64,000 bases of DNA, taken from Cognataquiflexum nitidum (GTDB taxonomy: Bacteria; Bacteroidota; Bacteroidia; Cytophagales; Cyclobacteriaceae). The position numbers and the translations under genes were made by a program. The stretch covers positions 1 through 64,000 of the forward strand of contig NZ_JAKZAM010000020.1 of NCBI RefSeq assembly GCF_022538055.1, in the 5' to 3' direction. Below are positions 1-64,000 of this stretch, piece after piece (positions within the stretch are counted from its first letter, which is position 1; every line of letters begins with the position of its first letter). The notes beneath the pieces are model-generated. The model ran no database searches and was not told the origin of the DNA. It was given only the letters and a program-made list of their open reading frames with translations.

Positions 1-95
1 ACACAGGCTAAACCCAAAAGCAGTTACCAATTAAAAAACTTGAATTCCGGTTAATTAAATAGAACCTGAGTAGTTACAAATTTTTAGAGAAATTT

Positions 96-481
96 ATGAA
101 TTTCAGGGATTTATTGCCCTTCCAAAAAGCTTATTTTCTAGCTATGGGAATTTTTGAAGTAAGTAAATTATTCCCCAAGGAAGAAAAATATTCATTGATA
201 GACCAAATAAGGAGAAGTGCCGGTCTGTATGTATAAATATTACAGAAGGCTACAGAAAAAGGATGTATCCACTTCATTTTGTTTCTAAAATGAGCGATGC
301 TGATATGGAAAACAGTGAAACAGTTGTTTGGCTTGATTTTGCTTTTTCCTGTAAATACTTGGATGAAAATGATTGTAAAGAATTGGTCTTGAAAAATCAG
401 GAAATTAGAAGGTTACTCAATTTTATGATACAAAATCCTGAAAAATTTGGGGTGAAGAAAAAGGGTACAGAAAAAGAATGA
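96..481 (+). pseudogene. four-helix bundle protein (TIGR02436/S23-like), frameshifted
   Basis: Two reading frames together spell one short four-helix-bundle protein of the kind also found in 23S rRNA intervening sequences; its role is unknown. The first frame starts at ATG 96 and carries DQIRRSAG, then reaches TAA at 234. The second frame, open to 481, continues with SVCINITEGYRKR and a long helical C-terminal part. The family pattern RRSA-x-S-V-x-x-N-I-x-E-G is restored if one base is missing near 222-224. Joined, the protein would be about 128 aa, normal for the family. Either a recent loss-of-function frameshift or a base-calling error could explain it. No partner gene is visible upstream, where the window begins. 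Confidence 0.7.
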
Positions 482-725
482 TTTTTTTTGGAAAAGAACA
501 GGTTCCGGTAATTGGAAACTGATGACTGCCCACAGAATACTTCCTCTTGAAAATTACGATTGAAATCTTAACTACACACTGAGACGGAATACTGCTACTA
601 ATTCCCGCGACTGATTACTGAAAACCGCTACTGAATACTGTAAACTGTATACTGATTACCGAAACTGCCAACTGACCACTTAAAACTGCCAACTGACCAC
701 TTAAAACTGCCAACTGACCTCTAAA
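482..725. repeat. low-complexity ACTG-rich intergenic repeat
   Basis: This non-coding stretch is built from degenerate short units of the form aactgccaactgaccactta and actgattactgaaa. Near-exact copies of about 20 bp run head to tail at roughly 660-722. The same theme recurs at 2811-2830, 21838-21890 and 57040-57065. I see no gene or promoter in it. Confidence 0.6.
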
Positions 726-1118
726 TCAAAACCCCTTCCTGATTGTCTGCGCAATCTCTGCCAACTCCTCTTTGCTTAATTTCAACTTAGGACGGGTGAA
801 ATTGATGTCGTCCATGGTACGAAGCGGAACTAGATGGATATGCACATGCGGAACTTCCAATCCGATCACAGCCACACCGACTCTGGTACACTTGATGGTC
901 TTATCGATGGCTTTGGCTACTTTTTTTGCAAAAATATGGAGTCCCGAAAGTGTGTCGTCATCGAGGTTAAAAATATAATCCACTTCCTGCTTTGGAACTA
1001 CGAGCACGTGTCCTTTGACCAAAGGCATGATATCAAGGAAAGCGATAAATCTCTCATCCTCTGCAATGATTTCAGCAGGAATTTCTTTGTTGATGATTTT
1101 GGTGAAGATTGTTGCCAT
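726..1118 (-). CDS. HIT family hydrolase (histidine triad nucleotide-binding protein)
   Basis: A 130-aa HIT protein, expected to hydrolyse phosphoramidate or phosphoanhydride bonds of nucleotides (HINT/Fhit type) in the cytosol. The triad HVHIHLVPL lies at residues 91-99, with the nucleophilic His at 95. The N-terminal part has the usual IINKEIPAEII start. I place the start at ATG 1118 rather than 1154, because the extra 12 codons would run through the terminator hairpin of the upstream gene greA. It follows greA on the same strand, but a hairpin separates them, so cotranscription would need readthrough. Confidence 0.9.
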   Translation of the reverse strand: MATIFTKIINKEIPAEIIAEDERFIAFLDIMPLVKGHVLVVPKQEVDYIFNLDDDTLSGLHIFAKKVAKAIDKTIKCTRVGVAVIGLEVPHVHIHLVPLRTMDDINFTRPKLKLSKEELAEIAQTIRKGF

Positions 1119-1130
1119 GGGAGTAAAAAT

Positions 1131-1159
1131 AAAAAATCCCGAAGGAGAATCCATCGGGA
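1131..1159 (-). terminator. intrinsic terminator of greA
   Basis: On the minus strand a perfect 6-bp stem (TCCCGA 1137-1142 with TCGGGA 1154-1159, 11-nt loop) is followed directly by six T residues. It sits between the greA stop at 1170 and the start of the HIT gene at 1118. Confidence 0.6.
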
Positions 1160-1169
1160 GAATTTTTTT

Positions 1170-1643
1170 TTAATACGATATATCCAAGATTTCGAACTGC
1201 AAAACACCTGCAGGTGCATTGATTTCGGCGATGTCACCGATTGCTTTTCCGTTTAGTCCTTTACCAAATGGTGAAGCTAAAGAAATCTTTCCTGCCTTGA
1301 GGTCAGCTTCTTCTTCCGAAACCAATGTATAAGAAACGGTCATCCCGTTTTTGATATTCTTTATTTTTACTGTGCTAAGGATCCCAACTTTGGAAGCATC
1401 CATTTTGGAGTTATCCATGACACGGGCATTACCGACCACAGCCTCGAGTTTTGCAATCTTAAGTTCAAGCAATCCCTGTGCGTCTTTGGCGGCATCATAT
1501 TCTGCATTTTCACTCAAATCTCCCTTGTCCCTTGCTTCAGCGATCTGCTTGGCAATATCTGTCCTGCCTTTTGTTTTCAATTCCTGAAGTTCATCTTTTA
1601 GCCTTTTCAGGCCTTCTTCAGTGTAATACTGTATTTGTCCCAT
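1170..1643 (-). CDS. greA: transcription elongation factor GreA
   Basis: A 157-aa GreA, which binds the secondary channel of RNA polymerase and stimulates cleavage of backtracked transcripts. Residues 1-75 form the antiparallel coiled coil. The tip loop GDLSENAEY carries the catalytic acidic residues Asp42 and Glu45. Residues 80-157 are the FKBP-like domain. Length is normal for the family. The ATG at 1643 is the natural start. Upstream lie a -7 box and a terminator-like hairpin (separate entries), so the gene may be controlled within its leader. Confidence 0.95.
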   Translation of the reverse strand: MGQIQYYTEEGLKRLKDELQELKTKGRTDIAKQIAEARDKGDLSENAEYDAAKDAQGLLELKIAKLEAVVGNARVMDNSKMDASKVGILSTVKIKNIKNGMTVSYTLVSEEEADLKAGKISLASPFGKGLNGKAIGDIAEINAPAGVLQFEILDISY

Positions 1644-1664
1644 GGTATTCTAAATTATTACTAT

Positions 1665-1706
1665 GCCTATGAAAAATAAAAGAACGGTCTCATTGCTGAA
1701 ACCGTT
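1665..1706 (-). terminator. hairpin with U-rich tail in the greA leader
   Basis: On the minus strand a 9-bp stem (1698-1706 with 1683-1691, one G-U pair, 6-nt loop) is followed by CTTTTATTTTTC. It lies between the predicted greA -7 box and the greA ATG, and also downstream of the dehydrogenase gene that ends at 1813. It may terminate that upstream gene, attenuate greA, or both. Confidence 0.45.
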
Positions 1707-1735
1707 TCTTCTAATCTATTTCTTATGTGATAGTA

Positions 1736-1743
1736 CAAATGTA
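1736..1743 (-). promoter_or_regulatory. predicted -7 promoter box for greA
   Basis: The minus strand reads TACATTTG, a full match to the Bacteroidota -7 consensus TAnnTTTG. A weak ATTG lies 20 bp upstream as the -33 element. Transcription would start about 87 nt before the greA ATG and pass through the hairpin at 1683-1706. Confidence 0.4.
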
Positions 1744-1812
1744 ATTAAATCAGTCAGAGAAAGCAATCCATAATCAAAAAGAAAACTTTTGGGAATTTTT
1801 AAAAGAGGTCTT

Positions 1813-2742
1813 TTAAAGAAACGATTTCCTGATTTTCTCCACCAGCACCTCATTGATCTTGACATAGGACTGATGCGTCCACCCTGCGATATGGGGACTG
1901 AAAATTACATTTTCCCGAGCTGCCAGTTTTGAGAATTCCTCTTTTTGTTCGGGAGAATAGGTATTGAATTTCTCGTTTTCCAACACATCGAGTACTGCAC
2001 CTTTCAAAATCCCAAGATCCAAAGCTTGGTTTAATGTCTCAAAGGAAATGATTTCTCCCCTCGCTGTATTGATCAGATAAATGGGTTTTCTAAACTTTTG
2101 GAGTTCTTCCAATGTGAAAAAATTTCTTGTTTCGGATGTCAACGGCACATGCATGCTGACAATATCAGATTCCTCAAGGATAGTCTGAAAATCGGTTTCT
2201 TCTACAAATTCATTTCCAAAGCCCGTTTTGTATTTGTCATATACCAAAATCCTGACATCAAATCCTGATAGTTTTTTGACCATCGCCGAACCCATATTGC
2301 CATAACCTATGATTCCTACAGTTTTGCCCTGCAGTTCTTCTCCCCTGTTTTCTTCCCTTTTCCAGATTCCTTTTCTGACTTCCTGATCTGCTTTGCCGAT
2401 ATGGTTAAACAAAGCCAGAAGCATCCCGATCGCCTGTTCTCCCACTGCATCCTTATTCCCTTCGGCTGCATGAAAGAGACGGATTCCCTTATGGTCCAAA
2501 TACTCCAAATCTATTTTGTCCAAACCTGCCCCTGCCCTGCCGATGAATCTGAGTTTGGTAGCTTTTTGAAGCAAAGGTCTATCCATGGGTGTTTTGGACC
2601 GGATAATCAATCCCTCATACTCATGGACAATCTCCATGATCTCTTCTCTTTTGATCTCCGGCTTGTAGTCCACCTCAAAACCATCCTTTTCCAACAAAGG
2701 AATAATACTGAGGTGCATTTCATCGATGATAAGGACTTTCAT
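1813..2742 (-). CDS. D-isomer 2-hydroxyacid dehydrogenase (phosphoglycerate dehydrogenase-like)
   Basis: A 309-aa NAD-dependent 2-hydroxyacid dehydrogenase, best read as a short phosphoglycerate dehydrogenase (first step of serine synthesis) without the C-terminal ACT domain. The Rossmann motif GYGNMG is at residues 146-151. The catalytic Arg is in NTARGE (R228), the Glu near 255 in DVLENE, and the His in SPHIAGW (H284). N- and C-terminal substrate-binding segments complete the usual fold. Other substrates such as glyoxylate or other 2-ketoacids cannot be excluded, because serC is not adjacent. The gap to the TerC gene upstream holds GTTGTAAT-type repeats, so it is probably transcribed alone. 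Confidence 0.85.
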   Translation of the reverse strand: MKVLIIDEMHLSIIPLLEKDGFEVDYKPEIKREEIMEIVHEYEGLIIRSKTPMDRPLLQKATKLRFIGRAGAGLDKIDLEYLDHKGIRLFHAAEGNKDAVGEQAIGMLLALFNHIGKADQEVRKGIWKREENRGEELQGKTVGIIGYGNMGSAMVKKLSGFDVRILVYDKYKTGFGNEFVEETDFQTILEESDIVSMHVPLTSETRNFFTLEELQKFRKPIYLINTARGEIISFETLNQALDLGILKGAVLDVLENEKFNTYSPEQKEEFSKLAARENVIFSPHIAGWTHQSYVKINEVLVEKIRKSFL

Positions 2743-2754
2743 TTGGGTTAAAAA

Positions 2755-2831
2755 TGTGGTAATTGTTGAATTTGTTGTAGTGGTTGTAATTGTTGTAGTG
2801 GTTGAGGATTGCCTACTGAGACGGCCTACTG
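2755..2831. repeat. GTTGTAATTGTTGTAGTGGTTG low-complexity repeat
   Basis: Degenerate TTGTTGTAGTGGTTG units run between two genes and end in the ACTG-type motif. The same family appears around 56850-57000 and 62260-62330. Confidence 0.5.
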
Positions 2832-3581
2832 CTACTTTCCCTCCTTGAGGCGCGGGTTGAGCTGTACGGGTTTTGAGGTTTCCTTTTTCCTCATTCTCAT
2901 ATTAATCACCTCGACTGCTAGGGAGAAGAATACCGCAAAATAGATGTAACCTTTAGGAACTTCTACATGGAAGCCTTCGACGAGCAGCATGAATCCTATC
3001 AAAATCAGAAATGAAAGTGCCAAGACCTGAAGGGTTGGGTGCTTATTGATAAAACTGCTGATTTTGCCCGCAAATGCCATCATAATCCCGATTGAGATCG
3101 TGACAGCAATAATCATGATCAGCACTTCCTCGACCAATCCAATGGCTGTCAGAATACTATCAAAAGAGAATACCAAGTCCAACAGAATGATTTGAAAGAC
3201 TACCTTTGCAAAATTATTTGCTGAATTAGGCTTGACTTCCTCAGCCTTTCCTTCCATTTTATGGTGGATTTCTATAGTAGATTTAAAGAGTAAAAACAAA
3301 CCTCCACCGGCCAAGATCAAATCCCTTCCACTCATGTCAAAATCAAAAACAGAGATCAAAGGTTGCGTAAACTGAATGATATAGGAAATACCCAAAAGCA
3401 AAACAATCCTAAAAATCAATGCAAAAGCCAATCCCAAAGTTCTTGCTTTTCCTTGTTGTGATTCAGGTAATTTGTTAGATACTATAGAGATAAAAATAAT
3501 ATTATCGACCCCAAGGACAATTTCCAAAAAGGTCAAAGTCAATAAAGCAATCCAGGTTTCGGTTTGAAGAAATATCTCCAT
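2832..3581 (-). CDS. TerC family integral membrane protein
   Basis: A 249-aa inner-membrane protein with about seven hydrophobic segments. It has the TerC hallmarks: acidic residues inside membrane helices in EIVLGVDNI (near residue 25) and LVFSFDSI (near residue 140). TerC proteins are linked to metal-ion export (manganese or calcium) and tellurite resistance, and may help load exported metalloenzymes. The C-terminal tail after the last helix is Lys/Arg rich and cytosolic. No other ter genes are present, so a general metal-homeostasis role is more likely than a tellurite operon. It appears monocistronic. Confidence 0.9.
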   Translation of the reverse strand: MEIFLQTETWIALLTLTFLEIVLGVDNIIFISIVSNKLPESQQGKARTLGLAFALIFRIVLLLGISYIIQFTQPLISVFDFDMSGRDLILAGGGLFLLFKSTIEIHHKMEGKAEEVKPNSANNFAKVVFQIILLDLVFSFDSILTAIGLVEEVLIMIIAVTISIGIMMAFAGKISSFINKHPTLQVLALSFLILIGFMLLVEGFHVEVPKGYIYFAVFFSLAVEVINMRMRKKETSKPVQLNPRLKEGK

Positions 3582-3745
3582 GTGTGGTTGAGTTAAGGTT
3601 TAGCCGATAAGACCTGCGAAGGTAAATAGAGTTGGGAATATTTGATTAAAGAAATTTACGAAAGTCATCATCGGGGATCCAAATGCAAAGGTTGAATCAT
3701 GCCTGAAATCAATCTAGATATCTAGGATAAATGGATTTATGGAAT

Positions 3746-5203
3746 TCAGTCAAGCCTCACAGGAAGCCTCGCATTTGTTTCGGCAAACCATGTTTCCAAT
3801 TTCCCAATAAGTTCATCCGCAATTATAAAATCGGAATTGATCAGGTTTTGACTTTCCATGGGGTCATTTTTCAAGTCAAAAAGCTCAGCTTCACTTCCAT
3901 CAAAATAATGTATCAACTTAAAATCTCCAGACCTGACAATGGCATAAGGAACGACATCTGTACCCCTATAATGTGGGAAATGCCAAAACAAATCTCTTGG
4001 AATAATTTGGTCAGGATTTGTAAATGCCGAAACCAGACTGACTCCGTCCAATACTTCATTATTCGATTCTTCTCCCAAATATTCCAGGATGGTAGGAATC
4101 CAGTCCATGCTGATGATGGGAGTTTCACTTTTTTGCCCTGCTTTAATTTTTTCAGGCCATCTCACAATCGTCGGAACCCTGATTCCCCCTTCGTAAGGAT
4201 ATCCCTTTTGGGAGCGCAAAGGGTAATTGTTCGTAATGGGCTGTGTGGGATTCCCGATCAATCCGCCGTTATCGGAGGTGAAAATAACCAAGGTATTTTC
4301 CTTCAAACCCAATCTTTCCAATTCCTGCATCACTTTTCCTACATTTTGATCGAGGCTTTCGACCAGGGCGGCATAGACAGGATTACCCTGATTGCCTTTT
4401 TCCTGCTGTTGGTATTTTTCAATTAATTCAGCTTTGCCCATGATCGGGGTATGGACAGCATATGGCGCCCAGTGTATAAAAAACTTATCCTCCTTATGTT
4501 TCCTGATAAACGCCACCACTTCATCTCCTTCCCTGTCCATTAAGAATTCTCCGGCTTTTCGGGCAGGAAGGTTATTTAAATGGTAATGTGGCATCGGTTT
4601 TTCGGGAAGGTATGGGTCGAAATAACTTGGTGGCTGACCCAGGTCATTCCCACCTATATTGAAATGGAAACCTTGGTCCTCCGGAAAATGACCTTCTTCT
4701 CCCAAATGCCATTTGCCAATATGAAGATTGGTGTAACCATATAGAAGCAGTCTCTCTGCCAAGGTGATTTCCTCTAGTGGCAAAAAGCCCTGATTCTTTG
4801 GTGTTCTCCATTCTTTTCCTTTATTTTCTTCATATTCGCTGGGCCAAGCGATTCCGCTTCCACCTTGGAACTTGGCGCGAATCCAATCTGTGATGCTGGT
4901 CCGAGCGGGATATTTCCCTGTCAATAATGCAGCTCTTGTCGGCGAACATATGGCAGCAGCAGCATAGGAATTGGTAAACAAGATGCCCTCAGCAGCCAAT
5001 TTGTCGATATGGGGAGTTTCATAAAAATCACTCCCAAGCACGCCGATATCCGCCCAACCCAAATCATCCACATGGATCAAAATGATATGAAAATCCTCCT
5101 TGGCTTGTTTTGCAAAGCAACCCAACTGAAGCGCAATATTGATCAAAAGGAATGCAAGTAAAGTTTGTTTTATCATTTTTCGGTATCGACTTGTCATTTT
5201 CAA
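3746..5203 (-). CDS. sulfatase (arylsulfatase family, S1)
   Basis: A 485-aa exported sulfatase that hydrolyses sulfate esters, probably of polysaccharides or aryl sulfates. The N-terminus has a hydrophobic segment (residues 12-29) ending LGCF. Cys29 could be lipidated, although the lipobox is imperfect. Metal-binding Asp46 and Asp47 lie in HVDDLGW. The formylglycine signature CSPTR is at residues 86-90, with Cys86 to be modified by a sulfatase-maturating enzyme. GKWHLG and FTSDNGG motifs follow. ATG 5176 is an alternative start with a more typical signal peptide. It starts 3 bp after the stop of the zinc protease gene, so the two are probably cotranscribed. The substrate cannot be read from the sequence. 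Confidence 0.92.
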   Translation of the reverse strand: MKMTSRYRKMIKQTLLAFLLINIALQLGCFAKQAKEDFHIILIHVDDLGWADIGVLGSDFYETPHIDKLAAEGILFTNSYAAAAICSPTRAALLTGKYPARTSITDWIRAKFQGGSGIAWPSEYEENKGKEWRTPKNQGFLPLEEITLAERLLLYGYTNLHIGKWHLGEEGHFPEDQGFHFNIGGNDLGQPPSYFDPYLPEKPMPHYHLNNLPARKAGEFLMDREGDEVVAFIRKHKEDKFFIHWAPYAVHTPIMGKAELIEKYQQQEKGNQGNPVYAALVESLDQNVGKVMQELERLGLKENTLVIFTSDNGGLIGNPTQPITNNYPLRSQKGYPYEGGIRVPTIVRWPEKIKAGQKSETPIISMDWIPTILEYLGEESNNEVLDGVSLVSAFTNPDQIIPRDLFWHFPHYRGTDVVPYAIVRSGDFKLIHYFDGSEAELFDLKNDPMESQNLINSDFIIADELIGKLETWFAETNARLPVRLD

Positions 5204-5206
5204 TGC

Positions 5207-6091
5207 TTATAGTTTTCTGGCGTTAAAAGTATCCCCTTTGGTCACATCACCTGAATCAAAACCAAGTTTAAACCATCTTGACCTCTGCTCGGATGTACCA
5301 TGGGTAAAGGAATCGGGAACTACCCTCCCTGTGGCTTGCTTTTGGAGTCTGTCGTCTCCCACCGAACTAGCGGCATTCAATGCCTCCTCCAGATCACCGG
5401 GTTCCATTATTTTGGCAACTTTCTGTGTATAATGCGCCCAGATTCCTGCATAAAAATCTGCCTGCAATTCCAACATGACCATCAATCTATTGAATTCGGC
5501 TTCAGGCAAACTGCCGCGCTGTGATTGGACTCTTTCCAATGTACCATCAAGCCTTTGGACATGGTGTCCTACTTCATGTGCAATAACATAAGCTTGTGCA
5601 AAATCCCCATGAGCTCCCAATTTCTTTCCCATATCCTGAAAAAAACCCAGATCTATGTAGACTTTTTCATCTCCCGGACAATAAAAAGGACCTGTCGCTG
5701 AGGAAGCAAATCCACAAGCTGATTCCACTCCTCCTGTAAATAAAACCAAACCAGGTTCTCTATAATCCTCCATGAGGTTATGCCACACATCCTCCGTTTC
5801 TGCAAGAACAACTGCCGTAAACTCCGCAAGGCGCTCTTCTTCAGCGCTCGGCACATAATCGGAGGCAACTTGGGACAACTGTTCCCCACCTGTGAACTGC
5901 GAAATAAACTTAATCGGGTTGGTTCCGGTAAGCCACATCAACAAGAAAAAACCACCCACAATGACCAGACCGGCTTTGGAAAAAAGCAATCTAACCAAAG
6001 GTGCCAACAACATCGGATTAATTCCACCGCCACCGGATTGTCCCCTTCTGTCCTCTACATTGCTGCTCTTTCGTCTACCTTGCCATTTCAT
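5207..6091 (-). CDS. neutral zinc metallopeptidase (YpfJ/KPN_02809 family)
   Basis: A 294-aa membrane-anchored zinc protease. One transmembrane helix lies at residues 40-55 after a basic, Gly-rich cytosolic N-terminus. The zinc motif HEVGHH is at residues 172-177 in the sequence AYVIAHEVGHHVQ. The downstream QADFYAGIWAHY segment is the family's second conserved block, with the third ligand. I chose ATG 6091 (MKWQGRRKS) because it gives the usual family N-terminus; the reading frame is open 40 codons further upstream without family likeness. The biological substrate is unknown. It forms a tight pair with the sulfatase gene downstream. Confidence 0.88.
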   Translation of the reverse strand: MKWQGRRKSSNVEDRRGQSGGGGINPMLLAPLVRLLFSKAGLVIVGGFFLLMWLTGTNPIKFISQFTGGEQLSQVASDYVPSAEEERLAEFTAVVLAETEDVWHNLMEDYREPGLVLFTGGVESACGFASSATGPFYCPGDEKVYIDLGFFQDMGKKLGAHGDFAQAYVIAHEVGHHVQRLDGTLERVQSQRGSLPEAEFNRLMVMLELQADFYAGIWAHYTQKVAKIMEPGDLEEALNAASSVGDDRLQKQATGRVVPDSFTHGTSEQRSRWFKLGFDSGDVTKGDTFNARKL

Positions 6092-6238
6092 ATTTTTTGA
6101 TTTGAGTTTGAACAAAAACAAGTCACAATTAAGCCCTTTGGGAAACAACTGTGAAGGTCTGTGAAACTGATACTTAAAATTGTGCCTTTTTAATAAATAG
6201 CCATCGGCCAAAACCTGCTTCTGTATAAATAGGTAAAG

Positions 6239-9200
6239 TTATTTATAGACTCCCTCCACAAAATACATATCGACCTCTCCTTTGTTTTTGGCCATGATTT
6301 TACCTCTATAACTGCAATCAAACCGGTCTTTGACCAGCTCATAAGTTGTTCCTGAAATATTGATTTTGCCTGCTTCACTGCTACTTTCCATGCGGGAGGC
6401 GAGATTTACGGTATCTCCCCAAATGTCATAGGCGAACTTTTTTAGCCCAACTATCCCGGCCACCACATTTCCTGTATGGACCCCGATACGGACTTCAAAA
6501 ATCGGTTTGTTCAGCGCTTTCTTTTTTTGTTTATGGATTTCAATGAAATCCCTTATTTCAATAGCAGCATTGATTATATCCACCGCATGGGAATTATTGG
6601 TAACAGGAAGTCCGCCCACGGCCATGTAAGCATCTCCTATGGTTTTGATTTTTTCAATTGGATATTTCTGAAGGATTCTATCAAACTCTTTGAAACAATA
6701 ATCAATCTCTGAAACAAGCTCATCGGCAGACATATTTTCAGCTATGATAGAGAATCCCACAAAATCTGTGAAAAGCACCGTAACACTTTCAAATTTTTTG
6801 GCTTGTGCAGTACCTTTTTCCTTGAGTTCACGGGCGATGTCCATGGGCAGGATATTCAGCAGCAACTCATCTGTTTTTTCTTTTTCTGATTGCAAATCAA
6901 CCGTCCTCTCATTGACTTTATACTCTAGGTTGGCATTGTATTCTTCGAGCCTTTTTTCATTTATCCTCAGGTTTTCTTCGACAGCTTTTCGGAATTCCAC
7001 CTCCTGCTTCAGTTCTTCGTTGAGTTGGATGGTTTGATCCAAAAGCATGGCAGTTTGGAGCGAAATGGCAGTTTGGGTAGCCATCACCTGCAGGATTTCG
7101 ATTCTTTCCCTTGTGAATGCCCCTGAAAGTAACCTATTTTCAAGATACAGAAAGGCAAAACCTTCCCCTGCATGCTTTAATGGAAGGCAGACCACAGATT
7201 TGACTTTATTTCTCAAGATATATTCATCATTGGAATAGGGAAGTTTGACACTTGCATCTTCCAAGACCAAGGTTTCACCTGTTCTCATGACATAATTCAC
7301 GACCGAATGGCCGATTTCTTCAAACTCATCAAACGGAATATCCTGCGATACCTGTATTTCATTATTTGAAATATCCAATGAAGCCTTGATGACTTTTTTA
7401 TCTTTTTCACGGGTAACCAAAAACGCCCGCTCAGCTCCGGCATTTTCAGTAACCAGATTCATTAGGCCTGTCAGGATGTTTTCCAACACCATTTCACCCG
7501 AAATCAGGTTGATGGTCTTGAGAATAGTATCCAAATCGAGGTTATTGGACTTGATTCCGATTTCTTCGGGCGAAATAAAACCTGAGTACTCCTCTTTCAT
7601 TTGGTCGAGTTTTCCTTTTGCTCCCCATTTGGAATAGGCTTTATAAGCATTTGAAAAATAAAACTGGGCCGCTTCAGGCTGGTTTTGAGATTTAAAAAAC
7701 ATTCCCGCCCTTTCCCAAATCAAAGCTTCATCTTGGATATACTTATGCAGGCGTGCAAAGCGGATGGCATAGGTATATGACTTGACCGCTTTGTCAAAAT
7801 TATTGTTCAGGTTTTCGAATTCAGCATTCATCAATTCGTATCTATGCCGGTAATTGACCTCTGAATATTTCAACAAACCTTTGATCATCTTGATGTTTTT
7901 CCGGCATATTTTGAGCAACATCTTTCTCTCATCCGGTGATTTTGAGGCATAGATGGGTGTAATGCACAGGTTTTCATAAAAATAAAACAACATCTCGGTA
8001 ACCGAACCTTTTACCGGGATCAGATATTCTTTTTCCTTACAGCAAAATCCCCATGCGATTTCATTTTGGTTATATACCATCGCCAGGATTTTTTTCTGGG
8101 CATAGAGGTTATGGTAATAAAGTCCAAATGCAGGCTCGTTGGGAAAATCAATCTTTCGCTCATCAAACACTTCCCCTGCCAAAACCCCAAAGTCCCTGAC
8201 TCCATCCACCAAACCCATGGTAGATTGTCTGAACAAATCAATCCGCTTGATCTGCATGATCTGATTGAGAGGTGCCACCTGCATGCTGAGAAGTTCTCCT
8301 CTTTTAAGGATTTTTTCAATCGGCTCTCCTCCGTAAAAATTCCAATAAATAATCAATTGGCCTATAATAGAGGTAAATTCGAAATCTCCTGTCTCTAGTC
8401 CTTTTTTCAGGGCCTCTTCCAAATCAGGAATTGTATCAGCAAGGTGGGAAAGCCATTGGGAAATAAACATGACATAGACTTGCTTGAGAGAAACAAACTG
8501 GTCTTCATTGTTCAGGATTTCGCCAAGCCTATTGCCTAGCTGACCCATTTTGAGGCCTTTTTCCATCTTTCCCATAAAGGCAATATTGATGTAGCCAAAA
8601 ACCACAAAGGCAAAAGGTGTCTTTGGTCCCAATCCAAACTTGAGAGTGAGACGGATCAATTCAAACATGATAAGAGGAACCATATTGGGTTCCAAGAAAT
8701 AGGCTGCAAGGGACATATGGTGCATGATGGACATGCTGATGACCAATTTCTCATCTATAATTTTTGGCAACTTTTCGATGGCATCCTCTTTGAAAAAACC
8801 CAAACGAGCATTGGTCATCAAATAACCAAAAAGTACATCAAGCTGCGTTGGATGTAGTTTTAAATGGATATTGGCGGAATGAAGCGCCTCCAATCCGATT
8901 TCGATGACCCTTTTTTGGTCATTTTCTACATTGGCATTTTGGATCTTGAGTTCTGCGAGACGAAGCTTATCCAATATATCGGTGGCATTTGCATCAAGTA
9001 GCTTGGTCAATTCTTTGAAACTTTCACGTCTATTGGATTGATTGGCTGCGATGGCTGCATTCAGATAGAGACTGTAGGTGAATTTTTTATCCTTTTCCCA
9101 AGCATCAGCAGGAAGGAATTGAATTGCATTTTCAAAGTATTGCATCGCCAAAAGGTAGGCAGTGGCACTTTGAGAACGCTGACCCGCTATGATATTAAGT

Positions 9201-11365
9201 TCGCAAAGCTTCTTTGATTCGGCAGGATCTGAGACAAGTTCTTTGGCAAAATTGAACTGGTTTACGATATCAAAAATACTTTCCCTGAGGTCTTCATCAT
9301 GCGTGTTTTCCAAAAGAAGCCTTCCGATTTTAAGGTGAAATTCCTGCCTGCCTTTATCGTCATTCAATGAATAAAAGGCCTGCTGCACCCTATCATGGAC
9401 AAAGTAGAGATTGCCATCCCGACTTTCGATGATCAGGTCAAGGTCAAGGGCAGGCTTTAAATCTTGGTAAACATTGTATTTACCCTCCTTGGTGATGATG
9501 GCCAATTCCCCCAAACCAAATTTATTTCCTATACAAGAAGCCAATTTGAGTTTGTCAATACACCCTGAAGGCAATTTATTGATAGTCTCCAAAAAGAGGT
9601 TGACGATATCCCCTTCGACGTTATAGCCCATCAATTCTTCTGCATCCCATTTCCAACTCCCCTCAGCACTGTCAAAATGCAGCATTTCATTCTTGTAAAT
9701 GGCTCTCAAAAACTGATTCACAAACAAGGCATTGCCTCCGGATTTTTTGTCTACGATTTTCACCAACTCAGCCAATGGGCTTTTTGATTTTCCCAAAGTA
9801 TTGCTTACCAGCCGTTGGATATCTTCAAACTGCAAATTGTCTAGATAGATTTCTTCAGGATTAATTCCCAAGTCTTCTATTTCCATCTTAAATTGAAGGA
9901 AGAGGTGGCCCGTGGTGATTTCATTGTCCCGGTATGCCCCGACGATCATAATGTTTTTGAGGTCTTTGTTGGTAAGAATATTCCTCATCAAATTGAGCGA
10001 AGATAGATCGCTCCACTGAAGGTCGTCGATAAAAATGACCAGAGGTTTGCTTGAATCAGAGAACACCTGAAAGAAATTATTCAAGGCATAATTAAATCTC
10101 AATTGTGCCTCCACGCCATTGAGTACCGGCAATTCAGGCTCATTTTCCAGGAGTTTTTCAAGACCGGGAATGATATCGTACAAGACCCTTCCGATGGGAT
10201 GAAGCAGCCGATGCATCTCATGCTTCCAGTGTCCAAGGTCCTTTTCGTTCAGAAGCAGAATCTGGCTCACGAGCCTGCCTAAAGCCTGAGAAAAAGCAGA
10301 ATAAGGTACATCTGTTCTCAATTGGTCAAACTTCCCAGAGATAAAGAAACCTCCCTGTTTGATCACGGGTCGGTAAAGCTGTTCTACAAGGACAGATTTA
10401 CCTACACCCGAATTTCCAAAGACAAGCATCAGGATTTTTTCATCTTCCAAGACCCTTTGTAAAGCTTCTTTAAGTTGTAGAATTTGACTTTCTCTACCAT
10501 AAAGCTCATCTGAAAACATCAGTACCCCTGAAGAATCATTGGTACCTAATTCAAAATTGGCTGCAACACCTTTCCTTTGCAGGGAATTAAGGATCAATTC
10601 CAAGTCGTATAAAACTCCCATTGCCGATTGATATCTTGTCTGTACATCTTTTTCAAGCATTTTCAGAATCAGGTCTGAGATGATTTTTGGGATGTCGACG
10701 ATTTCGACAGGTCTTTTTGGAGTAAGGGCGATATGGGCGTGAATCTTGGAAAGTCCCTCTTTTGATTCAAAAGGGAGTTTTGAGGTAAAAAACCAATAAA
10801 AAACAACACCCAAAGAATAAATATCAGTGTAATAGCCAATATCAGTACTGATTCTTCCCGTCTGTTCAGGTGCTATAAAATCATAATCAGCTTCAGAAAA
10901 AATCAACCTGCTCTGCACCCCGATCTTCCTCTGTATACGGGTAGACAAGCCTAGACTGATAAAAAAAATCTTGTTTGAACCTGACTCAATCAAGATATGT
11001 CCCGGGTTCAGATTGAGGTGAACAATCTCCTGACGGTGCACTTCAGCCAATCTCTTGGTGATGGCAATACATATTTTTAATTTATCGACAATACTAAGAG
11101 AAACAGAATTGTACTCTTTTAAGCTTTGTCCCTTTATAAACTGAAGCTTGAGATGTGTCTCAGAACTACTGCTTTCAATCCCTATAACTTTTCTGAATCC
11201 TTCGATAGACCCTCCTGCAAAAGAGGCTTCGTTTCCTGATTTCAAGAAATCAATTTGGGAAAGGGAAGAATTAGTGGCTTTTTTGATGACAAAATTTTGC
11301 TCAAAAAACGATTCTGATTTCAGAATAGAATGAATTTTACCCGCATACAAAACATGCCATTCCAT
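6239..11365 (-). CDS. multidomain pseudokinase / AAA ATPase / GAF / adenylate cyclase signalling protein
   Basis: A 1708-aa cytosolic protein. Residues 1-265 are a protein-kinase-like fold lacking catalytic residues: HRDLKPxN reads HLNLNPGH (116-123), DFG reads SLG (137-139), and no glycine loop is visible, though APE (165-167) and Lys28 remain. Residues 285-560 are an AAA/STAND-type ATPase with Walker A GNSGVGKS (317-324) and Walker B VIFIDD (443-448). Residues 560-1270 are helical repeats. A GAF domain spans about 1280-1440, then a coiled coil to 1510. The C-terminal class III cyclase has metal Asp1534 and Asp1578, adenine-selecting Lys1574 and Asp1647, and Asn1654/Arg1658, so it should make cAMP. 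The architecture resembles cyanobacterial and bacteroidete kinase-ATPase-GAF histidine kinases with the output module exchanged. The input signal is unknown. Confidence 0.9.
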   Translation of the reverse strand: MEWHVLYAGKIHSILKSESFFEQNFVIKKATNSSLSQIDFLKSGNEASFAGGSIEGFRKVIGIESSSSETHLKLQFIKGQSLKEYNSVSLSIVDKLKICIAITKRLAEVHRQEIVHLNLNPGHILIESGSNKIFFISLGLSTRIQRKIGVQSRLIFSEADYDFIAPEQTGRISTDIGYYTDIYSLGVVFYWFFTSKLPFESKEGLSKIHAHIALTPKRPVEIVDIPKIISDLILKMLEKDVQTRYQSAMGVLYDLELILNSLQRKGVAANFELGTNDSSGVLMFSDELYGRESQILQLKEALQRVLEDEKILMLVFGNSGVGKSVLVEQLYRPVIKQGGFFISGKFDQLRTDVPYSAFSQALGRLVSQILLLNEKDLGHWKHEMHRLLHPIGRVLYDIIPGLEKLLENEPELPVLNGVEAQLRFNYALNNFFQVFSDSSKPLVIFIDDLQWSDLSSLNLMRNILTNKDLKNIMIVGAYRDNEITTGHLFLQFKMEIEDLGINPEEIYLDNLQFEDIQRLVSNTLGKSKSPLAELVKIVDKKSGGNALFVNQFLRAIYKNEMLHFDSAEGSWKWDAEELMGYNVEGDIVNLFLETINKLPSGCIDKLKLASCIGNKFGLGELAIITKEGKYNVYQDLKPALDLDLIIESRDGNLYFVHDRVQQAFYSLNDDKGRQEFHLKIGRLLLENTHDEDLRESIFDIVNQFNFAKELVSDPAESKKLCELNIIAGQRSQSATAYLLAMQYFENAIQFLPADAWEKDKKFTYSLYLNAAIAANQSNRRESFKELTKLLDANATDILDKLRLAELKIQNANVENDQKRVIEIGLEALHSANIHLKLHPTQLDVLFGYLMTNARLGFFKEDAIEKLPKIIDEKLVISMSIMHHMSLAAYFLEPNMVPLIMFELIRLTLKFGLGPKTPFAFVVFGYINIAFMGKMEKGLKMGQLGNRLGEILNNEDQFVSLKQVYVMFISQWLSHLADTIPDLEEALKKGLETGDFEFTSIIGQLIIYWNFYGGEPIEKILKRGELLSMQVAPLNQIMQIKRIDLFRQSTMGLVDGVRDFGVLAGEVFDERKIDFPNEPAFGLYYHNLYAQKKILAMVYNQNEIAWGFCCKEKEYLIPVKGSVTEMLFYFYENLCITPIYASKSPDERKMLLKICRKNIKMIKGLLKYSEVNYRHRYELMNAEFENLNNNFDKAVKSYTYAIRFARLHKYIQDEALIWERAGMFFKSQNQPEAAQFYFSNAYKAYSKWGAKGKLDQMKEEYSGFISPEEIGIKSNNLDLDTILKTINLISGEMVLENILTGLMNLVTENAGAERAFLVTREKDKKVIKASLDISNNEIQVSQDIPFDEFEEIGHSVVNYVMRTGETLVLEDASVKLPYSNDEYILRNKVKSVVCLPLKHAGEGFAFLYLENRLLSGAFTRERIEILQVMATQTAISLQTAMLLDQTIQLNEELKQEVEFRKAVEENLRINEKRLEEYNANLEYKVNERTVDLQSEKEKTDELLLNILPMDIARELKEKGTAQAKKFESVTVLFTDFVGFSIIAENMSADELVSEIDYCFKEFDRILQKYPIEKIKTIGDAYMAVGGLPVTNNSHAVDIINAAIEIRDFIEIHKQKKKALNKPIFEVRIGVHTGNVVAGIVGLKKFAYDIWGDTVNLASRMESSSEAGKINISGTTYELVKDRFDCSYRGKIMAKNKGEVDMYFVEGVYK

Positions 11366-11498
11366 TTAGGATATTTTTTTGATGGTAAGTTGAAAAGAAT
11401 CCACAATCAAACAAAAAGGGGAATTATTAGCAAAAGAGCTCAATAGGTTTTGTCTTAAATATAATACATTTTTTATTATTCAAACCACCTAATAATAT

Positions 11499-11529
11499 TT
11501 TGTTTTAAAGAAACTTTACCCTATTTTTA
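11499..11529 (+). promoter_or_regulatory. Bacteroidota-type promoter for the catalase-like gene
   Basis: TTTG at 11499-11502, a 19-bp spacer, then TATTTTTA at 11522-11529 (consensus TAnnTTTG, 7 of 8). The start codon lies 66 bp beyond the -7 box. The rest of the 229-bp gap to the divergent cyclase gene is AT-rich with nothing else recognised. Confidence 0.6.
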
Positions 11530-11594
11530 ATTACTTTCATGTGACTTTTATCCACTGATTTATTTTATAATCAATTTTAAAACTCTTAGATTTT

Positions 11595-13157
11595 ATGTCA
11601 TATCTACTTTCAGGTAAAAAAATTGGACATGAATATGTGACTACGGATGAAGACAGCATAGCCTCTCAGATGGTCAATGAATTTGAAGCCCAAGTCACCC
11701 GCTTGTACAAGGACAAAAAAATGCTCCGACAAGTCCATACCAAAATGCATGGCTGTGTCAAGGCAACTTTTGCGGTAGAAAAAAACCTGCCTGATGATTT
11801 AAAAGTAGGGGTATTTGCCGGCACAGCAAAAGAATACCAGGCCTGGGTGCGATTTTCAAATGGCAATACCCAAACCCAAAAAGACAAAAAGAAAGATATC
11901 CGGGGAGTCGCAGTCAAACTGATGGGAGTTCCCGGGGAAAAAATCCTAAACGATGCGCATTTTCAGGAAACTCAGGATTTTTTATTGATGAGCAGTGAGA
12001 CGTTTTTTGCCAAAACCATCAAAGAACTAAATACACTCCTAACAGCCCTGACATCTGCAAGCAAAATCAAAACCTTGCTTTACTTTCTGAACCCCTTTCA
12101 TTTACCCACGCTGATGCGGATCAATAAAAGTATGGTAGCCTGCGATAATCCGCTCAGTATTCCCTATTGGAGTACGCAGCCGTACCAATTCGGGACCGTA
12201 GACAGAGCAGTAAAGTACCATCTAAGGCCTTCACCCGAGAATCAGGTCGTCATCGAAAACACCACAGACTATGATTACTTAAGGTATAACCTTGCCCAAT
12301 CGCTGCATGACAACGAGGCAAAATTTGATTTTTATGTGCAATTCCAAACAGATGCGGAAGCTATGCCCATCGAAGACCCAACTGTGGCTTGGACTTCTCA
12401 ATATATAAAATTGGCCACTTTGACCATTTATGCTCAGGTTTTTGATTCCAATGCACAAATGGAATTCGGAGACAACCTCTCATTTAACCCTTGGCACTCC
12501 CTACCGGCACATAGACCTTTGGGCAGCTTTAACAGGGTGAGAAAAAGAGTCTACGAAGTGATGTCAAAATTCCGCCATGACAAAAACAAACTACCTGTAT
12601 TGGAGCCTAAAGAGTCACCCGATTTCCTTCAAGATATCATCAAAACAAATAGCCGAAAGATAATTGACCAACAGGTACCTTCCAAAAAAATATTGCAAAC
12701 CACTGCTGAAGTAATAGTCAACTGCAGCAAGGAGAAAGCATATAAATATGTATCAAGTGTTAAGGAATTGCCCAATTGGTTATTGAAAACCGGACCCATA
12801 TATGGCGTAATCAATGTGAAGATCCTAAGGGGTAATTGGGAAAAAGTCGGAGATAACCGACAGGTAGAACGGGGAGATGGCGCCAAATTGGTTGAAGAAT
12901 TGATAACAGTTCATCCTCATTCACACTATGCCTATCAGACGACTGACTTCAGTGATATTTTCAAGAAAATGACCAATAAAACCTACGGACAGATGTGGTT
13001 TGACACAGTGGATGACCAAACAAGGCTGCGGTGGGTTTATACATTTACTTACAAAAATATTTTCGCCAAACTGTTTCTGATGCTCTTCATTCCCCTCTTT
13101 CTCAAAAAATACCTACAAAACGGCCTCAACAACGCAAAGGCTTATTTGGAGGATTGA
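11595..13157 (+). CDS. catalase-like heme protein fused to an SRPBCC domain
   Basis: A 520-aa protein without signal peptide. Residues 30-330 match the small catalase/SrpA-like heme peroxidase fold: a distal His in QVHTKMHG (H48), the WVRFSNG block (84-90), DIRGVAVKL (101-109), and a RPLGSFNRVRKRVY segment that supplies a candidate proximal Tyr320. Residues 365-515 form a separate SRPBCC (START-like, lipid or hydrophobic ligand) domain beginning TTAEVIVNC. The last 30 residues include a hydrophobic stretch (near 493-508) that could touch the membrane. It may reduce organic or lipid hydroperoxides delivered by the SRPBCC domain, which is inference. It converges on a DyP peroxidase gene. Confidence 0.8.
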   Translation: MSYLLSGKKIGHEYVTTDEDSIASQMVNEFEAQVTRLYKDKKMLRQVHTKMHGCVKATFAVEKNLPDDLKVGVFAGTAKEYQAWVRFSNGNTQTQKDKKKDIRGVAVKLMGVPGEKILNDAHFQETQDFLLMSSETFFAKTIKELNTLLTALTSASKIKTLLYFLNPFHLPTLMRINKSMVACDNPLSIPYWSTQPYQFGTVDRAVKYHLRPSPENQVVIENTTDYDYLRYNLAQSLHDNEAKFDFYVQFQTDAEAMPIEDPTVAWTSQYIKLATLTIYAQVFDSNAQMEFGDNLSFNPWHSLPAHRPLGSFNRVRKRVYEVMSKFRHDKNKLPVLEPKESPDFLQDIIKTNSRKIIDQQVPSKKILQTTAEVIVNCSKEKAYKYVSSVKELPNWLLKTGPIYGVINVKILRGNWEKVGDNRQVERGDGAKLVEELITVHPHSHYAYQTTDFSDIFKKMTNKTYGQMWFDTVDDQTRLRWVYTFTYKNIFAKLFLMLFIPLFLKKYLQNGLNNAKAYLED

Positions 13158-13306
13158 TTTCTAGGTCGTCACACAGGTCGCCGCGGCGGAGAAGTGTCTC
13201 CGCTAGTGGAGATTCTTCACCTTCGCCGGCTACGGTTACCAATGACGTAAATCTCAATTACCCCTCGGCATGCTCGGGGAACGGAATATTGGGCCTTTAA
13301 GGGAGG

Positions 13307-13339
13307 GGAGGGAAAAGCGGCTACGCCGCTTTTCCCTCC
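13307..13339. terminator. bidirectional terminator hairpin
   Basis: A perfect 15-bp stem (13307-13321 with 13325-13339) closes a 3-nt loop. It is GC-rich with an AAAA/TTTT block in the stem, and lies between the convergent catalase-like and DyP genes. No long T tract follows, so termination strength is uncertain. Confidence 0.5.
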
Positions 13340-13398
13340 TCTTAAACTAAAAAAAGTCGGTGGCCGAGCTTGCCTAGGCCAAATTAGAAAAATCTCAA

Positions 13399-13447
13399 CG
13401 TCATTCCTTTTCTGAACATTTTAAAATGTCGGGGACCCAGAATGACG
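13399..13447. repeat. dispersed 49-bp palindromic element, copy 1
   Basis: The element starts CGTCATTC and ends GAATGACG, with the inner 14-bp palindrome ACATTTTAAAATGT. Copies 2 and 3 are at 22035-22083 and 44673-44722. Confidence 0.75.
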
Positions 13448-13557
13448 GAACAACAACCGCTATTACCCTATCTGAGCCTTTTCTTATTGCTGAACACTTC
13501 GGATTCTACAATCTTTCCCAAGTCTCACATCTCAAATCTCACATCTCGCGTCTTCTC

Positions 13558-15057
13558 CTAAACCGTTGCCAAATACCGCAAGGTACTGATCGAAGGGAAG
13601 AAGAAATAAGCACCACCTTTGACAGTGATTACCCTTGGCAGGTCGCTGACGGTCCTGTTTACCGGCAAATCCTGAATGGTAAAATTCTGTTCTTCTTCCG
13701 CATCCGGATTTTCCTTAACTCCAATGATCGGATCGGGATCATTGTAGAGTTCTTTGACTTTTGGAAGTTTGCCCCAAGTATATTGGAGAAACTCAAACTG
13801 CCTGCTGATGTCGGCATTGAAGCAGGCAAAAAGCAATCCCACTTCCCCTTCAGGGTTTGTGTTGGTCGGTGATCCTTCAAAAATCTGTCCATAAAGCCTC
13901 GCCCTCCTAATGATACGGTGTTGCTTGCTTAGTTTGAGCGATTCTTTGACCCCATGGTCATCGACACTTTCACGTGGGTTGCTTCGTCGCAAGTGAGATC
14001 CAAAAGGACATTTCAGTCCGTCCGGATCAAATTTAGAATAACCAAAATCATTGATGTCGCTGATAACCCCGGGATCTTTGTCCGGAAAAAGGGTGATCGG
14101 CGCCCCACTCTGCCACCTTCCCATGATTTTTGCACCAAGTTTCAGACTTTCCTCTTCGTTATTGGTGCCATCTGGGTTTTTGGTTTTTTCATTTAAAAAA
14201 GTCCAAAACTTATGGACATCCTGTTCCAATTGCCGCATGACAAGAAAAGAGCCATTCCTTCCAATGTCCTTCAGCCCGCTTCCCCCTGCATCAGGAGCAA
14301 GGAGGTTCAGATTTCCCTGGTCTTTGACTATCAGCGGTGTGTCAGGATAGACGCCAAATTCATTTTCATAACCAAATAGAAATTCTCCGGCCTTTACCAC
14401 ATCATCTTTGGGACCTACCCTACCCGAACCTTCTATGATCGGTTGGGAAATACCATCCCTAAATCCAAAATGCTCCTTGTTGTCAGGCTGAGTCTGTCCG
14501 TCAATGGAAAACAGTTCTTCAAGTCCGTTTTCTGCAAATTTGGCTTTCAACTCTTCATAATATTTCAAACAGACGATTTTATCTTTTTTAATATCATCAA
14601 CACTCTCTTTGTCATTGCCGAATACCATCAGACAAAGGTGGATGGGAAAATTACGATCCTTTGGTTCAATGAAATCATCGGTTTCATCAGAATCACCGGA
14701 ATAATTGCCCCAATTCCATTTCTCGGGTGCACTGCTATCAGCATCTCCAAGCAATCTTGACCTGTGGGGAGAGACCATTCCCTGCCGGAATTCCCTTGAA
14801 AACGCATTGAGGTTTTCCTCATTTAGTCCAAGGACACTCAGACCCTTGTGGGTAAAAGCAATATTCAAATGTTTATAGGAAATCTTTGACTTATCATGGA
14901 TATGTACCGCCGTGGTCATATCCTCCCAAGATTTGGAGAGCCATTTTTTGGCAGCAGTGGCATCAGTAATCTGTAGGTACACAAACCGCGAATACATCAT
15001 GTGTGCATAGCCGCGGATGATATAGCCCTGAATATCTTCGAGTTCTAACTTTGTCAT
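13558..15057 (-). CDS. DyP-type heme peroxidase
   Basis: A 499-aa dye-decolorizing peroxidase that uses hydrogen peroxide to oxidise dyes, phenolics or unknown substrates. The hallmark GFRDG (catalytic Asp) is in the EHFGFRDGISQP segment. The proximal heme ligand His is in CPFGSHLRRSNPR. No Tat or Sec signal is visible, so it is cytosolic or packaged; no encapsulin gene is in the window. Length is in the range of the longer DyP classes. It starts 7 bp after the stop of the two-lobed membrane protein gene, so the two form an operon. It faces the catalase-like gene. Confidence 0.93.
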   Translation of the reverse strand: MTKLELEDIQGYIIRGYAHMMYSRFVYLQITDATAAKKWLSKSWEDMTTAVHIHDKSKISYKHLNIAFTHKGLSVLGLNEENLNAFSREFRQGMVSPHRSRLLGDADSSAPEKWNWGNYSGDSDETDDFIEPKDRNFPIHLCLMVFGNDKESVDDIKKDKIVCLKYYEELKAKFAENGLEELFSIDGQTQPDNKEHFGFRDGISQPIIEGSGRVGPKDDVVKAGEFLFGYENEFGVYPDTPLIVKDQGNLNLLAPDAGGSGLKDIGRNGSFLVMRQLEQDVHKFWTFLNEKTKNPDGTNNEEESLKLGAKIMGRWQSGAPITLFPDKDPGVISDINDFGYSKFDPDGLKCPFGSHLRRSNPRESVDDHGVKESLKLSKQHRIIRRARLYGQIFEGSPTNTNPEGEVGLLFACFNADISRQFEFLQYTWGKLPKVKELYNDPDPIIGVKENPDAEEEQNFTIQDLPVNRTVSDLPRVITVKGGAYFFFPSISTLRYLATV

Positions 15058-15064
15058 AAGGATA

Positions 15065-16324
15065 TCAAATGAGTTTGAGGAATTTGGCTGCCTGACGTTC
15101 GGATAATGATTTCATCAGCTGTACCCTGATTTTGGTGTTATTGTTGACGTTTTTGATGGAAAGATCCGGATAGGCTGTGTACCATACATTGGTGACCAAC
15201 TCCGAATTTCGACTCCAAGCCAGAAAATGTTCTTCGTCATAAGCACCTCCTGTGAGTAAAAAATTGGTTTTGGGAAAGACCTTGGTATTGGAAAAAATAC
15301 CTGTCAGCCCCCACCCACTGTTGTCGATAAAGTCTCCAAGGTATTGCTGCCAGCTTCCATCAAAATTGCTGAAGAACAAAACCCGTGAATTGTCTTCAAA
15401 CATGACCCATTTGGCAAAATGTATGGTCGGAATTCCCATCAGTTTACCTTGAACAAAAATGAATTTGATGAGGCCTTTGGAAAGGGCAAACATGGCTTTA
15501 ATAGTAATCAGCCTAACTTTTCCTTCCTTCATGTCCACGAGTTGGGTAAACTGGTTTTGGTTTTTGAAGTCCTCATACTTTTCCAGTTCGGTTAGGAAAT
15601 CACTATCCAATCCACTACGCTTTTTGGTAAAGTTCACATCCTTCCTTTCGTAGAAAAAATGGACAATCAACAGCCAAATGATAATCAAAGGAAGTAAAAC
15701 AATCAGGATCAAGCCTAGGAAAATAAGTCCCAGCCAATTAATCCTTGGCATATGGACTTTCTGATTTAGAAATAAAAATTCCTCTTTTTTCAGTACTTCC
15801 TCTTTGATTTTCTCATGGATGGTTTTGGCGGAAACATCCTTCCAAGACCGGGAGTCCAAAAATTTTCTGATATGGTTTCTAAGGGCTTTTTCCTCCCTGA
15901 TCTGCTTCACGGTCCGTCCCGGAGCACCAATATACACTGCTGCATCTTTTACGATACTTTTTTTGAGAAAAGCTATCCGGCTTTCGGGGCTTCTTTGGTC
16001 AATAACGGGATATGCTTCACAAAACCCATATACCTTATCTAAAATATGCGAGGTGTCGGTACAAAACCCTTTTAAAAAAGTATCTACATCCCCATCAAAA
16101 TCAACCACAAAAACAAGCTTTGGAACTCTCGGAGTCGGGTCGTTGATCCAGGATTTTCCATGGTCGATGACTACCCACCGGGCATAATGGACAACATCCA
16201 ACTTTTCAAATTCGGGTGGCTTTCCATGGTCAAGGTCAGTTTTAATTTTGTCTAAATATTCCATTAAGCCATCAATCTTGTTTTTGATGACCGGGACTAT
16301 GATGGTGACTGAGTTTTGCCTCAT
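15065..16324 (-). CDS. membrane protein with two similar halves, linked to DyP peroxidase
   Basis: A 419-aa protein of unknown function. Two related lobes flank one or two hydrophobic helices (INWLGLIFLGLILIV region, about residues 194-222). The N-lobe has VHYARWVVID, KLVFVVDFDGDVDTFL and AAVYIGAPG; the C-lobe has IHFAKWVMFE, RVLFFSNFDGSWQQYL and VWYTAYPD. This internal duplication resembles paired ferredoxin-like (dimeric alpha/beta barrel) units, the same general fold as DyP, but no heme-binding motif is recognised. It is the first gene of a two-gene operon with the DyP peroxidase, 7 bp apart. It may present or deliver a substrate at the membrane; that is inference. Confidence 0.7.
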   Translation of the reverse strand: MRQNSVTIIVPVIKNKIDGLMEYLDKIKTDLDHGKPPEFEKLDVVHYARWVVIDHGKSWINDPTPRVPKLVFVVDFDGDVDTFLKGFCTDTSHILDKVYGFCEAYPVIDQRSPESRIAFLKKSIVKDAAVYIGAPGRTVKQIREEKALRNHIRKFLDSRSWKDVSAKTIHEKIKEEVLKKEEFLFLNQKVHMPRINWLGLIFLGLILIVLLPLIIIWLLIVHFFYERKDVNFTKKRSGLDSDFLTELEKYEDFKNQNQFTQLVDMKEGKVRLITIKAMFALSKGLIKFIFVQGKLMGIPTIHFAKWVMFEDNSRVLFFSNFDGSWQQYLGDFIDNSGWGLTGIFSNTKVFPKTNFLLTGGAYDEEHFLAWSRNSELVTNVWYTAYPDLSIKNVNNNTKIRVQLMKSLSERQAAKFLKLI

Positions 16325-16640
16325 AAGGAAAATATTAATTTATAAACTCATTTCTCTTTAAAAATTTATTTTCCATAAATCAGCTTTTTGGTGGGCCTTT
16401 CCAAATTTTAAATCAACATGGCAAAACCGCTATTAAATCAACTTTGCCATTTAAGATTGCTTCTTCAAGGCTGATTTACAAACAGGATATATGTAACAAA
16501 TACAGGTAAATAGGTACTTTGAATATAAAATAAATTATTGGATAATCTAGGAGGTGGGGATAATCGGAAAAATTAGTAAGGAAAAACTCCGGAAGACAAA
16601 AAAAGACTTCTCCTCCGTCGAAGTGACAAGGAAAAGTCTT
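16325..16640. other. AT-rich upstream region
   Basis: About 315 bp upstream of the membrane-protein/DyP operon. It contains an imperfect inverted repeat atggcaaa (16418-16425) ... tttgccat (16443-16450). I see no gene and no convincing TAnnTTTG box. Confidence 0.35.
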
Positions 16641-16649
16641 TTTCTTTTT

Positions 16650-17232
16650 GTCCCTGACCGAAGTCGAAGGGCTCTTGGTACTTGAGCGAAGTCGAAGAGC
16701 TCGCTTCCAGTAAGAGATTCTTCGGTCGTTCCTCCCTCAGAATGACGGGTAAGTCTTGCTTCTCGTCTCTCGCATCTCGCCTCTCTTGGTCCATGAGCGA
16801 AGTCGAAGGGCTCGCTTCCAGTAAGAGATTCTTCGGTCGTTCCTCCCTCAGAATGACGGGTAAGTCTTGCTTCTCGTCTCTCGCATCTCGCCTCTCTTGG
16901 TCCATGAGCGAAGTCGAAGGGCTCGCTTCCAGTAAGAGATTCTTCGGTCGTTCCTCCCTCAGAATGACGGGTAAGTCTTGCTTCTCGTCTCTCGCATCTC
17001 GCCTCTCTTGGTCCATGAGCGTAGTCGAAGGGCTCTTGGTCCCTGAGCGTAGTCGAAGGGCTCTTGGTCCCTGAGCGTAGTCGAAGGGCTCTTGGTCCCT
17101 GAGCGTAGTCGAAGGGCTCGCTTCTAGTAAGAGATTCTTCGGTCGTTCCTCCCTCAGAATGACGGTTAAGTCTCGCCTCTTGGTCCCTAAGCGAAGTCGA
17201 AGGGCTCTTGGTCCCTGAGCGTAGTCTAAGGG
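16650..17232. repeat. tandem repeat array with 111-bp and 28-bp units
   Basis: Three units of exactly 111 bp start at 16701, 16812 and 16923 and are nearly identical. Four head-to-tail 28-bp units (ggtccctgagcgtagtcgaa-type) follow at about 17010-17120, then a fourth partial long unit at 17118. The core CTGAGCGAAGTCGAAGGG also occurs near 21953 and, degenerate, near 56930. Because 111 is divisible by three, several long reading frames stay open through the array, but they have repeat-derived, biased sequences and no start context. The array begins right at the stop codon of the tricorn-like protease gene. Confidence 0.85.
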
Positions 17233-20200
17233 TTACTTCACATCTTTCATCAATTCCTCCACGGCTTTTTCCAACTGTTGGTCTTTTCCTTTGTCGATTT
17301 GTCCCGGCATGTTTTTGACTTGGAATTGGGGTTTGGTCTCGTTGTTTTCCATCCAATTGCCGGCTTTGTCTTTGGCTGAGATCGGTACAATTCCCCATCG
17401 ACCACCATCAGGCAGCATTTCCCAACCAGCAAAAGAGCAGGTTCCCGGCGTAGGCATGCCGACAGTCTTGCCGATTTTCAGGTCGGTATACCCACAGGCA
17501 AAACAATGTCCATCGGAATAATTGCTTTCGTTGAACATCGCCAAGGTCGGCTTCGTCCAACGGAATGTCGGTTCATAGCCCACTTCCCTGTCTTCAGTGG
17601 CATAGGTGATGAATTTTTCTCCGGTAAAGAACATGGCCAAATCCGCCACCAAATCTCCGCCTCCATTGAATCTTGTATCCACGATTACACCTTTGCGCTC
17701 ATGGTATTTGCCCATCATCTCCTCGTAAGTGGTGCGATATGGCCCATCAGACATGCCGGGAATATGGACATAGCCCAAAGTCCCGTTGCTCAATCTGTCC
17801 ACTTCTTCCTGGTTTTTCTTTACCCATCGCTTGTATAGCAATTGGTTCTCCTCACCCAAATTGATCGGCTTCACAGTGACCTGTTGACGGGTATTTGTCT
17901 TTGGGTCCAATACTTCGATCAAAGTAAATTTACCGGATTTCCTGTTGAGGTATTGGGCAATGTCTTTGTCCAAGGCAATGGTTTCTCCGTCAATTTTCTC
18001 GATGACCATGCCGCTTTGTATGTTCATGCCGGATTTGTCCAAAGGTCCGCCCTTGAGCACTTCAACGATTTTGATTCCGGGATTTTTGAAAGAGTAATCC
18101 ATAAAAATCCCCAAAGAAGCGGTGGCGTCACCTTGTGGTATATTTCGGCTGTACCTTGCGCCGGCATGCGAGACATTCAGTTCTCCGATCAACTCAGAAA
18201 CCATCTCGGCAAATTCATAGCTGTTTCCGATATAAGGAAGGTATTTTTCATATTGGGCGGTCAAGGCATCCCAATCCACGCCGTGGAAATCCGGGGTGTA
18301 GAAAGCTCCTTTTGTGCGGATTTTGATATGCTCAAACATCTCTGCACGCTCTGCATCGGTATCCAAAGTCATTTCCCCGGCGATTTTGATCTGCTCCCTT
18401 TTGGTGCCTTTGTCGGTGATTTTGGAGATGTTTCCATCCGCGAGGAGGTACAGGTTTTTCATTTCTTTGTCCCATTCCAACCTGCCAAACCCTGCATCGA
18501 GTTTCAGTTCCATCTTGGTATCTTTTGTTCGAAGATCAGTGCTCCAAAGGTTCATCCCTTTTTCAAAACGGGCGAGGTAAAAAAGTTTCTCGCCATCCTT
18601 GTCAATGACCGCATCACCCAAAGCAGACGAATGGATTGTCAATTTGGCTTTTCTCTCTTTCAAATCTTCCCAATCGATTTGGATATCTTCTACCTTGGGA
18701 GTTTCTTTTTTTACATCCTTTTTGTCTTCATCCTTTTTTTCCTTTCCTGCTTTCTCGGTTTCCTTTAGCAGTTCAAATTCCTCTTTGCTTAACCGGAATC
18801 TGTCATAGGAATCCTTTGTCAAAAACAGGGTGTACACGTCGTTTTGAGCAGCTCCACTTGTTGCAAAACTCTTCAGGCCGTCTCTGTTGCTGAACCATAT
18901 CATCTGCTTGCCGCCATTGACCCACTTCGGTCTGCTGTCACCATAACCGCTTTGAGTCAGGTTTTCCATGGCTTTTTTGCCTGAGGCATCCAATAGCACC
19001 ACTTCGCCATTGGCCATGGTGGGATTGAATTCTGCCAACAGCCATTTGCTGTCCGGACTCCAAGTAAAATATTGGTCGCCGTCTCCCATGTGGAACAACT
19101 GCTCCGGAGTCATCAAAGTCACGGAAGTTTTGGTGGCCAAATCGAGAACTTTCAAAGTCCTTCTGCCTTCGATATAAGCCAATTTTTTTCCGTCAGGAGA
19201 AAAAATCGGCTGGTAATTGTCTACCTCCGAACTTACCAAAACCTCTTCTTGGAGTAAGGTGCTCGCAAAGAAGAAGATCTCCTCTTTTTCCCTCATCCTT
19301 TTGGTTTGGTAAATCTGCCACTTGCCATCCCTTTCACTTGCATATACGACTGATTTGCCGTCCGGCGCAAACTGTACAAAACGCTCCTGCTGTGGCGTAT
19401 TGGTGATTCTTTTGGTCAGAGAACCATCCACAGAAGTCACAAAAACCTCTCCTCTAGCGATAAAGGCGATTTCTTTTCCGTCAGGGGAAATAGACATTTC
19501 TCTCACGCCACCATTGATACTGATATAGCTGTCAGCATTGGAAATACGCTGTGTGGTAATCGAAACGGCCACTTTTTTAGGTTGCTCGCCTTCTCTCAAC
19601 GTATAGAGTTCTCCGTCATAAGAAAAACTCATCAGGCCATTTTTGGAAATACTCAAAAACCTGACAGGAAAATCCTTCAGACTGGTCAATACCGTTTTTT
19701 GGGAGGGATTGTCCAAACTCATTTTTTGGACGTTGAAGCTTCCCATCTCCTCGGTCAGGTAATAGACCGCTTTTTCTCCCGGAGCGAAAACAGGGTTTCT
19801 GTCTTCACCCCCAAATTCCGAGATCATTTTATGGGTATTGCTCGCAGCATCATACAACCAAATATCTCGGGTGATGGCAGATTGGTGTCTCTTGCGCCAT
19901 TCGTTTTCGCCACCTTTTTTGTCATGGTAGATCATCTTGCTGCCATCGGTGCTGACCTGTACATATTCTGCAGGAATGGTCCACACCTGATCCACTCTTC
20001 CGCCTCCGATAGCCACCTGATAGAGTTCTGCCTGCGAACCTGTCGGATATTGTCTGTGTTCGGCAAGGTCCTGACGCACACCGCCAAAGATCACATTTTT
20101 GTCATCTGCAGAGAATGAATAAGGCATCTCATCATTTGAATGGTAGGTCAGACGCTTGGCATCTCCGCCAAGAGCACTCATGACATAGACATCAAAATTA

Positions 20201-20463
20201 CCGTATCGGTCCGAGGCAAAAGCGATCTTGCTGCCGTCTTTGCTCCAGACAGGCATAAAATCATGCGCTTCATGGAAAGTCAATTGGGTGGCTTTTCCCC
20301 CCGAGGAAGGAATGCTATACAAATCCCCTTTGTAGGTAAAAACAATCTGCGAACCGTCAGGAGAAATGGAAGGATAACGCAGCCATTTTGGGGATTCATG
20401 GGCGAAAGCAAAAGAAAAAACAAAGAGCATCAATATGCTCAAACTCGATTTGATGATATGCAT
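17233..20463 (-). CDS. tricorn-like protease: beta-propeller, PDZ and S41 peptidase
   Basis: A 1076-aa exported serine protease of the tricorn type, probably periplasmic. A signal peptide (residues 1-21, cleavage after AFA-H) is followed by WD40-like/TolB-type propeller blades with repeated SPDG and DG-K motifs to about residue 600. A Lys/Glu-rich linker lies near 570-600. The PDZ domain (about 785-855) has GGPLDKSG. The S41 peptidase domain (about 895-1050) has TRFNGGGDLV and a catalytic Ser in NYSDGH (about residue 981). Such proteins degrade peptides and envelope proteins. It stands alone, and its 3' end abuts the tandem repeat array. Confidence 0.92.
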   Translation of the reverse strand: MHIIKSSLSILMLFVFSFAFAHESPKWLRYPSISPDGSQIVFTYKGDLYSIPSSGGKATQLTFHEAHDFMPVWSKDGSKIAFASDRYGNFDVYVMSALGGDAKRLTYHSNDEMPYSFSADDKNVIFGGVRQDLAEHRQYPTGSQAELYQVAIGGGRVDQVWTIPAEYVQVSTDGSKMIYHDKKGGENEWRKRHQSAITRDIWLYDAASNTHKMISEFGGEDRNPVFAPGEKAVYYLTEEMGSFNVQKMSLDNPSQKTVLTSLKDFPVRFLSISKNGLMSFSYDGELYTLREGEQPKKVAVSITTQRISNADSYISINGGVREMSISPDGKEIAFIARGEVFVTSVDGSLTKRITNTPQQERFVQFAPDGKSVVYASERDGKWQIYQTKRMREKEEIFFFASTLLQEEVLVSSEVDNYQPIFSPDGKKLAYIEGRRTLKVLDLATKTSVTLMTPEQLFHMGDGDQYFTWSPDSKWLLAEFNPTMANGEVVLLDASGKKAMENLTQSGYGDSRPKWVNGGKQMIWFSNRDGLKSFATSGAAQNDVYTLFLTKDSYDRFRLSKEEFELLKETEKAGKEKKDEDKKDVKKETPKVEDIQIDWEDLKERKAKLTIHSSALGDAVIDKDGEKLFYLARFEKGMNLWSTDLRTKDTKMELKLDAGFGRLEWDKEMKNLYLLADGNISKITDKGTKREQIKIAGEMTLDTDAERAEMFEHIKIRTKGAFYTPDFHGVDWDALTAQYEKYLPYIGNSYEFAEMVSELIGELNVSHAGARYSRNIPQGDATASLGIFMDYSFKNPGIKIVEVLKGGPLDKSGMNIQSGMVIEKIDGETIALDKDIAQYLNRKSGKFTLIEVLDPKTNTRQQVTVKPINLGEENQLLYKRWVKKNQEEVDRLSNGTLGYVHIPGMSDGPYRTTYEEMMGKYHERKGVIVDTRFNGGGDLVADLAMFFTGEKFITYATEDREVGYEPTFRWTKPTLAMFNESNYSDGHCFACGYTDLKIGKTVGMPTPGTCSFAGWEMLPDGGRWGIVPISAKDKAGNWMENNETKPQFQVKNMPGQIDKGKDQQLEKAVEELMKDVK

Positions 20464-20500
20464 ATGGGATTTGGAATTGTTTGGCTAAAATTATATAAAT

Positions 20501-20532
20501 TTTGGCTTTCCAAGTCCTGTTTTTCAATTTTG
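20501..20532 (+). promoter_or_regulatory. candidate promoter for the ABM-domain gene
   Basis: TTTG at 20501-20504, a 20-bp spacer and CAATTTTG at 20525-20532 (7 of 8 to TAnnTTTG). The start codon is 28 bp beyond the -7 box. Confidence 0.4.
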
Positions 20533-20559
20533 GGCTAAATAGTTTTTAACCTACACAAA

Positions 20560-20901
20560 ATGATTGCTGAAAACATCCAAATCTCAAAAACACCACCTCC
20601 ACCTTACTATGCAGTCATCTTCACCAGCATCCGTACAGAAGTGGATGAGGGTTATGGAGAAATGGTGGATCAAATGGTCGAACTTGCTAAAAAGCAACCC
20701 GGTTACCTCGGGCAAGAATCGGCTAGAGAAGGACTGGGTATCACAGTCAGTTATTGGGAAAGCCTAGATGCCATCCGCAATTGGAAAATGGTCAGCGAAC
20801 ATCTATTTGCACAGCGCACGGGTAGAGAAAAATGGTACTCCTCCTACAAGACAAGGATTTGTTTGGTGGAGAGGGATTATGGGTTTGGATTGGAAGATTG
20901 A
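20560..20901 (+). CDS. antibiotic biosynthesis monooxygenase (ABM) domain protein
   Basis: A 113-aa single-domain protein of the dimeric alpha/beta-barrel ABM family. The family pattern is clear: YYAVIFTSIRTE at the N-terminus, MVELAKKQPGYLGQES in the middle, and the ITVSYWESLDAIRNWK and H-x(5)-GREKWY blocks that follow. Members include quinol monooxygenases and heme-degrading enzymes, but many are of unknown substrate. The His/Trp-rich C-terminal helix is typical of the YqjZ/PA1358-like group. It is cytosolic and has its own candidate promoter upstream. The 150 bp downstream are a low-complexity repeat. Confidence 0.85.
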   Translation: MIAENIQISKTPPPPYYAVIFTSIRTEVDEGYGEMVDQMVELAKKQPGYLGQESAREGLGITVSYWESLDAIRNWKMVSEHLFAQRTGREKWYSSYKTRICLVERDYGFGLED

Positions 20902-21005
20902 AAAATTGGAAGATTAAAAGGTTGGAAGATTAAAAGGTTGGAAGATTGGAAAATTAAAAAGTTGAAAGGTTTGGAAGGTTGGAAGGTTGGAAGGTTTGAA
21001 GGAAT
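20896..21005. repeat. TTGGAAGATT low-complexity repeat
   Basis: About ten degenerate head-to-tail copies of a 10-bp unit (ttggaagatt, aaaaggttgg, ttggaaggtt) follow the ABM gene. Confidence 0.7.
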
Positions 21006-21050
21006 TAAGGACACAATACTGATTTCTAAATAAATCATGTTTTCTTTTCA

Positions 21051-21440
21051 TCATTTCACCAATTCCCGCTCTCCATTCAGTTCATAGGGTTGGATGAGGA
21101 CTTCCAAAGGCAGTCCGAGTAATTCTTTGATGTTTCTGATCATATCTACAGTCATTGCCCTTTTGCGGTTGAGTACAAGACTAACGGTAGTTTTACTGCC
21201 TATTGCAGGAATTAGGTCTTTTTCTTTTAAACCCTTCATTTCAATAGCTTCTCTGATTGCTTTAATGGGGTCTGGTAAATTGATTGGGTAGTGCTCTTTT
21301 TCATACTTTTCAATCAGTGTAACCAACAATTCCGCTTCCATTCCCTCAGGGCTATCTTGATGAGATTCAAAAACCTCGGCCAACCTATTCAAGGCAGCTT
21401 CATATTCTTGTTCGGTGGTAATTATTTTATCCCATTTCAT
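21051..21440 (-). CDS. higA: HigA-type antitoxin, XRE family HTH
   Basis: A 129-aa antitoxin of a type II toxin-antitoxin pair. The N-terminal half (EYEAALNRLAEVF) is the usual HigA extension. A helix-turn-helix spans about residues 73-115, with MKGLKEKDLIPAIGSK and a recognition helix around VSLVLNRKRAM. It should bind and neutralise the HigB toxin and repress the pair's promoter. It lies 21 bp downstream of the toxin gene, in the toxin-first order typical of higBA. Confidence 0.88.
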   Translation of the reverse strand: MKWDKIITTEQEYEAALNRLAEVFESHQDSPEGMEAELLVTLIEKYEKEHYPINLPDPIKAIREAIEMKGLKEKDLIPAIGSKTTVSLVLNRKRAMTVDMIRNIKELLGLPLEVLIQPYELNGERELVK

Positions 21441-21461
21441 TTTTAAATATTGTTTAAAGGT

Positions 21462-21767
21462 TTAAAACTGATCAATTGTGTTCGCGTCAACCTTATTGTA
21501 TTCGGAATGTGTTCCAATAAATTTGATAAAGACCCATTGCCTAACATAACTTATTTGAACAATCAACCTGTACTTGTTTCCCGCAATGTTGAATACCACT
21601 CTGTTATTTTTCACAGGATCAGCATCAGGAAAATCTCTGACAACATCTGAAGACTTCTGCCAAACAGCACTTTTCGTGATCGCAAGCCAAGTTTCAATAC
21701 TTGCTTTTGCATCAGGATGCCTATTGTAAAACCTGACCAGATTCCTTAAAGCGATAATGTTTTTCAA
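21462..21767 (-). CDS. higB: HigB-type toxin, ribosome-dependent mRNA interferase
   Basis: A 101-aa toxin of the RelE/HigB fold, expected to cleave mRNA on the ribosome. Typical blocks are RFYNRHPDAKASIETWL, VVFNIAGNKYRLIV and WVFIKFIGTHSEYNK; the last carries the His and Tyr of the active-site end. I set the start at TTG 21767 (KNIIALRNLV) because it gives the family's length. The frame is open to ATG 21893, but that would add 42 residues without family likeness encoded in ACTG-type repeat DNA. First gene of the pair with higA. Confidence 0.82.
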   Translation of the reverse strand: MKNIIALRNLVRFYNRHPDAKASIETWLAITKSAVWQKSSDVVRDFPDADPVKNNRVVFNIAGNKYRLIVQISYVRQWVFIKFIGTHSEYNKVDANTIDQF

Positions 21768-21837
21768 AGACTTATTTTTTTCAACATTTAAATCTAATAT
21801 AAAGTTTTCAAAATGAAAACAAAAAATCCAATTCATG

Positions 21838-22034
21838 CGACTGAAAACTGAGACTGACCACTGCAAACTGTGACTGAAAACTCCCTTTAGCATTCAAAAC
21901 CACAATTAAGAGATTCTTCGCTTCACTACCAATGACGTGAATCTCTTGGTCGTCACCCTGAGTGAAGCGAAGGGTCTCTTTTTTCTGAGATCTTTCATCC
22001 TCGTAACTCGGATTCAAGATGACGCAACACCCAA
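21838..22034. repeat. mixed intergenic repeats between higBA and dinB
   Basis: An ACTG-type stretch (21838-21890) is followed by two copies of a gattcttcgcttcac / gtcaccctgagtgaagcgaa element (about 21907-21982), related to the core of the tandem array at 16650-17232. Confidence 0.55.
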
Positions 22035-22083
22035 CGTCATTTCTTTTCTGAACATTTTAAAATGTTGGGGACTCCGAATGACG
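22035..22083. repeat. dispersed 49-bp palindromic element, copy 2, overlapping the dinB 3' end
   Basis: Same length and about 90% the same sequence as copy 1. It contains the dinB stop codon (22057-22059) and the last eight sense codons. Confidence 0.8.
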
Positions 22084-23166
22084 ATCCCCCTCCCCAAATT
22101 CAATCCAAAGCTGCTTTCCTACATAGAGGCTTTCTTCTTCGACATTGAGGTTGGAGATGCCTATGCCAAAGAGGCGAACCGGGGATTTGAGTTCTTCTTG
22201 GTGGAGGAGCTCCAAGGTGGTTTCCCATATTCTTTCGGGTTCGGTAAATTGCTCAAAAGTCTTGCTTCTCGTCTGAACAGTGAAATCGTGGTATTTGATC
22301 TTGAGGGTGACAGTTCTTCCTTTGATCCCGCTTCGGCTGATGCGTCGCTTGAGTTCTTCGAAAATCTCCTCCAATTCTACCAGCCACTCTTCCATTTTAG
22401 CCAAATCAGTTTCAAAAGTATTTTCAGCACTCAGCGATTTCCGGATGCGGTTAGGTTGGACTTCGCTCAGGTGGATGCCACGGACAATGTTGTAAAAGTG
22501 AAGACCTGATTTCCCAAAACGCTTGCTGAGGTATTGCAGGGAAAATTGCTTCAGGCCAAAACCATTGTGAATGCCCAGTTCTTTCATCTTGTCGGCAGTC
22601 ACTTTCCCGATTCCAAAAAACCGCTCTATCGGCAACTTCTCCAAAAATGCTTCCGCATCCTTGGGCAAGATGACGGCCTGACCATTGGGTTTGTTGATGT
22701 CAGAAGCTGTTTTTGCCAAAAACTTGTTGTAGGAGATTCCCGCTGAGGCATTCAATCCGACTTCTTCTTTGATGCGTTTTCGGATTTCTAAGGCGATTCT
22801 TGTGGCAGAAGGGTTGTTCACCTTGTTTTCTGTCACATCCAAAAAAGCTTCATCCAAAGAAAGCGGCTCGACCAAATCGGTATAAGCATAAAAAATCTCT
22901 CTGATCTGATTGGAAATCTCTTTGTACCGCTCAAATCTAGGTGGAACAAAAATCAGGTGCGGACATTTCAGGGCAGCCATTTTGCCGGACATGGCCGAGC
23001 GGACACCGTACTTTCTGGCTTCATAAGAAGCTGCAGCTACCACGCCCCTTTCCCTGTTTCCGCCTACGGCAAGGGGCTTTCCCCTCAGTTCAGGATTGTC
23101 CATCTGCTCCACGGATGCATAAAAAGCGTCCATGTCCACATGTATGATTTTCCTGACGTTTTCCAT
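22057..23166 (-). CDS. dinB: DNA polymerase IV
   Basis: A 369-aa Y-family translesion polymerase. The N-terminal palm carries HVDMDAFYASVEQ with the first catalytic Asp, and SLDEAFLDVT with the second acidic pair. RGVVAAASYEARKYG and the helix-hairpin-helix FFGIGKVTADKM follow. The little-finger domain ends near WIEFGEG. The last eight residues (RHSESPTF) are encoded by a copy of the dispersed palindromic element, so the native stop was probably lost or displaced when the repeat arrived. A beta-clamp binding motif is not obvious at the new C-terminus. The pabB-like gene ends 3 bp upstream, so the two may be cotranscribed. Confidence 0.93.
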   Translation of the reverse strand: MENVRKIIHVDMDAFYASVEQMDNPELRGKPLAVGGNRERGVVAAASYEARKYGVRSAMSGKMAALKCPHLIFVPPRFERYKEISNQIREIFYAYTDLVEPLSLDEAFLDVTENKVNNPSATRIALEIRKRIKEEVGLNASAGISYNKFLAKTASDINKPNGQAVILPKDAEAFLEKLPIERFFGIGKVTADKMKELGIHNGFGLKQFSLQYLSKRFGKSGLHFYNIVRGIHLSEVQPNRIRKSLSAENTFETDLAKMEEWLVELEEIFEELKRRISRSGIKGRTVTLKIKYHDFTVQTRSKTFEQFTEPERIWETTLELLHQEELKSPVRLFGIGISNLNVEEESLYVGKQLWIEFGEGDRHSESPTF

Positions 23167-23169
23167 AAA

Positions 23170-24420
23170 CTATTTTCTTTCCAAAACCTCCATGATCGCA
23201 GAAGCCTTGAGCAGACACTCTTCATATTCATATCCGGCGTCCGCATCGTAGGTGATCGCCGAACCTACCGCAAAGTATCCATTGCCTGCATTTCGATCAA
23301 AAACAATACTTCGGATAACCACATTGAAATCAAAATCCCCATTCGCTTGAATATGTCCCAAAGTTCCTGAAAACCAACCTCTCTGAAAATTTTCATACTG
23401 CTCGATCAATTCCATGCACTTGATTTTTGGTGCGCCTGTCATGCTCCCCATCGGAAATGTGGCATGGAAAATTTCCTTAAGACCCAATTCTTTCTTTATA
23501 GTCGAACTCACCGTCGAGATCATCTGATGGACTTTGGCAAAGGGATAGACACCAAAAAGCTCCTCCACATCCACAGAACCAATTTCGGAGATTTTGGAAA
23601 GATCATTCCGCATCAGGTCAACGATCATCAGGTTTTCGGCTCGTTCCTTTTCGGAGTTAAGCAATTGGTTTTTGAGAAAATCATCTTCGACAGCATCCTT
23701 CCCTCTTTTGATAGTGCCTTTGATGGGTTGAGCGATAAGTTGATTTCCTGCTTTTTTGAGAAATCTCTCCGGAGAAGCTCCGATAAGGTATTTTTCCTTT
23801 GCTTTGAATAAAGAGGAAAAAGGCATGGGAGACTTTCCCACCAAATCCCTAAAACCTATAACCGGATTCCATTTTTGACTTTCAAAGGTAAAAGCAATGC
23901 AATAATTCAACTCGTACATGTCTCCTTCCTCGATGTGGTTTTGGATGGATTTGATGGCAGCGCAATAATCTTGTCGGGTGGTCAAAGGGTTCACTTTTAC
24001 CTTGGGATTGGACAAAATCAGTTGGAATGACTTCTTGATTTCTTCGCCTATTTTTTTCCCTTCGGGATGAAAAACAGTGAAATTTTTCTTGCCAATTTCT
24101 ATCCTGATTTCAGGAATAAAAAACAAGGACTCGGGACAATCGATTAAGACAGAATTATTGCTTCTAAGCTTTTCAACCTTGTTTTTGTAATCGTAACTGA
24201 CGATTCCTACCAACTCATTTTTTCCATAAAACCGGTCTGCCTCAGCCAAATCCAAGCATTGATTGGCTGCAAAAATAACATTTGAAAATCCATCATGTGG
24301 ATAGGCAATCCCGTTGTTCTGAAAAAATGAAAAATACGAATACTGTTTGTCAAACCATTGAAGCAAATGGCATTTCCAATCAGGATGCTCGGGAATCGAA
24401 AACACAAACTTTTCTGACAT
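23170..24420 (-). CDS. pabB: aminodeoxychorismate synthase component I-like (chorismate-binding enzyme)
   Basis: A 416-aa chorismate-binding enzyme of the anthranilate synthase I/PabB/isochorismate synthase superfamily, most like PabB, which makes 4-amino-4-deoxychorismate for folate. The C-terminal core is intact: PIKGTIKRG, the NLMIVDLMRNDL block, the TFPMGSMTGAPK block and the EYEECLLKASA end. The lysine in PIKGT argues for PabB. The N-terminal part is short and diverged. I prefer ATG 24420 because the minus strand just upstream reads TACTTTTGCAAC, a -7 box that would give an almost leaderless transcript. The amidotransferase partner pabA is not in the window. Confidence 0.82.
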   Translation of the reverse strand: MSEKFVFSIPEHPDWKCHLLQWFDKQYSYFSFFQNNGIAYPHDGFSNVIFAANQCLDLAEADRFYGKNELVGIVSYDYKNKVEKLRSNNSVLIDCPESLFFIPEIRIEIGKKNFTVFHPEGKKIGEEIKKSFQLILSNPKVKVNPLTTRQDYCAAIKSIQNHIEEGDMYELNYCIAFTFESQKWNPVIGFRDLVGKSPMPFSSLFKAKEKYLIGASPERFLKKAGNQLIAQPIKGTIKRGKDAVEDDFLKNQLLNSEKERAENLMIVDLMRNDLSKISEIGSVDVEELFGVYPFAKVHQMISTVSSTIKKELGLKEIFHATFPMGSMTGAPKIKCMELIEQYENFQRGWFSGTLGHIQANGDFDFNVVIRSIVFDRNAGNGYFAVGSAITYDADAGYEYEECLLKASAIMEVLERK

Positions 24421-24444
24421 GTTGCAAAAGTAACGTAATGGCAC

Positions 24445-24477
24445 AAAAAAAAGAGGAAACCTTACGGCTTCCTCTTT
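24445..24477 (-). terminator. intrinsic terminator of the yceI-like gene
   Basis: A 12-bp stem with one mismatch (24450-24461 with 24466-24477) closes a 4-nt loop. On the minus strand it runs into a T tract at 24445-24452. It lies between the YceI stop (24500) and the start of the pabB-like gene. Confidence 0.75.
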
Positions 24478-24499
24478 CAGATTTATATACTAAGTTGGA

Positions 24500-25219
24500 T
24501 TAGTTTGCTTTGATGTCAAAACCTACAGAAACTGTATTGTAGATAAATTGATCTTTTGCTTTGTCAACTGCAGTGCTTTCGTCACCATAAGCCAAGCCCC
24601 AAGCAGTTCTGTCGATATTAAAACCTGCAGAGGCGGTTACAGCTCCGTCAACGATTGAAACGGTTGCAGGAAATTTGATGTTTTTGGTAGTACCTCTCAT
24701 GGTAAGGTTGCCAGAAATCCAATGGGTTGGGTTGGCAGAAGCAACTTCAGAGTCCTTCTTTGGTGTATTTTCAGAAGCGAATTCTTCTTTGTCTGCAATC
24801 GCACCTGCTGCATAAGGCTCTATAGAAGTCAGTTCAAAAGTAGCCTGTGGGTGGTTTGCTGCATCAAAGAAATCCGGAGACTGAAGGTGTCCCCAAAGTT
24901 TTCCATAAAACTCATTTGATTCTTCCATGTCCTGGATTTTCAAACCGGTGATATCAAATACAAACTTTGCACCTGTAAGTTCTTCACCTTGCACAGTAAC
25001 TTCTCCTGTAGACACAGGAATATATCCAAAATGCTGGCCTGTTGGCTTGTAGCCTCTCCAATTGATCTGACTTGTAGATGGATCTATAGCTAAGGTTTTT
25101 CCTGTAGCTTCTGCTACTTCAGCTGCGTCAGTTGCTTCTACGGTGTCTGTTGGTTTGCCGCAAGCTACCACGATAAAAGCAAGGGCAATAACTAATCCTG
25201 TTCTTTGTAATAATTTCAT
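24500..25219 (-). CDS. YceI family lipoprotein
   Basis: A 239-aa lipoprotein with a lipocalin-like YceI domain, a fold that binds long isoprenoid or amphipathic lipids. The signal peptide ends in the lipobox VVAC (Cys20), followed by an acidic, Ala-rich linker. The YceI core starts at DPSTSQINWRGYKPTG and includes FDITGLKIQDM, KLWGHLQSPDFFD and HPQATFELTSI. The stop is followed by a good terminator. Family members are often linked to acid or osmotic stress, but the ligand here cannot be read. Divergent from the gamma carbonic anhydrase gene. Confidence 0.9.
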   Translation of the reverse strand: MKLLQRTGLVIALAFIVVACGKPTDTVEATDAAEVAEATGKTLAIDPSTSQINWRGYKPTGQHFGYIPVSTGEVTVQGEELTGAKFVFDITGLKIQDMEESNEFYGKLWGHLQSPDFFDAANHPQATFELTSIEPYAAGAIADKEEFASENTPKKDSEVASANPTHWISGNLTMRGTTKNIKFPATVSIVDGAVTASAGFNIDRTAWGLAYGDESTAVDKAKDQFIYNTVSVGFDIKAN

Positions 25220-25262
25220 AGTGTTGAGTGTTGTTATTTTAAAATTGATTACACATGAATCT

Positions 25263-25274
25263 ATGTATATACAT
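25263..25274. promoter_or_regulatory. 12-bp perfect palindrome between divergent genes
   Basis: ATGTATATACAT lies midway between the divergent yceI-like and carbonic anhydrase genes and could be an operator. A separate full -7 match TAAATTTG lies at 25321-25328 ahead of the anhydrase gene, with a poor -33 element. Confidence 0.35.
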
Positions 25275-25371
25275 GTAAAACTATTATTGATTAAAAAAGT
25301 TCAAATAAGTTAAAAAAAAATAAATTTGACCTTCAGGAATTTGTACACGATCAGACTATAAACCGAAAAAT

Positions 25372-25896
25372 ATGGCTTTAATTAAAAGTGTAAGGGGTTT
25401 TAGCCCAATTTTTGGAGAAAACTGCTGGATGGCAGAAAACGCGACGGTGGTCGGAGATGTGGTCATGGGCAAAAATTGTACAGTGTGGTTCAATGCTGTG
25501 GTCCGTGGAGATGTACACCACATTAGGATCGGTGATGATACCAACATTCAGGACGGCGCAGTGATTCACTGCACCTATCAAAAATCCGGGACAGTAATAG
25601 GAAACAAAGTTTCTATCGCCCACAATGCCGTGGTACATGGCTGCACGATCCATGACAATGTACTGATCGGCATGGGAGCGATTATCATGGACAATGCTGT
25701 AGTCCACTCAGGCGCGGTGATTGCGGCCGGGGCGGTGATTTTGGCGGGTACAATAGTAGAGGCCAACTCCATCTATGCGGGTATGCCTGCCAAAAAAGTG
25801 AAGGAGACAGGTCCAGAAATGCTTGAAGTGATAGAGCGGACAGCAAGAAATTATCCTATGTATGCCGAATGGTTTAAAGAAAGCGACGCGAAATGA
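25372..25896 (+). CDS. gamma-class carbonic anhydrase family protein
   Basis: A 174-aa left-handed beta-helix protein of the gamma carbonic anhydrase (YrdA/CaiE) family, with hexapeptide repeats such as NATVVG, DNVLIG and AVILAG. Three candidate zinc ligands are present with family spacing: His66, His84 and His89. Members form trimers and may interconvert carbon dioxide and bicarbonate, although many YrdA-type proteins show little activity. The gene overlaps the next one by 4 bp (ATGA), so the two are translated together. Confidence 0.9.
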   Translation: MALIKSVRGFSPIFGENCWMAENATVVGDVVMGKNCTVWFNAVVRGDVHHIRIGDDTNIQDGAVIHCTYQKSGTVIGNKVSIAHNAVVHGCTIHDNVLIGMGAIIMDNAVVHSGAVIAAGAVILAGTIVEANSIYAGMPAKKVKETGPEMLEVIERTARNYPMYAEWFKESDAK

Positions 25897-26390
25897 AGGA
25901 ATTCCTAACCAAATTCAGCACCAACAGAAACATTGCCCTACTTTTTGTCCTGTTTCTGGGATTTAATCTTTGGATCTTACCAAGTATGATGCCGGGAGAA
26001 AAACCGCTTGATTTGGAGATTTTTTATTCCTCGGACTACGCCTATGACAGAATAGACGGATTCACACCTGAAATCAGGAAGAGCTACCGAATAGGTTTGA
26101 TGGTTTCGGATATGCTCTATCCATTGGTGTATGGAGCCCTGTTTTCATTCTTTATTTTCAGGCTTTGGCAAAATGAAAAGTTGGTCATTTTTCCCCTTGC
26201 CATCCTGTTGTGTGATGTCATCGAAAATATCAGCATCATCAATATTTTAAATCTATTTCCTGAAAAAAGTGACTTTTGGGGATCTCTGGCCGGAATTTCG
26301 ACAGCTGTAAAATGGACCTTTTCGACTCTAACCATTTTTATTGTTTTGACAGGTGTTTTCAAAAAAGTGTTGTTAAAAAAACAATTGTAA
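25893..26390 (+). CDS. four-helix inner-membrane protein, unknown function
   Basis: A 165-aa hydrophobic protein with about four transmembrane segments (near residues 12-32, 68-88, 97-118 and 132-155). Between the first two is an extracytoplasmic loop (LDLEIFYSSDYAYDRIDGF). No catalytic motif is recognised. Its start codon overlaps the stop of the carbonic anhydrase gene, so the two belong to one operon. The pairing suggests a role near bicarbonate or envelope physiology, but that is only inference. Confidence 0.65.
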   Translation: MKEFLTKFSTNRNIALLFVLFLGFNLWILPSMMPGEKPLDLEIFYSSDYAYDRIDGFTPEIRKSYRIGLMVSDMLYPLVYGALFSFFIFRLWQNEKLVIFPLAILLCDVIENISIINILNLFPEKSDFWGSLAGISTAVKWTFSTLTIFIVLTGVFKKVLLKKQL

Positions 26391-26663
26391 TGAAGAGGAT
26401 GATTTAATTTATAGAATAAATTCCTGACCAATCTTTTTATGATGCCTGAAAAAAGTAAGCCTTTTTAGAAAGCATGATTTACATTATTGAAAAGGTAAAA
26501 TTGAATGGACAAATATGATTCCTTAAAATCACGCTAACCATATTTTTCCAAAATTCTAATGTTTTTTGACCTCTTTATTTACCTCCGCAAGTTTCGTAAA
26601 ATGTAAATTATGCAGGGTAAATTATTTATTTGAATCAGGTCCCGAAAACTTTAACCATATTTT

Positions 26664-26694
26664 TTTGTGAATCCCCAAAAGGGGACTATTTTTA
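26664..26694 (+). promoter_or_regulatory. promoter of the amidoligase operon with inverted repeat in the spacer
   Basis: TTTG at 26664-26667, a 19-bp spacer and TATTTTTA at 26687-26694, the same -7 sequence as for the catalase-like gene. The spacer contains the inverted repeat TCCCC-AAAA-GGGGA (26672-26685), placed where a repressor could block polymerase. Transcription would begin about 17 bp before the ATG at 26718, which rules against the GTG at 26667 as start. The preceding 270 bp hold no gene. Confidence 0.65.
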
Positions 26695-26717
26695 TTCAGA
26701 TAAGAAAATTTTGGTAT

Positions 26718-27431
26718 ATGAAAGAGGAATATTTTAAGTGGTACTCACCCCATCTGCATAGAGACGTTCAAATGCTCACTTTTGGTCATGCGGGATATCC
26801 TATTGTATTGTACCCGACTTCTATGGGATCGTTCCATGAAAACAGAGACATGGGATTGATAGGTTCGGCAAGTTGGTTTATCCAACAAGGCCTGGTGCAG
26901 ATATTCTGTCCGGAAAGTAATGACAGGGACAGTTTTTACAACAAGCAAATCCATCCCAATCAACGGATCCAAAACCACATTGCCTATGACCACATGATCC
27001 GCCACGAGATAGTAGAGAAAATCAGATTTAATACCGCCATCGGCAAAGTGGTAGTAGCCGGCTGTAGTTTTGGTGGATACCATGCTGCTAATTTTGCATT
27101 CAGGTATCCAGGTTTTGTCAGCCATATGTTTTCAATGTCGGGAGCTTTTGAAATCCGTAATTTTATGGATGGATATAATCACGGTGATATATTTTATAAT
27201 TCGCCCTTAGAGTTTTTACCTGGCAACCATGACGGTGATTTGTGGAAAATGGACATCGTGCTCGGTACTTCCAATTGGGACATCTGCTTTGATGCCAATA
27301 TCAGACTCAGTGATGTGTTGGAAGGTAAGGGAATTCGACATTGGCTGGATGTGCGGAAGGATAAGCATCACGATTGGCCGATCTGGAAGGAGATGTTCCC
27401 CCACTATTTATCAAGAATCAAGTTCAATTAA
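26718..27431 (+). CDS. alpha/beta hydrolase (esterase-like), amidoligase operon gene 1
   Basis: A 237-aa serine hydrolase of the putative esterase type. The nucleophile elbow GCSFGG puts Ser117 in place. A candidate acid is Asp188 in SNWDICFD, and the catalytic His is 217 or 218 in DKHHDWP, the usual C-terminal signature of this group. No signal peptide is seen, so it is cytosolic. It heads a five-gene operon of ligases, with the next gene 17 bp downstream. In that setting it may hydrolyse an ester, amide or acyl intermediate, or proof-read the product; that is inference. The start is chosen from the promoter and the family N-terminus. Confidence 0.85.
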   Translation: MKEEYFKWYSPHLHRDVQMLTFGHAGYPIVLYPTSMGSFHENRDMGLIGSASWFIQQGLVQIFCPESNDRDSFYNKQIHPNQRIQNHIAYDHMIRHEIVEKIRFNTAIGKVVVAGCSFGGYHAANFAFRYPGFVSHMFSMSGAFEIRNFMDGYNHGDIFYNSPLEFLPGNHDGDLWKMDIVLGTSNWDICFDANIRLSDVLEGKGIRHWLDVRKDKHHDWPIWKEMFPHYLSRIKFN

Positions 27432-27448
27432 CCAAATACCAACCATAT

Positions 27449-28405
27449 ATGAAAAAGATAGGAATTCTGTTTGGCATGGAAGACACTTTTCCCCATGCAT
27501 TTGTCGAAAGAGTCAATGAAAAAAATGAAAAAGGAATTGTTGCAGAACCTGTTTTGATCGATAAGGTAATCCAAAACCAACTTTCTGAATATGCTGTCAT
27601 CATTGACAGGATTTCTCAGGACGTTCCTTTTTATAGGGCTTATCTGAAAAACGCCGCCTTGACGGGCACGGCAGTCATTAACAATCCCTTTTGGTGGAGT
27701 GCTGATGATAAGTTTTTTAACAATGCCCTTGCGGATCAATTGGGAGTCCCTCTTCCAAACACTGTGATTTTACCCTCTGCAGAACATCCCACAGATACCA
27801 CAGCCAAGTCCTTCAGAAACTTAAAAATGCCACTCGATTGGCAGGGGATTTTTGATTATGTAGGATTTCCTGCCTATATGAAACCCTACGCTGGTGGCGG
27901 ATGGAAAAATGTCTATCGCCTAGAAAACAAAGAGGAATTTTTCCAAAAACACAGGGAAACCGGCCAATTGGTCATGTTGCTTCAAGAGGAAATCGTATTT
28001 CAGGAATATTTCAGGGTGTATTGCCTTGGGGGCAAAGCGGTCCGAATCATGCAGTATGAACCGCGCAATCCGCACCATCTCCGCTATGTGGTCGATGGAC
28101 CTCCTGCCAGTAAAAAACTATTGGCAAAAGTGAAGGATTACACCATCAAACTTTGTGAAGGATTGGGCTATGATTTCAATACCGTAGAATTTGCTGTAAA
28201 GGACGGTGTACCTTATGCCATTGATTTTGGAAATCCTGCACCTGATGCAGATATCAACTCAGTAGGTCAAGCGAATTTTGATTGGGTAGTGGAAGAAGCT
28301 GCAAAAATGGCGATTGCCTATGCCAAATCACATAAACCCGGTCAGGTTAACCTCACTTGGGGGACTTTTATGAAAAATGCAGTCAGCTCCGCAAAAAGAT
28401 TCTGA
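27449..28405 (+). CDS. RimK/Ddl-like ATP-grasp ligase, amidoligase operon gene 2
   Basis: A 318-aa ATP-grasp enzyme that should couple ATP hydrolysis to formation of an amide or peptide bond through an acyl phosphate. ATP-binding Lys145 sits in YMKPYAGGGWKN. The FQEYFRVYCLGGKAVR segment corresponds to the central strand pair. Mg-binding residues are Glu247 in NTVEFAV and Asp259/Asn262 in AIDFGNPAPD. The N-terminal 130 residues would recognise the substrate. The gene starts 17 bp after the hydrolase and ends 3 bp before the GCS2 ligase, so it is tightly linked to both. The substrate is unknown. Confidence 0.88.
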   Translation: MKKIGILFGMEDTFPHAFVERVNEKNEKGIVAEPVLIDKVIQNQLSEYAVIIDRISQDVPFYRAYLKNAALTGTAVINNPFWWSADDKFFNNALADQLGVPLPNTVILPSAEHPTDTTAKSFRNLKMPLDWQGIFDYVGFPAYMKPYAGGGWKNVYRLENKEEFFQKHRETGQLVMLLQEEIVFQEYFRVYCLGGKAVRIMQYEPRNPHHLRYVVDGPPASKKLLAKVKDYTIKLCEGLGYDFNTVEFAVKDGVPYAIDFGNPAPDADINSVGQANFDWVVEEAAKMAIAYAKSHKPGQVNLTWGTFMKNAVSSAKRF

Positions 28406-28408
28406 TAT

Positions 28409-29518
28409 ATGAGAAAGTTACCTGTATTTACTTTAGGAGTCGAAGAAGAATATCAAATCATCGACCCCAACACCAGGGACCTGAGATCCCACATGTCCAA
28501 AATTGTAGATGGTGCCAAAATCATTCTCAAAGAACAGGTAAAGGCCGAAATGCATCAATCTGTGGTAGAAGTTGGTACCAATATCTGTCAAAACATTGCC
28601 GATGCCAGAAATGAAGTCTCTTACCTGAGAAGGAAAATCGTGGATCTTGCTGCAGAACAAAACCTAATAGTCGGGGCATCTGGAACCCACCCATTCTCAA
28701 AATGGCAGGAACAACCGATTACTGATGACCCAAGGTACCACATGATCGTCAATGAACTGCAGGATACTGCTAGGTCCAATTTGATTTTTGGACTACATGT
28801 GCATGTGGGCATAGAAAACAGGGAACTAGCGCTTCAAATAATGAATCAGGCATGCTATTTCCTTCCGCATATTTACGCCCTTTCGACCAACTCTCCTTTT
28901 TGGGAAGGGAGAAACACAGGCTTCAAAGCATTCAGAGCGCACGTCTTTGCAAAATTCCCCAGAACAGGACTTCCTGAATATTTTGATTCGGTGCAGTCTT
29001 ATGACAATTTTCTGGAGACTTTAGTCAAAACAAACTGTATCGATAACCCAAAAAAAATATGGTGGGACCTGAGGATGCATCCTTTCTTCAGCACGATCGA
29101 ATTTAGGATTTGCGATATGTGTCTGACCGTGGACGAAACGATCTGCATCACAGCATTGATCCAAGCTGTTGTGGCCAAGCTCTACAAAATGAGCATGATG
29201 AATACAAGCTTCAACATATACCGGATAGCCTTGATCAGGGAAAATAAATTCCGTGCAGCAAGGTATGGTACAGATGGGTTGATGATTGACTTTGGTCAGA
29301 AAAAAGAAGTGGCTTATAAGGAATTGATAGTGGAGCTTTTGGACTTTATTGATGATGTAGTCGATGAGCTTGGCAGCAGGCAGGAAATCAATTATGTGTA
29401 TGAAATTCTCAAAAACGGCACAGGAGCGGACAAGCAATTGGCTGTTTTTGAAGAAAATAACCATGATCTGTCCAAAGTCGTGGACTTCATCGTGGGAGAA
29501 TTCACAAAAGGAATTTGA
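28409..29518 (+). CDS. GCS2-family carboxylate-amine ligase (YbdK-like), amidoligase operon gene 3
   Basis: A 369-aa ligase of the glutamate-cysteine ligase type 2 (YbdK) family, with the glutamine-synthetase-like fold. The signature LGVEEEYQI begins at residue 9 and gives metal-binding Glu residues. LHVHVGIENRE and WWDLRMHPFFSTIEFRICD are further conserved active-site blocks. Such enzymes join an amine to a carboxylate, classically glutamate's gamma carboxyl. True glutathione synthesis is unlikely to be the whole story because two more ligases and an amidotransferase share the operon. It starts 3 bp after the ATP-grasp gene. Confidence 0.92.
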   Translation: MRKLPVFTLGVEEEYQIIDPNTRDLRSHMSKIVDGAKIILKEQVKAEMHQSVVEVGTNICQNIADARNEVSYLRRKIVDLAAEQNLIVGASGTHPFSKWQEQPITDDPRYHMIVNELQDTARSNLIFGLHVHVGIENRELALQIMNQACYFLPHIYALSTNSPFWEGRNTGFKAFRAHVFAKFPRTGLPEYFDSVQSYDNFLETLVKTNCIDNPKKIWWDLRMHPFFSTIEFRICDMCLTVDETICITALIQAVVAKLYKMSMMNTSFNIYRIALIRENKFRAARYGTDGLMIDFGQKKEVAYKELIVELLDFIDDVVDELGSRQEINYVYEILKNGTGADKQLAVFEENNHDLSKVVDFIVGEFTKGI

Positions 29519-29540
29519 TCCTACAGTCCTTTTGATTAGA

Positions 29541-29566
29541 GGTGGGGAAATATTTTTTTCCCCACC
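29541..29566 (+). other. 10-bp perfect hairpin inside the operon
   Basis: GGTGGGGAAA (29541-29550) pairs with TTTCCCCACC (29557-29566) around a 6-nt loop in the 96-bp gap after the GCS2 gene. It has no T tract after it, so it looks more like an mRNA processing or stability element than a terminator. Confidence 0.5.
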
Positions 29567-29614
29567 CAACTTTAGAAATTCTTTACCTCTTGGCCTCAAA
29601 ATCAAAAAATCACC

Positions 29615-30439
29615 ATGCAAGAAAAAATCAAAGTTGCTGTTTTGGACATGTACAATGGTAAAGCAAATCAGGGCATGCGCTGTATTCATGACATCGTTGG
29701 GAGGTTTGCAGATGAGCTGAGTCTTGAGGTTTTTGATGTCAGACAAAATGCTGATGTTCCAAACATAGAAGACTTCAACCTATATATTTCTTCAGGAGGC
29801 CCGGGTAATCCCCTTGAGGGGGATGGTGTTTGGGACACAAAATACTACCAACTGATCGATGATATTTGGGTTTGGAATAGAACAAACGAAAGAAAAAAAT
29901 ATGTTCTTTTCATCTGTCATTCCTATCAGATGGCAGTACAGCATTTTGGGCTTGCTAAAGTAACCAGGAGAAAATCCACCTCTTTTGGGGTAATGACCAT
30001 CCATAAAACCGAATCTGGGATGACAGATCCGCTATTCGAAGGATTGGACAATCCATTTTGGGCTATAGATTCCAGAGATTACCAAGTGGTGCAAGCCCAT
30101 CAGAAAAAATTCAAAGAACTGGGTGCTGAAATCATTGCACTTGAAAAAATCCGAAACCATGTAGAGTATGAAAGAGCCATCATGGCCATCAGATTTTCAC
30201 CGGAAATGGTCGGAACTCAATTCCACCCTGAAGCTGACCCCGTCGGTTTTTTGAGCCACCTCAAAAAACATGAAGTACGGGATGAAATCATTGACCTGAG
30301 GGGTAAAGCAAGGTACCTCGCCATGCTCGAACATATCGTCGAAGAGCATACAATCTATAAAACAAACGAAACCCTGATCGCAAACTTTCTGAGTCAATCG
30401 ATCGGTTTTATCAAAGAACAACAAGCGATATTTATTTAA
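29615..30439 (+). CDS. class I glutamine amidotransferase, amidoligase operon gene 4
   Basis: A 274-aa class I (triad) glutamine amidotransferase. The nucleophile is Cys101 in FICHSYQM, with His204 and Glu206 in GTQFHPEAD. The oxyanion region SSGGPGNP is at residues 59-66. About 65 residues follow the triad as a helical C-terminal extension of unknown role. It should release ammonia from glutamine for a partner ligase, or hydrolyse a gamma-glutamyl amide in the product. No synthase domain is fused, so the partner is probably one of the ATP-grasp or GCS2 enzymes in the operon. The gene lies 10 bp upstream of the second ATP-grasp-like gene. Confidence 0.88.
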   Translation: MQEKIKVAVLDMYNGKANQGMRCIHDIVGRFADELSLEVFDVRQNADVPNIEDFNLYISSGGPGNPLEGDGVWDTKYYQLIDDIWVWNRTNERKKYVLFICHSYQMAVQHFGLAKVTRRKSTSFGVMTIHKTESGMTDPLFEGLDNPFWAIDSRDYQVVQAHQKKFKELGAEIIALEKIRNHVEYERAIMAIRFSPEMVGTQFHPEADPVGFLSHLKKHEVRDEIIDLRGKARYLAMLEHIVEEHTIYKTNETLIANFLSQSIGFIKEQQAIFI

Positions 30440-30449
30440 TTATTTTCCT

Positions 30450-31640
30450 ATGATTCAGCAGCACCGGGAGTTTTTCAACCTAAACTTCAATGTGGAAAAA
30501 TACCAAGCTTTTTTGGATGACCTTGCCTCTGACTTTGACTATTTACCGACCTTCAGGGTAGCTGAGTCTCCTTTTTTTATTCCTGACAACCTCAAAGAAC
30601 AGCTAATTGAAGGTTGTCAACATGTAGTCGATTTTATCAAGAGGGAGGATTTCAATTCTTTGACTGAAAAATCGCTGAGCTTCAATTTCAATGTGCCAAA
30701 TCAAGACCAACACACTCAATTTCTTGCCATCGACTTTGGCATCTGCGAAGAGGATGGAAAGATCATTCCCAAATTAATCGAAGTGCAGGGATTTCCATCT
30801 GTGTTTAACTTTCAATACAATCTCTTTGAGAAAATAAAGAAGTCCTATCCCTACCTCTCTGAATTCACACCATATTTCAACGGTTTGGATGCTGAAGGTT
30901 ACCTGACCATTCTCAAAGAAACAATCCTAAACGGGCATAATCCTGAGGAGGTCATCCTGCTCGAGATCGAACCTGAAAAGCAAAATACAAAAATTGATTT
31001 TTACTATTGCCAAAAGGATTTGGGGGTTCCATTTGTTTGCGTTACAGAAATTATCAAAAAAGGAAAACAACTTTTTTACACCAACTCAAAAGGTGTTGAG
31101 ATCCAAGTCAAAAGGATTTATAACAGGGTGATTTTCGATGAGCTTGAGGCCAGGAAAGACTTGAACATGCAATTCTCATTTTTGGAGGAGCTGGATGTGG
31201 AATGGGCAGGACACCCAAATTGGTTTTACCGCATCAGTAAATTTATCCTTCCTTACCTGAAAGGGCCTTATTTCATTGAGACCACTTTATTGAGCGAGTT
31301 GAAGGAAATCCCCGCTGATCTGGAAAATTACGTCTTAAAGCCATTGTTTTCTTTTTCGGGCAGCGGCGTGATTTTTAATGTCAAAAAATCGGATGTTGAA
31401 GCAGTAAAAGACAAAGACCTCTTTATCCTTCAAAAAAAAGCAAAGTATGTTCCTGTTCTCCAAGCCATTGAAGGAAAAGTGAAAGCAGAGATTCGCATGT
31501 TGGCAGTATGGCCTGAGAAAAACGAGAACCCTACCCTGATCGGCAACCTTGTAAGGCTTAGCCGCGGGGAGATGATAGGTGTCAAATTTAACAAGGACAA
31601 AGATTGGGTGGGCGGAACGATAGGCTTGCTTGAAAAATAA
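30450..31640 (+). CDS. divergent ATP-grasp-like ligase, amidoligase operon gene 5
   Basis: A 396-aa protein usually left uncharacterised. The C-terminal third looks like an ATP-grasp core: Lys297 and a glycine loop in YVLKPLFSFSGSGV, Arg349 in AEIRMLAVW, and RLSRGEMIGVKFNKDKDWVGG, which resembles the end of glutathionylspermidine-synthase-like or circularly permuted ATP-grasp enzymes. The N-terminal half has AIDFGICEEDG and LIEVQGFPS, with acidic residues that could bind metal. I infer a second amide-forming ligase. It is the last gene of the operon and starts 10 bp after the amidotransferase. Confidence in the fold is moderate; the substrate is unknown. Confidence 0.65.
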   Translation: MIQQHREFFNLNFNVEKYQAFLDDLASDFDYLPTFRVAESPFFIPDNLKEQLIEGCQHVVDFIKREDFNSLTEKSLSFNFNVPNQDQHTQFLAIDFGICEEDGKIIPKLIEVQGFPSVFNFQYNLFEKIKKSYPYLSEFTPYFNGLDAEGYLTILKETILNGHNPEEVILLEIEPEKQNTKIDFYYCQKDLGVPFVCVTEIIKKGKQLFYTNSKGVEIQVKRIYNRVIFDELEARKDLNMQFSFLEELDVEWAGHPNWFYRISKFILPYLKGPYFIETTLLSELKEIPADLENYVLKPLFSFSGSGVIFNVKKSDVEAVKDKDLFILQKKAKYVPVLQAIEGKVKAEIRMLAVWPEKNENPTLIGNLVRLSRGEMIGVKFNKDKDWVGGTIGLLEK

Positions 31641-31694
31641 CATGTGTATCCGCTTTCTTGCACGTAGCCAAACAATCATTTGTTGGAGGAGCCA

Positions 31695-31784
31695 TTAAAC
31701 ACCCGGTGGACTGTCGTCTGTGGAAGAGGAAGCGTATTCGATACAACCTCCTATAGCCCAACCGGCAACATTGCGGATATTCAT
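31695..31784 (-). CDS. possible 29-aa peptide downstream of the deacetylase-like gene
   Basis: A short frame encodes MNIRNVAGWAIGGC followed by a tail rich in Ser, Thr, Asp and Pro (ASSSTDDSPPGV). It starts 12 bp after the stop of the NodB-like gene on the same strand and sits in the gap that ends the amidoligase operon. A frame this short can arise by chance and no family is recognised. It is listed because a Gly-Gly motif followed by a Ser/Thr/Asp-rich tail next to ATP-grasp genes is suggestive of a modified peptide precursor. Confidence 0.2.
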   Translation of the reverse strand: MNIRNVAGWAIGGCIEYASSSTDDSPPGV

Positions 31785-31796
31785 AAAAAATAAAAG

Positions 31797-32576
31797 CTAT
31801 TGCTTTCCTAGCAATGTCTCAAGAGGAACAATCTGGTAGCCTGATTTTTTAAGTCTATCTATCAGTTGGGGCAGGCAATTATAAAACTTGTCCGTCCGCT
31901 TTTCTCCAACGCCTACATGCATCAGGAGGATAAAACCATTTAATCCTTCGGGGTTCTTCTCCTCATATTCCCAGATACTTTCATAAATCTCTTTTGAACT
32001 GATATAATTGGACATACTTGGTTCTGTATAGTCTGCCTGGGTCCTGGTTCCCGATGAAAAATTGATCAGTTGAAAACCAAGCTTCGTAGTCCATTCACTG
32101 ATTCTCTCATTGTAATACTCATATGGAGGTAAAAAATAAATGGTGTTTTCCTGCTCAATTCCAAATCTTTTCATCTCTTCATAATTGTCCAACAGATCCT
32201 TCGAAAATGTATACCTATCTAGCAAAAGCTGACTTCTATCCTCCCAAGAACAGTATAGAAGATGTTTGTCGGAATGGGCACCAAGAAAATGACCGTGGTA
32301 CTTGATGGCTTTGATAAGTTTTTCAAACTCATGGTTCCTATAAAAATCCCCTGTGAAAAAAAACGATGCCTTCACCTTGTTTTTTTCTAGGGTCTTTAAA
32401 ATATCCCAACCTCCCTCCGCAAATTCATGTCCTGTCAAAACCAAGGAAACCTGTTTTTTAGACTTATCACCCCTGACGATCCCGTCATACAAATATTGGT
32501 TTTGACAAAACGATTCCTGATAAAAAGAAAGAAGAAAAGCCATAAAAAGGCCTAAAAAGGTTCGTTTTGTTTTCAT
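31797..32576 (-). CDS. NodB-like polysaccharide deacetylase homolog with altered motif 1
   Basis: A 259-aa exported protein with a NodB (carbohydrate esterase 4) fold. A signal peptide (about residues 1-24, ending SFCQ) precedes the domain. Motif 2, the zinc HxxxH, is intact in GAHSDKH. Motif 3 appears as FLPPYEYYN and motif 5 as LLMHVG. Motif 1, normally TFDDG, reads VLTGHEFAEGG, so the catalytic base Asp and the metal Asp are not conserved in the usual way. It may deacetylate with other residues, or bind sugar only. I chose ATG 32576, since the frame's extra 22 upstream codons lack a signal sequence. Convergent with the amidoligase operon. Confidence 0.8.
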   Translation of the reverse strand: MKTKRTFLGLFMAFLLSFYQESFCQNQYLYDGIVRGDKSKKQVSLVLTGHEFAEGGWDILKTLEKNKVKASFFFTGDFYRNHEFEKLIKAIKYHGHFLGAHSDKHLLYCSWEDRSQLLLDRYTFSKDLLDNYEEMKRFGIEQENTIYFLPPYEYYNERISEWTTKLGFQLINFSSGTRTQADYTEPSMSNYISSKEIYESIWEYEEKNPEGLNGFILLMHVGVGEKRTDKFYNCLPQLIDRLKKSGYQIVPLETLLGKQ

Positions 32577-32920
32577 GAGAGATAGGGCTTGTTTTTTGCC
32601 TTTTGGGTTTGTTCCAAAAAGCCTTCTCGGTCCAATTGGCACCGAACAGAAAATTAACTATGGTTTAAATTGATCTGAATTAGATGAATGTCCTTTTTTA
32701 TGGTATCCGGTTAGGCCTAAAAACATGTGAAAGGTGAACGATTGCTTAGGGGTGATTTCAATTTACTCGCGAGATTTCACACAATATTCCAATAAATTTG
32801 AATAATTCAAAATAAAGAAACACCATCTGTTTAAAATCACTTTATTTTTAGAATCTTTTTGATAGTTTCATGTCTTTAAATCTTTTGAGCATATATTTAC
32901 CGCAATCACATTTCCAACCA
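32577..32920. promoter_or_regulatory. divergent intergenic region with candidate pntAA promoter
   Basis: This AT-rich region separates the NodB-like gene from the transhydrogenase operon. TTTG at 32858-32861 followed 18 bp later by ATCTTTTG (32880-32887) is a plausible promoter, about 33 bp before the ATG at 32921. Nothing else is recognised. Confidence 0.35.
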
Positions 32921-34045
32921 ATGATAATAGGGATTTTAAAAGAACCCCAAGACGAGTCCAGAGTAGCTCTTTTGCCTGAAGCGGTAAAAACTCTCATCAG
33001 CTGGAAAGTCTCGGTACGGGTAGAAACAAATGCAGGCGCGCGAGCCTATGCATCGGATGAACTTTATAAAGAGTCCGGCGCAGAAATCCACAGCAGAGAG
33101 GAGATTCTGTCACAATCAGATGTTGTGATCGGAATCCAACCAATTTCCCAAACAGAAATTACAGCCTTGAAACCTGAAGCCATCCTGATGGGGCAAATGG
33201 GTGCTCTTTTCAACCCAGAACTTACCTCCTACCTAATCCAACAGAAAAAAACTGCATTCAGTATGGAGTTGGTTCCGAGGACAACCCGCGCTCAATCCAT
33301 GGATGTGCTTTCATCTATGGCCACTGTAACCGGATACAAAGCAGTATTGATGGCTGCCAATCTTCTTCCCAGGTTCTTCCCGATGTTTATGACTGCCGCA
33401 GGAAGTATCACGCCTGCGAGGGTATTGATTTTGGGTGCCGGTGTGGCGGGCTTGCAAGCCATCGCTACATCAAGGAGGTTGGGAGCTTCTGTTTTTGCAT
33501 TCGATGTCAGGCAGGCGGCTAAAGAGGAAGTGCTTTCCTTGGGAGCCAAATTTGTCGATGTCGAAGGCGCCAAGGAGGACAAAGGAGCGGGAGGATATGC
33601 TGTCGAACAAACTCCGGAGTACATCCAAAAACAAAAAGACACCATCCATGAACATGCCACCAAGGCAGATATCATCATCACTACAGCCCAGATTCCTGGA
33701 AGAAAAGCGCCTCAATTGGTAGAAGAAAGAACCGTCAGGGCTATGAAGCCGGGTTCGGTGATCATTGACCTTGCTGCTTCCTCAGGCGGAAACTGTGCGC
33801 TTTCCCAACCGGATCAAACTGTGGAAATCAACGGCGTGCGCATCGTTGGAGTTGGAAATCTCGCATCAAGCATGCCACAGGATGCAAGCAAGATGTATGG
33901 CAAAAATTACCTAAACTTTCTCAAATTGATCATCAAGGACGGAAACATCAACCTTAATTTTGAAGATGACATCGTCACAGGCACCTGTGTCTGTCATGCA
34001 GGCAACCCGATCAGTCCAAGAATTATTCAAATGCAAAACAACTGA
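32921..34045 (+). CDS. pntAA: NAD(P) transhydrogenase subunit alpha, part 1
   Basis: A 374-aa soluble NAD(H)-binding domain I of proton-translocating transhydrogenase, related to alanine dehydrogenase. It begins IIGILKEPQDESRVALLPEAV. The Rossmann motif GAGVAGLQAIA lies near residues 172-182, and DLAASSGGNC near 285. Together with the next two genes it forms the three-subunit enzyme that uses proton-motive force to reduce NADP+ with NADH. I prefer ATG 32921 over 32870, because the candidate promoter lies between them and the N-terminus then matches the family. The next gene follows after 2 bp. Confidence 0.95.
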   Translation: MIIGILKEPQDESRVALLPEAVKTLISWKVSVRVETNAGARAYASDELYKESGAEIHSREEILSQSDVVIGIQPISQTEITALKPEAILMGQMGALFNPELTSYLIQQKKTAFSMELVPRTTRAQSMDVLSSMATVTGYKAVLMAANLLPRFFPMFMTAAGSITPARVLILGAGVAGLQAIATSRRLGASVFAFDVRQAAKEEVLSLGAKFVDVEGAKEDKGAGGYAVEQTPEYIQKQKDTIHEHATKADIIITTAQIPGRKAPQLVEERTVRAMKPGSVIIDLAASSGGNCALSQPDQTVEINGVRIVGVGNLASSMPQDASKMYGKNYLNFLKLIIKDGNINLNFEDDIVTGTCVCHAGNPISPRIIQMQNN

Positions 34046-34047
34046 CC

Positions 34048-34365
34048 ATGGAACAAGTGTTAAGTTATATAGGCGAAAATATGGAGATGGTTTATTTCCT
34101 GCTGTTAGCCATCCTTTTGGGCGTGGAAGTGATTTCCAACGTCCCAGCTATCCTTCATACCCCCTTGATGTCCGGAGCCAATGCGATACACGGAGTAGTA
34201 GTGGTAGGTGCCATCATTGTCATGCTTCAGGCTTCTCCCGACAATTACCTCGCTTTGTCAGTCGGCTTCTTGGCTGTATTGGTAGGCACATTGAATGTCA
34301 TCGGTGGATTTGTGGTTACCGACAGAATGTTAGAGATGTTCAAGAAAAAACCTAAGAAATCATGA
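34048..34365 (+). CDS. pntAB: NAD(P) transhydrogenase subunit alpha, part 2
   Basis: A 105-aa membrane subunit with three to four helices, the alpha-chain share of the proton channel (domain II). The hydrophobic segments YFLLLAILLGVEVISNVP, the VVVGAIIVML block and LAVLVGTLNVIGGFVV are clear, ending with a KKPKKS cytosolic tail. Splitting the alpha chain into PntAA and PntAB is common in Bacteroidota and alphaproteobacteria. Its stop overlaps the pntB start by 4 bp (ATGA), which implies translational coupling. Confidence 0.94.
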   Translation: MEQVLSYIGENMEMVYFLLLAILLGVEVISNVPAILHTPLMSGANAIHGVVVVGAIIVMLQASPDNYLALSVGFLAVLVGTLNVIGGFVVTDRMLEMFKKKPKKS

Positions 34366-35762
34366 CGCTCAACATACTAGAAATCAGTTACCTCATCGCA
34401 TCCCTGACATTTATCTTGGGATTGAAAATGCTCAGCAATCCGGATTCAGCTAGAAAGGGAAACCTCATCGCGGCTGCCGGCATGCTTATCGCCATTATTG
34501 CGACCATCACCCTATATCAGGATTATGATTCGGGAAAATTGATCAATTACGGGTTGATCTTCCTGGGATTGATCATCGGAACCGTCATCGGAACCATCAT
34601 GGCAAAAAAGGTTCAAATGACTTCCATGCCCCAAATGGTGTCTTTCTTCAACGGGATGGGCGGTGCCTGCGCGGCTTTGATCGCGATCATCGAATTCCAA
34701 CACCATCAGCACAGTACCGTAACCGGTTTTGATGGGGAACTGTTGGTGATGCTTTTGGGCCTTTTGATCGGTTCGGTTTCATTTTCCGGTTCTATTATTG
34801 CCTACGGCAAACTGGAAGGAAAAATCCAGGACAAAGTATTGCCGCTGAACCAAGTCATCAGCATGGTCATGTTAGGAGCAATTGTGGTATTGATCGTATA
34901 CCAAATGGTAAGCGGTTCTGACCCCCTTCTATTCTATGTCCTTCTTGGTATTGCCTTGGTTTACGGCGTCTTGTTTGTAATGCCAATAGGTGGTGCAGAC
35001 ATGCCGGTTGTGATCTCCCTATTGAATTCATTTACAGGCATGGCTGCGGCTTTTGGGGGTTTCCTTTATGGCAACAAAGCCATGCTGACAGGAGGTATTT
35101 TGGTCGGTTCGGCAGGAACAATCCTGACCATCCTCATGTGTAAAGCGATGAACAGGTCCTTGACCAATGTATTGCTTGGAGCTTTTGGAGGAGCAGCCGC
35201 AGGAGGAGCGAAATCAGCAAGCGGAGACCAAACCGTAAGAGAAATCAATATTTCGGATACAGCCGTATTGCTTTCCTATTCACAAAGTGTTGTAATCGTA
35301 CCGGGATACGGATTGGCAGTAGCACAGGCGCAGCATATTTGCCATGAACTCGAAAAATTATTGGAGGAAAAGGGAGTTGAAGTCAATTATGCCATCCATC
35401 CGGTGGCGGGACGTATGCCCGGCCACATGAACGTGCTTTTGGCGGAAGCTGATGTACCTTATGAAAGGATGCAGGAAATGGAAGAGATCAATTCCAAGTT
35501 TGCCAACACAGACGTGGTGGTGGTCATTGGGGCCAATGACGTGGTCAATCCAGCTGCCAAGAATGACCCTTCCTCTCCGATATATGGCATGCCAATCCTC
35601 GAAGTCGACCAAGCCAAAAATGTAATCATCCTCAAAAGAGGTATGGCGGCAGGTTATGCCGGTATAGAAAATGAACTCTTCTTCTATCCAAAAACCAGAA
35701 TGCTTTTTGGAGATGCAAAAGCCACACTACAAAAACTAACTGCTGAGGTGAAAGAAGTGTAA
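34362..35762 (+). CDS. pntB: NAD(P) transhydrogenase subunit beta
   Basis: A 466-aa beta subunit. The N-terminal 270 residues hold about nine membrane helices of domain II. The C-terminal domain III binds NADP(H), with VIVPGYGLAVAQAQ, HPVAGRMPGHMNVLLAEA and VVVIGANDVVNPAA, and ends with the KRGMAAGYAG block that closes over NADP. Length is normal. It is the last gene of the operon and a strong hairpin terminator follows about 105 bp after the stop. Confidence 0.96.
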   Translation: MTLNILEISYLIASLTFILGLKMLSNPDSARKGNLIAAAGMLIAIIATITLYQDYDSGKLINYGLIFLGLIIGTVIGTIMAKKVQMTSMPQMVSFFNGMGGACAALIAIIEFQHHQHSTVTGFDGELLVMLLGLLIGSVSFSGSIIAYGKLEGKIQDKVLPLNQVISMVMLGAIVVLIVYQMVSGSDPLLFYVLLGIALVYGVLFVMPIGGADMPVVISLLNSFTGMAAAFGGFLYGNKAMLTGGILVGSAGTILTILMCKAMNRSLTNVLLGAFGGAAAGGAKSASGDQTVREINISDTAVLLSYSQSVVIVPGYGLAVAQAQHICHELEKLLEEKGVEVNYAIHPVAGRMPGHMNVLLAEADVPYERMQEMEEINSKFANTDVVVVIGANDVVNPAAKNDPSSPIYGMPILEVDQAKNVIILKRGMAAGYAGIENELFFYPKTRMLFGDAKATLQKLTAEVKEV

Positions 35763-36226
35763 AAAATTGTCCGATGACGGATGACAGATTTTTTGCAATT
35801 CTTTAATCTCTGCTGGGTTAATAACTGAAATCAGAATTTAAAATAAACCTCTTACTTCATGAAGACAAAAAAGCCCTCGCTAACAAGCTTGGGCTTTTTG
35901 CTTTTAGACTAATAAGAAAAACCCATCGGCTAATCAAAATTTCCTAGAGAAAATTGAAACAAGCATTTTGGCTAATCAAAATTCTTAAAAAAAACTGCCT
36001 TTTCTTCCCAATTAGATCAGCGAAGAGAAAGCAGTTTAGATGATTTGATCTAATTCTACTAAAATATGCATATATGCATTGATTTCAGTAAAATGATTTT
36101 CCAATTTAAAGCATGGCCGGAAACCATAATGGACGGTACATCGGTCTTCCGACTTCCGTCTTCCAACCCGTTTGTGGAAGATTATTGGCCTCCTGGCAAA
36201 GTAGCGGACAACCAAAATAAATAGAT
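35763..36226. other. 464-bp gap with terminator and short repeats
   Basis: Besides the terminator, the gap has two direct copies of ggctaatcaaaatt (near 35929 and 35970) and ccgatgacggatgacag / catcggtcttccgacttcc motifs of the CATCGGTCATCGGACATC family. No gene is seen. Confidence 0.45.
35868..35899. terminator. bidirectional intrinsic terminator after pntB
   Basis: AAAAAGCCC (35868-35876) pairs perfectly with GGGCTTTTT (35891-35899) around a 14-nt loop, giving A and T tracts on both sides. It can serve pntB on the plus strand and the aldose epimerase gene on the minus strand. Confidence 0.85.
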
Positions 36227-37354
36227 CTACCTAACCCCAAAAACATATTCGATCTTATGGCTGTAAGTTTCTCCCGGATTCAACCTTGCTGTAGGGAAAT
36301 CAGGGCGGTTTGGAGAATCGGGAAAAAACTGAGGCTCAAGGCAAAAACCATAGTTTTTGGTGTAAGTCACTCCATTGGTAGTCTGCTTGCCATCCAGGAA
36401 ATTTCCTGTATAAAACTGCACACCGGGCATATTGGAATACATCGTAAAGACCCTTCCTGTACCTGCATGATAGGCTTCCGCCATTTTGGTAAGCTGGCCA
36501 TCGTGTTCTTTTTTCACGACAAAATTATGGTCATAGCCGCTTCCTGTATCGGCAATTCTTTCGCCGATTTTGTGTGGGGTAGTAAAATCAAAAGGAGTAC
36601 CCGCCACAGGCGCAATCTCTCCTGTCGGTATCAGACCGGCATCCACGGGTGTATAGTTCTCGGCAAAAATGGTCATCTCGTGTCCAAGAATATCCTCTTT
36701 CATATCGCTCAGGTTGAAATATCCATGTTGCGTGATATTGACGACAGTCGGTTTGTCCGTCTTTGACTCGATGTCAATGGATAGTTTATTGTCCTTGGCC
36801 AAAATAAAAGTCATCGTCGTAGTCAAAGTTCCGGGATAGCCTTCTTCGCCATCAGCACTGACATAAGTCATTTTGACTCCCACAGCATCTTCGAGTTCAA
36901 GCATTTCAGCGTCCCAGATTCTTTGGTTGAAACCGACTTCTCCTCCATGCAGGTGGTTTTCACCGTTATTGGTAGCCAAGGTATATGTCTGCCCATCCAA
37001 ATCAAATTTTCCTTTGGCGATTCTATTGGCATACCTTCCTGCTGTCGCGCCAAAAAAGTAACTGTCTGTGACGAAATCTTCTACTTTATTGTAAGTAAGC
37101 ATGACATTTCCTGAATTGCCGTCACGGTCAGGCACAAATATCCTTGAAATCGTCGCCCCGTAGTTGGTCAGTTCTACTTCCATGCCATTCCCGTTTTTTA
37201 GGTTAAAGACCTCGGCATTTTTGCCATTCATTTGGATATTTTTTACCATAACTTCAAATTTGATTTGTTCTTCCACCTTTTGCTCTTTTGGGGCTTGGCA
37301 GGAAATAATGCTATAAAATAAGATGAGAGTGAATAAATAGGTTAAGTTTTTCAT
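36227..37354 (-). CDS. aldose 1-epimerase (galactose mutarotase), lipoprotein
   Basis: A 375-aa mutarotase that interconverts alpha and beta anomers of sugars such as galactose. The signal peptide ends in lipobox IISC (Cys19), so it should sit in the envelope rather than the cytosol. Conserved blocks are NYGATISRIFVPD, the GRYANRIAKGKF segment and NNGENHLHGG, the second His in QHGYFNLS, and YTGNFLDG near the C-terminus with the catalytic Glu in CLEPQFFPDSPN. No sugar kinase or transporter is adjacent. The gene ends near a shared terminator. Confidence 0.94.
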   Translation of the reverse strand: MKNLTYLFTLILFYSIISCQAPKEQKVEEQIKFEVMVKNIQMNGKNAEVFNLKNGNGMEVELTNYGATISRIFVPDRDGNSGNVMLTYNKVEDFVTDSYFFGATAGRYANRIAKGKFDLDGQTYTLATNNGENHLHGGEVGFNQRIWDAEMLELEDAVGVKMTYVSADGEEGYPGTLTTTMTFILAKDNKLSIDIESKTDKPTVVNITQHGYFNLSDMKEDILGHEMTIFAENYTPVDAGLIPTGEIAPVAGTPFDFTTPHKIGERIADTGSGYDHNFVVKKEHDGQLTKMAEAYHAGTGRVFTMYSNMPGVQFYTGNFLDGKQTTNGVTYTKNYGFCLEPQFFPDSPNRPDFPTARLNPGETYSHKIEYVFGVR

Positions 37355-37480
37355 TTTGGAGGGTTTATTAGGTAATATAAAACTAAATACCAGAAAATGA
37401 GCTCTATTTTAGGTGAAAATCAATCACAGCATTTTCAGTGGCTTCATTTTTGGAAGTAAGGTAGAAAAACTGTTCCAACT

Positions 37481-38329
37481 ATGAAAAAAATCATCTTATT
37501 ATCATTGGCTGTAGCCACTTTAAGTGTATCCTGTGTTTCCAAAAAGAAATACGTCCAACTTCAGAACGACAAATTCCAAACCGAAGCTGCTTTGGCAGAG
37601 ACACGTCAGCAAAAAGAAGCTTTAGAAGCTGAAAAACAAGTTTTGGAAGATAAAATGGGAAGAATCGAAGCCCGCGTAGCTGAGTACAATAGCAGAATCA
37701 ATTCATTGAAAGAAGAAAGCGACTCTAAATTCAATTTGGATGGAAAAACTCCCATGTCCAATGACACTAGAGGAAAACTCAATGCAACTTTGGCCAATGT
37801 ATCTGCTGCAGAACTTGAGGGAGCAAACAACCTGGAAGATTCCATCAATGTGGCGATTTCCCACAACCTAAAAAAATCCATTACTGACGGTACAGCCGAG
37901 CAAAATGATGACATTCAGATCACTGTAGACAAAACAGTCGTAATGATCAATGTATCTGACAGACTTTTATTTAATACAGGTAGCTATCAGGTATCCCGAA
38001 ATGCTGATGGCTTGCTCAAAAAATTAGCCGAAGTCATCAACTCAGAACCTTCTCTTGAGGTGATGATCGAAGGTCATACTGACCCTAGAACAATCCAGAC
38101 CGGTGTACTCCAGGACAATTGGGATCTAAGTGTCAAGAGAGCAACTTCTATCGTAAGGATACTAGAAACCAAATACAAGGTGGCACCTGAAAAAATGATC
38201 GCTGCAGGTAGAGCTAGCTACATACCTTTAGTAGAAAACGACAGCAAAGAAAACATGGCCAAAAACAGAAGGACCAGAATCGTTCTCATACCTGATATGG
38301 ATAAGTTCTTTGCCATGATTGAGAATTGA
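37481..38329 (+). CDS. OmpA family lipoprotein with coiled coil
   Basis: A 282-aa outer-membrane or periplasmic lipoprotein. The lipobox SVSC places the lipidated Cys at 18. Residues 25-80 form a Gln/Glu-rich coiled coil. The C-terminal OmpA-like peptidoglycan-binding domain (about 160-275) has LLFNTGSYQVS, IEGHTDPR and NWDLSVKRA, with the Asp and Arg that hold diaminopimelate. It should tether the envelope to peptidoglycan. It is monocistronic, with a terminator just downstream, and divergent from the aldose epimerase gene. Confidence 0.93.
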   Translation: MKKIILLSLAVATLSVSCVSKKKYVQLQNDKFQTEAALAETRQQKEALEAEKQVLEDKMGRIEARVAEYNSRINSLKEESDSKFNLDGKTPMSNDTRGKLNATLANVSAAELEGANNLEDSINVAISHNLKKSITDGTAEQNDDIQITVDKTVVMINVSDRLLFNTGSYQVSRNADGLLKKLAEVINSEPSLEVMIEGHTDPRTIQTGVLQDNWDLSVKRATSIVRILETKYKVAPEKMIAAGRASYIPLVENDSKENMAKNRRTRIVLIPDMDKFFAMIEN

Positions 38330-38370
38330 GATTTTCAAAAAAACTAAACCAGAAACCATAATAAAAATTC

Positions 38371-38399
38371 AAAAGCCGGGAAAATTCCCGGCTTTTTTT
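38371..38399 (+). terminator. intrinsic terminator of the OmpA-like gene
   Basis: AAAAGCCGGG (38371-38380) pairs with CCCGGCTTTT (38387-38396) around a 6-nt loop, followed by more T residues. The A-rich 5' side also makes it usable on the minus strand for the convergent PqaA-like gene. Confidence 0.88.
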
Positions 38400-38434
38400 G
38401 GAATAGAATTTCACATTTCCATCATTATTTTTTT

Positions 38435-39880
38435 TTACATAGCTCCTTTTGGTTCTTTGGATGCAAAAGGCTCAAATGGATAGTTTTTTGGTAAGACTTC
38501 CACCCCGGTAGTAACTTTGATAGGGGCTTGTCCCGGATAGGTAAGTTCAACAAAATACCCTTTGTAACCTTTTTCAGGCTCTTGAATTTCGACCTCATAT
38601 CGGCCGCTTTCATTGATCAGGATTTCTGAAGAAGTCCATTTTGGACCCAATATATCAATTCTGAAATCACGTGATTCCTCGTTGAGGGCAGACCAAAGTT
38701 TGATGGAGGCAGGTTTCTCATTGGGATCTGTGGTGATCAATATTTTTTGTCCTTGGATTTTCCAGTCATATTTTGGGCGCGGAGTATCATTCAAAACAGA
38801 AGCATAAAAAGCAATCATATTGGGTAAGGCATCGGACTCACTCAGGTCATGTCCAAAGTTGGGAACATATTGGATGTGCTTTTCTCCTTGTAAGCTATCC
38901 CAATAAAACTTCCAGCTATCGGGGAGAAAAAACTGATCTCCCGCTGCATTGATCAGCAGTTTTGGCATGTCATAATCTTCAAGGTAGGAATAAGGTTCGG
39001 TGATTTCCAAAAGCCTGTCGTATTCTTTAGACCCTTGCCAATCCATAATTCCCTCCCTCACATAGTCATCAACTGCCGGCGCCCAAAATCCATAATTTCT
39101 CCAATGATGCTGAAAAGATGGTACAATATTCAAAAGGTCAATAACAATGGGAACCATCGCAACTACCCTCTCATCCACAGCAGCTGTAGTCCAGGTCGTC
39201 CATCCTCTTTTTGAAGCACCCGCTACCACATATTTATCTACCTTTTTACTGTGTTGTTTTTGGGCTACTTCCGTAACCACGTCCATCGCCAATTTGACGG
39301 CTTTGGTCATTGGTAGACGCGCCAGCCAATAGGCATCTTCATCTTTGGCACCACCTTCCATAAATTTTCTCCAGCCATAGGCAATGATCGCATCCTCATA
39401 CCTTTCACCGAAAGTATCATTGGCAAATACGATTGGCTGAAAGGGCACATTGTGAATCTGTGCCACAATTGAATTGGTCCGCGTGGCGGCCGCTAAAACC
39501 AAATCATCCGGTTCTGTAGGTAACTTAGAATTTTTACTTCCTCCACCAATCCACATCATACCAGTCTCATAGGGTGTGTCTTTTGGGACTACCATCGAGA
39601 CGTAATGCCACCATTCAGTGTCATCTACAATGTCTTTGGTAAGCCAATGCTGTGAATGCATCTTCATCACATGGTAATCATACCCTTCACCTTCTGAGCT
39701 ATGTATGGTTTCATACCTGAAAGTAGAATCAACGGCATGCACATAATCATGGAGAAGTGTATCGGATTTTTCAGAGATGCCGACACCTTCATCTTGCTTG
39801 GTCTGACAGCTACTTCCTGTCAAAAAAATCATAAAAATGGCTAATGATTTCAAAATAATTTTAGTTAATCTTTGGTTCAT
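38435..39880 (-). CDS. PhoPQ-activated pathogenicity-related protein (PqaA-like) lipoprotein
   Basis: A 481-aa exported alpha/beta-hydrolase-like protein of the PqaA family. A lipobox GSSC gives Cys25. Family blocks include WWHYVSMVVP, GMMWIGGGSK, GRxEDAIIAYGWRKF-type and VVAGASKRGWTTW, which contains the candidate nucleophile Ser in GASKRG. DMPKLLINAAGDQFFLPDSW and NFGHDLS would supply the acid and His. The C-terminal 110 residues form an extra beta-rich domain. In Salmonella PqaA is tied to PhoPQ and antimicrobial peptide response, but the enzymatic activity is undefined and cannot be transferred here with confidence. Confidence 0.88.
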   Translation of the reverse strand: MNQRLTKIILKSLAIFMIFLTGSSCQTKQDEGVGISEKSDTLLHDYVHAVDSTFRYETIHSSEGEGYDYHVMKMHSQHWLTKDIVDDTEWWHYVSMVVPKDTPYETGMMWIGGGSKNSKLPTEPDDLVLAAATRTNSIVAQIHNVPFQPIVFANDTFGERYEDAIIAYGWRKFMEGGAKDEDAYWLARLPMTKAVKLAMDVVTEVAQKQHSKKVDKYVVAGASKRGWTTWTTAAVDERVVAMVPIVIDLLNIVPSFQHHWRNYGFWAPAVDDYVREGIMDWQGSKEYDRLLEITEPYSYLEDYDMPKLLINAAGDQFFLPDSWKFYWDSLQGEKHIQYVPNFGHDLSESDALPNMIAFYASVLNDTPRPKYDWKIQGQKILITTDPNEKPASIKLWSALNEESRDFRIDILGPKWTSSEILINESGRYEVEIQEPEKGYKGYFVELTYPGQAPIKVTTGVEVLPKNYPFEPFASKEPKGAM

Positions 39881-40181
39881 TGGTATCTTTATTAGGTTGA
39901 TTTACCAAAAGGTAAGCAAAATCAATAAAAAGACAATATTTGAAATCATTATCGATTCAAATCCCAATCAGATAGAGATTATTTGGTGCTTGGAAAATCA
40001 TTCAAGACATGTAAGTGAAACGATTTAACTATTTACTAAGGTAATTATCAACCAGTCAATGCAACTATGTAAGTTTTTATTTTACCTAATTAATTTTTAT
40101 TACAAAACATAAAATGGTTTTTTCAGACTTTTGATTAATTTAGTGAGATAAAAAATACTCATAAGTTAGATATATCCAATC
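39881..40181. other. AT-rich intergenic region
   Basis: A 301-bp divergent gap between the PqaA-like and methyltransferase genes. I see no gene, clear promoter box or repeat in it. Confidence 0.35.
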
Positions 40182-40829
40182 ATGACAGATATTGACAAAA
40201 AGCAGCATTGGGAGAATATTTACCAAACAAAGAATTTTTCTGAGGTGGGTTGGTATCAGAAAACCCCGACCGTTTCACTCGCCTTCTTTGAAGCATCTGA
40301 AATTCCAAAAGCTGCCAAAATTATAGATGTTGGCGGTGGGGATAGTTATTTGGTTGACCACCTTTTAGATTTGGATTTTGCACATATACATGTACTGGAT
40401 CTATCCCGAAGAGCCATTGAAAAAGCAAAAGAGAGATTGGATAAAAACGCTTCAAAAGTAACTTGGATCAATTCCGATATCCTACACTTCCGTCCCAAAG
40501 AAAAATATGATGTTTGGCATGACAGGGCTGCGTTCCACTTTTTACGCGATTACGATGAAATAGAGAAATATGTACAAATAGCCAATCATTCAATAACCAA
40601 AGGTGGATTGATGCTTATAGGTACTTTCTCTGACCAAGGCCCTACATATTGTAGCGGACTGCCTGTCATGCAATATTCCATGGAGCAATTAGCCGCAGTT
40701 TTCAAACCTTATTTTAAAAAAACAATTGCCTCCAAACCGACCATATCACCCCCGGCGGCGCAAGGCAACTTTATACATTTTGCGATTTTAAAAAGGTCTA
40801 AAAACCAATCGCCCTTAAATCAGAACTGA
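40182..40829 (+). CDS. class I SAM-dependent methyltransferase
   Basis: A 215-aa cytosolic methyltransferase of the seven-beta-strand fold. It opens KKQHWENIYQTK and GWYQKTPTVSL, typical of the UbiE/trans-aconitate-like small methyltransferases. Motif I is IIDVGGGDSYLVDHLL (about residues 47-62). Motif II has HVLDLSRRAIEKAKERL, and the motif after strand 4 is YDVWHDRAAFHFL. The His-Asp-Arg-Ala-x-Phe-His block is shared with thiopurine-type and related small-molecule methyltransferases, so a small substrate such as a thiol or metalloid is possible. The substrate is not known. Confidence 0.88.
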   Translation: MTDIDKKQHWENIYQTKNFSEVGWYQKTPTVSLAFFEASEIPKAAKIIDVGGGDSYLVDHLLDLDFAHIHVLDLSRRAIEKAKERLDKNASKVTWINSDILHFRPKEKYDVWHDRAAFHFLRDYDEIEKYVQIANHSITKGGLMLIGTFSDQGPTYCSGLPVMQYSMEQLAAVFKPYFKKTIASKPTISPPAAQGNFIHFAILKRSKNQSPLNQN

Positions 40830-40880
40830 TTAACTCCTCCATTTGAAACTTTCCATGTCCAAACAAATAATTGACTATTT

Positions 40881-40909
40881 AAAAAAAATAGGGAGCTGCT
40901 GCCCCCTAT
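40881..40909 (-). terminator. intrinsic terminator of the 598-aa protein gene
   Basis: ATAGGG (40888-40893) pairs with CCCTAT (40904-40909); on the minus strand the hairpin runs straight into eight T residues (40881-40888). Confidence 0.7.
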
Positions 40910-40964
40910 ACTTCTTCACTAAAGAAAAACATCATCGGACAAATTGATCCTTCGCTATTTTTTC

Positions 40965-42761
40965 TTAAACTTTTGCAAGTTCCAAGCCTCTGATTTTATC
41001 TTTCAGTTCTTGCAGTTGAACTTTCATGTTTCCCATCACTTCTTCCGTGTCAATCGGGAAATTGGCGATCAAATCCTGGTAATAAGCAATTCCCTGAGAC
41101 AGGTTGGTTTTGAATTTTTCCACATAGGTCTCAAACTTCTGTGTTTTTTCAGGCAGCGATTTGCTGATTTCATGCTGAAGGTGTTGGACGTAGAGCTGTA
41201 GCTCTTTCACAAAAACCTGCGGTCTTTCGGGATCGAGGGCAATGCTGACCTTGCCATAGATATGGTCAAGCATTTCTTTTAGGCTAAAAACCCCTTTAAA
41301 GTACGCCAGATTAGGTCCTGGGCAAATTGTCACCGCCTTTAGGCTTCTTCTTGGCTCCTCACCTTGGTTCAAAATCACCGAAGCGCTCAAACCCTCACAA
41401 AGACAGTCTTTCTCCAAAACTTCGTCCATTTCCAATTGTGATGTTTTTCCCTCCGCATAATCTTTCAACTTGAGGTTTTGGTATTCCCGTGAAGCTGTGC
41501 AGATCGGTTTGGAAGAAAACTCTGTGCTGAAAGACAGGAATTTTTTGTAGCAAGGACTTCCGGGCCTGTTTTTTTGAATCCTCGAAATCCGCTGTTCCTC
41601 CCCGCTGCTGCTGCGGAGATTATTGAAAGGAACACCCAAAGGAGATGCATGGCTCAGGTAATAGTCCGATTTCCGGGATTGGATCAACCTGTCCAAGGTA
41701 TCCTTGTCCACGCTTGTCGCTTCGGGTACGAGTAAAAAAGGGCTTCCCCAACCGGTACCGTCTAGTTGGTAATAATTCATCAGGAATTTGTCCTCTGCTG
41801 CAGAACCAATACCACCTTGGTAGGTGATCTTTGGCATGATATCCTCTGAGAGCAGGTGACTTCCCTTGTCAGTCAAAGCCTTTTGACAGGTATCAAACAA
41901 TATTTGTCTCAATTCCGCTCTGTTGTTTTTAAACTCTTCCAATATCGGACCGATCAATAATCCGTCAGTGGCAAAGGCATGACCTCCGCAGTTGAGTCCC
42001 GATTCGATCCTGAATTCAGAAACCCACAATCCTTTTTTGGCCAAAAATCTACCTTGGATCAAAGCCGAACGATAATCGCTGACTTTGAGGATGATGCCTT
42101 TTTTGATTTTTCCATTTAGGTCAGGAAAGAAATCAGCAAACTGCTCAGCATAGCCATACAGTGCAGGATTCATCCCGGCAGAAAACACGACCGAAGATTC
42201 CAGGTCACTTTCTGCAAATCCCCTAAGGGCAGAAAGGGCATCTGAATATTCTCTCGACAGTTCATTTCCTTCTTTGTCAAAGTTGATTTTGTCTACTTTG
42301 GTCATGATGTTGACATCGATTTTCCCAGGGGAAATAGCCGCTTTCAACCTGCTTTGGATGGCTTCTTTGGCTTCTCCCACTTCCTGCTTCATTTTTTCAT
42401 AAAGAACATATAGACCATGACTTTCGGGCAACAAAGTGAAATATTCATTGATAGCAATACTGTATTCAAATGACTGGGATTTGAGATCCTCCATTTGTTT
42501 GTTGACAGCATCATGTGCTAAATTGAGGTAAGCTTTGATCCTGTTGGCACGGGAATCATCGGTTTTGTCGGTGATCGGCAGGTAAGGAATCTGCAGCTTT
42601 CTGCTGTAAATGCGCCTTAGGTCTTCCAACATATGGTCATCCATGATGGAGACCACGGAGGAAATCCCGTATTTGGCAACTTTCATCGGAGTGTCAGCTG
42701 TAAAACCCAATCCCATGACCGGGATATGGAAACTATGTGCGGTTGTCGGGGAATTGAACAT
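40965..42761 (-). CDS. probable flavin TIM-barrel protein (nitronate monooxygenase/PfaD-like), unknown function
   Basis: A 598-aa cytosolic protein. The N-terminus (HSFHIPVMGLGFTADTPM) and two later blocks (LNCGGHAFATDGLLIGPIL and YQGGIGSAAEDKFLMNYY followed by GTGWGSPFLLVPEA) resemble FMN-binding segments of nitronate monooxygenase, enoyl-ACP reductase II or PfaD-type TIM barrels. A large helical insertion separates the first and second blocks. The C-terminal third has five Cys in PGSPCYKK, SKPICTAS and KDCLCEG, which could bind a metal or cluster, and ends in a coiled coil of about 70 residues. No close functional assignment is possible. It is single, followed by a terminator. Confidence 0.55.
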   Translation of the reverse strand: MFNSPTTAHSFHIPVMGLGFTADTPMKVAKYGISSVVSIMDDHMLEDLRRIYSRKLQIPYLPITDKTDDSRANRIKAYLNLAHDAVNKQMEDLKSQSFEYSIAINEYFTLLPESHGLYVLYEKMKQEVGEAKEAIQSRLKAAISPGKIDVNIMTKVDKINFDKEGNELSREYSDALSALRGFAESDLESSVVFSAGMNPALYGYAEQFADFFPDLNGKIKKGIILKVSDYRSALIQGRFLAKKGLWVSEFRIESGLNCGGHAFATDGLLIGPILEEFKNNRAELRQILFDTCQKALTDKGSHLLSEDIMPKITYQGGIGSAAEDKFLMNYYQLDGTGWGSPFLLVPEATSVDKDTLDRLIQSRKSDYYLSHASPLGVPFNNLRSSSGEEQRISRIQKNRPGSPCYKKFLSFSTEFSSKPICTASREYQNLKLKDYAEGKTSQLEMDEVLEKDCLCEGLSASVILNQGEEPRRSLKAVTICPGPNLAYFKGVFSLKEMLDHIYGKVSIALDPERPQVFVKELQLYVQHLQHEISKSLPEKTQKFETYVEKFKTNLSQGIAYYQDLIANFPIDTEEVMGNMKVQLQELKDKIRGLELAKV

Positions 42762-43092
42762 ATGCGTGAGCTTGATCGGTTTTTTTATACTTAGTACAAA
42801 TATGAAGCTGGCAAAGCTAAATGCATTGAAAAGCCAATTAGGAAACCTCCATCATTAGACAATATGATTTTGGTCAGGGAAAAAGAAAAACAGTTCTTAT
42901 AAACCAGGTAAACTATTATAATTCTTGAGTGAACCTACAGATGATCGAAAAAAGACATGGCATCCCCTCAAACCCCAGCAACCAAAGAAGTAATAACTGC
43001 GTAAAAATTTTTGTCAATTCTTTGTTTTCAATTGTTTCTTCTATTCAATAGTTCTTTTCTTTGATCCTCTTTACCAAACTTTATAAAACTCT
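42762..43092. other. 331-bp divergent intergenic region
   Basis: AT-rich region between the two divergent genes. A GC-richer patch near 42955-42985 (gacatggcatcccctcaaac) has no recognised identity. No gene is seen. Confidence 0.3.
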
Positions 43093-44466
43093 ATGAAGAC
43101 TAACTCCTATTTCTCTATTTTCCTTTTCTTCATTGCGCTTACTTTTTATTCCCAGGTGTATGCACAGGGAATTTACACCGCACGAGGTTATTGGGAAGAA
43201 TCAAACAAAGAAACATACCGAATCATCAAGCAAAAAAGCATTACAGGCATCGCCCTTACGGCTGATGAGGCCTCCTACCTGCAAGATTTTGAAACTTACC
43301 TTTCCAATTACTACCAACGCCTTTCAGAAGATGAAAAATCATTCTATGCTAAAATGAAAGAACAGTGGGACAGGGAATTAATGGGACCTCTCAATATTCA
43401 GATCATAGAAGAAGAATTTGAATGGCGAAGCAGGGACTATGCGGCCAATATCCTCTTTGGAGCATATTACGGTGCAAGTTTGGTGGCAGTCACAGAAATC
43501 AGTAGTGCAGCCACTCTTGGGATCCCCTTGTTGACGGGTGGACTTTGGGCATTGGGGCCGGTCATTGTCCCCAAAAAATATGAAAACATCGATCGCTCTG
43601 TCATCCGGGCTAGCACCACCGGGAAATTTCTTGGACTGATATATGGCGGGTCCTTGGCATTGATGATTGGTGGGAATGAAGACTACACAGGACAATTGGC
43701 TTTGGGGCTTTCGACTTTGGGAAGTATCGCATTGGGAGAAGTGGGTTTTAAAATGCAGAAGAACAGAAATTTTTCTGAAGGTCATATCGATTTGGTCAGC
43801 CACTACGGCACAATAGGCCCATGGTTGGCGGGGGCTTCATTGGGAGCTGCGGAATCGGAAAATTTAAACCTTTATGGCGCAGCTTTTTTGGCGGGTGGAG
43901 TCGGTGGTATCCTTGTAGCAAATAATGTTTCCAAAAAATACGATTATACCAAAGGCGATGTAAACAACATTTCAGCCATGTCTTTTGCGACAACAGGTAT
44001 TGGTTTTGCAATTTTCGCAGAAACACTCCAAAATGATGCGTCAAGTGCAGCGTTACTATTTCCTGCAGCAGGCACCGTGGTCGGTACCATACTCGCCCAA
44101 AAAGCTGTAAAGGGAGTTTACCTCAACAAAAAGCAGGGAAGCACCATCGCACTTTCAACGGGCGGTGCGGCACTAGTCGGTCTTGGACTTACGGCGATCT
44201 TCGAAACCAATTCCCCTACTCTATGGGTCGGTATTCCTTCGGTGTTTGCATTGGCAACACAACAAATCCTTTTTAACAAATATAAAAAAGACAACCTTTC
44301 AGGAGATTTCCTAGGCAAAATAAACAAGGACAAACCCTACAGATTTACCATGAAAGTGACTCCTGAAAATTACTTCGTCAACCAAAGAATGGCTATCCCT
44401 TTTGGCATCGTCGGACCAAACACCAACATTTCCAATCCTTTAGTCAACCTGAAGCTGGCTTTCTAG
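43093..44466 (+). CDS. exported protein with repeated hydrophobic Gly/Ala-rich segments, unknown function
   Basis: A 457-aa protein with a signal peptide (residues 1-24, cleavage near VYA-Q). An N-terminal helical domain (25-120) is rich in charged residues. From about 120 to 400, eight or so Gly/Ala-rich hydrophobic segments of 18-22 residues alternate with short charged loops (for example GKFLGLIYGGSLALMIGG, LALGLSTLGSIALGEVG and SALLFPAAGTVVG-like). Spacing suggests an internal repeat of about 60 residues. It could be a multi-helix inner-membrane protein or an unusual outer-membrane protein. The tail (FTMKVTPENYF to NPLVNLKLAF) ends in Phe, like many outer-membrane beta proteins. Function unknown. 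Confidence 0.6.
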   Translation: MKTNSYFSIFLFFIALTFYSQVYAQGIYTARGYWEESNKETYRIIKQKSITGIALTADEASYLQDFETYLSNYYQRLSEDEKSFYAKMKEQWDRELMGPLNIQIIEEEFEWRSRDYAANILFGAYYGASLVAVTEISSAATLGIPLLTGGLWALGPVIVPKKYENIDRSVIRASTTGKFLGLIYGGSLALMIGGNEDYTGQLALGLSTLGSIALGEVGFKMQKNRNFSEGHIDLVSHYGTIGPWLAGASLGAAESENLNLYGAAFLAGGVGGILVANNVSKKYDYTKGDVNNISAMSFATTGIGFAIFAETLQNDASSAALLFPAAGTVVGTILAQKAVKGVYLNKKQGSTIALSTGGAALVGLGLTAIFETNSPTLWVGIPSVFALATQQILFNKYKKDNLSGDFLGKINKDKPYRFTMKVTPENYFVNQRMAIPFGIVGPNTNISNPLVNLKLAF

Positions 44467-45044
44467 GTTGTCGGGGCTGTCCCTCTCCATAATAAATTGC
44501 CTCCTGCTTTAGCTAGAGGTGAATGAAAATCAACAGAATCTCCCGGCTTTAGCCAAACCTAAAACAACTGCTTCAATAAGATTATCAGGTTTTGGCTAAA
44601 GCCGATTCTTACTTGCCCTTTATTTTTGAATGGGCTAAAGCCACATTCCTGTTTAACCTCAATATTCCAATACGTCATTCCCCTTTCTGAACATTTACAA
44701 ATGTTGGCGACTCAGAGTGACGACCCCTAAGCTCATGCCGGACCGTAGCCTGCGAGGTGAAACAGCTCATCACCCATTTAGAACTCTACGCAGCGTTGGA
44801 GTGAAGCCCCCTCACATCATGCTGAACGTGGTGAAGCATCTCTATATTCGTTGAGACTGTTCACTGCGTTCAGATTGACGATCCAAAAAAAATTACCTCT
44901 ACAAGAAATTATCCGTGCCAATAGTCACACCAAATGGCGTAACTTGTCCGTAAACTTGTACTTTATTTAAAAGATGAGACAGTCCCAAAAACAGTTTTCA
45001 GCTTCTATCAATCAAAACATTAAAACAAAAAAATAAACAGAATT
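44467..45044. repeat. intergenic REP region with GGCTAAAGCC palindromes
   Basis: No gene is visible in 578 bp. Three copies of the palindrome-like GGCTTTAGCC/GGCTAAAGCC lie at 44545-44554, 44594-44603 and 44633-44642, within longer modules that recur in different order at about 46500-46690. The dispersed 50-bp palindromic element copy 3 follows. The rest resembles other gap filler (catgctgaacgtggtgaagc). Confidence 0.7.
44673..44722. repeat. dispersed 49-50 bp palindromic element, copy 3
   Basis: Starts CGTCATTC and ends GAGTGACG with a central ACATTTACAAATGT. It is more diverged than copies 1 and 2. Confidence 0.72.
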
Positions 45045-46424
45045 ATGTTCTTCGAATTAGTTTATGACAAAAGTCTGGCGCAAGCGAGTTACGTTATTGG
45101 ATGTCAGGCAGGAGGTATTGCCGCAGTAATTGACCCAAAAAGAGACGTGGACACTTACCTCAACATTGCCAAAGCCAATAATTTAAAAATCACCCATATC
45201 CTCGAGACACATATCCACGCAGATTTCCTGAGTGGTTCGAGAGAACTTGCTGCATTGACAGGGGCTGAAATGTACCTTTCTGATGAAGGGGATGAGAACT
45301 GGAAATATGAATTTCCTCACAACAAAATCAAGCACGGTGACATCATCAAATTGGGAAATATCACCTTTGAGGTGCTCCATACACCGGGCCACACACCTGA
45401 AAGTGTAAGTTTCCTGTTGACAGACAGACCTGCTACCACCGAACCTGCGATGCTCTTTACCGGGGATTTCGTGTTTGTGGGAGACGTAGGAAGACCGGAT
45501 TTGCTGGAGCAAGCTGCAGGCATCAAAGGCACGCAGGATATCGGGGCAGCACAGATGTATGATTCATTGCAATCTTTTGCCAAACTCCAAGAGTACATTC
45601 AGGTTTGGCCGGGTCACGGCGCAGGTTCTGCCTGTGGCAAAGCCTTGGGGGCAGTGCCGATGACGACTGTCGGTTATGAGAAAATCAGAAACTGGGCATT
45701 GAACCTGCTCGATGACAAAGCGGCATTTGCCAAAGAACTTCTTGCAGACCAGCCTGAGCCGCCAAAGTACTTCGCGATGATGAAGAAACTGAACAAGGTG
45801 GACAGAAAGCTGTTGACTGAAGTACCAAAAATCAAAAACCTGTCAAAAGATGAATTTGCGAAAGTCAAGAAAGAAGGCCTAAAAATCATCGATGCCAGAC
45901 CTTGGGAGGAATATGCAAAAGGTTTCCTAAAAGGTACGCTAAGCATTAGCAACAACAACTCTTTCTCCACTTGGATGGGTTGGTACCTGAACTATGAGGA
46001 GCATTTTGTTCTTATTGCCCGAGAATCTGAAATCGAAGAACTGACCAGAAAACTGATGAGAATCGGTTTGGATAATATCCATGGATTTATCACTCCTGAT
46101 CAATTGGCTTCGTTCGAAGCAGGACATCTCGAAAACTACAATCCCATCGACAAAGAAACTGTCAAAGCCAAACTTGAAAAAGGAAATGTGCAAGTAGTCG
46201 ATGTCAGGGGTGTGGCAGAATACAAAAAAGGGAAAATCGATTCTTCGGACAACCTCTTCGTGGGTAAACTTCAATTGAACCTCGATAAAGTTTCCAAAGA
46301 CAAACCAGTCATCATCCACTGCCAAGGCGGTGCAAGGGCAGCTATTGCCTACTCTATATTGAGAGCAAACGGATTTGACAATATCCTGAACTACTCCGGT
46401 GGCTACAACGACTGGACAGCTTAA
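45045..46424 (+). CDS. MBL-fold persulfide dioxygenase-like protein with two rhodanese domains
   Basis: A 459-aa protein: ETHE1-like metallo-beta-lactamase domain (1-250) plus two rhodanese domains (about 265-355 and 370-459). Metal ligands are His56, His58 and Asp60 in THIHADF, His116 in TPGHTPES, Asp141 in FTGDF and His191 in WPGHGAGS. The second rhodanese has the active Cys426 in HCQGGAR; the first has Ala325 at that position (VLIARES) and is probably inactive. The enzyme should oxidise glutathione persulfide or a related thiol persulfide to sulfite, with the rhodanese passing sulfur. It has a strong terminator and is flanked by REP modules on both sides. Cytosolic. Confidence 0.9.
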   Translation: MFFELVYDKSLAQASYVIGCQAGGIAAVIDPKRDVDTYLNIAKANNLKITHILETHIHADFLSGSRELAALTGAEMYLSDEGDENWKYEFPHNKIKHGDIIKLGNITFEVLHTPGHTPESVSFLLTDRPATTEPAMLFTGDFVFVGDVGRPDLLEQAAGIKGTQDIGAAQMYDSLQSFAKLQEYIQVWPGHGAGSACGKALGAVPMTTVGYEKIRNWALNLLDDKAAFAKELLADQPEPPKYFAMMKKLNKVDRKLLTEVPKIKNLSKDEFAKVKKEGLKIIDARPWEEYAKGFLKGTLSISNNNSFSTWMGWYLNYEEHFVLIARESEIEELTRKLMRIGLDNIHGFITPDQLASFEAGHLENYNPIDKETVKAKLEKGNVQVVDVRGVAEYKKGKIDSSDNLFVGKLQLNLDKVSKDKPVIIHCQGGARAAIAYSILRANGFDNILNYSGGYNDWTA

Positions 46425-46450
46425 GCATATTTGATTCCCAAAACCAAAAA

Positions 46451-46477
46451 GGAGGACTGAAAAGTCCTCTTTTTTTG
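46451..46477 (+). terminator. intrinsic terminator of the MBL-rhodanese gene
   Basis: A 7-bp stem (46452-46458 with 46463-46469) closes a GAAA tetraloop and is followed by eight T residues. Confidence 0.9.
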
Positions 46478-46504
46478 TTTTATGGTGGAAGATTATGGAT
46501 TCAG

Positions 46505-46690
46505 ATTTTTTGGCTAAAGCCAATTTGGTGATTTTATCAAATTTCATTGAATGGGATAAAGCCACATTCCTATTCAATATGAGTTCCATTTGATAAATCC
46601 CATCTCGATTTTATGACAAATCCCATTTGAATTGCCTCTTGCTTTAGCTGGAGGCAAAATGAATTCAAAATCCAATGGGCTTTAGCCAAA
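46505..46690. repeat. GGCTAAAGCC REP modules downstream of the MBL-rhodanese gene
   Basis: The modules seen at 44490-44660 recur here in swapped order: ggctaaagcc at 46512-46521, a variant near 46552, ctttagctggagg near 46651 and ggctttagcc at 46678-46687. The last copy lies 3 bp from the stop codon of a transposase remnant. Confidence 0.7.
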
Positions 46691-46804
46691 CTATTCCTTG
46701 AATTTTTCAAATCCATATTTGCTCATAAATTCATCATACTCTTCCTGAAATGATTTTTTGCGATCGTGCTATTCTTGGTTTTTAGCTTGATAATGAAAAA
46801 CGGA
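46691..46804 (-). pseudogene. REP-associated Y1-type transposase, C-terminal remnant
   Basis: On the minus strand one frame reads VFHYQAKNQE, a TAG stop at 46769-46771, then HDRKKSFQEEYDEF and SKYGFEKFKE to a terminal stop. This matches the C-terminal part of REP-associated tyrosine (IS200-like) transposases, where NQEEHHRKKSF-x-EEY-x-F is typical. The 5' two-thirds of the gene, including the catalytic HUH and Tyr, are not recognisable upstream. It abuts the GGCTTTAGCC palindrome, which is the usual partner of such transposases. Confidence 0.6.
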
Positions 46805-46815
46805 TCCTGTCATTA

Positions 46816-47511
46816 GTATCAGGGCATGTTCCCCTATCCCTCAGGTACATTCCCGCCCACCATGTCCTATACTCCCCCTACTGATACTCCGTGTCCTAAC
46901 TACCCATACTACGTGTCCTAGCTATAGATACTCCGCCTCTGGGTTACCCTTGAGCTACATCCCATCTTCACAATCCTTGAAGTAACTTACTAGATTACCC
47001 CTACCATTTCGGTATTGAAGATTTACCTAATTACAAAATCCATGACCGAAATAACCAACTAATGCACTTCTTTTTTCCATGGGCTGCGGTGCATGGCAAT
47101 TCCTGGTATTATGAAGATTGTTTTAGCACCTTCCCCATGGCTACCAATATTTCGCTCTGCCGCGGCGGACTTTTTGTTTGTAGACCTTCTGCGTCAATCT
47201 GCGATATCTGCGGGAGATAATAAAACCTACTATTTTCATTGCTCTCTGTGGTGAAATTTTTATAATAGAATAAATCTATTGGGTGATAAAAATCATAAAA
47301 CGTCTATTGGGATTTTTGTAGATTTAATTTTGGGTTAAAGCAAACTTAAAGCAAAAATACCAGGGTAAAAATCAAGAAAAACATCGCCATCAGTGATTTG
47401 GGATTTGTTTTTTTATCCTGGTTCGGGAGATTCTTATTCACTGAATCTATTTTACACAGGACTGATGCTGATCAAAAAAAGATCCTACTCCGACATCCAT
47501 TTTCAATATAA
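46816..47511. other. non-coding stretch with degenerate repeats
   Basis: About 700 bp without a believable gene. It contains degenerate direct units tactccgtgtccta / tactacgtgtccta (46865-46925), a ctgcgtcaatctgcgatatctgcggg and ctctctgtggtgaaa element (47185-47260) like those at 51450-52680, and an FNR-like site near 47462. Confidence 0.5.
47462..47475. promoter_or_regulatory. FNR/CRP-like operator upstream of cytochrome c
   Basis: CTGAT-GCTG-ATCAA matches the FNR consensus TTGAT-N4-ATCAA at 9 of 10 positions and lies 36 bp before the ATG of the cytochrome gene. Confidence 0.35.
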
Positions 47512-48006
47512 ATGATAGACACTATGACTACCATGAGACTTGACATTCTATCATTATTGCCCGCCTTGTTGTGGATTGGCATTCTTTTGTACCTGCATCA
47601 GAATAAAAAAAACGAAGTCTCTATACAACTCCAAAAGAGTGAACAGAACTTAGAGGGTCTGGTCTTGATGGACAAGTATTGCTTTGCCTGTCACCATCCG
47701 GGTATGGGTCAGGGACCTTCCGCACGGATTGGACCGCCGATGTTCAGGGTAAGGGAACATTACTTCAGAGAAGGAATGGCAAGGGAAGAGTTTGTAGATC
47801 CCATAATTGCCTATGTGCAGCATCCCAGTCAGGACAAATCCAAAATGCCCGGAGCCATCCGAAACTTTGGGCTGATGCCACCGCTGCCCATCGACCAAAA
47901 AGACCTGATCAGCATCGTCAATTACATCTATGACCATGACCTTGCATCCGAACAATGGATTAATGAATGGAAAGATCTTAAAAAGCAGGAAAATCCACTA
48001 CTCTAA
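47512..48006 (+). CDS. membrane-anchored c-type cytochrome
   Basis: A 164-aa protein with one N-terminal membrane helix (about residues 11-28) and a periplasmic monoheme cytochrome c domain. The heme motif CFACH is at residues 57-61. A candidate Met ligand lies in KSKMPGA or FGLMPPL. The C-terminal YIYDHDLASEQ helix is typical of class I cytochromes. It should shuttle electrons at the inner membrane. ATG codons at 47524 and 47533 are alternative starts. It lies 25 bp upstream of the methyltransferase gene and may be cotranscribed with it. An FNR-like site lies upstream. Confidence 0.87.
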   Translation: MIDTMTTMRLDILSLLPALLWIGILLYLHQNKKNEVSIQLQKSEQNLEGLVLMDKYCFACHHPGMGQGPSARIGPPMFRVREHYFREGMAREEFVDPIIAYVQHPSQDKSKMPGAIRNFGLMPPLPIDQKDLISIVNYIYDHDLASEQWINEWKDLKKQENPLL

Positions 48007-48031
48007 AGTAAAAATCACCGATATCATTGTT

Positions 48032-48706
48032 ATGAAGTACCTGGCCTTTCTCTTTTTCTTTTTTCTTCCACAAACAGATCAATACAAAGCTGTGAAAGAA
48101 CAGATGGTCAAAAACCAGATTGCAGCCCGGGGAATTGCCAATCAGACTATTCTCGAGGCCATGAGGAAAGTACCGCGGCATCTATTGGTTCCCGAAGACC
48201 AAAGGGAATATGCCTATGAAGACCTTCCGCTTCCCATCGGTGAGGGGCAGACCATTTCACAACCCTATGTTGTCGCTTACATGACCGACCTTATCACTCC
48301 AAAAAAATACATGAAAGTCTTGGAGATTGGGACGGGTTCCGGGTATCAGGCTGCTATTTTGGCCGAAATAGTAGAAGAAGTCTATACCATTGAGATCGTC
48401 GAAAGTCTCGGAAAACGTGCAAAAAAGGATTTAGACAACTTAGGCTACACCAATATCAATTTCCGAATCGGAGACGGCTATCTAGGTTGGAAGGAACAAG
48501 GTCCCTTTGATGCGATCATTGTCACTGCGGCGGCGGAGAAAGTGCCCCAACCGCTGATCGACCAACTCAAAGAGGGTGGTAAAATGGTCATTCCCGTCGG
48601 ACCGCAAGGAAAACTACAGGATCTTTTACTTCTCGAAAAATCGAATGGCCAAATTAAAATAACGAACCTAGGCCCTGTGAGGTTTGTACCTTTTACAAGA
48701 AAGTAA
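48032..48706 (+). CDS. pcm: protein-L-isoaspartate O-methyltransferase, apparently exported
   Basis: A 224-aa PCMT that methylates isoaspartyl residues to start repair of aged proteins. Family blocks are clear: PRHLLVPEDQREYAYEDLPLPIGEGQTISQP, split here by mention only, then VLEIGTGSGYQAAILAE (SAM motif I), IGDGYLGW and VTAAAEKVPQPLI. Unlike the enterobacterial enzyme it begins with a Lys and a hydrophobic run (YLAFLFFFFLP) that looks like a short signal peptide, so it may work in the periplasm. I chose ATG 48032 because the longer frame overlaps the cytochrome gene and lacks family likeness. Confidence 0.9.
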   Translation: MKYLAFLFFFFLPQTDQYKAVKEQMVKNQIAARGIANQTILEAMRKVPRHLLVPEDQREYAYEDLPLPIGEGQTISQPYVVAYMTDLITPKKYMKVLEIGTGSGYQAAILAEIVEEVYTIEIVESLGKRAKKDLDNLGYTNINFRIGDGYLGWKEQGPFDAIIVTAAAEKVPQPLIDQLKEGGKMVIPVGPQGKLQDLLLLEKSNGQIKITNLGPVRFVPFTRK

Positions 48707-48716
48707 TTTAATTGTT

Positions 48717-50384
48717 TCAATCCACAATAAACTTGATCATCTCAAAACGGTCATTTACCTGGATTTCCAGAATGTTGATTCCTTTGGGTAACTCCCGGAC
48801 CAGAGCCGAAAGAACCTCATTCATTTCCCTTTCACTTGAAACATAGTATTCTTTGGTTCCTCCAAAAGAATTGATGATCCTAAATCGGATGAAAAGGTCA
48901 TTGGCCGGAATGGTTTCCCCCAACCTCACCATGAGTTTATTTCCCTTATTTGGATTAGGATATATATACCAATTGGCGAGACTTTTGTGCACGCTTACAG
49001 GGGTGACTGTCATGATACGGCCAAAAGTATAATTCCCATTTACATCTACTTGCCTGATCCTGTAATACAGCCTGTCACCGGTCATGGGAAAGTCAATATC
49101 CTCAAAACTGTAACTTATTTGCTCATTGGACCAGCCTGCACCTTGAACTTTGCCTATTGGAATAAAATCATATACCCCTTTCACAGACCTTTCTATTTCA
49201 AAATGGCTATTTTCCCACTCAGCAGTAGTGACCCAATATAAAATGATTTGATTTTCTTCCTCATCATATAGTAGCTGTTCTTCAAGTATTTTGATCGGTA
49301 ACTTGCGGTAGCACCAATCTCCTGTAAACTCATCCCAATCTTCTTCGGCAGCGATCAAGGTATAACCTGCGGTGCAGCCACCAACAACTGTGGAAAGCAA
49401 TGCTACCTCTGTTCCACATTTAAAAATCTTTGCCGAACCTGAGGACTTCGTAAAAGTCTGATTGTAAAAATGCGCTCCTGCAAACATCCTGATCCAAGAA
49501 TCCCCAAGGACCGTCATGGATTTGATCCCTGCATTGCCATATATGTCAAATAGCGCCGATCCTGCTATTTCCAAAGACACTAGGTTCAATGCACCTCCGG
49601 ATTCCACGATGAGATAGGAATCACCTTTGATATTGATGCCTGAACAGACATTGGAACTCCCGCTTCCTTTTATAATCAAAGCATTTTTAGAGGTAATTGC
49701 GGTCGGCGTAGTTCCTGAGTTTCCGGCATCGAGATTTAGCTGCATGACCTCAAAGACCCCCTCTACTATGACCTTGTTGCTGTTGCCATTGGTAAAGGCA
49801 AGCGTACCACCAACCCTGAATGTGGCCTGTGGATCAACCTGAAAAAGTATTCCCTCATATTGGTTAGTTGATGGATTAAGGACATTGTCAGTCTCGAGAA
49901 CAGTTCCATTTCCAAGATTGACTACCGACTGCTTGTTGTAGTAGGTATTCCCATCTATGTTGATCCGCGCAGTACCGATACCTGCAGCATGGTTAAAGCC
50001 CAACTCAGCACGCTCCAATAGGTAGACATGTCTGGGAATATTCAGGCTGACCCCTTCAGCCAAGGTAATGTTGTAAATGGGGCCAAGGAAGGCAAAGTTA
50101 AATCCCGGATCGAGTGTCAGGGGATCATTGATGATCACATTGACTTCACAGTTGTTTTTTATGGAATTGTATCCAGGCAAAGATGAGGAGGAAACCAAGG
50201 GAGGAAACGTACTTACTGAATTAAACGAACAACCGGCGATGTCCACCTTGTCCCAACAGTTACCGTCTATCCAGGATTCCGAACAACCTATTTTGGTAGG
50301 ATTATAGGTGTATGTCTGCCCAAGCACAGGACTTGAAACGAACAACAGCAATAGCACAATATAGGAGATAAATAAGCCTTTCAT
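48717..50384 (-). CDS. secreted beta-rich protein with type IX secretion C-terminal signal
   Basis: A 555-aa surface or secreted protein of unknown function. A Sec signal peptide (residues 1-22, cleavage near VLG-Q) is followed by a repetitive beta-helix-like region rich in Gly, Asn and Ser (about 60-340) with patterns such as LIIKGSGSSN and LVSLEIAGSALFDIYG. A fibronectin-like segment follows (about 365-460, ENSHFEIERSV, YYRIRQVDVNGNYTFG). The last 80 residues are a T9SS type A sorting domain starting WYIYPNPNKG. It should be exported by T9SS and anchored or released. It is convergent with pcm with only 10 bp between stops and no terminator. Confidence 0.82.
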   Translation of the reverse strand: MKGLFISYIVLLLLFVSSPVLGQTYTYNPTKIGCSESWIDGNCWDKVDIAGCSFNSVSTFPPLVSSSSLPGYNSIKNNCEVNVIINDPLTLDPGFNFAFLGPIYNITLAEGVSLNIPRHVYLLERAELGFNHAAGIGTARINIDGNTYYNKQSVVNLGNGTVLETDNVLNPSTNQYEGILFQVDPQATFRVGGTLAFTNGNSNKVIVEGVFEVMQLNLDAGNSGTTPTAITSKNALIIKGSGSSNVCSGINIKGDSYLIVESGGALNLVSLEIAGSALFDIYGNAGIKSMTVLGDSWIRMFAGAHFYNQTFTKSSGSAKIFKCGTEVALLSTVVGGCTAGYTLIAAEEDWDEFTGDWCYRKLPIKILEEQLLYDEEENQIILYWVTTAEWENSHFEIERSVKGVYDFIPIGKVQGAGWSNEQISYSFEDIDFPMTGDRLYYRIRQVDVNGNYTFGRIMTVTPVSVHKSLANWYIYPNPNKGNKLMVRLGETIPANDLFIRFRIINSFGGTKEYYVSSEREMNEVLSALVRELPKGINILEIQVNDRFEMIKFIVD

Positions 50385-50826
50385 TGGAGTCGGGTGATTA
50401 ACGCAATAAGAAGGTGTTCATAAAATACTTTTTTCAGATTCACAAATACACAATGTTGTATTTATTGAACTTTACTAATATTTCATAAAACAATATCGGT
50501 ACAAACCACTGAATTACCAAGAAAAACCTGATTTCTTAAAGGAAAAACTCATAAATAAAATACTTCCAAAACCTCTATCTAAACCTTATCCGATTTAATA
50601 CTAAAAGTATAATCTTGGAATAACAGACAATCTTGAATCAATTGCTGTTTTCAAAATTTAAGCAGAATAAAAATTGACTCCCAAGACCTTAAAAAGTGAA
50701 AAAAAAGGTTGTTTTGGATCAATATCCATTAATATCCAAAATCAATCAATATCTGTAATCAAAATTAAAAACTTTATAACAGTCCCTAAACAAATAACCA
50801 ATTAACCCCTTACCAAATAACCAATT
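50385..50826. other. 442-bp AT-rich intergenic region
   Basis: No gene is seen. Near 50723-50760 are short inverted copies of the atattgattgatattgg motif that recurs at 56722-56757. The rest is plain AT-rich sequence. Confidence 0.4.
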
Positions 50827-51288
50827 TCAATCCGGCCTATACTTCATCTGAATCCCTCTCAAAAAATTTCTCAGAATCTGATCCTTACAGGGACGGTATT
50901 GATCTTGTGTTGGTTTACGAAAAAACGCACTCAGTTCATGCTTGCTTATGTTGATATTTACCTTGGCCAAGATTTCCAATATCTCATCATCCTTCATGTT
51001 GAGGGCGATTTTGAGTTTTTGGAAGATCATGTTATTGGTTAGGGTCTTCTCCGCCACAGGTACATCCCCTTCCCGCTTGCCACGGCGGTCGATAATCAGT
51101 CCATTGAGAAAATAGGCCAAGTCCTTGTCATAAATTCCCCTATAGTCCGGATCCTCTTCCCGCTTTAGCCAATCACTTACCTCAGACCTTGTGACTGTCT
51201 TTCCTCCCAAGCCAAACAATGCGATCATCTTGTCATCACCAAAATCAAAAGTATAGCGCAGGCTGCGAAGGATATCGTTATTGGTCAT
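50827..51288 (-). CDS. DUF1456 family protein (YehS-like)
   Basis: A 153-aa cytosolic protein made of two similar DUF1456 repeats. Repeat 1 begins MTNNDILRSLRYTFDFGDDKMI and repeat 2 begins LTNNMIFQKLKIALNMKDDEIL (both split by function only in position). Each ends in a segment with SDWLKREEDPDYR or SAFFRKPTQDQYR. The family is widespread and uncharacterised; its role is unknown. Length is typical. It is single, with an AT-rich region downstream. Confidence 0.88.
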   Translation of the reverse strand: MTNNDILRSLRYTFDFGDDKMIALFGLGGKTVTRSEVSDWLKREEDPDYRGIYDKDLAYFLNGLIIDRRGKREGDVPVAEKTLTNNMIFQKLKIALNMKDDEILEILAKVNINISKHELSAFFRKPTQDQYRPCKDQILRNFLRGIQMKYRPD

Positions 51289-51670
51289 TTTTTAAAGGAT
51301 GAAGGAGGAAGGTTGAAATCTGAATTCGACGGAACGTAAAGATGTCTGATTGGAGGAAGTTTTCCAAATAAGAAGATTAAAGCCGGAAAAGGAAATCTCC
51401 CTTTGAGGCTCCTTGCTTTCCCTTCGTTTGCTTTGTGATACAAGAAAATTTATCTCACGCGGAGCCAAAGAGGGAAAGGAAAAAAATCGATGGATGATGC
51501 ATCATTTCTCTGTGTGCTCAGCGCGCTCCGTGGTAAAATTAACTAGACTTTGGGACTCTTTGCGAAACCTTTGCGTCCATTGCGGTAAAAGAAATATTTC
51601 CACGCTTTCTATTTACTAAAATTTCCACTCAAATTTCAAACATTAACCCGCTCAATTCTCTTCTTATGGT
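51289..51670. repeat. gap with ATCTCACGC...CTCTGTG...GTGGTAAA filler
   Basis: The 382-bp gap contains one copy of the low-complexity block atctcacgcggagccaaaga, ctctgtgtgctcagcg and gtggtaaaat (about 51453-51600), related to the three tandem copies at 52275-52680. Reading frames across it are repeat-derived and not credible. Confidence 0.5.
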
Positions 51671-52228
51671 ATGTGGAAGGCAATGTTATTTTTGTACCTT
51701 TTATTTTATACAAATCCCCTTTTGATGAAAGATCCCTTGCTGTTTGATTTTGGAGTTGGTAAAAATTTTGGAAGTTGGTCCATAGTCAACGATGGTGTCA
51801 TGGGTGGGTTGTCCCAATCAAAAGCGAGCCTCGATGCGGATGCATTGCTTTTTGCAGGAAATGTTTCTTTGGAAAATAATGGGGGATTTGTTTCCCTTCG
51901 TAGTCCAATGGGTAGCTACGACCTTTCAGCCTACAGGTATTGTGAAATCCGTTTCAAATCAGATACCCAAAGAAAGTTTGAGGTGTTGATTGAAAAAGAC
52001 ACCCAATTTTACCTCCCAAAATTCCGGATAAAGTTTGCCGCCAAAGGCACAGATTGGGAAACCGTCACTATTCCGCTTCGGGATTTTGAAGTCAGCAGAA
52101 TGGGTGCCACGATCCAAAAGGGAATTGACCCGGAGGTCCTAAAAGAAATCCAGCGGATTGGGTTTATTTTGGCTGACAAGCAGGAAGGAACTTTCAATTT
52201 GTGGATCGATTACCTTAAGTTCTATTGA
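51671..52228 (+). CDS. CIA30 family exported protein
   Basis: A 185-aa protein with a short hydrophobic N-terminus (residues 3-16) and a single CIA30 (complex I intermediate-associated protein 30) beta-sandwich. Typical blocks are FGSWSIVNDGVMGGLSQSK, GFVSLRSPMG and RIGFILADKQEGTFNLWIDY (the last near the C-terminus). In bacteria these proteins are often carbohydrate-binding-like and of unknown role; the mitochondrial assembly function should not be transferred. It is monocistronic, flanked by repeat-filled gaps on both sides. Confidence 0.85.
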   Translation: MWKAMLFLYLLFYTNPLLMKDPLLFDFGVGKNFGSWSIVNDGVMGGLSQSKASLDADALLFAGNVSLENNGGFVSLRSPMGSYDLSAYRYCEIRFKSDTQRKFEVLIEKDTQFYLPKFRIKFAAKGTDWETVTIPLRDFEVSRMGATIQKGIDPEVLKEIQRIGFILADKQEGTFNLWIDYLKFY

Positions 52229-52894
52229 TTTTTTTCCCTTCAGGCAGGTTGCCCTTTGCTCAAAAGGAAAATTATCTCACGCAAAGCCGCGGAGAGAAAA
52301 AAAACAAAGCATGGAGGAAAAGGGGTAAAGATGACAAGACTCTATTCTTCCGGAAGTATGTTGTCTCTGTGAGCTATGTGGTAAACAAATCAATCCCTCA
52401 GAAGAAAAATTATCTCACGCAAAGCCGCAAAGAAAAAAATTAAGTATAAAGGTAAAGGGATGAAGGATAACAAGACGCTATGCTTTCGGAATTATGTTGT
52501 CTCTGTGAGCTATGTGGTAAACAAATCCAATCCCTTGAAAAAAACATCTCACGCAGAACCGCAGATAAAAAAAAGGGGAAGAATAAATGTTTTGTTACCT
52601 CTATGCTCCATGCGCCTTTGGTAATTTCAAAGGTTCCCACTTTGCGACCATGGCGACACCTTCGGGACCATTACGGTAAAACAAAGAGAAAATGTTTGTA
52701 TCACCACAAACATTGGCAGTGCAAATCCTGCTTCTCGAGAAATAGGTTAACTAATAAATTTCAAAATTCCCCTTCCTTCATCCCTTCTCCGTTTTCCTTC
52801 ATCCTTCTTTAGCATTTTCATTTGGAAAAACACCCCATTTGGGACATATTTACCCTTTCATACTACTTCCATTCCAAACCATTACTTTGAAAAA
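52229..52894. repeat. three degenerate copies of a ~136-bp intergenic repeat
   Basis: The block TCTCACGCAAAGCCGC occurs at 52275 and 52413 and as tctcacgcagaaccgc at 52547 (spacings 138 and 134 bp). Between them ttgtctctgtgagctatgtg and gtaaacaaatc recur. A fourth, more diverged tail (ctctatgctccatgcg...ggtaatttc) ends near 52680. The whole 666-bp gap lacks a credible gene. Confidence 0.7.
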
Positions 52895-54706
52895 ATGACC
52901 AATACTTATTTCAAAAAATATGCAGTCCGCCTAGGCTGTGTATTCCTGACCGGATTTTTTGGCAATACTGCCCTTTTTGCCCAGCAGACTGTCATGCTAA
53001 AAGACCTTTCGGCTTTCAAACCCAACAACGGCACCTGGCAGATGGCATCCGAAGTCTCGGGAGATCCGGACCAGGCTAACTTCCTCAAAGCCAACAAAGG
53101 CGATGGCATCATCGTCAACCTCCCCACCAAAAAAAACAACGGACAGGATCTCGTCTCAGTCGAAGAATTTGGAGACATCGACCTTGAGCTTGAAGTGATG
53201 GTGGCTTCCAAGTCCAACTCCGGCGTCTACCTCATGGGGCAATACGAAATTCAGGTCCTTGACAGCTGGACCAAATTGACAGCCAAGCCAGGAGACATGG
53301 GTGGCGTCTACGAGCGTTGGGATGACACCAAACCCGATGGACAAAAAGGATATGAAGGTTACGCTCCAAGGCAGAATGTCGCCCGCGCACCGGGAGTCTG
53401 GCAGCAGCTTAGAGTTTCCTTCCAAGCACCAAGATTCAATGCGCAGGGAGAGAAAACCGAAAATGCAAAGTTTCTCTATATCCAGCTCAACGGCGTAACC
53501 ATACACGAAAACCTGGAGCTTTTCGGACCTACCCGTGGTTCAATGATGCCAAATGACATCGACAAAGGACCGCTCCGAATCCAGGGCGACCATGGTGCGG
53601 TAGCTTTCCGCAATATCAAGATCACAAGATTTGATACAGCGGTGCCTACACTAACAGACCTGAAGTATATGACTTACAAAGGATTCTTCAACCAAGAACC
53701 CGAGTTTTCCAAATTGGACGCGGCCACAGTTGGCATCATTGCCAATATCCAGGACCCTATCCAAACCCCCACCGGACAGAACCTGACCCGATACATGGGA
53801 AATTTAAACATTCCAGAAAACGGCGAATACAAAATCCATATGCTTGTTTCCTCAGGAATGGGTCAGCTGAAGATCGATGGGAAAAAAGTGATTGAGTTGA
53901 AAGAAGAGTACCAAAGGGCAACTGTCACCCTCACCAAAGGGACTGTCCCTGTTGAAATCCTCGTTTCGAAAACCAAAGATTGGTCAGATACAGGACTTGA
54001 TCTGTATGTCTCCGGACCAGGTCTGCGCGAGATGCCATTGTCAAAAAGTACGACGAGACAGATATGGACCACTGACCCGATCCTTGTCGACCAACAGGAT
54101 GTACCAATGTTGCGAAGTTTTATGGATTTGCCTGACGGAAAAAGGATCACCCATGCCCTATCCGTATCAAGTCCTCAGCAGGTACATTATTCTTATGACC
54201 TGGGCAAAGGCAACCTGATGCAGGTATGGAGAGGTGGATTCCTAGATGCCACGCCGATGTGGAATGACCGAGGGAATGGCGCCTCTGTTCCCCTCGGTGC
54301 GGTGGTTTTCCTCGGTAATCCTGACAAGAACCTTCAGGGAATAGAATTCCAGTCAAACAAGCAGAACTTTGACCCGCAGGGCTACCAATCCAAAAACGGT
54401 GGCCTGGAGTTTTCCTATGAGTTGCAGGGAATCAACTTCAAGGACTTTATCGTCAGCAGGGTTGACGGCAAGGGATTGGACAGGACACTTTCCGCCACTG
54501 GAGGCACCGCCAATAAGCAATATGCCATCGCCGAAGGTGCCGCCATCAAGCTGATCAAAGACGGATTGTATTGGGTGGAAGACAAGGGATTTTACATTCA
54601 GGTAGATCCCAAGTCGGCCAACAAGCCGGTAATCCAAAGCAGTGGCGACAAGCAGCAGCTCTTGGTATCCCTCAATTCCCAAATTCAATACGCCATCTTG
54701 TTTTAA
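52895..54706 (+). CDS. exported DUF1080 (3-keto-disaccharide hydrolase-like) protein with PA14-like domain
   Basis: A 603-aa protein. A signal peptide (residues 1-29, cleavage near LFA-Q) precedes a DUF1080/concanavalin-like domain (30-245) with DLELEVMVASKSNSGVYLMGQYEIQ, split in the family by the NSGV turn, and GPLRIQGDHGAVAFRNIKI. A PA14-like domain follows (about 255-375), with YKGFFNQEPEF and GEYKIHMLVSSGMGQLKIDG. The remaining 230 residues are beta-rich and unassigned. DUF1080 domains bind or hydrolyse glycans, including 3-keto sugars. It sits 18 bp upstream of a propeller/cytochrome c gene, so the two likely form one operon for periplasmic sugar oxidation or binding; that is inference. 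Confidence 0.85.
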   Translation: MTNTYFKKYAVRLGCVFLTGFFGNTALFAQQTVMLKDLSAFKPNNGTWQMASEVSGDPDQANFLKANKGDGIIVNLPTKKNNGQDLVSVEEFGDIDLELEVMVASKSNSGVYLMGQYEIQVLDSWTKLTAKPGDMGGVYERWDDTKPDGQKGYEGYAPRQNVARAPGVWQQLRVSFQAPRFNAQGEKTENAKFLYIQLNGVTIHENLELFGPTRGSMMPNDIDKGPLRIQGDHGAVAFRNIKITRFDTAVPTLTDLKYMTYKGFFNQEPEFSKLDAATVGIIANIQDPIQTPTGQNLTRYMGNLNIPENGEYKIHMLVSSGMGQLKIDGKKVIELKEEYQRATVTLTKGTVPVEILVSKTKDWSDTGLDLYVSGPGLREMPLSKSTTRQIWTTDPILVDQQDVPMLRSFMDLPDGKRITHALSVSSPQQVHYSYDLGKGNLMQVWRGGFLDATPMWNDRGNGASVPLGAVVFLGNPDKNLQGIEFQSNKQNFDPQGYQSKNGGLEFSYELQGINFKDFIVSRVDGKGLDRTLSATGGTANKQYAIAEGAAIKLIKDGLYWVEDKGFYIQVDPKSANKPVIQSSGDKQQLLVSLNSQIQYAILF

Positions 54707-54724
54707 CTTATTGACAATTAGAAT

Positions 54725-56692
54725 ATGAAGACCTTTTATTCAACATATATTACCGTCTTGGCATTTGGACTTTTGGGATTGTTTTCCCGTCCGGCCTTGG
54801 GACAGGAGTCTCCATTAGAGGAGGATTATTACAAAATCATGAAGGTAAGCAGTCCGGAAGGAACGCTTCTTGAAGTCGGCGGATTGGCTTTGATGCCAAA
54901 TGGTAACCTTGGTGTGGCGACTAGGCGGGGGGATATTTTCATAGTAGAAAATCCCACAAGCCCAAGACCCTACTTCAGAAAATTTGCTTCAGGACTCCAC
55001 GAAATCCTCGGTTTGACCTATCAGGATGGTTCATGGATCTGCGCCCAAAGGGGTGAACTCACCAAAGTCACCGATACGGACAAAGACGGCTACGCAGACA
55101 AATACGAGACGATCTATGCTTGGGACATCTCCGGTCATTACCATGAATATAGCTTTGGTCCCAAAGTCAGTACCGATGGAAACTATTTTGTGTCAGGTAA
55201 TGTGGCCTTTGGCAATGAAGAATGGTGGAGAGGTGAAAGCCGCGTGCCATATAGAGGTTGGGTGATGAAAATATCCCCTGACGGCAAAATGGAGCCTTGG
55301 GCCACCGGCATGCGCTCCCCTGCCGGACTCGGCATCATAGACGGAGAACTGTTTTACACCGACAACCAGGGTGATTACATTGCCTCGGGAGGTTTGTGGC
55401 ATTTGGAAAAAGGAGATTTCACCGGACACCCTGCAGGCTTGGCCTGGACAGGATTGGCGGGTCCTCCCTTCAAGCTGACCTCGGAGCAATTTGACGCAGT
55501 AGTCGATCCAAGGAAAATCAAAAATACTTACGGCCGCTATATCAAGCCCGAGAATGTGGTTGATGAAGAATTCATCACCTTGTATGAAGCCAAAGAAAAA
55601 ATACCATCCATCAAACTTCCTGCAGTTTGGTTGCCTCATGGCATCCACGGCATCTCGAATTCTGAGCCTTTGCAGATTCCAAAAGGACATTTGGGGCCAT
55701 TCGAAGGTCAGGTCCTTGTAGGGGATCAGGGTCAGAGCAAGATCATGCGGGTCATGCTGGAGAAAGTCAACGGACAGTACCAAGGTGCATCCATTGATTT
55801 TAGAGGAGGATTCCAATCCGGTGTGATGCGGATTGCCTTCGGTGCCGACAAGTCGCTTTTTGTAGGCGAGACCAACAGGGGTTGGGGTTCGGCAGGCGAA
55901 GCCAATGAAGGCTTGCAGCGTATGGTTTGGAACAATGAAATTCCTTTCGAAATGAGAACCGTCAAAGCCATGCCTGATGGTTTTGAGATAGAATTTACCA
56001 AGCCGGTCAATATCAATTCCGCAGAGGACTTGGCTTCCTATGCCGTTCAGAGTTTTACTTACAAATACCATCCAGTCTACGGCAGTCCTCCTGTAAATAT
56101 TCAAGATAATGTTATCTCAGGAGTTAAGGTATCGGCTGACCGCATGAAAGTGAGGATCGTAGTCGATGGCTTGAGGAGGTATCACATCCACAAAATATCC
56201 TTGGAGGGCGTACGAGAGAGTATCGAATCCCATTCGCTTGTACACGGCACGGCATATTACACACTTAACAATATTCCCGAAGGGGCAAAGTTGACCATGG
56301 ACGAACTCAGTCAGTACAACTCCGTAGCCGAAAAAGCAAAACAGGAAGCTGAAGCAGCGAAGAAAGCCGCCGCTGCTCCAAAGAAAGCCCCGGTTGCAGT
56401 TGCAGCAAAACCCGTAACTGTTACCAATGAAGTTCCTTCTCTTGAGGTTATCAATGCCTTGCTTGCTAAAAATACCTGTACCGCCTGCCACAATGCCACC
56501 AAGCGACAAGTCGGTCCTGCCTATGCAGAAATAGCCAAAAGGAAATATTCCAATGAGAAAATTGTGGACTTGATCTACAATCCAAAACCTGAGAATTGGC
56601 CGGATTATGCCACGCCGATGGCCGCAATGCCACAGGTTCCTAGGGATGAAGCTTTGAAGATTGCTGCTTGGATTAATTCGTTATCAAAATAA
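54725..56692 (+). CDS. beta-propeller/cytochrome c fusion (sorbosone dehydrogenase-like)
   Basis: A 655-aa exported protein. After a signal peptide (1-26, cleavage near ALG-Q) comes a six-bladed propeller of the glucose/sorbosone dehydrogenase type (about 40-400), with EVGGLALMPNGNLGVATR, ICAQRGELTKVTDTDKDGYADKYE (a DxDxDG calcium-like loop) and WATGMRSPAGLG. A beta-sandwich follows (405-530). An Ala/Lys-rich linker (about 535-566) joins a C-terminal cytochrome c domain with heme motif CTACH (585-589) and Met ligand candidates 632 and 635. It could oxidise a sugar and pass electrons to its own heme. Second gene of the DUF1080 operon. Confidence 0.87.
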   Translation: MKTFYSTYITVLAFGLLGLFSRPALGQESPLEEDYYKIMKVSSPEGTLLEVGGLALMPNGNLGVATRRGDIFIVENPTSPRPYFRKFASGLHEILGLTYQDGSWICAQRGELTKVTDTDKDGYADKYETIYAWDISGHYHEYSFGPKVSTDGNYFVSGNVAFGNEEWWRGESRVPYRGWVMKISPDGKMEPWATGMRSPAGLGIIDGELFYTDNQGDYIASGGLWHLEKGDFTGHPAGLAWTGLAGPPFKLTSEQFDAVVDPRKIKNTYGRYIKPENVVDEEFITLYEAKEKIPSIKLPAVWLPHGIHGISNSEPLQIPKGHLGPFEGQVLVGDQGQSKIMRVMLEKVNGQYQGASIDFRGGFQSGVMRIAFGADKSLFVGETNRGWGSAGEANEGLQRMVWNNEIPFEMRTVKAMPDGFEIEFTKPVNINSAEDLASYAVQSFTYKYHPVYGSPPVNIQDNVISGVKVSADRMKVRIVVDGLRRYHIHKISLEGVRESIESHSLVHGTAYYTLNNIPEGAKLTMDELSQYNSVAEKAKQEAEAAKKAAAAPKKAPVAVAAKPVTVTNEVPSLEVINALLAKNTCTACHNATKRQVGPAYAEIAKRKYSNEKIVDLIYNPKPENWPDYATPMAAMPQVPRDEALKIAAWINSLSK

Positions 56693-57383
56693 GACTTCAG
56701 GTTAGGTTGAATTACGTATAAATAGATATTGATTGATATTGGATATTGATTGATATTATTCCTGAATCAAACCTTTATTTGAAAATCAATCACCAGACCC
56801 CAAACAAATTCGTAATTCGGATTTGTTTGGGGTTTTGGTTTATGTTCCGGTTATTATTGTTCTAGTGGTTATAATGGTTGCCTGCTTCGCGTTGTCAGGT
56901 TTTCGGGTTTTCGAGTCCGTCACCCTGAGGCACGAAGGGTCTCTTGGTTAATGGTTCTAATTGTTCTGGTTGTTGTAATGGTTTTCTGCTTTGTGTTGTC
57001 AGGTTTTTGGAAAATCTTCTTCGCATTGAAAAGTGAACAGCGACTGATTACTGCCTGCTGAGACTGTCGACTTTCTCGATTCTTGGTATTTCATTCTCGA
57101 TTCTCGCTTCTCGTTTCTCGCTTCTCGTCTCTCGCTTCTTGATACTTGATACTTTTCATTCTCGTTTCTCGGCTCTCGCCTCTAGTCTCTCTCTTCTTGA
57201 TACTTTTCATTCTCGCTTTTCGCCTCTCGTCTCTCGCTTCTTAATACTTGACACTTACTTCTCCTTTCTTCACATCCGTCATCGGACATCTGACATCATA
57301 CCCTTTACAAAATTCCCCTTTTAATTCTTAATCTTTCTTGGCAAATTTGATCTTGATACAATTAGGAAATTTACCTGCCGAGA
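56693..57383. repeat. 690-bp gap packed with several low-complexity repeat families
   Basis: In order: direct copies of atattgattgatattgg (56722-56757), GTTGTAATGGTT-type units (56850-57000), gtcaccctgaggcacgaagg (56930), the ACTG motif (57040), CTCGCTTCTCGTCTCTCG and TTGATACTTGATACTT units (57075-57255) and catcggacatctgacatc (57280). A weak TTTG at 57346 precedes moaA. No gene is credible; small frames are repeat-derived. Confidence 0.65.
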
Positions 57384-58364
57384 ATGCTGATTGACCAACA
57401 TAAAAGGATCCACAATTACCTTCGGATATCGCTGACAGATAGCTGCAACTTCCGTTGTGCCTACTGCATGCCCAATGAGGAAATCGAGTGCCTTCCCAAT
57501 TCAAAACTCATGTCCACCGGAGAGATTGAGCAGATTGCTAAGACTTTTGTGGACCTCGGAGTAAAGAAAATCAGGTTGACAGGTGGCGAACCTTTGGTCA
57601 GAAAGGAGTTTCCCGACATTGTGCAGCGGTTATCAAAGTTGTCGGTCGAGCTTACGCTGACCACCAACGGGGTTTTGATTCACAAGCATATGCAGCTTTT
57701 GAAAGACGCAGGCATCCGTTCGCTCAATGTCAGTCTTGACACCCTGAATCCAGAGACATTTTTCAAACTCACCAAAAGAAACCAATTCCAACAGGTTTGG
57801 GACAATATTCTACTACTCCTTGACCATGGCTTCCGCGTCAAAATCAATGCAGTGGCACTGAACGGCATCATCGAAGAAGAATTGTTGGACTTTGTAAGGA
57901 TCACTGAAAAGCTGCCCTTGCACGTCCGCTTCATAGAGTTTATGCCTTTTTCCGGCAACCATTGGAAAAGTGAAAAGGTCATCACTGCAAAACAGATGCT
58001 CGGGATGGTCCAAGCTGAAATGGATGTGGTCAAACTTCAGGATCAGGTCCATGATACTGCGAAAAAATACAAAGTGGTCGGCAATGAAGGGACTTTCGCC
58101 TTCATCACCACGATGAGCGAGCACTTCTGCGGTGACTGCAACAGGATGCGGATCACGGCAGATGGCAAGATGAAAAATTGCCTTTTTGGCAAAGAGGAAA
58201 TGGACCTTCTAGGCCCTCTGCGCAAAGGTGAAGACATCCTACCCTTGATCCACCTTTCCATCTATAGAAAACACACCATGCTCGGGGGACAGTTTTCACC
58301 TGATTACCTCAAAGCAGAAGCAGATAAAATCGAAAACCGCAGCATGATCAAAATCGGCGGTTAG
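57384..58364 (+). CDS. moaA: GTP 3',8-cyclase, molybdenum cofactor synthesis
   Basis: A 326-aa radical SAM enzyme that starts molybdopterin synthesis by cyclising GTP together with MoaC. The radical SAM cluster motif CNFRCAYC gives Cys21, Cys25 and Cys28. TGGEPLVRKEF is the SAM-binding GGE motif. The C-terminal second cluster uses CGDCNRMR and a third Cys in KMKNCLF. The protein ends in Gly-Gly, the catalytically needed tail of MoaA. First gene of the cofactor cluster, 9 bp upstream of moeA. Confidence 0.97.
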   Translation: MLIDQHKRIHNYLRISLTDSCNFRCAYCMPNEEIECLPNSKLMSTGEIEQIAKTFVDLGVKKIRLTGGEPLVRKEFPDIVQRLSKLSVELTLTTNGVLIHKHMQLLKDAGIRSLNVSLDTLNPETFFKLTKRNQFQQVWDNILLLLDHGFRVKINAVALNGIIEEELLDFVRITEKLPLHVRFIEFMPFSGNHWKSEKVITAKQMLGMVQAEMDVVKLQDQVHDTAKKYKVVGNEGTFAFITTMSEHFCGDCNRMRITADGKMKNCLFGKEEMDLLGPLRKGEDILPLIHLSIYRKHTMLGGQFSPDYLKAEADKIENRSMIKIGG

Positions 58365-58373
58365 CCCTCCCAT

Positions 58374-59555
58374 ATGATTTCAGTTAGCGAAGCAAAAAAA
58401 ACACTTCAGGATAACCTCATTTCAGGCAAGACTATTTTGCTCGACCTGGATAAAGCTTCCGGCTTGGTCCTTTCCAAGGATATTTTCTCCCCCATCGATA
58501 TTCCTTTTTTCAATAATTCTGCCATGGATGGCTATGCCATTTGCTGGCAAAAAGACAACAACCAAAGAAAGCTACTCAGCCAATCCAAGAGCAAAGCCGG
58601 AGACATGCAGGAGTTGGTGTTGGGAAAAAATGAAGCCATCCGGATCTTTACAGGTGCGCCTGTTCCCTCAGGCGCAGATACGATCATTCCTCAAGAGTAT
58701 GTCAAAGTAGAAGAAGGACAGCTGATTTTTGATTCAGAAAAGTTCCGAAAGGGAGCCAATTTCCGTGGCAAAGGGGCCCAAAACAAATCCGGTGACCTGA
58801 TCGCAAAGAAGGGCAGTCATATCAGTCCGGGGATGATCGGCTTGCTTGCCTCTGTAGGGATCAATCAAGTTCCAGTCCATGTCGCTCCGACCGTAGGGAT
58901 CATCCTGACGGGTGATGAACTCGAGGAAGCGGGGAATCCATTGGGTTTTGGAAAAGTCTATGATGCCAATGGTCCGGTGATGAAGTCCTACCTTCAAAAT
59001 CTCGGAGTGGAAAAAATCCATATTGGGAAGGCTATGGATGAACCGGATAAATTGCAGGAGAAAATCAACGAATACCTCGACAACTACGATATCCTGATTC
59101 TTTCCGGAGGTATTTCTGTAGGAGATTATGACTACGTCAAAGAAGGATTGCGGCAAGCAGGAGTGCAGGAACTTTTCTACAAAGTGAAGCAAAAGCCCGG
59201 AAAACCACTTTTTGTCGGGCAGAAGAAAAACCAATGGGTTTTTGCTTTGCCGGGAAATCCCGCCTCCACCCTCACCTGCTTCAACCAATATGTCAAACCC
59301 TGCATCGAAGCTTGGATGGGAAAGACTGAGGTCTGGAAACCAAGTGGGTCTTATCCTTTGGCTGCTAATTTTGAAAAACCAACAGGCCTCACTTTTTTCC
59401 TCAAAGCCAAGCTTGAAAACGAAAAAGTGACCATTCTTTCAGGTCAGGAATCCTTTAATATGATCTCGTATGGTGCTGCTAACTGCATCGCAGAAGTCGG
59501 GGAAGAGGTGGAAAGGCTGGATGCAGGAACTATTGTCAAGGTATACTATTGGTAA
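58374..59555 (+). CDS. moeA: molybdopterin molybdenumtransferase
   Basis: A 393-aa MoeA, which inserts molybdenum into adenylated molybdopterin. Domain blocks include FFNNSAMDGYA, the RIFTGAPVPSGAD segment, GIILTGDEL, the ILSGGISVGDYDYV block (catalytic Asp region) and FALPGNPASTLTCF. Length is normal and the C-terminal domain IV is present. It lies between moaA and a TauE/SafE gene with gaps of 9 and 3 bp, so all three are transcribed together. Confidence 0.97.
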   Translation: MISVSEAKKTLQDNLISGKTILLDLDKASGLVLSKDIFSPIDIPFFNNSAMDGYAICWQKDNNQRKLLSQSKSKAGDMQELVLGKNEAIRIFTGAPVPSGADTIIPQEYVKVEEGQLIFDSEKFRKGANFRGKGAQNKSGDLIAKKGSHISPGMIGLLASVGINQVPVHVAPTVGIILTGDELEEAGNPLGFGKVYDANGPVMKSYLQNLGVEKIHIGKAMDEPDKLQEKINEYLDNYDILILSGGISVGDYDYVKEGLRQAGVQELFYKVKQKPGKPLFVGQKKNQWVFALPGNPASTLTCFNQYVKPCIEAWMGKTEVWKPSGSYPLAANFEKPTGLTFFLKAKLENEKVTILSGQESFNMISYGAANCIAEVGEEVERLDAGTIVKVYYW

Positions 59556-59558
59556 GGG

Positions 59559-60302
59559 ATGGCAGAGGGACTGAATGATTTTATCCTTTTTATGCTGCTT
59601 CCTCTAGTGGCGTTTTTGTATGCCTCCGTGGGTCACGGCGGTGCTAGCAGCTACCTAATGGTGTTGGCTTTGTTGAATTTTGCACCTGAACAGATCCGGC
59701 CGACGGCGCTGATCATGAACATGTTTGTTTCTTTGATGGCCTTTATTTCTTTTCGGAAAGCGAGCACTTTTCCCACGCAGCTGTTTATTTCCTTGATCTT
59801 ATTCTCCATTCCTGCGGCATATCTTGGGGGCAGTATTCTGGTGGATACAGTCCTGTATAAAAGGATCTTGGGCATATTGCTTTTTTTTCCCATTCTCCGA
59901 TTTATGAATGTTTTTCCTGTATCTGATCGTCCTGCCATGGAAAGGCAGTGGTGGATGGGACCTGTATTGGGATTGCTGATCGGATTCTTTTCCGGACTGA
60001 TCGGCATCGGGGGTGGGATCATCCTATCGCCGATATTACTGATGTTGGGTTGGACCAATATGAAAGAAACCGCCGCTGTTTCTGCGCTGTTCATTTTTTT
60101 CAACTCCGTATCGGGGTTTCTTGGTGCAGACGGGTTTCAGGTGGAGATCGACCGGCAACTTTGGATAGTCATGCCTTTGACGATCGCAGGAGGAGCTTTG
60201 GGCGCATACCTCGGCGCAAAGAAATTCAATCCAGTCATGATCAAATACCTATTGACCGTCGTTCTCTTTATTGCAGCGGTGAAGCTGATCTGGTCGGGAT
60301 GA
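59559..60302 (+). CDS. TauE/SafE family anion permease
   Basis: A 247-aa inner-membrane protein with eight predicted helices in two similar halves, the TauE/SafE fold. The repeated motif is visible as YASVGHGGASSY in the first half and GLIGIGGGIILSPIL in the second. Family members export or import sulfite, sulfoacetate or related organosulfur anions. It starts 3 bp after moeA within the molybdenum cofactor cluster and before moaD. The placement suggests a link to sulfur or oxyanion handling for the cofactor or its sulfite-oxidising enzymes; that is inference. No modABC molybdate transporter is in the window. Confidence 0.9.
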   Translation: MAEGLNDFILFMLLPLVAFLYASVGHGGASSYLMVLALLNFAPEQIRPTALIMNMFVSLMAFISFRKASTFPTQLFISLILFSIPAAYLGGSILVDTVLYKRILGILLFFPILRFMNVFPVSDRPAMERQWWMGPVLGLLIGFFSGLIGIGGGIILSPILLMLGWTNMKETAAVSALFIFFNSVSGFLGADGFQVEIDRQLWIVMPLTIAGGALGAYLGAKKFNPVMIKYLLTVVLFIAAVKLIWSG

Positions 60303-60463
60303 AATGATTTGTTTCTTTTCAATATCCAAAGGAAAACAACCATAAATTCCTTACCATACCTCGGTGAGGATATGACATCGGTCATCGGACATCGGTCATC
60401 TTCCAGAAACAAAATTTTTATTCAATCAGAATCTGACCAATTGAATTCCCTAACTTCGAACCT
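60303..60463. repeat. gap with CATCGGTCATCGGACATC repeat
   Basis: A 161-bp gap within the cofactor cluster contains gacatcggtcatcggacatc and a further ggtcatctt copy (60373-60402). It may carry a second promoter for moaD, but none is clear. Confidence 0.45.
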
Positions 60464-60706
60464 ATGACACCTACTAGTATCCATGTGATAGCCTTCGGTA
60501 TGATTGCCGAAAAGATAAAAACCAAAGAGTTGGTCTTGGAATACATGCCGGACACTGAGGTATTATTGGGCTATCTCTACCAACAATACCCTGAGCTTCA
60601 GCATACCAAGTTTGGCATTGCCGTCAACAAAAAAATGGCAGTCGGAAAGACAGTCATTCCTATCGGTGCAGAAGTTGCACTCCTCCCTCCTTTTTCCGGA
60701 GGTTAA
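60464..60706 (+). CDS. moaD: molybdopterin synthase sulfur carrier subunit
   Basis: An 80-aa beta-grasp ubiquitin-like protein whose C-terminal Gly-Gly (PPFSGG) is converted to a thiocarboxylate by MoeB and donates sulfur to molybdopterin. The start IHVIAFGMIAEKIKTKEL and the GIAVNKKMAVGKTVI strand pair match MoaD, and the VALLPPFSGG end is diagnostic. It precedes moeB by 12 bp, then moaE. Confidence 0.93.
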   Translation: MTPTSIHVIAFGMIAEKIKTKELVLEYMPDTEVLLGYLYQQYPELQHTKFGIAVNKKMAVGKTVIPIGAEVALLPPFSGG

Positions 60707-60718
60707 TAAAAAGATGAC

Positions 60719-61804
60719 ATGGATCGATTCAGCAGACAAACCATTTTGCCCGGATTTGGAAAACTAGCGCAGCACAAGCTGAAGCAGGCAAAAGTATTGG
60801 TCATAGGTGCAGGCGGTTTGGGTAGTCCTGCCCTACTCTATCTTGCTGCCGCAGGTGTCGGAACAATCGGCATTGTGGATGGAGATAGGGTATCATTATC
60901 CAACCTCAACAGGCAAGTACTCTTTGGAGAGGGAGATTTGGGCCTAAACAAAGCTGAAACTGCCGCCCATTTTCTCAAAGCAAAATACCACGATATCAAG
61001 ATCGTCTGCATCCCGGAATTCATCACTACGCAAAACATCAAGGTGATATTTTCCAAATACGATTTGATCATTGACGGTTCGGACAATTTCCCCACAAGAT
61101 ATTTGGTCAATGACGCCTGCGTGCTTTTGGATAAACCATTGGTTTTTGGAGCAGTGTACCAAAATGAAGGTCAGGTCGCTATATTGAATGGAAAGGGCCA
61201 TAAAAGCATCAATTACCGCGATATTTTCCCTGATCCTCCTACTGCCTACGAAATTCCCAACTGCAATGAAACCGGAGTATTGGGGGTTTTGCCTGGAATC
61301 ATAGGCACACTTCAAGCAGCAGAAGCGATCAAATTTATTACCGAATATGGCGACACCTTGGTGGACAAGATGCTGTTTTACAACCTGCTCAACCATCAAT
61401 CCTACACAATGGAGCTGAGCAAAAATCCGGATTCAAGGAAGGGGATTCCTTCCTCGATGGAAGCTTTGGAGACAACAGATTATGCCGTGGTTTGTGGAGA
61501 TGGTGACTCTATTGATTGGGAGGAAGCTTTTGCCTTATTGAGTAAATTCCCCGGAGGAACACTCATCGATGTAAGGGAAGCGGATGAATTACCCAAATTG
61601 GAAGGGCATCCCCACCAATCTATTCCTTTAGATTTGTTGGATGAAAAGCACCAAGAATGGCTCAATTCGGATTTGATATTGTTATTTTGCCAAAGCGGAG
61701 TCCGGAGTTTGAAAGCAGTCAAAATATTGGAAAAGCATTTTCCGGGAAAAAAGATACATTCCATATCAGGAGGCATTGAAGCCCCTGATTCACCGATTTA
61801 TTGA
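60719..61804 (+). CDS. moeB: MoaD-activating adenylyltransferase fused to rhodanese
   Basis: A 361-aa E1-like enzyme (MoeB/ThiF family) that adenylates the MoaD C-terminus, with a C-terminal rhodanese domain (about 265-361). The ATP motif GAGGLGS is at residues 30-36. The DGDRVSLSNLNRQ segment and catalytic-type Cys182 in PNCNETGVLG are present. The rhodanese has active Cys324 in LFCQSGVRS, so activation and sulfuration are joined, as in Uba4. The two zinc CxxC pairs of E. coli MoeB are absent: the first is replaced by NGKGHKSINYRDIF and the second has one Cys only. ThiS rather than MoaD could be an additional partner. Overlaps nothing; moaE starts 7 bp later. Confidence 0.93.
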   Translation: MDRFSRQTILPGFGKLAQHKLKQAKVLVIGAGGLGSPALLYLAAAGVGTIGIVDGDRVSLSNLNRQVLFGEGDLGLNKAETAAHFLKAKYHDIKIVCIPEFITTQNIKVIFSKYDLIIDGSDNFPTRYLVNDACVLLDKPLVFGAVYQNEGQVAILNGKGHKSINYRDIFPDPPTAYEIPNCNETGVLGVLPGIIGTLQAAEAIKFITEYGDTLVDKMLFYNLLNHQSYTMELSKNPDSRKGIPSSMEALETTDYAVVCGDGDSIDWEEAFALLSKFPGGTLIDVREADELPKLEGHPHQSIPLDLLDEKHQEWLNSDLILLFCQSGVRSLKAVKILEKHFPGKKIHSISGGIEAPDSPIY

Positions 61805-61811
61805 TAAATAC

Positions 61812-62258
61812 ATGGAAACCAAAAGAAGCCCAAAAAACATCTTTGTGCAAGGACCTATTTCACCTGAATCCATCGCCAAGTCCATCGCCAACCACAGTTC
61901 CAAAACGGATATTGGAGGACATAGCATTTTTCTCGGCCAAGTGAGGGCAGATGAAAAAGAAGGTGGAAGAGTCACCGCAATCGAGTACACAGCTTATGAA
62001 GAAATGGCATTGGAAAAGGCCTTTGAGATTAGAGAAGCCGTATTCGCCAAATATCCCTTGAGCTGTATGCACATCTACCACAGCCTCGGAGAGGTGAAAG
62101 TCGGTGAAATCTGCCTCTTTGTATTCACCTCTTCCAAACACCGGAAATCTGCTATCGATGCCTGCGAAGAATTGGTGGAACGGATCAAAAAAGAAGTCCC
62201 TGTCTGGGGAAAAGAACTGATAGACAACGACGGCTCGGTATGGAAGGAGAATGTTTGA
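61812..62258 (+). CDS. moaE: molybdopterin synthase catalytic subunit
   Basis: A 148-aa MoaE, the large subunit that adds two sulfurs to precursor Z. Family motifs include GGHSIFLGQVRADEKEG, IEYTAYEEMAL, the HIYHSLGEVKVGE block and FTSSKHRKSAIDACEELVE, then KKEVPVWGKE with the catalytic lysine region. I use ATG 61812 (METKRSPKN), because the longer frame from 61776 overlaps moeB. It acts with MoaD, encoded two genes upstream. Confidence 0.95.
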   Translation: METKRSPKNIFVQGPISPESIAKSIANHSSKTDIGGHSIFLGQVRADEKEGGRVTAIEYTAYEEMALEKAFEIREAVFAKYPLSCMHIYHSLGEVKVGEICLFVFTSSKHRKSAIDACEELVERIKKEVPVWGKELIDNDGSVWKENV

Positions 62259-62613
62259 AGGGTTTTAGTGGTTGTAATTGTTGTAGTTGTTGTAAGGGTT
62301 GTAATAGTTGTCGGATTGTCTGCTTCGCGTTGTCGGGTTTTCGAATTTGGTTATTTGGTTAACTGATTTCCAAACCTTTACCTGAAAACAATCGAGTTGT
62401 ATTGGTTGAAGAGTTGTTTGCTTCGCGTTTTTATATTTAATGGTTTAACTTCATACTTCGCTCCAAAATCTCGCTTCTCGGCTCTCGTTTCTTGATACTT
62501 GATACTTGATACTTAAAATTCAAACCTAATCACTACCTAACGCGACGCCAAAATCTCGGCTCTCGCCTCTCGTTTCTTGATACTTGATACTAATTACTTG
62601 ATACTAACATAAA
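62259..62613. repeat. 355-bp gap of low-complexity repeats
   Basis: GTTGTAATTGTTGTAGTTG units (62265-62310), a ctgcttcgcgttgtcgggtt element shared with 56880-56910, and CTCGCTTCTCGGCTCTCG plus TTGATACTTGATACTT units (62468-62605). No gene is seen. These sequences interrupt the cofactor cluster between moaE and moaCB. Confidence 0.65.
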
Positions 62614-63525
62614 ATGGTCGACATTACCCACAAATCTCCCTCTCTCCGCAAAGCCATTGCCCAAGCAATTGTCTCAGTGAGTTCACAGGAAACCATCGAT
62701 GCCATCGTACAGCGGAAGGTACCCAAAGGTGATGTCTTTGAAATGGCGAAGACAGCGGGACTTTTTGCTGCCAAACGCACTTCGGATATGATACCGGATT
62801 GTCATCCTCTCCCGATCGAGTTCACTTCCATCAGCTATAGAATCGAAGGATTGGACATCCACATCCATGCGGAGATCCATACCATCTACAAAACCGGCGT
62901 GGAAGTCGAAGCCATGCACGCTGCCTCGGTTGTGGCGCTGACGATGTATGACATGCTCAAGCCTATCGACAAAGGCATCAGCATCAATCAGATCAAATTG
63001 TTGGAAAAGAAAGGTGGCAAGACGGATTTTTCCAAAAAGGAAAATCAAGTAATCAAAGCCGCGGTGATTGTCTGCTCGGATACAATATCTAAGGGAACAA
63101 AAGAGGACATGGCAGGAAAGGCCATCATCGAAAAGTTGGAAAAACAAGGCATAATCATTGGAGACTATATTGTAATTCCTGACGAGACAGCTGTCATTCA
63201 GGAAAAATTGAAGCAGTATTGTACCGAAGGAATGGACTTGGTGATATTCACCGGCGGAACAGGTCTGTCTCCAAGAGATGTCACTCCGGAAGCGGTTAAG
63301 CCCTTGTTGGAAAAGGAGGTTCCCGGAATCGAAGAGGTCATCCGTGCGTATGGACAGCAGCGGACACCCTATTCTATGTTGTCGAGAAGTGTTGCAGGTC
63401 TTATCGGAGAGACATTGGTATTGGCTTTACCCGGATCAACCAAAGGAGCCGCCGAATCCATGGATGCGATATTCCCCGCAGTGTTACATATTTTCAAAGT
63501 GATGGAGGGAGCGAGACATGATTGA
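62614..63525 (+). CDS. moaCB: bifunctional MoaC / MogA(MoaB) molybdenum cofactor protein
   Basis: A 303-aa fusion. Residues 1-148 are cyclic pyranopterin monophosphate synthase (MoaC), the partner of MoaA, with FEMAKTAGLFAAKRTSDMIPDCHPL (active-site Lys and His, split by position about 42-66), then EAMHAASVVALTMYDM. Residues 155-303 are a MogA/MoaB-type molybdopterin adenylyltransferase, with KAAVIVCSDTIS, VIFTGGTGLSPRDVTPEA and RTPYSMLSRSVAGLIG. The fusion joins early and late steps of the pathway. It is separated from moaE by a repeat-rich gap and followed by a strong terminator. Confidence 0.95.
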   Translation: MVDITHKSPSLRKAIAQAIVSVSSQETIDAIVQRKVPKGDVFEMAKTAGLFAAKRTSDMIPDCHPLPIEFTSISYRIEGLDIHIHAEIHTIYKTGVEVEAMHAASVVALTMYDMLKPIDKGISINQIKLLEKKGGKTDFSKKENQVIKAAVIVCSDTISKGTKEDMAGKAIIEKLEKQGIIIGDYIVIPDETAVIQEKLKQYCTEGMDLVIFTGGTGLSPRDVTPEAVKPLLEKEVPGIEEVIRAYGQQRTPYSMLSRSVAGLIGETLVLALPGSTKGAAESMDAIFPAVLHIFKVMEGARHD

Positions 63526-63540
63526 TAAAAAATAAGGTAA

Positions 63541-63574
63541 AAAAAATGGGGAAGATTAATTCCCCATTTTTTTT
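63541..63574. terminator. bidirectional terminator after moaCB
   Basis: AAAAAATGGGGAA (63541-63553) pairs with TTCCCCATTTTTT (63560-63572) around a 6-nt loop, with A and T tracts on both sides. It can serve moaCB and the convergent gene at 63599. Confidence 0.9.
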
Positions 63575-63598
63575 ATCGAATAAGTCTGAAAATACATA

Positions 63599-63916
63599 TC
63601 AAAGGTTGATGACCTCTTTATTCAAAATTTGAGCCTTCTGAGGCTGAAACTCAATATCAATTTTTGTGTCAATTTTTAGGCTATATCCGTTTGCTTCAGC
63701 CTCTTCCATTATTTCAAGCATTTTCTGCATGCTTGCCTTCAATTCCATAATTCTAGCCTGAGAACGGGCATCCTTTTCACCAAATTTCAATTCAGAGTTA
63801 AAACTTTTGATCTGATGGAACTTGATCTTGAAATCAATCAGGTTTCTCAAAATATCTTTTGCCTCTTCTGTTTCAAATTCCCCATTGATCAAAGTAATGA
63901 TGTTTTTCCTATCCAT
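63599..63916 (-). CDS. small helical protein of unknown function
   Basis: A 105-aa cytosolic protein, strongly helical, with charged heptad-like stretches (ARSQARIMELKASMQKMLEI) that suggest a coiled coil between about residues 48 and 75. The C-terminus (LKIDTKIDIEFQPQ) may form a beta strand. No catalytic or DNA-binding motif is recognised. The Lys/Glu-rich composition, intact ATG start, shared terminator and stop support a real gene. Upstream of it the window ends. Confidence 0.6.
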   Translation of the reverse strand: MDRKNIITLINGEFETEEAKDILRNLIDFKIKFHQIKSFNSELKFGEKDARSQARIMELKASMQKMLEIMEEAEANGYSLKIDTKIDIEFQPQKAQILNKEVINL

Positions 63917-64000
63917 ATTTGTAACGTTAAAAATCTGATTCTTTTGATTATATAAATTTGCGAAAGACCATCCATTGGTTATTATTTATATTAATAATTA

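Follow-up and report, generated by a model that had tools for sequence, protein, structure and literature searches.

The window, a stretch of 64,000 nucleotides from Cognataquiflexum nitidum, contains five genes between positions 26718 and 31640, which encode three putative ligases and two putative hydrolases (Table 1). All five reading frames are open and lie on the plus strand, separated by gaps of 17, 3, 96, and 10 bp, in agreement with the first-pass annotation of this DNA. The dN/dS values of the five genes range from 0.013 to 0.052 (NG86, versus three close relatives, where computable) and indicate that all of them are under strong purifying selection.

Table 1. Features of the five-gene locus, with positions in the window.
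Feature	Position	Strand	Assignment or detail
Gene 1, alpha/beta-hydrolase (esterase-like), 237 aa	26718..27431	+	PF00756
Gene 2, RimK-like ATP-grasp ligase, 318 aa	27449..28405	+	TIGR00768 weak; ATP-grasp profile match
Gene 3, GCS2 / YbdK-type carboxylate-amine ligase, 369 aa	28409..29518	+	PF04107, NF010039
Hairpin, gap between genes 3 and 4	29541..29566	+	10-bp stem GGTGGGGAAA/TTTCCCCACC
Gene 4, class I GATase-fold hydrolase, 274 aa	29615..30439	+	PF00117; AlphaFold model
Gene 5, circularly permuted ATP-grasp ligase, 396 aa	30450..31640	+	AlphaFold model; no Pfam family

The 96-nt gap between genes 3 and 4 is predicted to fold with -23.0 kcal/mol, and the hairpin within it is not followed by a U-run. 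The same gap also has strong stems in the loci L002 to L005. In a consensus fold of the gap 3 pairs are preserved via two-sided changes and several are broken, which is only suggestive of a conserved hairpin. Rfam yielded no match within or near the operon, i.e., no known RNA element. The near-consensus promoter that had been proposed in front of the genes could not be confirmed: upstream of gene 1 no sigma-70-like site on this strand is better than 9/12, and the number of such sites is at chance level (15 found versus 17.9 expected from shuffling). The Bacteroidetes-type -7 box has the sequence TANNTTTG, and it is absent from positions 26391 to 26717.

Three other origins or roles were considered and rejected, namely, anti-phage defence (no match to any PADLOC model), a phage origin (no match to PHROGs except one weak esterase), and a plasmid origin (genes 2 and 5 were not found among 72,556 plasmids).

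The three ligases and the esterase-like hydrolase

The designation of gene 3 as a GCS2 ligase holds, because its score is above the cut-off both for PF04107 (196.7 bits, E 7e-58, cut-off 21) and for NF010039 (526 bits, cut-off 371), a functionally undefined carboxylate-amine ligase model. A solved relative with the same domain is E. coli YbdK (30% identity across 332 aa), the gene of which has unrelated neighbours, with none of the other four operon genes beside it. In the title of a study on it, YbdK is called a carboxylate-amine ligase that has gamma-glutamyl:cysteine ligase activity (Lehmann, 2004, cited in PMC2588565).

Gene 2, which together with gene 3 is the most conserved of the five, had been described as RimK-like. 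The ATP-grasp part of this description stands: a profile search matches the ATP-grasp domain of D-Ala-D-Ala ligase, and the residues K145, E247, D259, and N262, a lysine followed by acidic/Asn residues in the canonical ATP-grasp order, are invariant in 43 homologues. The likeness to RimK is weak (TIGR00768, rimK_fam, 36.2 bits, E 4e-9), and the curated cut-off of 143.4 is not reached. Judged by sequence, gene 2 thus belongs to the ATP-grasp superfamily and falls outside the RimK family by score.

Gene 1 scores slightly above the cut-off of the Esterase family PF00756 (23.9 versus 22 bits), and a profile search matches solved esterases. Its putative nucleophile S117 lies within GCSFGG and H218 within an HDW motif; S117, D188, and H218 are invariant in 29 homologues. 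The catalytic residues that had been listed as intact for genes 1, 2, and 4 (for the latter see below) are thus retained across distant relatives.

Gene 5 matches no Pfam family, including GSP_synth and CP_ATPgrasp_1/2, and it therefore appears to represent a divergent family of its own. Its AlphaFold model (pLDDT 93.4) matches yeast and human glutathione synthetase, the GspS-like structure 3n6x, YjfC, YgiC, and Gss in the PDB, with Foldseek E values of 6e-15 to 1m0w and 7e-12 to YjfC. The residues D95, E111-x-Q113, K297, E347, and R349 are invariant in 50 homologues, and the metal-binding segment with D95 and E111-x-Q113 precedes the ATP-binding K297, which is the circularly permuted order. 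The earlier designation as a divergent ATP-grasp protein was therefore right about the superfamily and can be made more specific: its model places gene 5 among the circularly permuted ATP-grasp proteins, in the fold class of eukaryotic glutathione synthetase, glutathionylspermidine synthase, and YgiC. The E. coli peptide-spermidine ligases YgiC and YjfC share this fold (ATP-site motif VLKPLFSFSGSGV versus VVKPIFSREGANV), but they are encoded in a different operon, and the sequence likeness to gene 5 is restricted to about 80 residues round the ATP site (hhalign with YgiC, E 2.4e-5).

Conservation, replacement, and probable transfer of the operon

Conservation of the gene order in Bacteroidota had been suggested as a check, and the result was clear. 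Among 80 related loci, which were found via gene 3, 79 contain all five genes in the same order and on the same strand; the remaining locus is truncated at a contig end. This is far above chance. In regions centred on gene 5 and sampled across the phylum the five-gene order was present in 9 of 40, and subsets of it in 15 more.

The presence of the ligase genes in 296 Bacteroidota genomes revealed which of them belong together. Gene 2 is present in 104 genomes, and each of these (104/104) encodes some circularly permuted ATP-grasp ligase, i.e., gene 5 in 89 genomes and a non-orthologous replacement, the c6 ligase, in 15. Orthologues of gene 3 always occur together with gene 5 (87/87), including genomes in which the genes are unlinked. 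Gene 3 is missing from one family that carries gene 5 (f8) and from one further genome; therefore, a gamma-glutamyl step would not be universal. In a second operon type, type B, gene 4 is kept, while both gene 3 and gene 5 are missing or have given way to the c6 ligase.

The operon is patchy within genera. For all five genes the Flavobacterium copies are nearer to those of the window than some copies from its own family, and, with RecA as a control, this indicates that the five-gene unit has probably moved horizontally.

The distribution also bears on the idea that genes 3 and 5 make a new low-molecular-weight thiol, gamma-Glu-Cys-X, where GshA is absent. The family of gene 3 includes gamma-glutamylcysteine ligases, the modelled fold of gene 5 is that of eukaryotic glutathione synthetase, and the host genome has no match to PF04262 (GshA). 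It does contain two matches to PF02955 (GSH-S_ATP; E 5e-18 and 2.5e-5), which lie outside the operon and may be other RimK-type ligases; the operon itself has none. However, the bacillithiol enzyme BshC is encoded in 78 of 80 Bacteroidota genomes, irrespective of the presence of the operon, and thus the operon is not needed for thiol supply and can be excluded as a replacement for bacillithiol. In addition, patchiness within genera is unlike a main redox buffer. Taken together, a thiol product seems improbable.

Gene 4: peptidase or amidotransferase

Gene 4 had been annotated as a glutamine amidotransferase that releases ammonia. The fold assignment was verified: gene 4 reaches 40.5 bits with the class I GATase family PF00117 (cut-off 22.8), and the triad C101, H204, and E206 as well as a CxSxQ motif are invariant in 35 homologues. 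With the guaA_Nterm equivalog it reaches 22.8 bits (cut-off 172), and by score it is therefore not a GMP synthase. The release of ammonia is doubtful. The top PDB matches of the AlphaFold model (pLDDT 91.7) are those of Arabidopsis gamma-glutamyl peptidase 1, including a structure with a gamma-Glu intermediate, although true glutamine amidotransferases and MetA match almost equally well. The plant enzyme shares the class I GATase fold, but the identity is only 17-18%, and gene 4 differs by its CxSxQ motif and its location in a bacterial operon.

Replacements of gene 4 are informative in this respect. At four sequenced loci, and at one more as deduced from coordinates, its position is occupied by a gene for an M29-type peptidase with intact motif Glu/His/Asp residues, and this gene was found there only in genomes without gene 4. 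The best structural matches and the replacement in five loci make the cleavage of an acyl (gamma-glutamyl) bond more likely than ammonia supply, and gene 4 is probably gamma-glutamyl peptidase/transferase-like. The M29 protein is present in only 6 of the 37 genomes that have gene 5 and lack gene 4. Moreover, gene 4 is retained in 12 genomes that have no homologue of gene 3; its presence does not track that of gene 3, and it therefore need not remove the glutamate added by gene 3.

The competing view is that gene 4 is a true glutaminase and that one of the ligases uses its ammonia to form the terminal amide of an amidated metabolite. The PF00117 score and the invariant triad are compatible with it, and stand-alone GATases (1o1y, DnfC in 8khs, GAT domains of GMP synthetases) match gene 4 well. 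We nevertheless regard amidation as unlikely: apart from the better matches to gamma-glutamyl peptidase 1, the glycine of the CxGxQ motif of the matched GATases is a serine in gene 4 and all 35 homologues, there is no constant partner synthase, as gene 4 survives without genes 3 and 5 in type B operons, and in some lineages its place is taken by an M29-type peptidase and not by another glutaminase.

A possible pathway for gamma-glutamyl peptide assembly

The results support a genuine, conserved multi-ligase metabolic operon that is distinct from GMP synthesis and from GshA-type glutathione synthesis. The first-pass annotation had already envisaged such an operon with intact catalytic residues and a plausible peptide-like product, and the conserved order and invariant residues are in line with it. 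Assignment to an ordinary pathway would have contradicted this view; the curated models for such pathways remained below their cut-offs, with the exception of the carboxylate-amine ligase model for gene 3.

Gene identity, conservation, the modelled folds of genes 4 and 5, the co-occurrence of genes 2, 3, and 5, the mutual replacement of gene 5 and its c6 counterpart, and the occupation of the position of gene 4 by a peptidase gene are direct results; substrates, order of action, and product are inferred from them. The explanation that we favour, and to which we assign about an even chance, is that the operon assembles a gamma-glutamyl peptide on the way to a small, non-ribosomal peptide-like metabolite. 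Gene 3 would activate the gamma-carboxylate of glutamate with ATP and link it to an amine or an amino acid. The carboxylate of this gamma-glutamyl product would be activated by gene 5, which would add a second amine in the form of an amino acid or perhaps a polyamine, and gene 2 would attach a further acidic or amino-acid residue. Gene 4 would trim or deprotect by hydrolysing a gamma-glutamyl or aminoacyl bond, and gene 1 might hydrolyse another ester or amide or transfer an acyl group. Successive ligations with distinct moieties have been reported for linked peptide ligases (PMC4431377). With slightly less confidence, we propose that the operon makes a new class of small peptide-amine metabolites, which would be common in Bacteroidota, by a modular route: the pair of GCS2 and circularly permuted ATP-grasp ligase can be swapped for a single, different circularly permuted ligase, and gene 4, as a gamma-glutamyl hydrolase of the GATase fold, for an M29-type peptidase.

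A special case of the favoured explanation is a peptide-polyamine conjugate, for which gene 5 would join the carboxylate of a (gamma-glutamyl) peptide to spermidine or homospermidine. YgiC, the closest solved relative of gene 5 at the sequence level, is annotated as a peptide--spermidine ligase, as in the title of Pederick (2023, cited in PMC12270671), and the model of gene 5 also matches the fold of Gss. However, the short aligned region with YgiC, the at least equally good fold scores of amino acid-adding glutathione synthetases, and a non-exhaustive look at sampled neighbourhoods, in which no polyamine gene was seen, make this conjugate rather unlikely. Alternatively, the ligases might attach amino acids either to a protein tail, like RimK acting on ribosomal protein S6, or to a cell-wall component. 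The RimK-like character of gene 2 would fit, and PafA, an enzyme that tags proteins, is among the carboxylate-amine ligases related to GCS2 (PMC2588565). Yet no candidate gene for a target or a tag stays with the operon when the flanks change, GCS2 and glutathione synthetase folds mostly act on small molecules, and genes 1 and 4 look like small-molecule hydrolases, so that a protein or envelope target appears quite improbable.

Gamma-glutamyl peptide assembly as proposed here resembles glutathione and glutathionylspermidine synthesis in the combination of a GCS2 ligase with an ATP-grasp protein of the circularly permuted glutathione synthetase/GspS fold. In contrast to these systems, the operon would rely on other ligases, it has an additional RimK-like ligase and two hydrolases, and gene 5 has no Pfam match to glutathione synthetase and is only about 9-17% identical to their solved members. 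In 2009, Iyer, Aravind and colleagues reportedly described amidoligase neighbourhoods, in which ATP-grasp and unrelated COOH-NH2 ligases are operonic with hydrolases; the linkage is the same as in this operon. To our knowledge, no product has been defined for the five-gene operon, and a literature search, which did not extend to the 2009 neighbourhoods, retrieved no paper on it.

The operon was found in about a third of the 296 sampled Bacteroidota genomes. Gene 5 adds a structurally modelled ligase family that has no Pfam entry, and the natural replacements of genes 3/5 and of gene 4 show which steps are interchangeable. The pathway, which is conserved, rich in chemistry, and probably mobile, is a candidate source of a new peptide-like metabolite.

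Gene content and gene order of the operon

All five genes of the operon proposed in the first-pass annotation are open, lie on the plus strand and occupy the positions assigned to them, and measurement of the intergenic gaps gave the same values of 17, 3, 96 and 10 bp. Pfam searches identified gene 1 as an esterase-type alpha/beta-hydrolase. Gene 2 encodes an ATP-grasp ligase, whose resemblance to RimK lies below the RimK family cut-off, gene 3 a GCS2 ligase, which scores above the "carboxylate-amine ligase" equivalog threshold, and gene 4 a protein with a class I GATase fold; gene 5 matched no Pfam family. The catalytic residues reported as intact are invariant in alignments reaching down to 30-50% identity, and dN/dS was 0.013-0.052 where computable (NG86; operon genes versus three close relatives).

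A search for conserved gene order in relatives found all five genes, arranged as 1 to 5, in 79 of the 80 best loci, which were found through gene 3 in Cyclobacteriaceae, Flavobacterium and MAGs; the sole exception (L080) is a sequence that begins within the operon. As these loci were selected by closeness, 296 genomes across Bacteroidota were also sampled. Among 40 gene 5-centred regions of this sample, 9 contain the complete set in order, 15 contain some of the genes, in unchanged order or with a replacement, and 16 contain gene 5 without the other four. The flanking families c22-c24 are present in L010, L017 and L023 and absent from L039 and L056. The flanks are unlike between Cyclobacteriaceae and Flavobacterium, and conservation as a unit is therefore confined to the five genes.

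The near-consensus promoter described earlier could not be upheld: promoter-like sites are as numerous as expected by chance, and the Bacteroidetes-type -7 box TANNTTTG was not found upstream of the operon (26391-26717). Terminator-like sites such as the upstream hairpin likewise occur in the region at chance frequency. The inverted repeat is possibly a processing or differential-expression element; strong hairpins lie in the same gap in L002-L005, with only partial covariation. Some Cyclobacteriaceae (L017, L023) have in common an ORF in a similar place to the membrane-like protein.

Coordinates of the operon and of associated features
Feature	Position	Strand	Observation
Operon, genes 1 to 5	26718-31640	plus	
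ORF upstream of the operon	25893-26390		165-aa membrane-like protein; Pfam search without match
Small hairpin TCCCCAAAAGGGGA	26672-26685		about 30 bp 5' of gene 1 start; scored terminator-like
Inverted repeat	29541-29566		perfect, 10 bp; between genes 3 and 4
Possible symporter/gene 5 fusion, distant genome G125	L217:2637-5240		upstream sodium:solute symporter (PF00474) and gene 5 in one open frame

Predicted functions of genes 4 and 5

The AlphaFold model of gene 4 (pLDDT 91.7) best matches Arabidopsis gamma-glutamyl peptidase 1 in the PDB, with MetA and glutamine amidotransferases close behind. All 35 gene 4 homologues contain CxSxQ, versus CxGxQ in the matched GATases. In four loci (L138, L139, L142, L143) an M29-type peptidase gene, with the Glu/His/Asp residues of its motif present, replaces gene 4 exactly between genes 3 and 5, and in genome G255 it also takes this place, judged by coordinates. 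Its orthologue is found in 6 of the 37 gene 5 genomes without gene 4, and in 0 of the 43 with gene 4. The replacement argues that gene 4 encodes a bond-cleaving enzyme and not, as first proposed, an ammonia supplier. Gene 4 is kept in 12 genomes without any gene 3 homologue, which counts against a tight coupling of the two.

Gene 5 had been called a divergent ATP-grasp. In its AlphaFold model (pLDDT 93.4) it resembles the glutathione synthetases of yeast and human, a GspS-like protein, YjfC, YgiC, Gss and Cp1B (E 6e-15 to 2e-10). The invariant D95 and E111-x-Q113 lie N-terminal to K297 of the ATP site, and this order, together with the predicted model, corrects the assignment to a circularly permuted ATP-grasp. 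Aligned by profile, gene 5 and YgiC match over 80 residues with E 2.4e-5; the annotation of YgiC is peptide-spermidine ligase (Pederick 2023, cited in PMC12270671). The possible symporter fusion may hint at a transported substrate; in L218 (G272) a symporter-like gene is directly upstream of gene 5, but split into two frames. In two deep families (L148, L156, L160, L161) the amidohydrolase gene c12 (PF07969) lies directly 5' of an isolated gene 5.

Co-occurrence, replacement and movement

Counted at orthologue level in the 296 genomes, gene 2 is present in 104, together with gene 5 in 89 and with c6 in the remaining 15. This non-orthologous ligase in place of gene 5 is a bona fide circularly permuted ATP-grasp (PF14403), placed between genes 2 and 4, and was not found in any of the 45 gene 5 genomes searched (E < 1e-100). 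All 87 gene 3 orthologues occur alongside gene 5. The association persists in lineages with scattered genes and is therefore more than linkage alone; Fisher p-values are tiny, but come from related, non-independent genomes. The operons with c6 (type B, L167-L176) comprise a hydrolase, a RimK-like protein, the CP_ATPgrasp_2 ligase c6 and a GATase-like protein, followed in L167, L169 and L175 by a second esterase (c21). One family has genes 1-2-4-5 or 2-4-5 (L137 and L133 in G064 and G037; also G158 and G178), and a GCS2 gene was not detectable in these genomes.

Three genomes of the host's own family (G049, G146, G186) have RecA proteins 88% identical to that of the host and operon proteins, genes 1 to 5, of about 50/72/62/46/48% identity; for three genomes of genus g13, which named loci suggest to be Flavobacterium, the values are about 80% and 70/84/80/60/68%. 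The agreement of all five genes against RecA suggests that the operon moved horizontally as a unit, with differential loss of paralogues as a less simple alternative. The operon is entirely missing from other g13 genomes and is therefore accessory.

A proposed ligation and trimming pathway

In the simplest reading, genes 3, 5 and 2 would perform successive ATP-dependent ligations, and genes 4 and 1 would trim by hydrolysis; we infer substrates and order, and the reading draws on gene identity, co-occurrence and modelled folds. Glutathione is an unlikely product: GshA (PF04262) was not found in the host genome, the operon encodes extra enzymes, and its distribution is patchy, unlike that of bacillithiol synthesis, which is nearly universal. 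GSH-S_ATP-like matches in the host genome outside the operon may be other RimK-type ligases.

Linkage of amidoligases of different families was reportedly described by Iyer in 2009, and such linked genes are a known kind (PMC4431377). As far as we checked, none of its particular features has been described with a product: the set of five genes, the circular permutation of gene 5, the replacement in type B operons and the peptidase swap.
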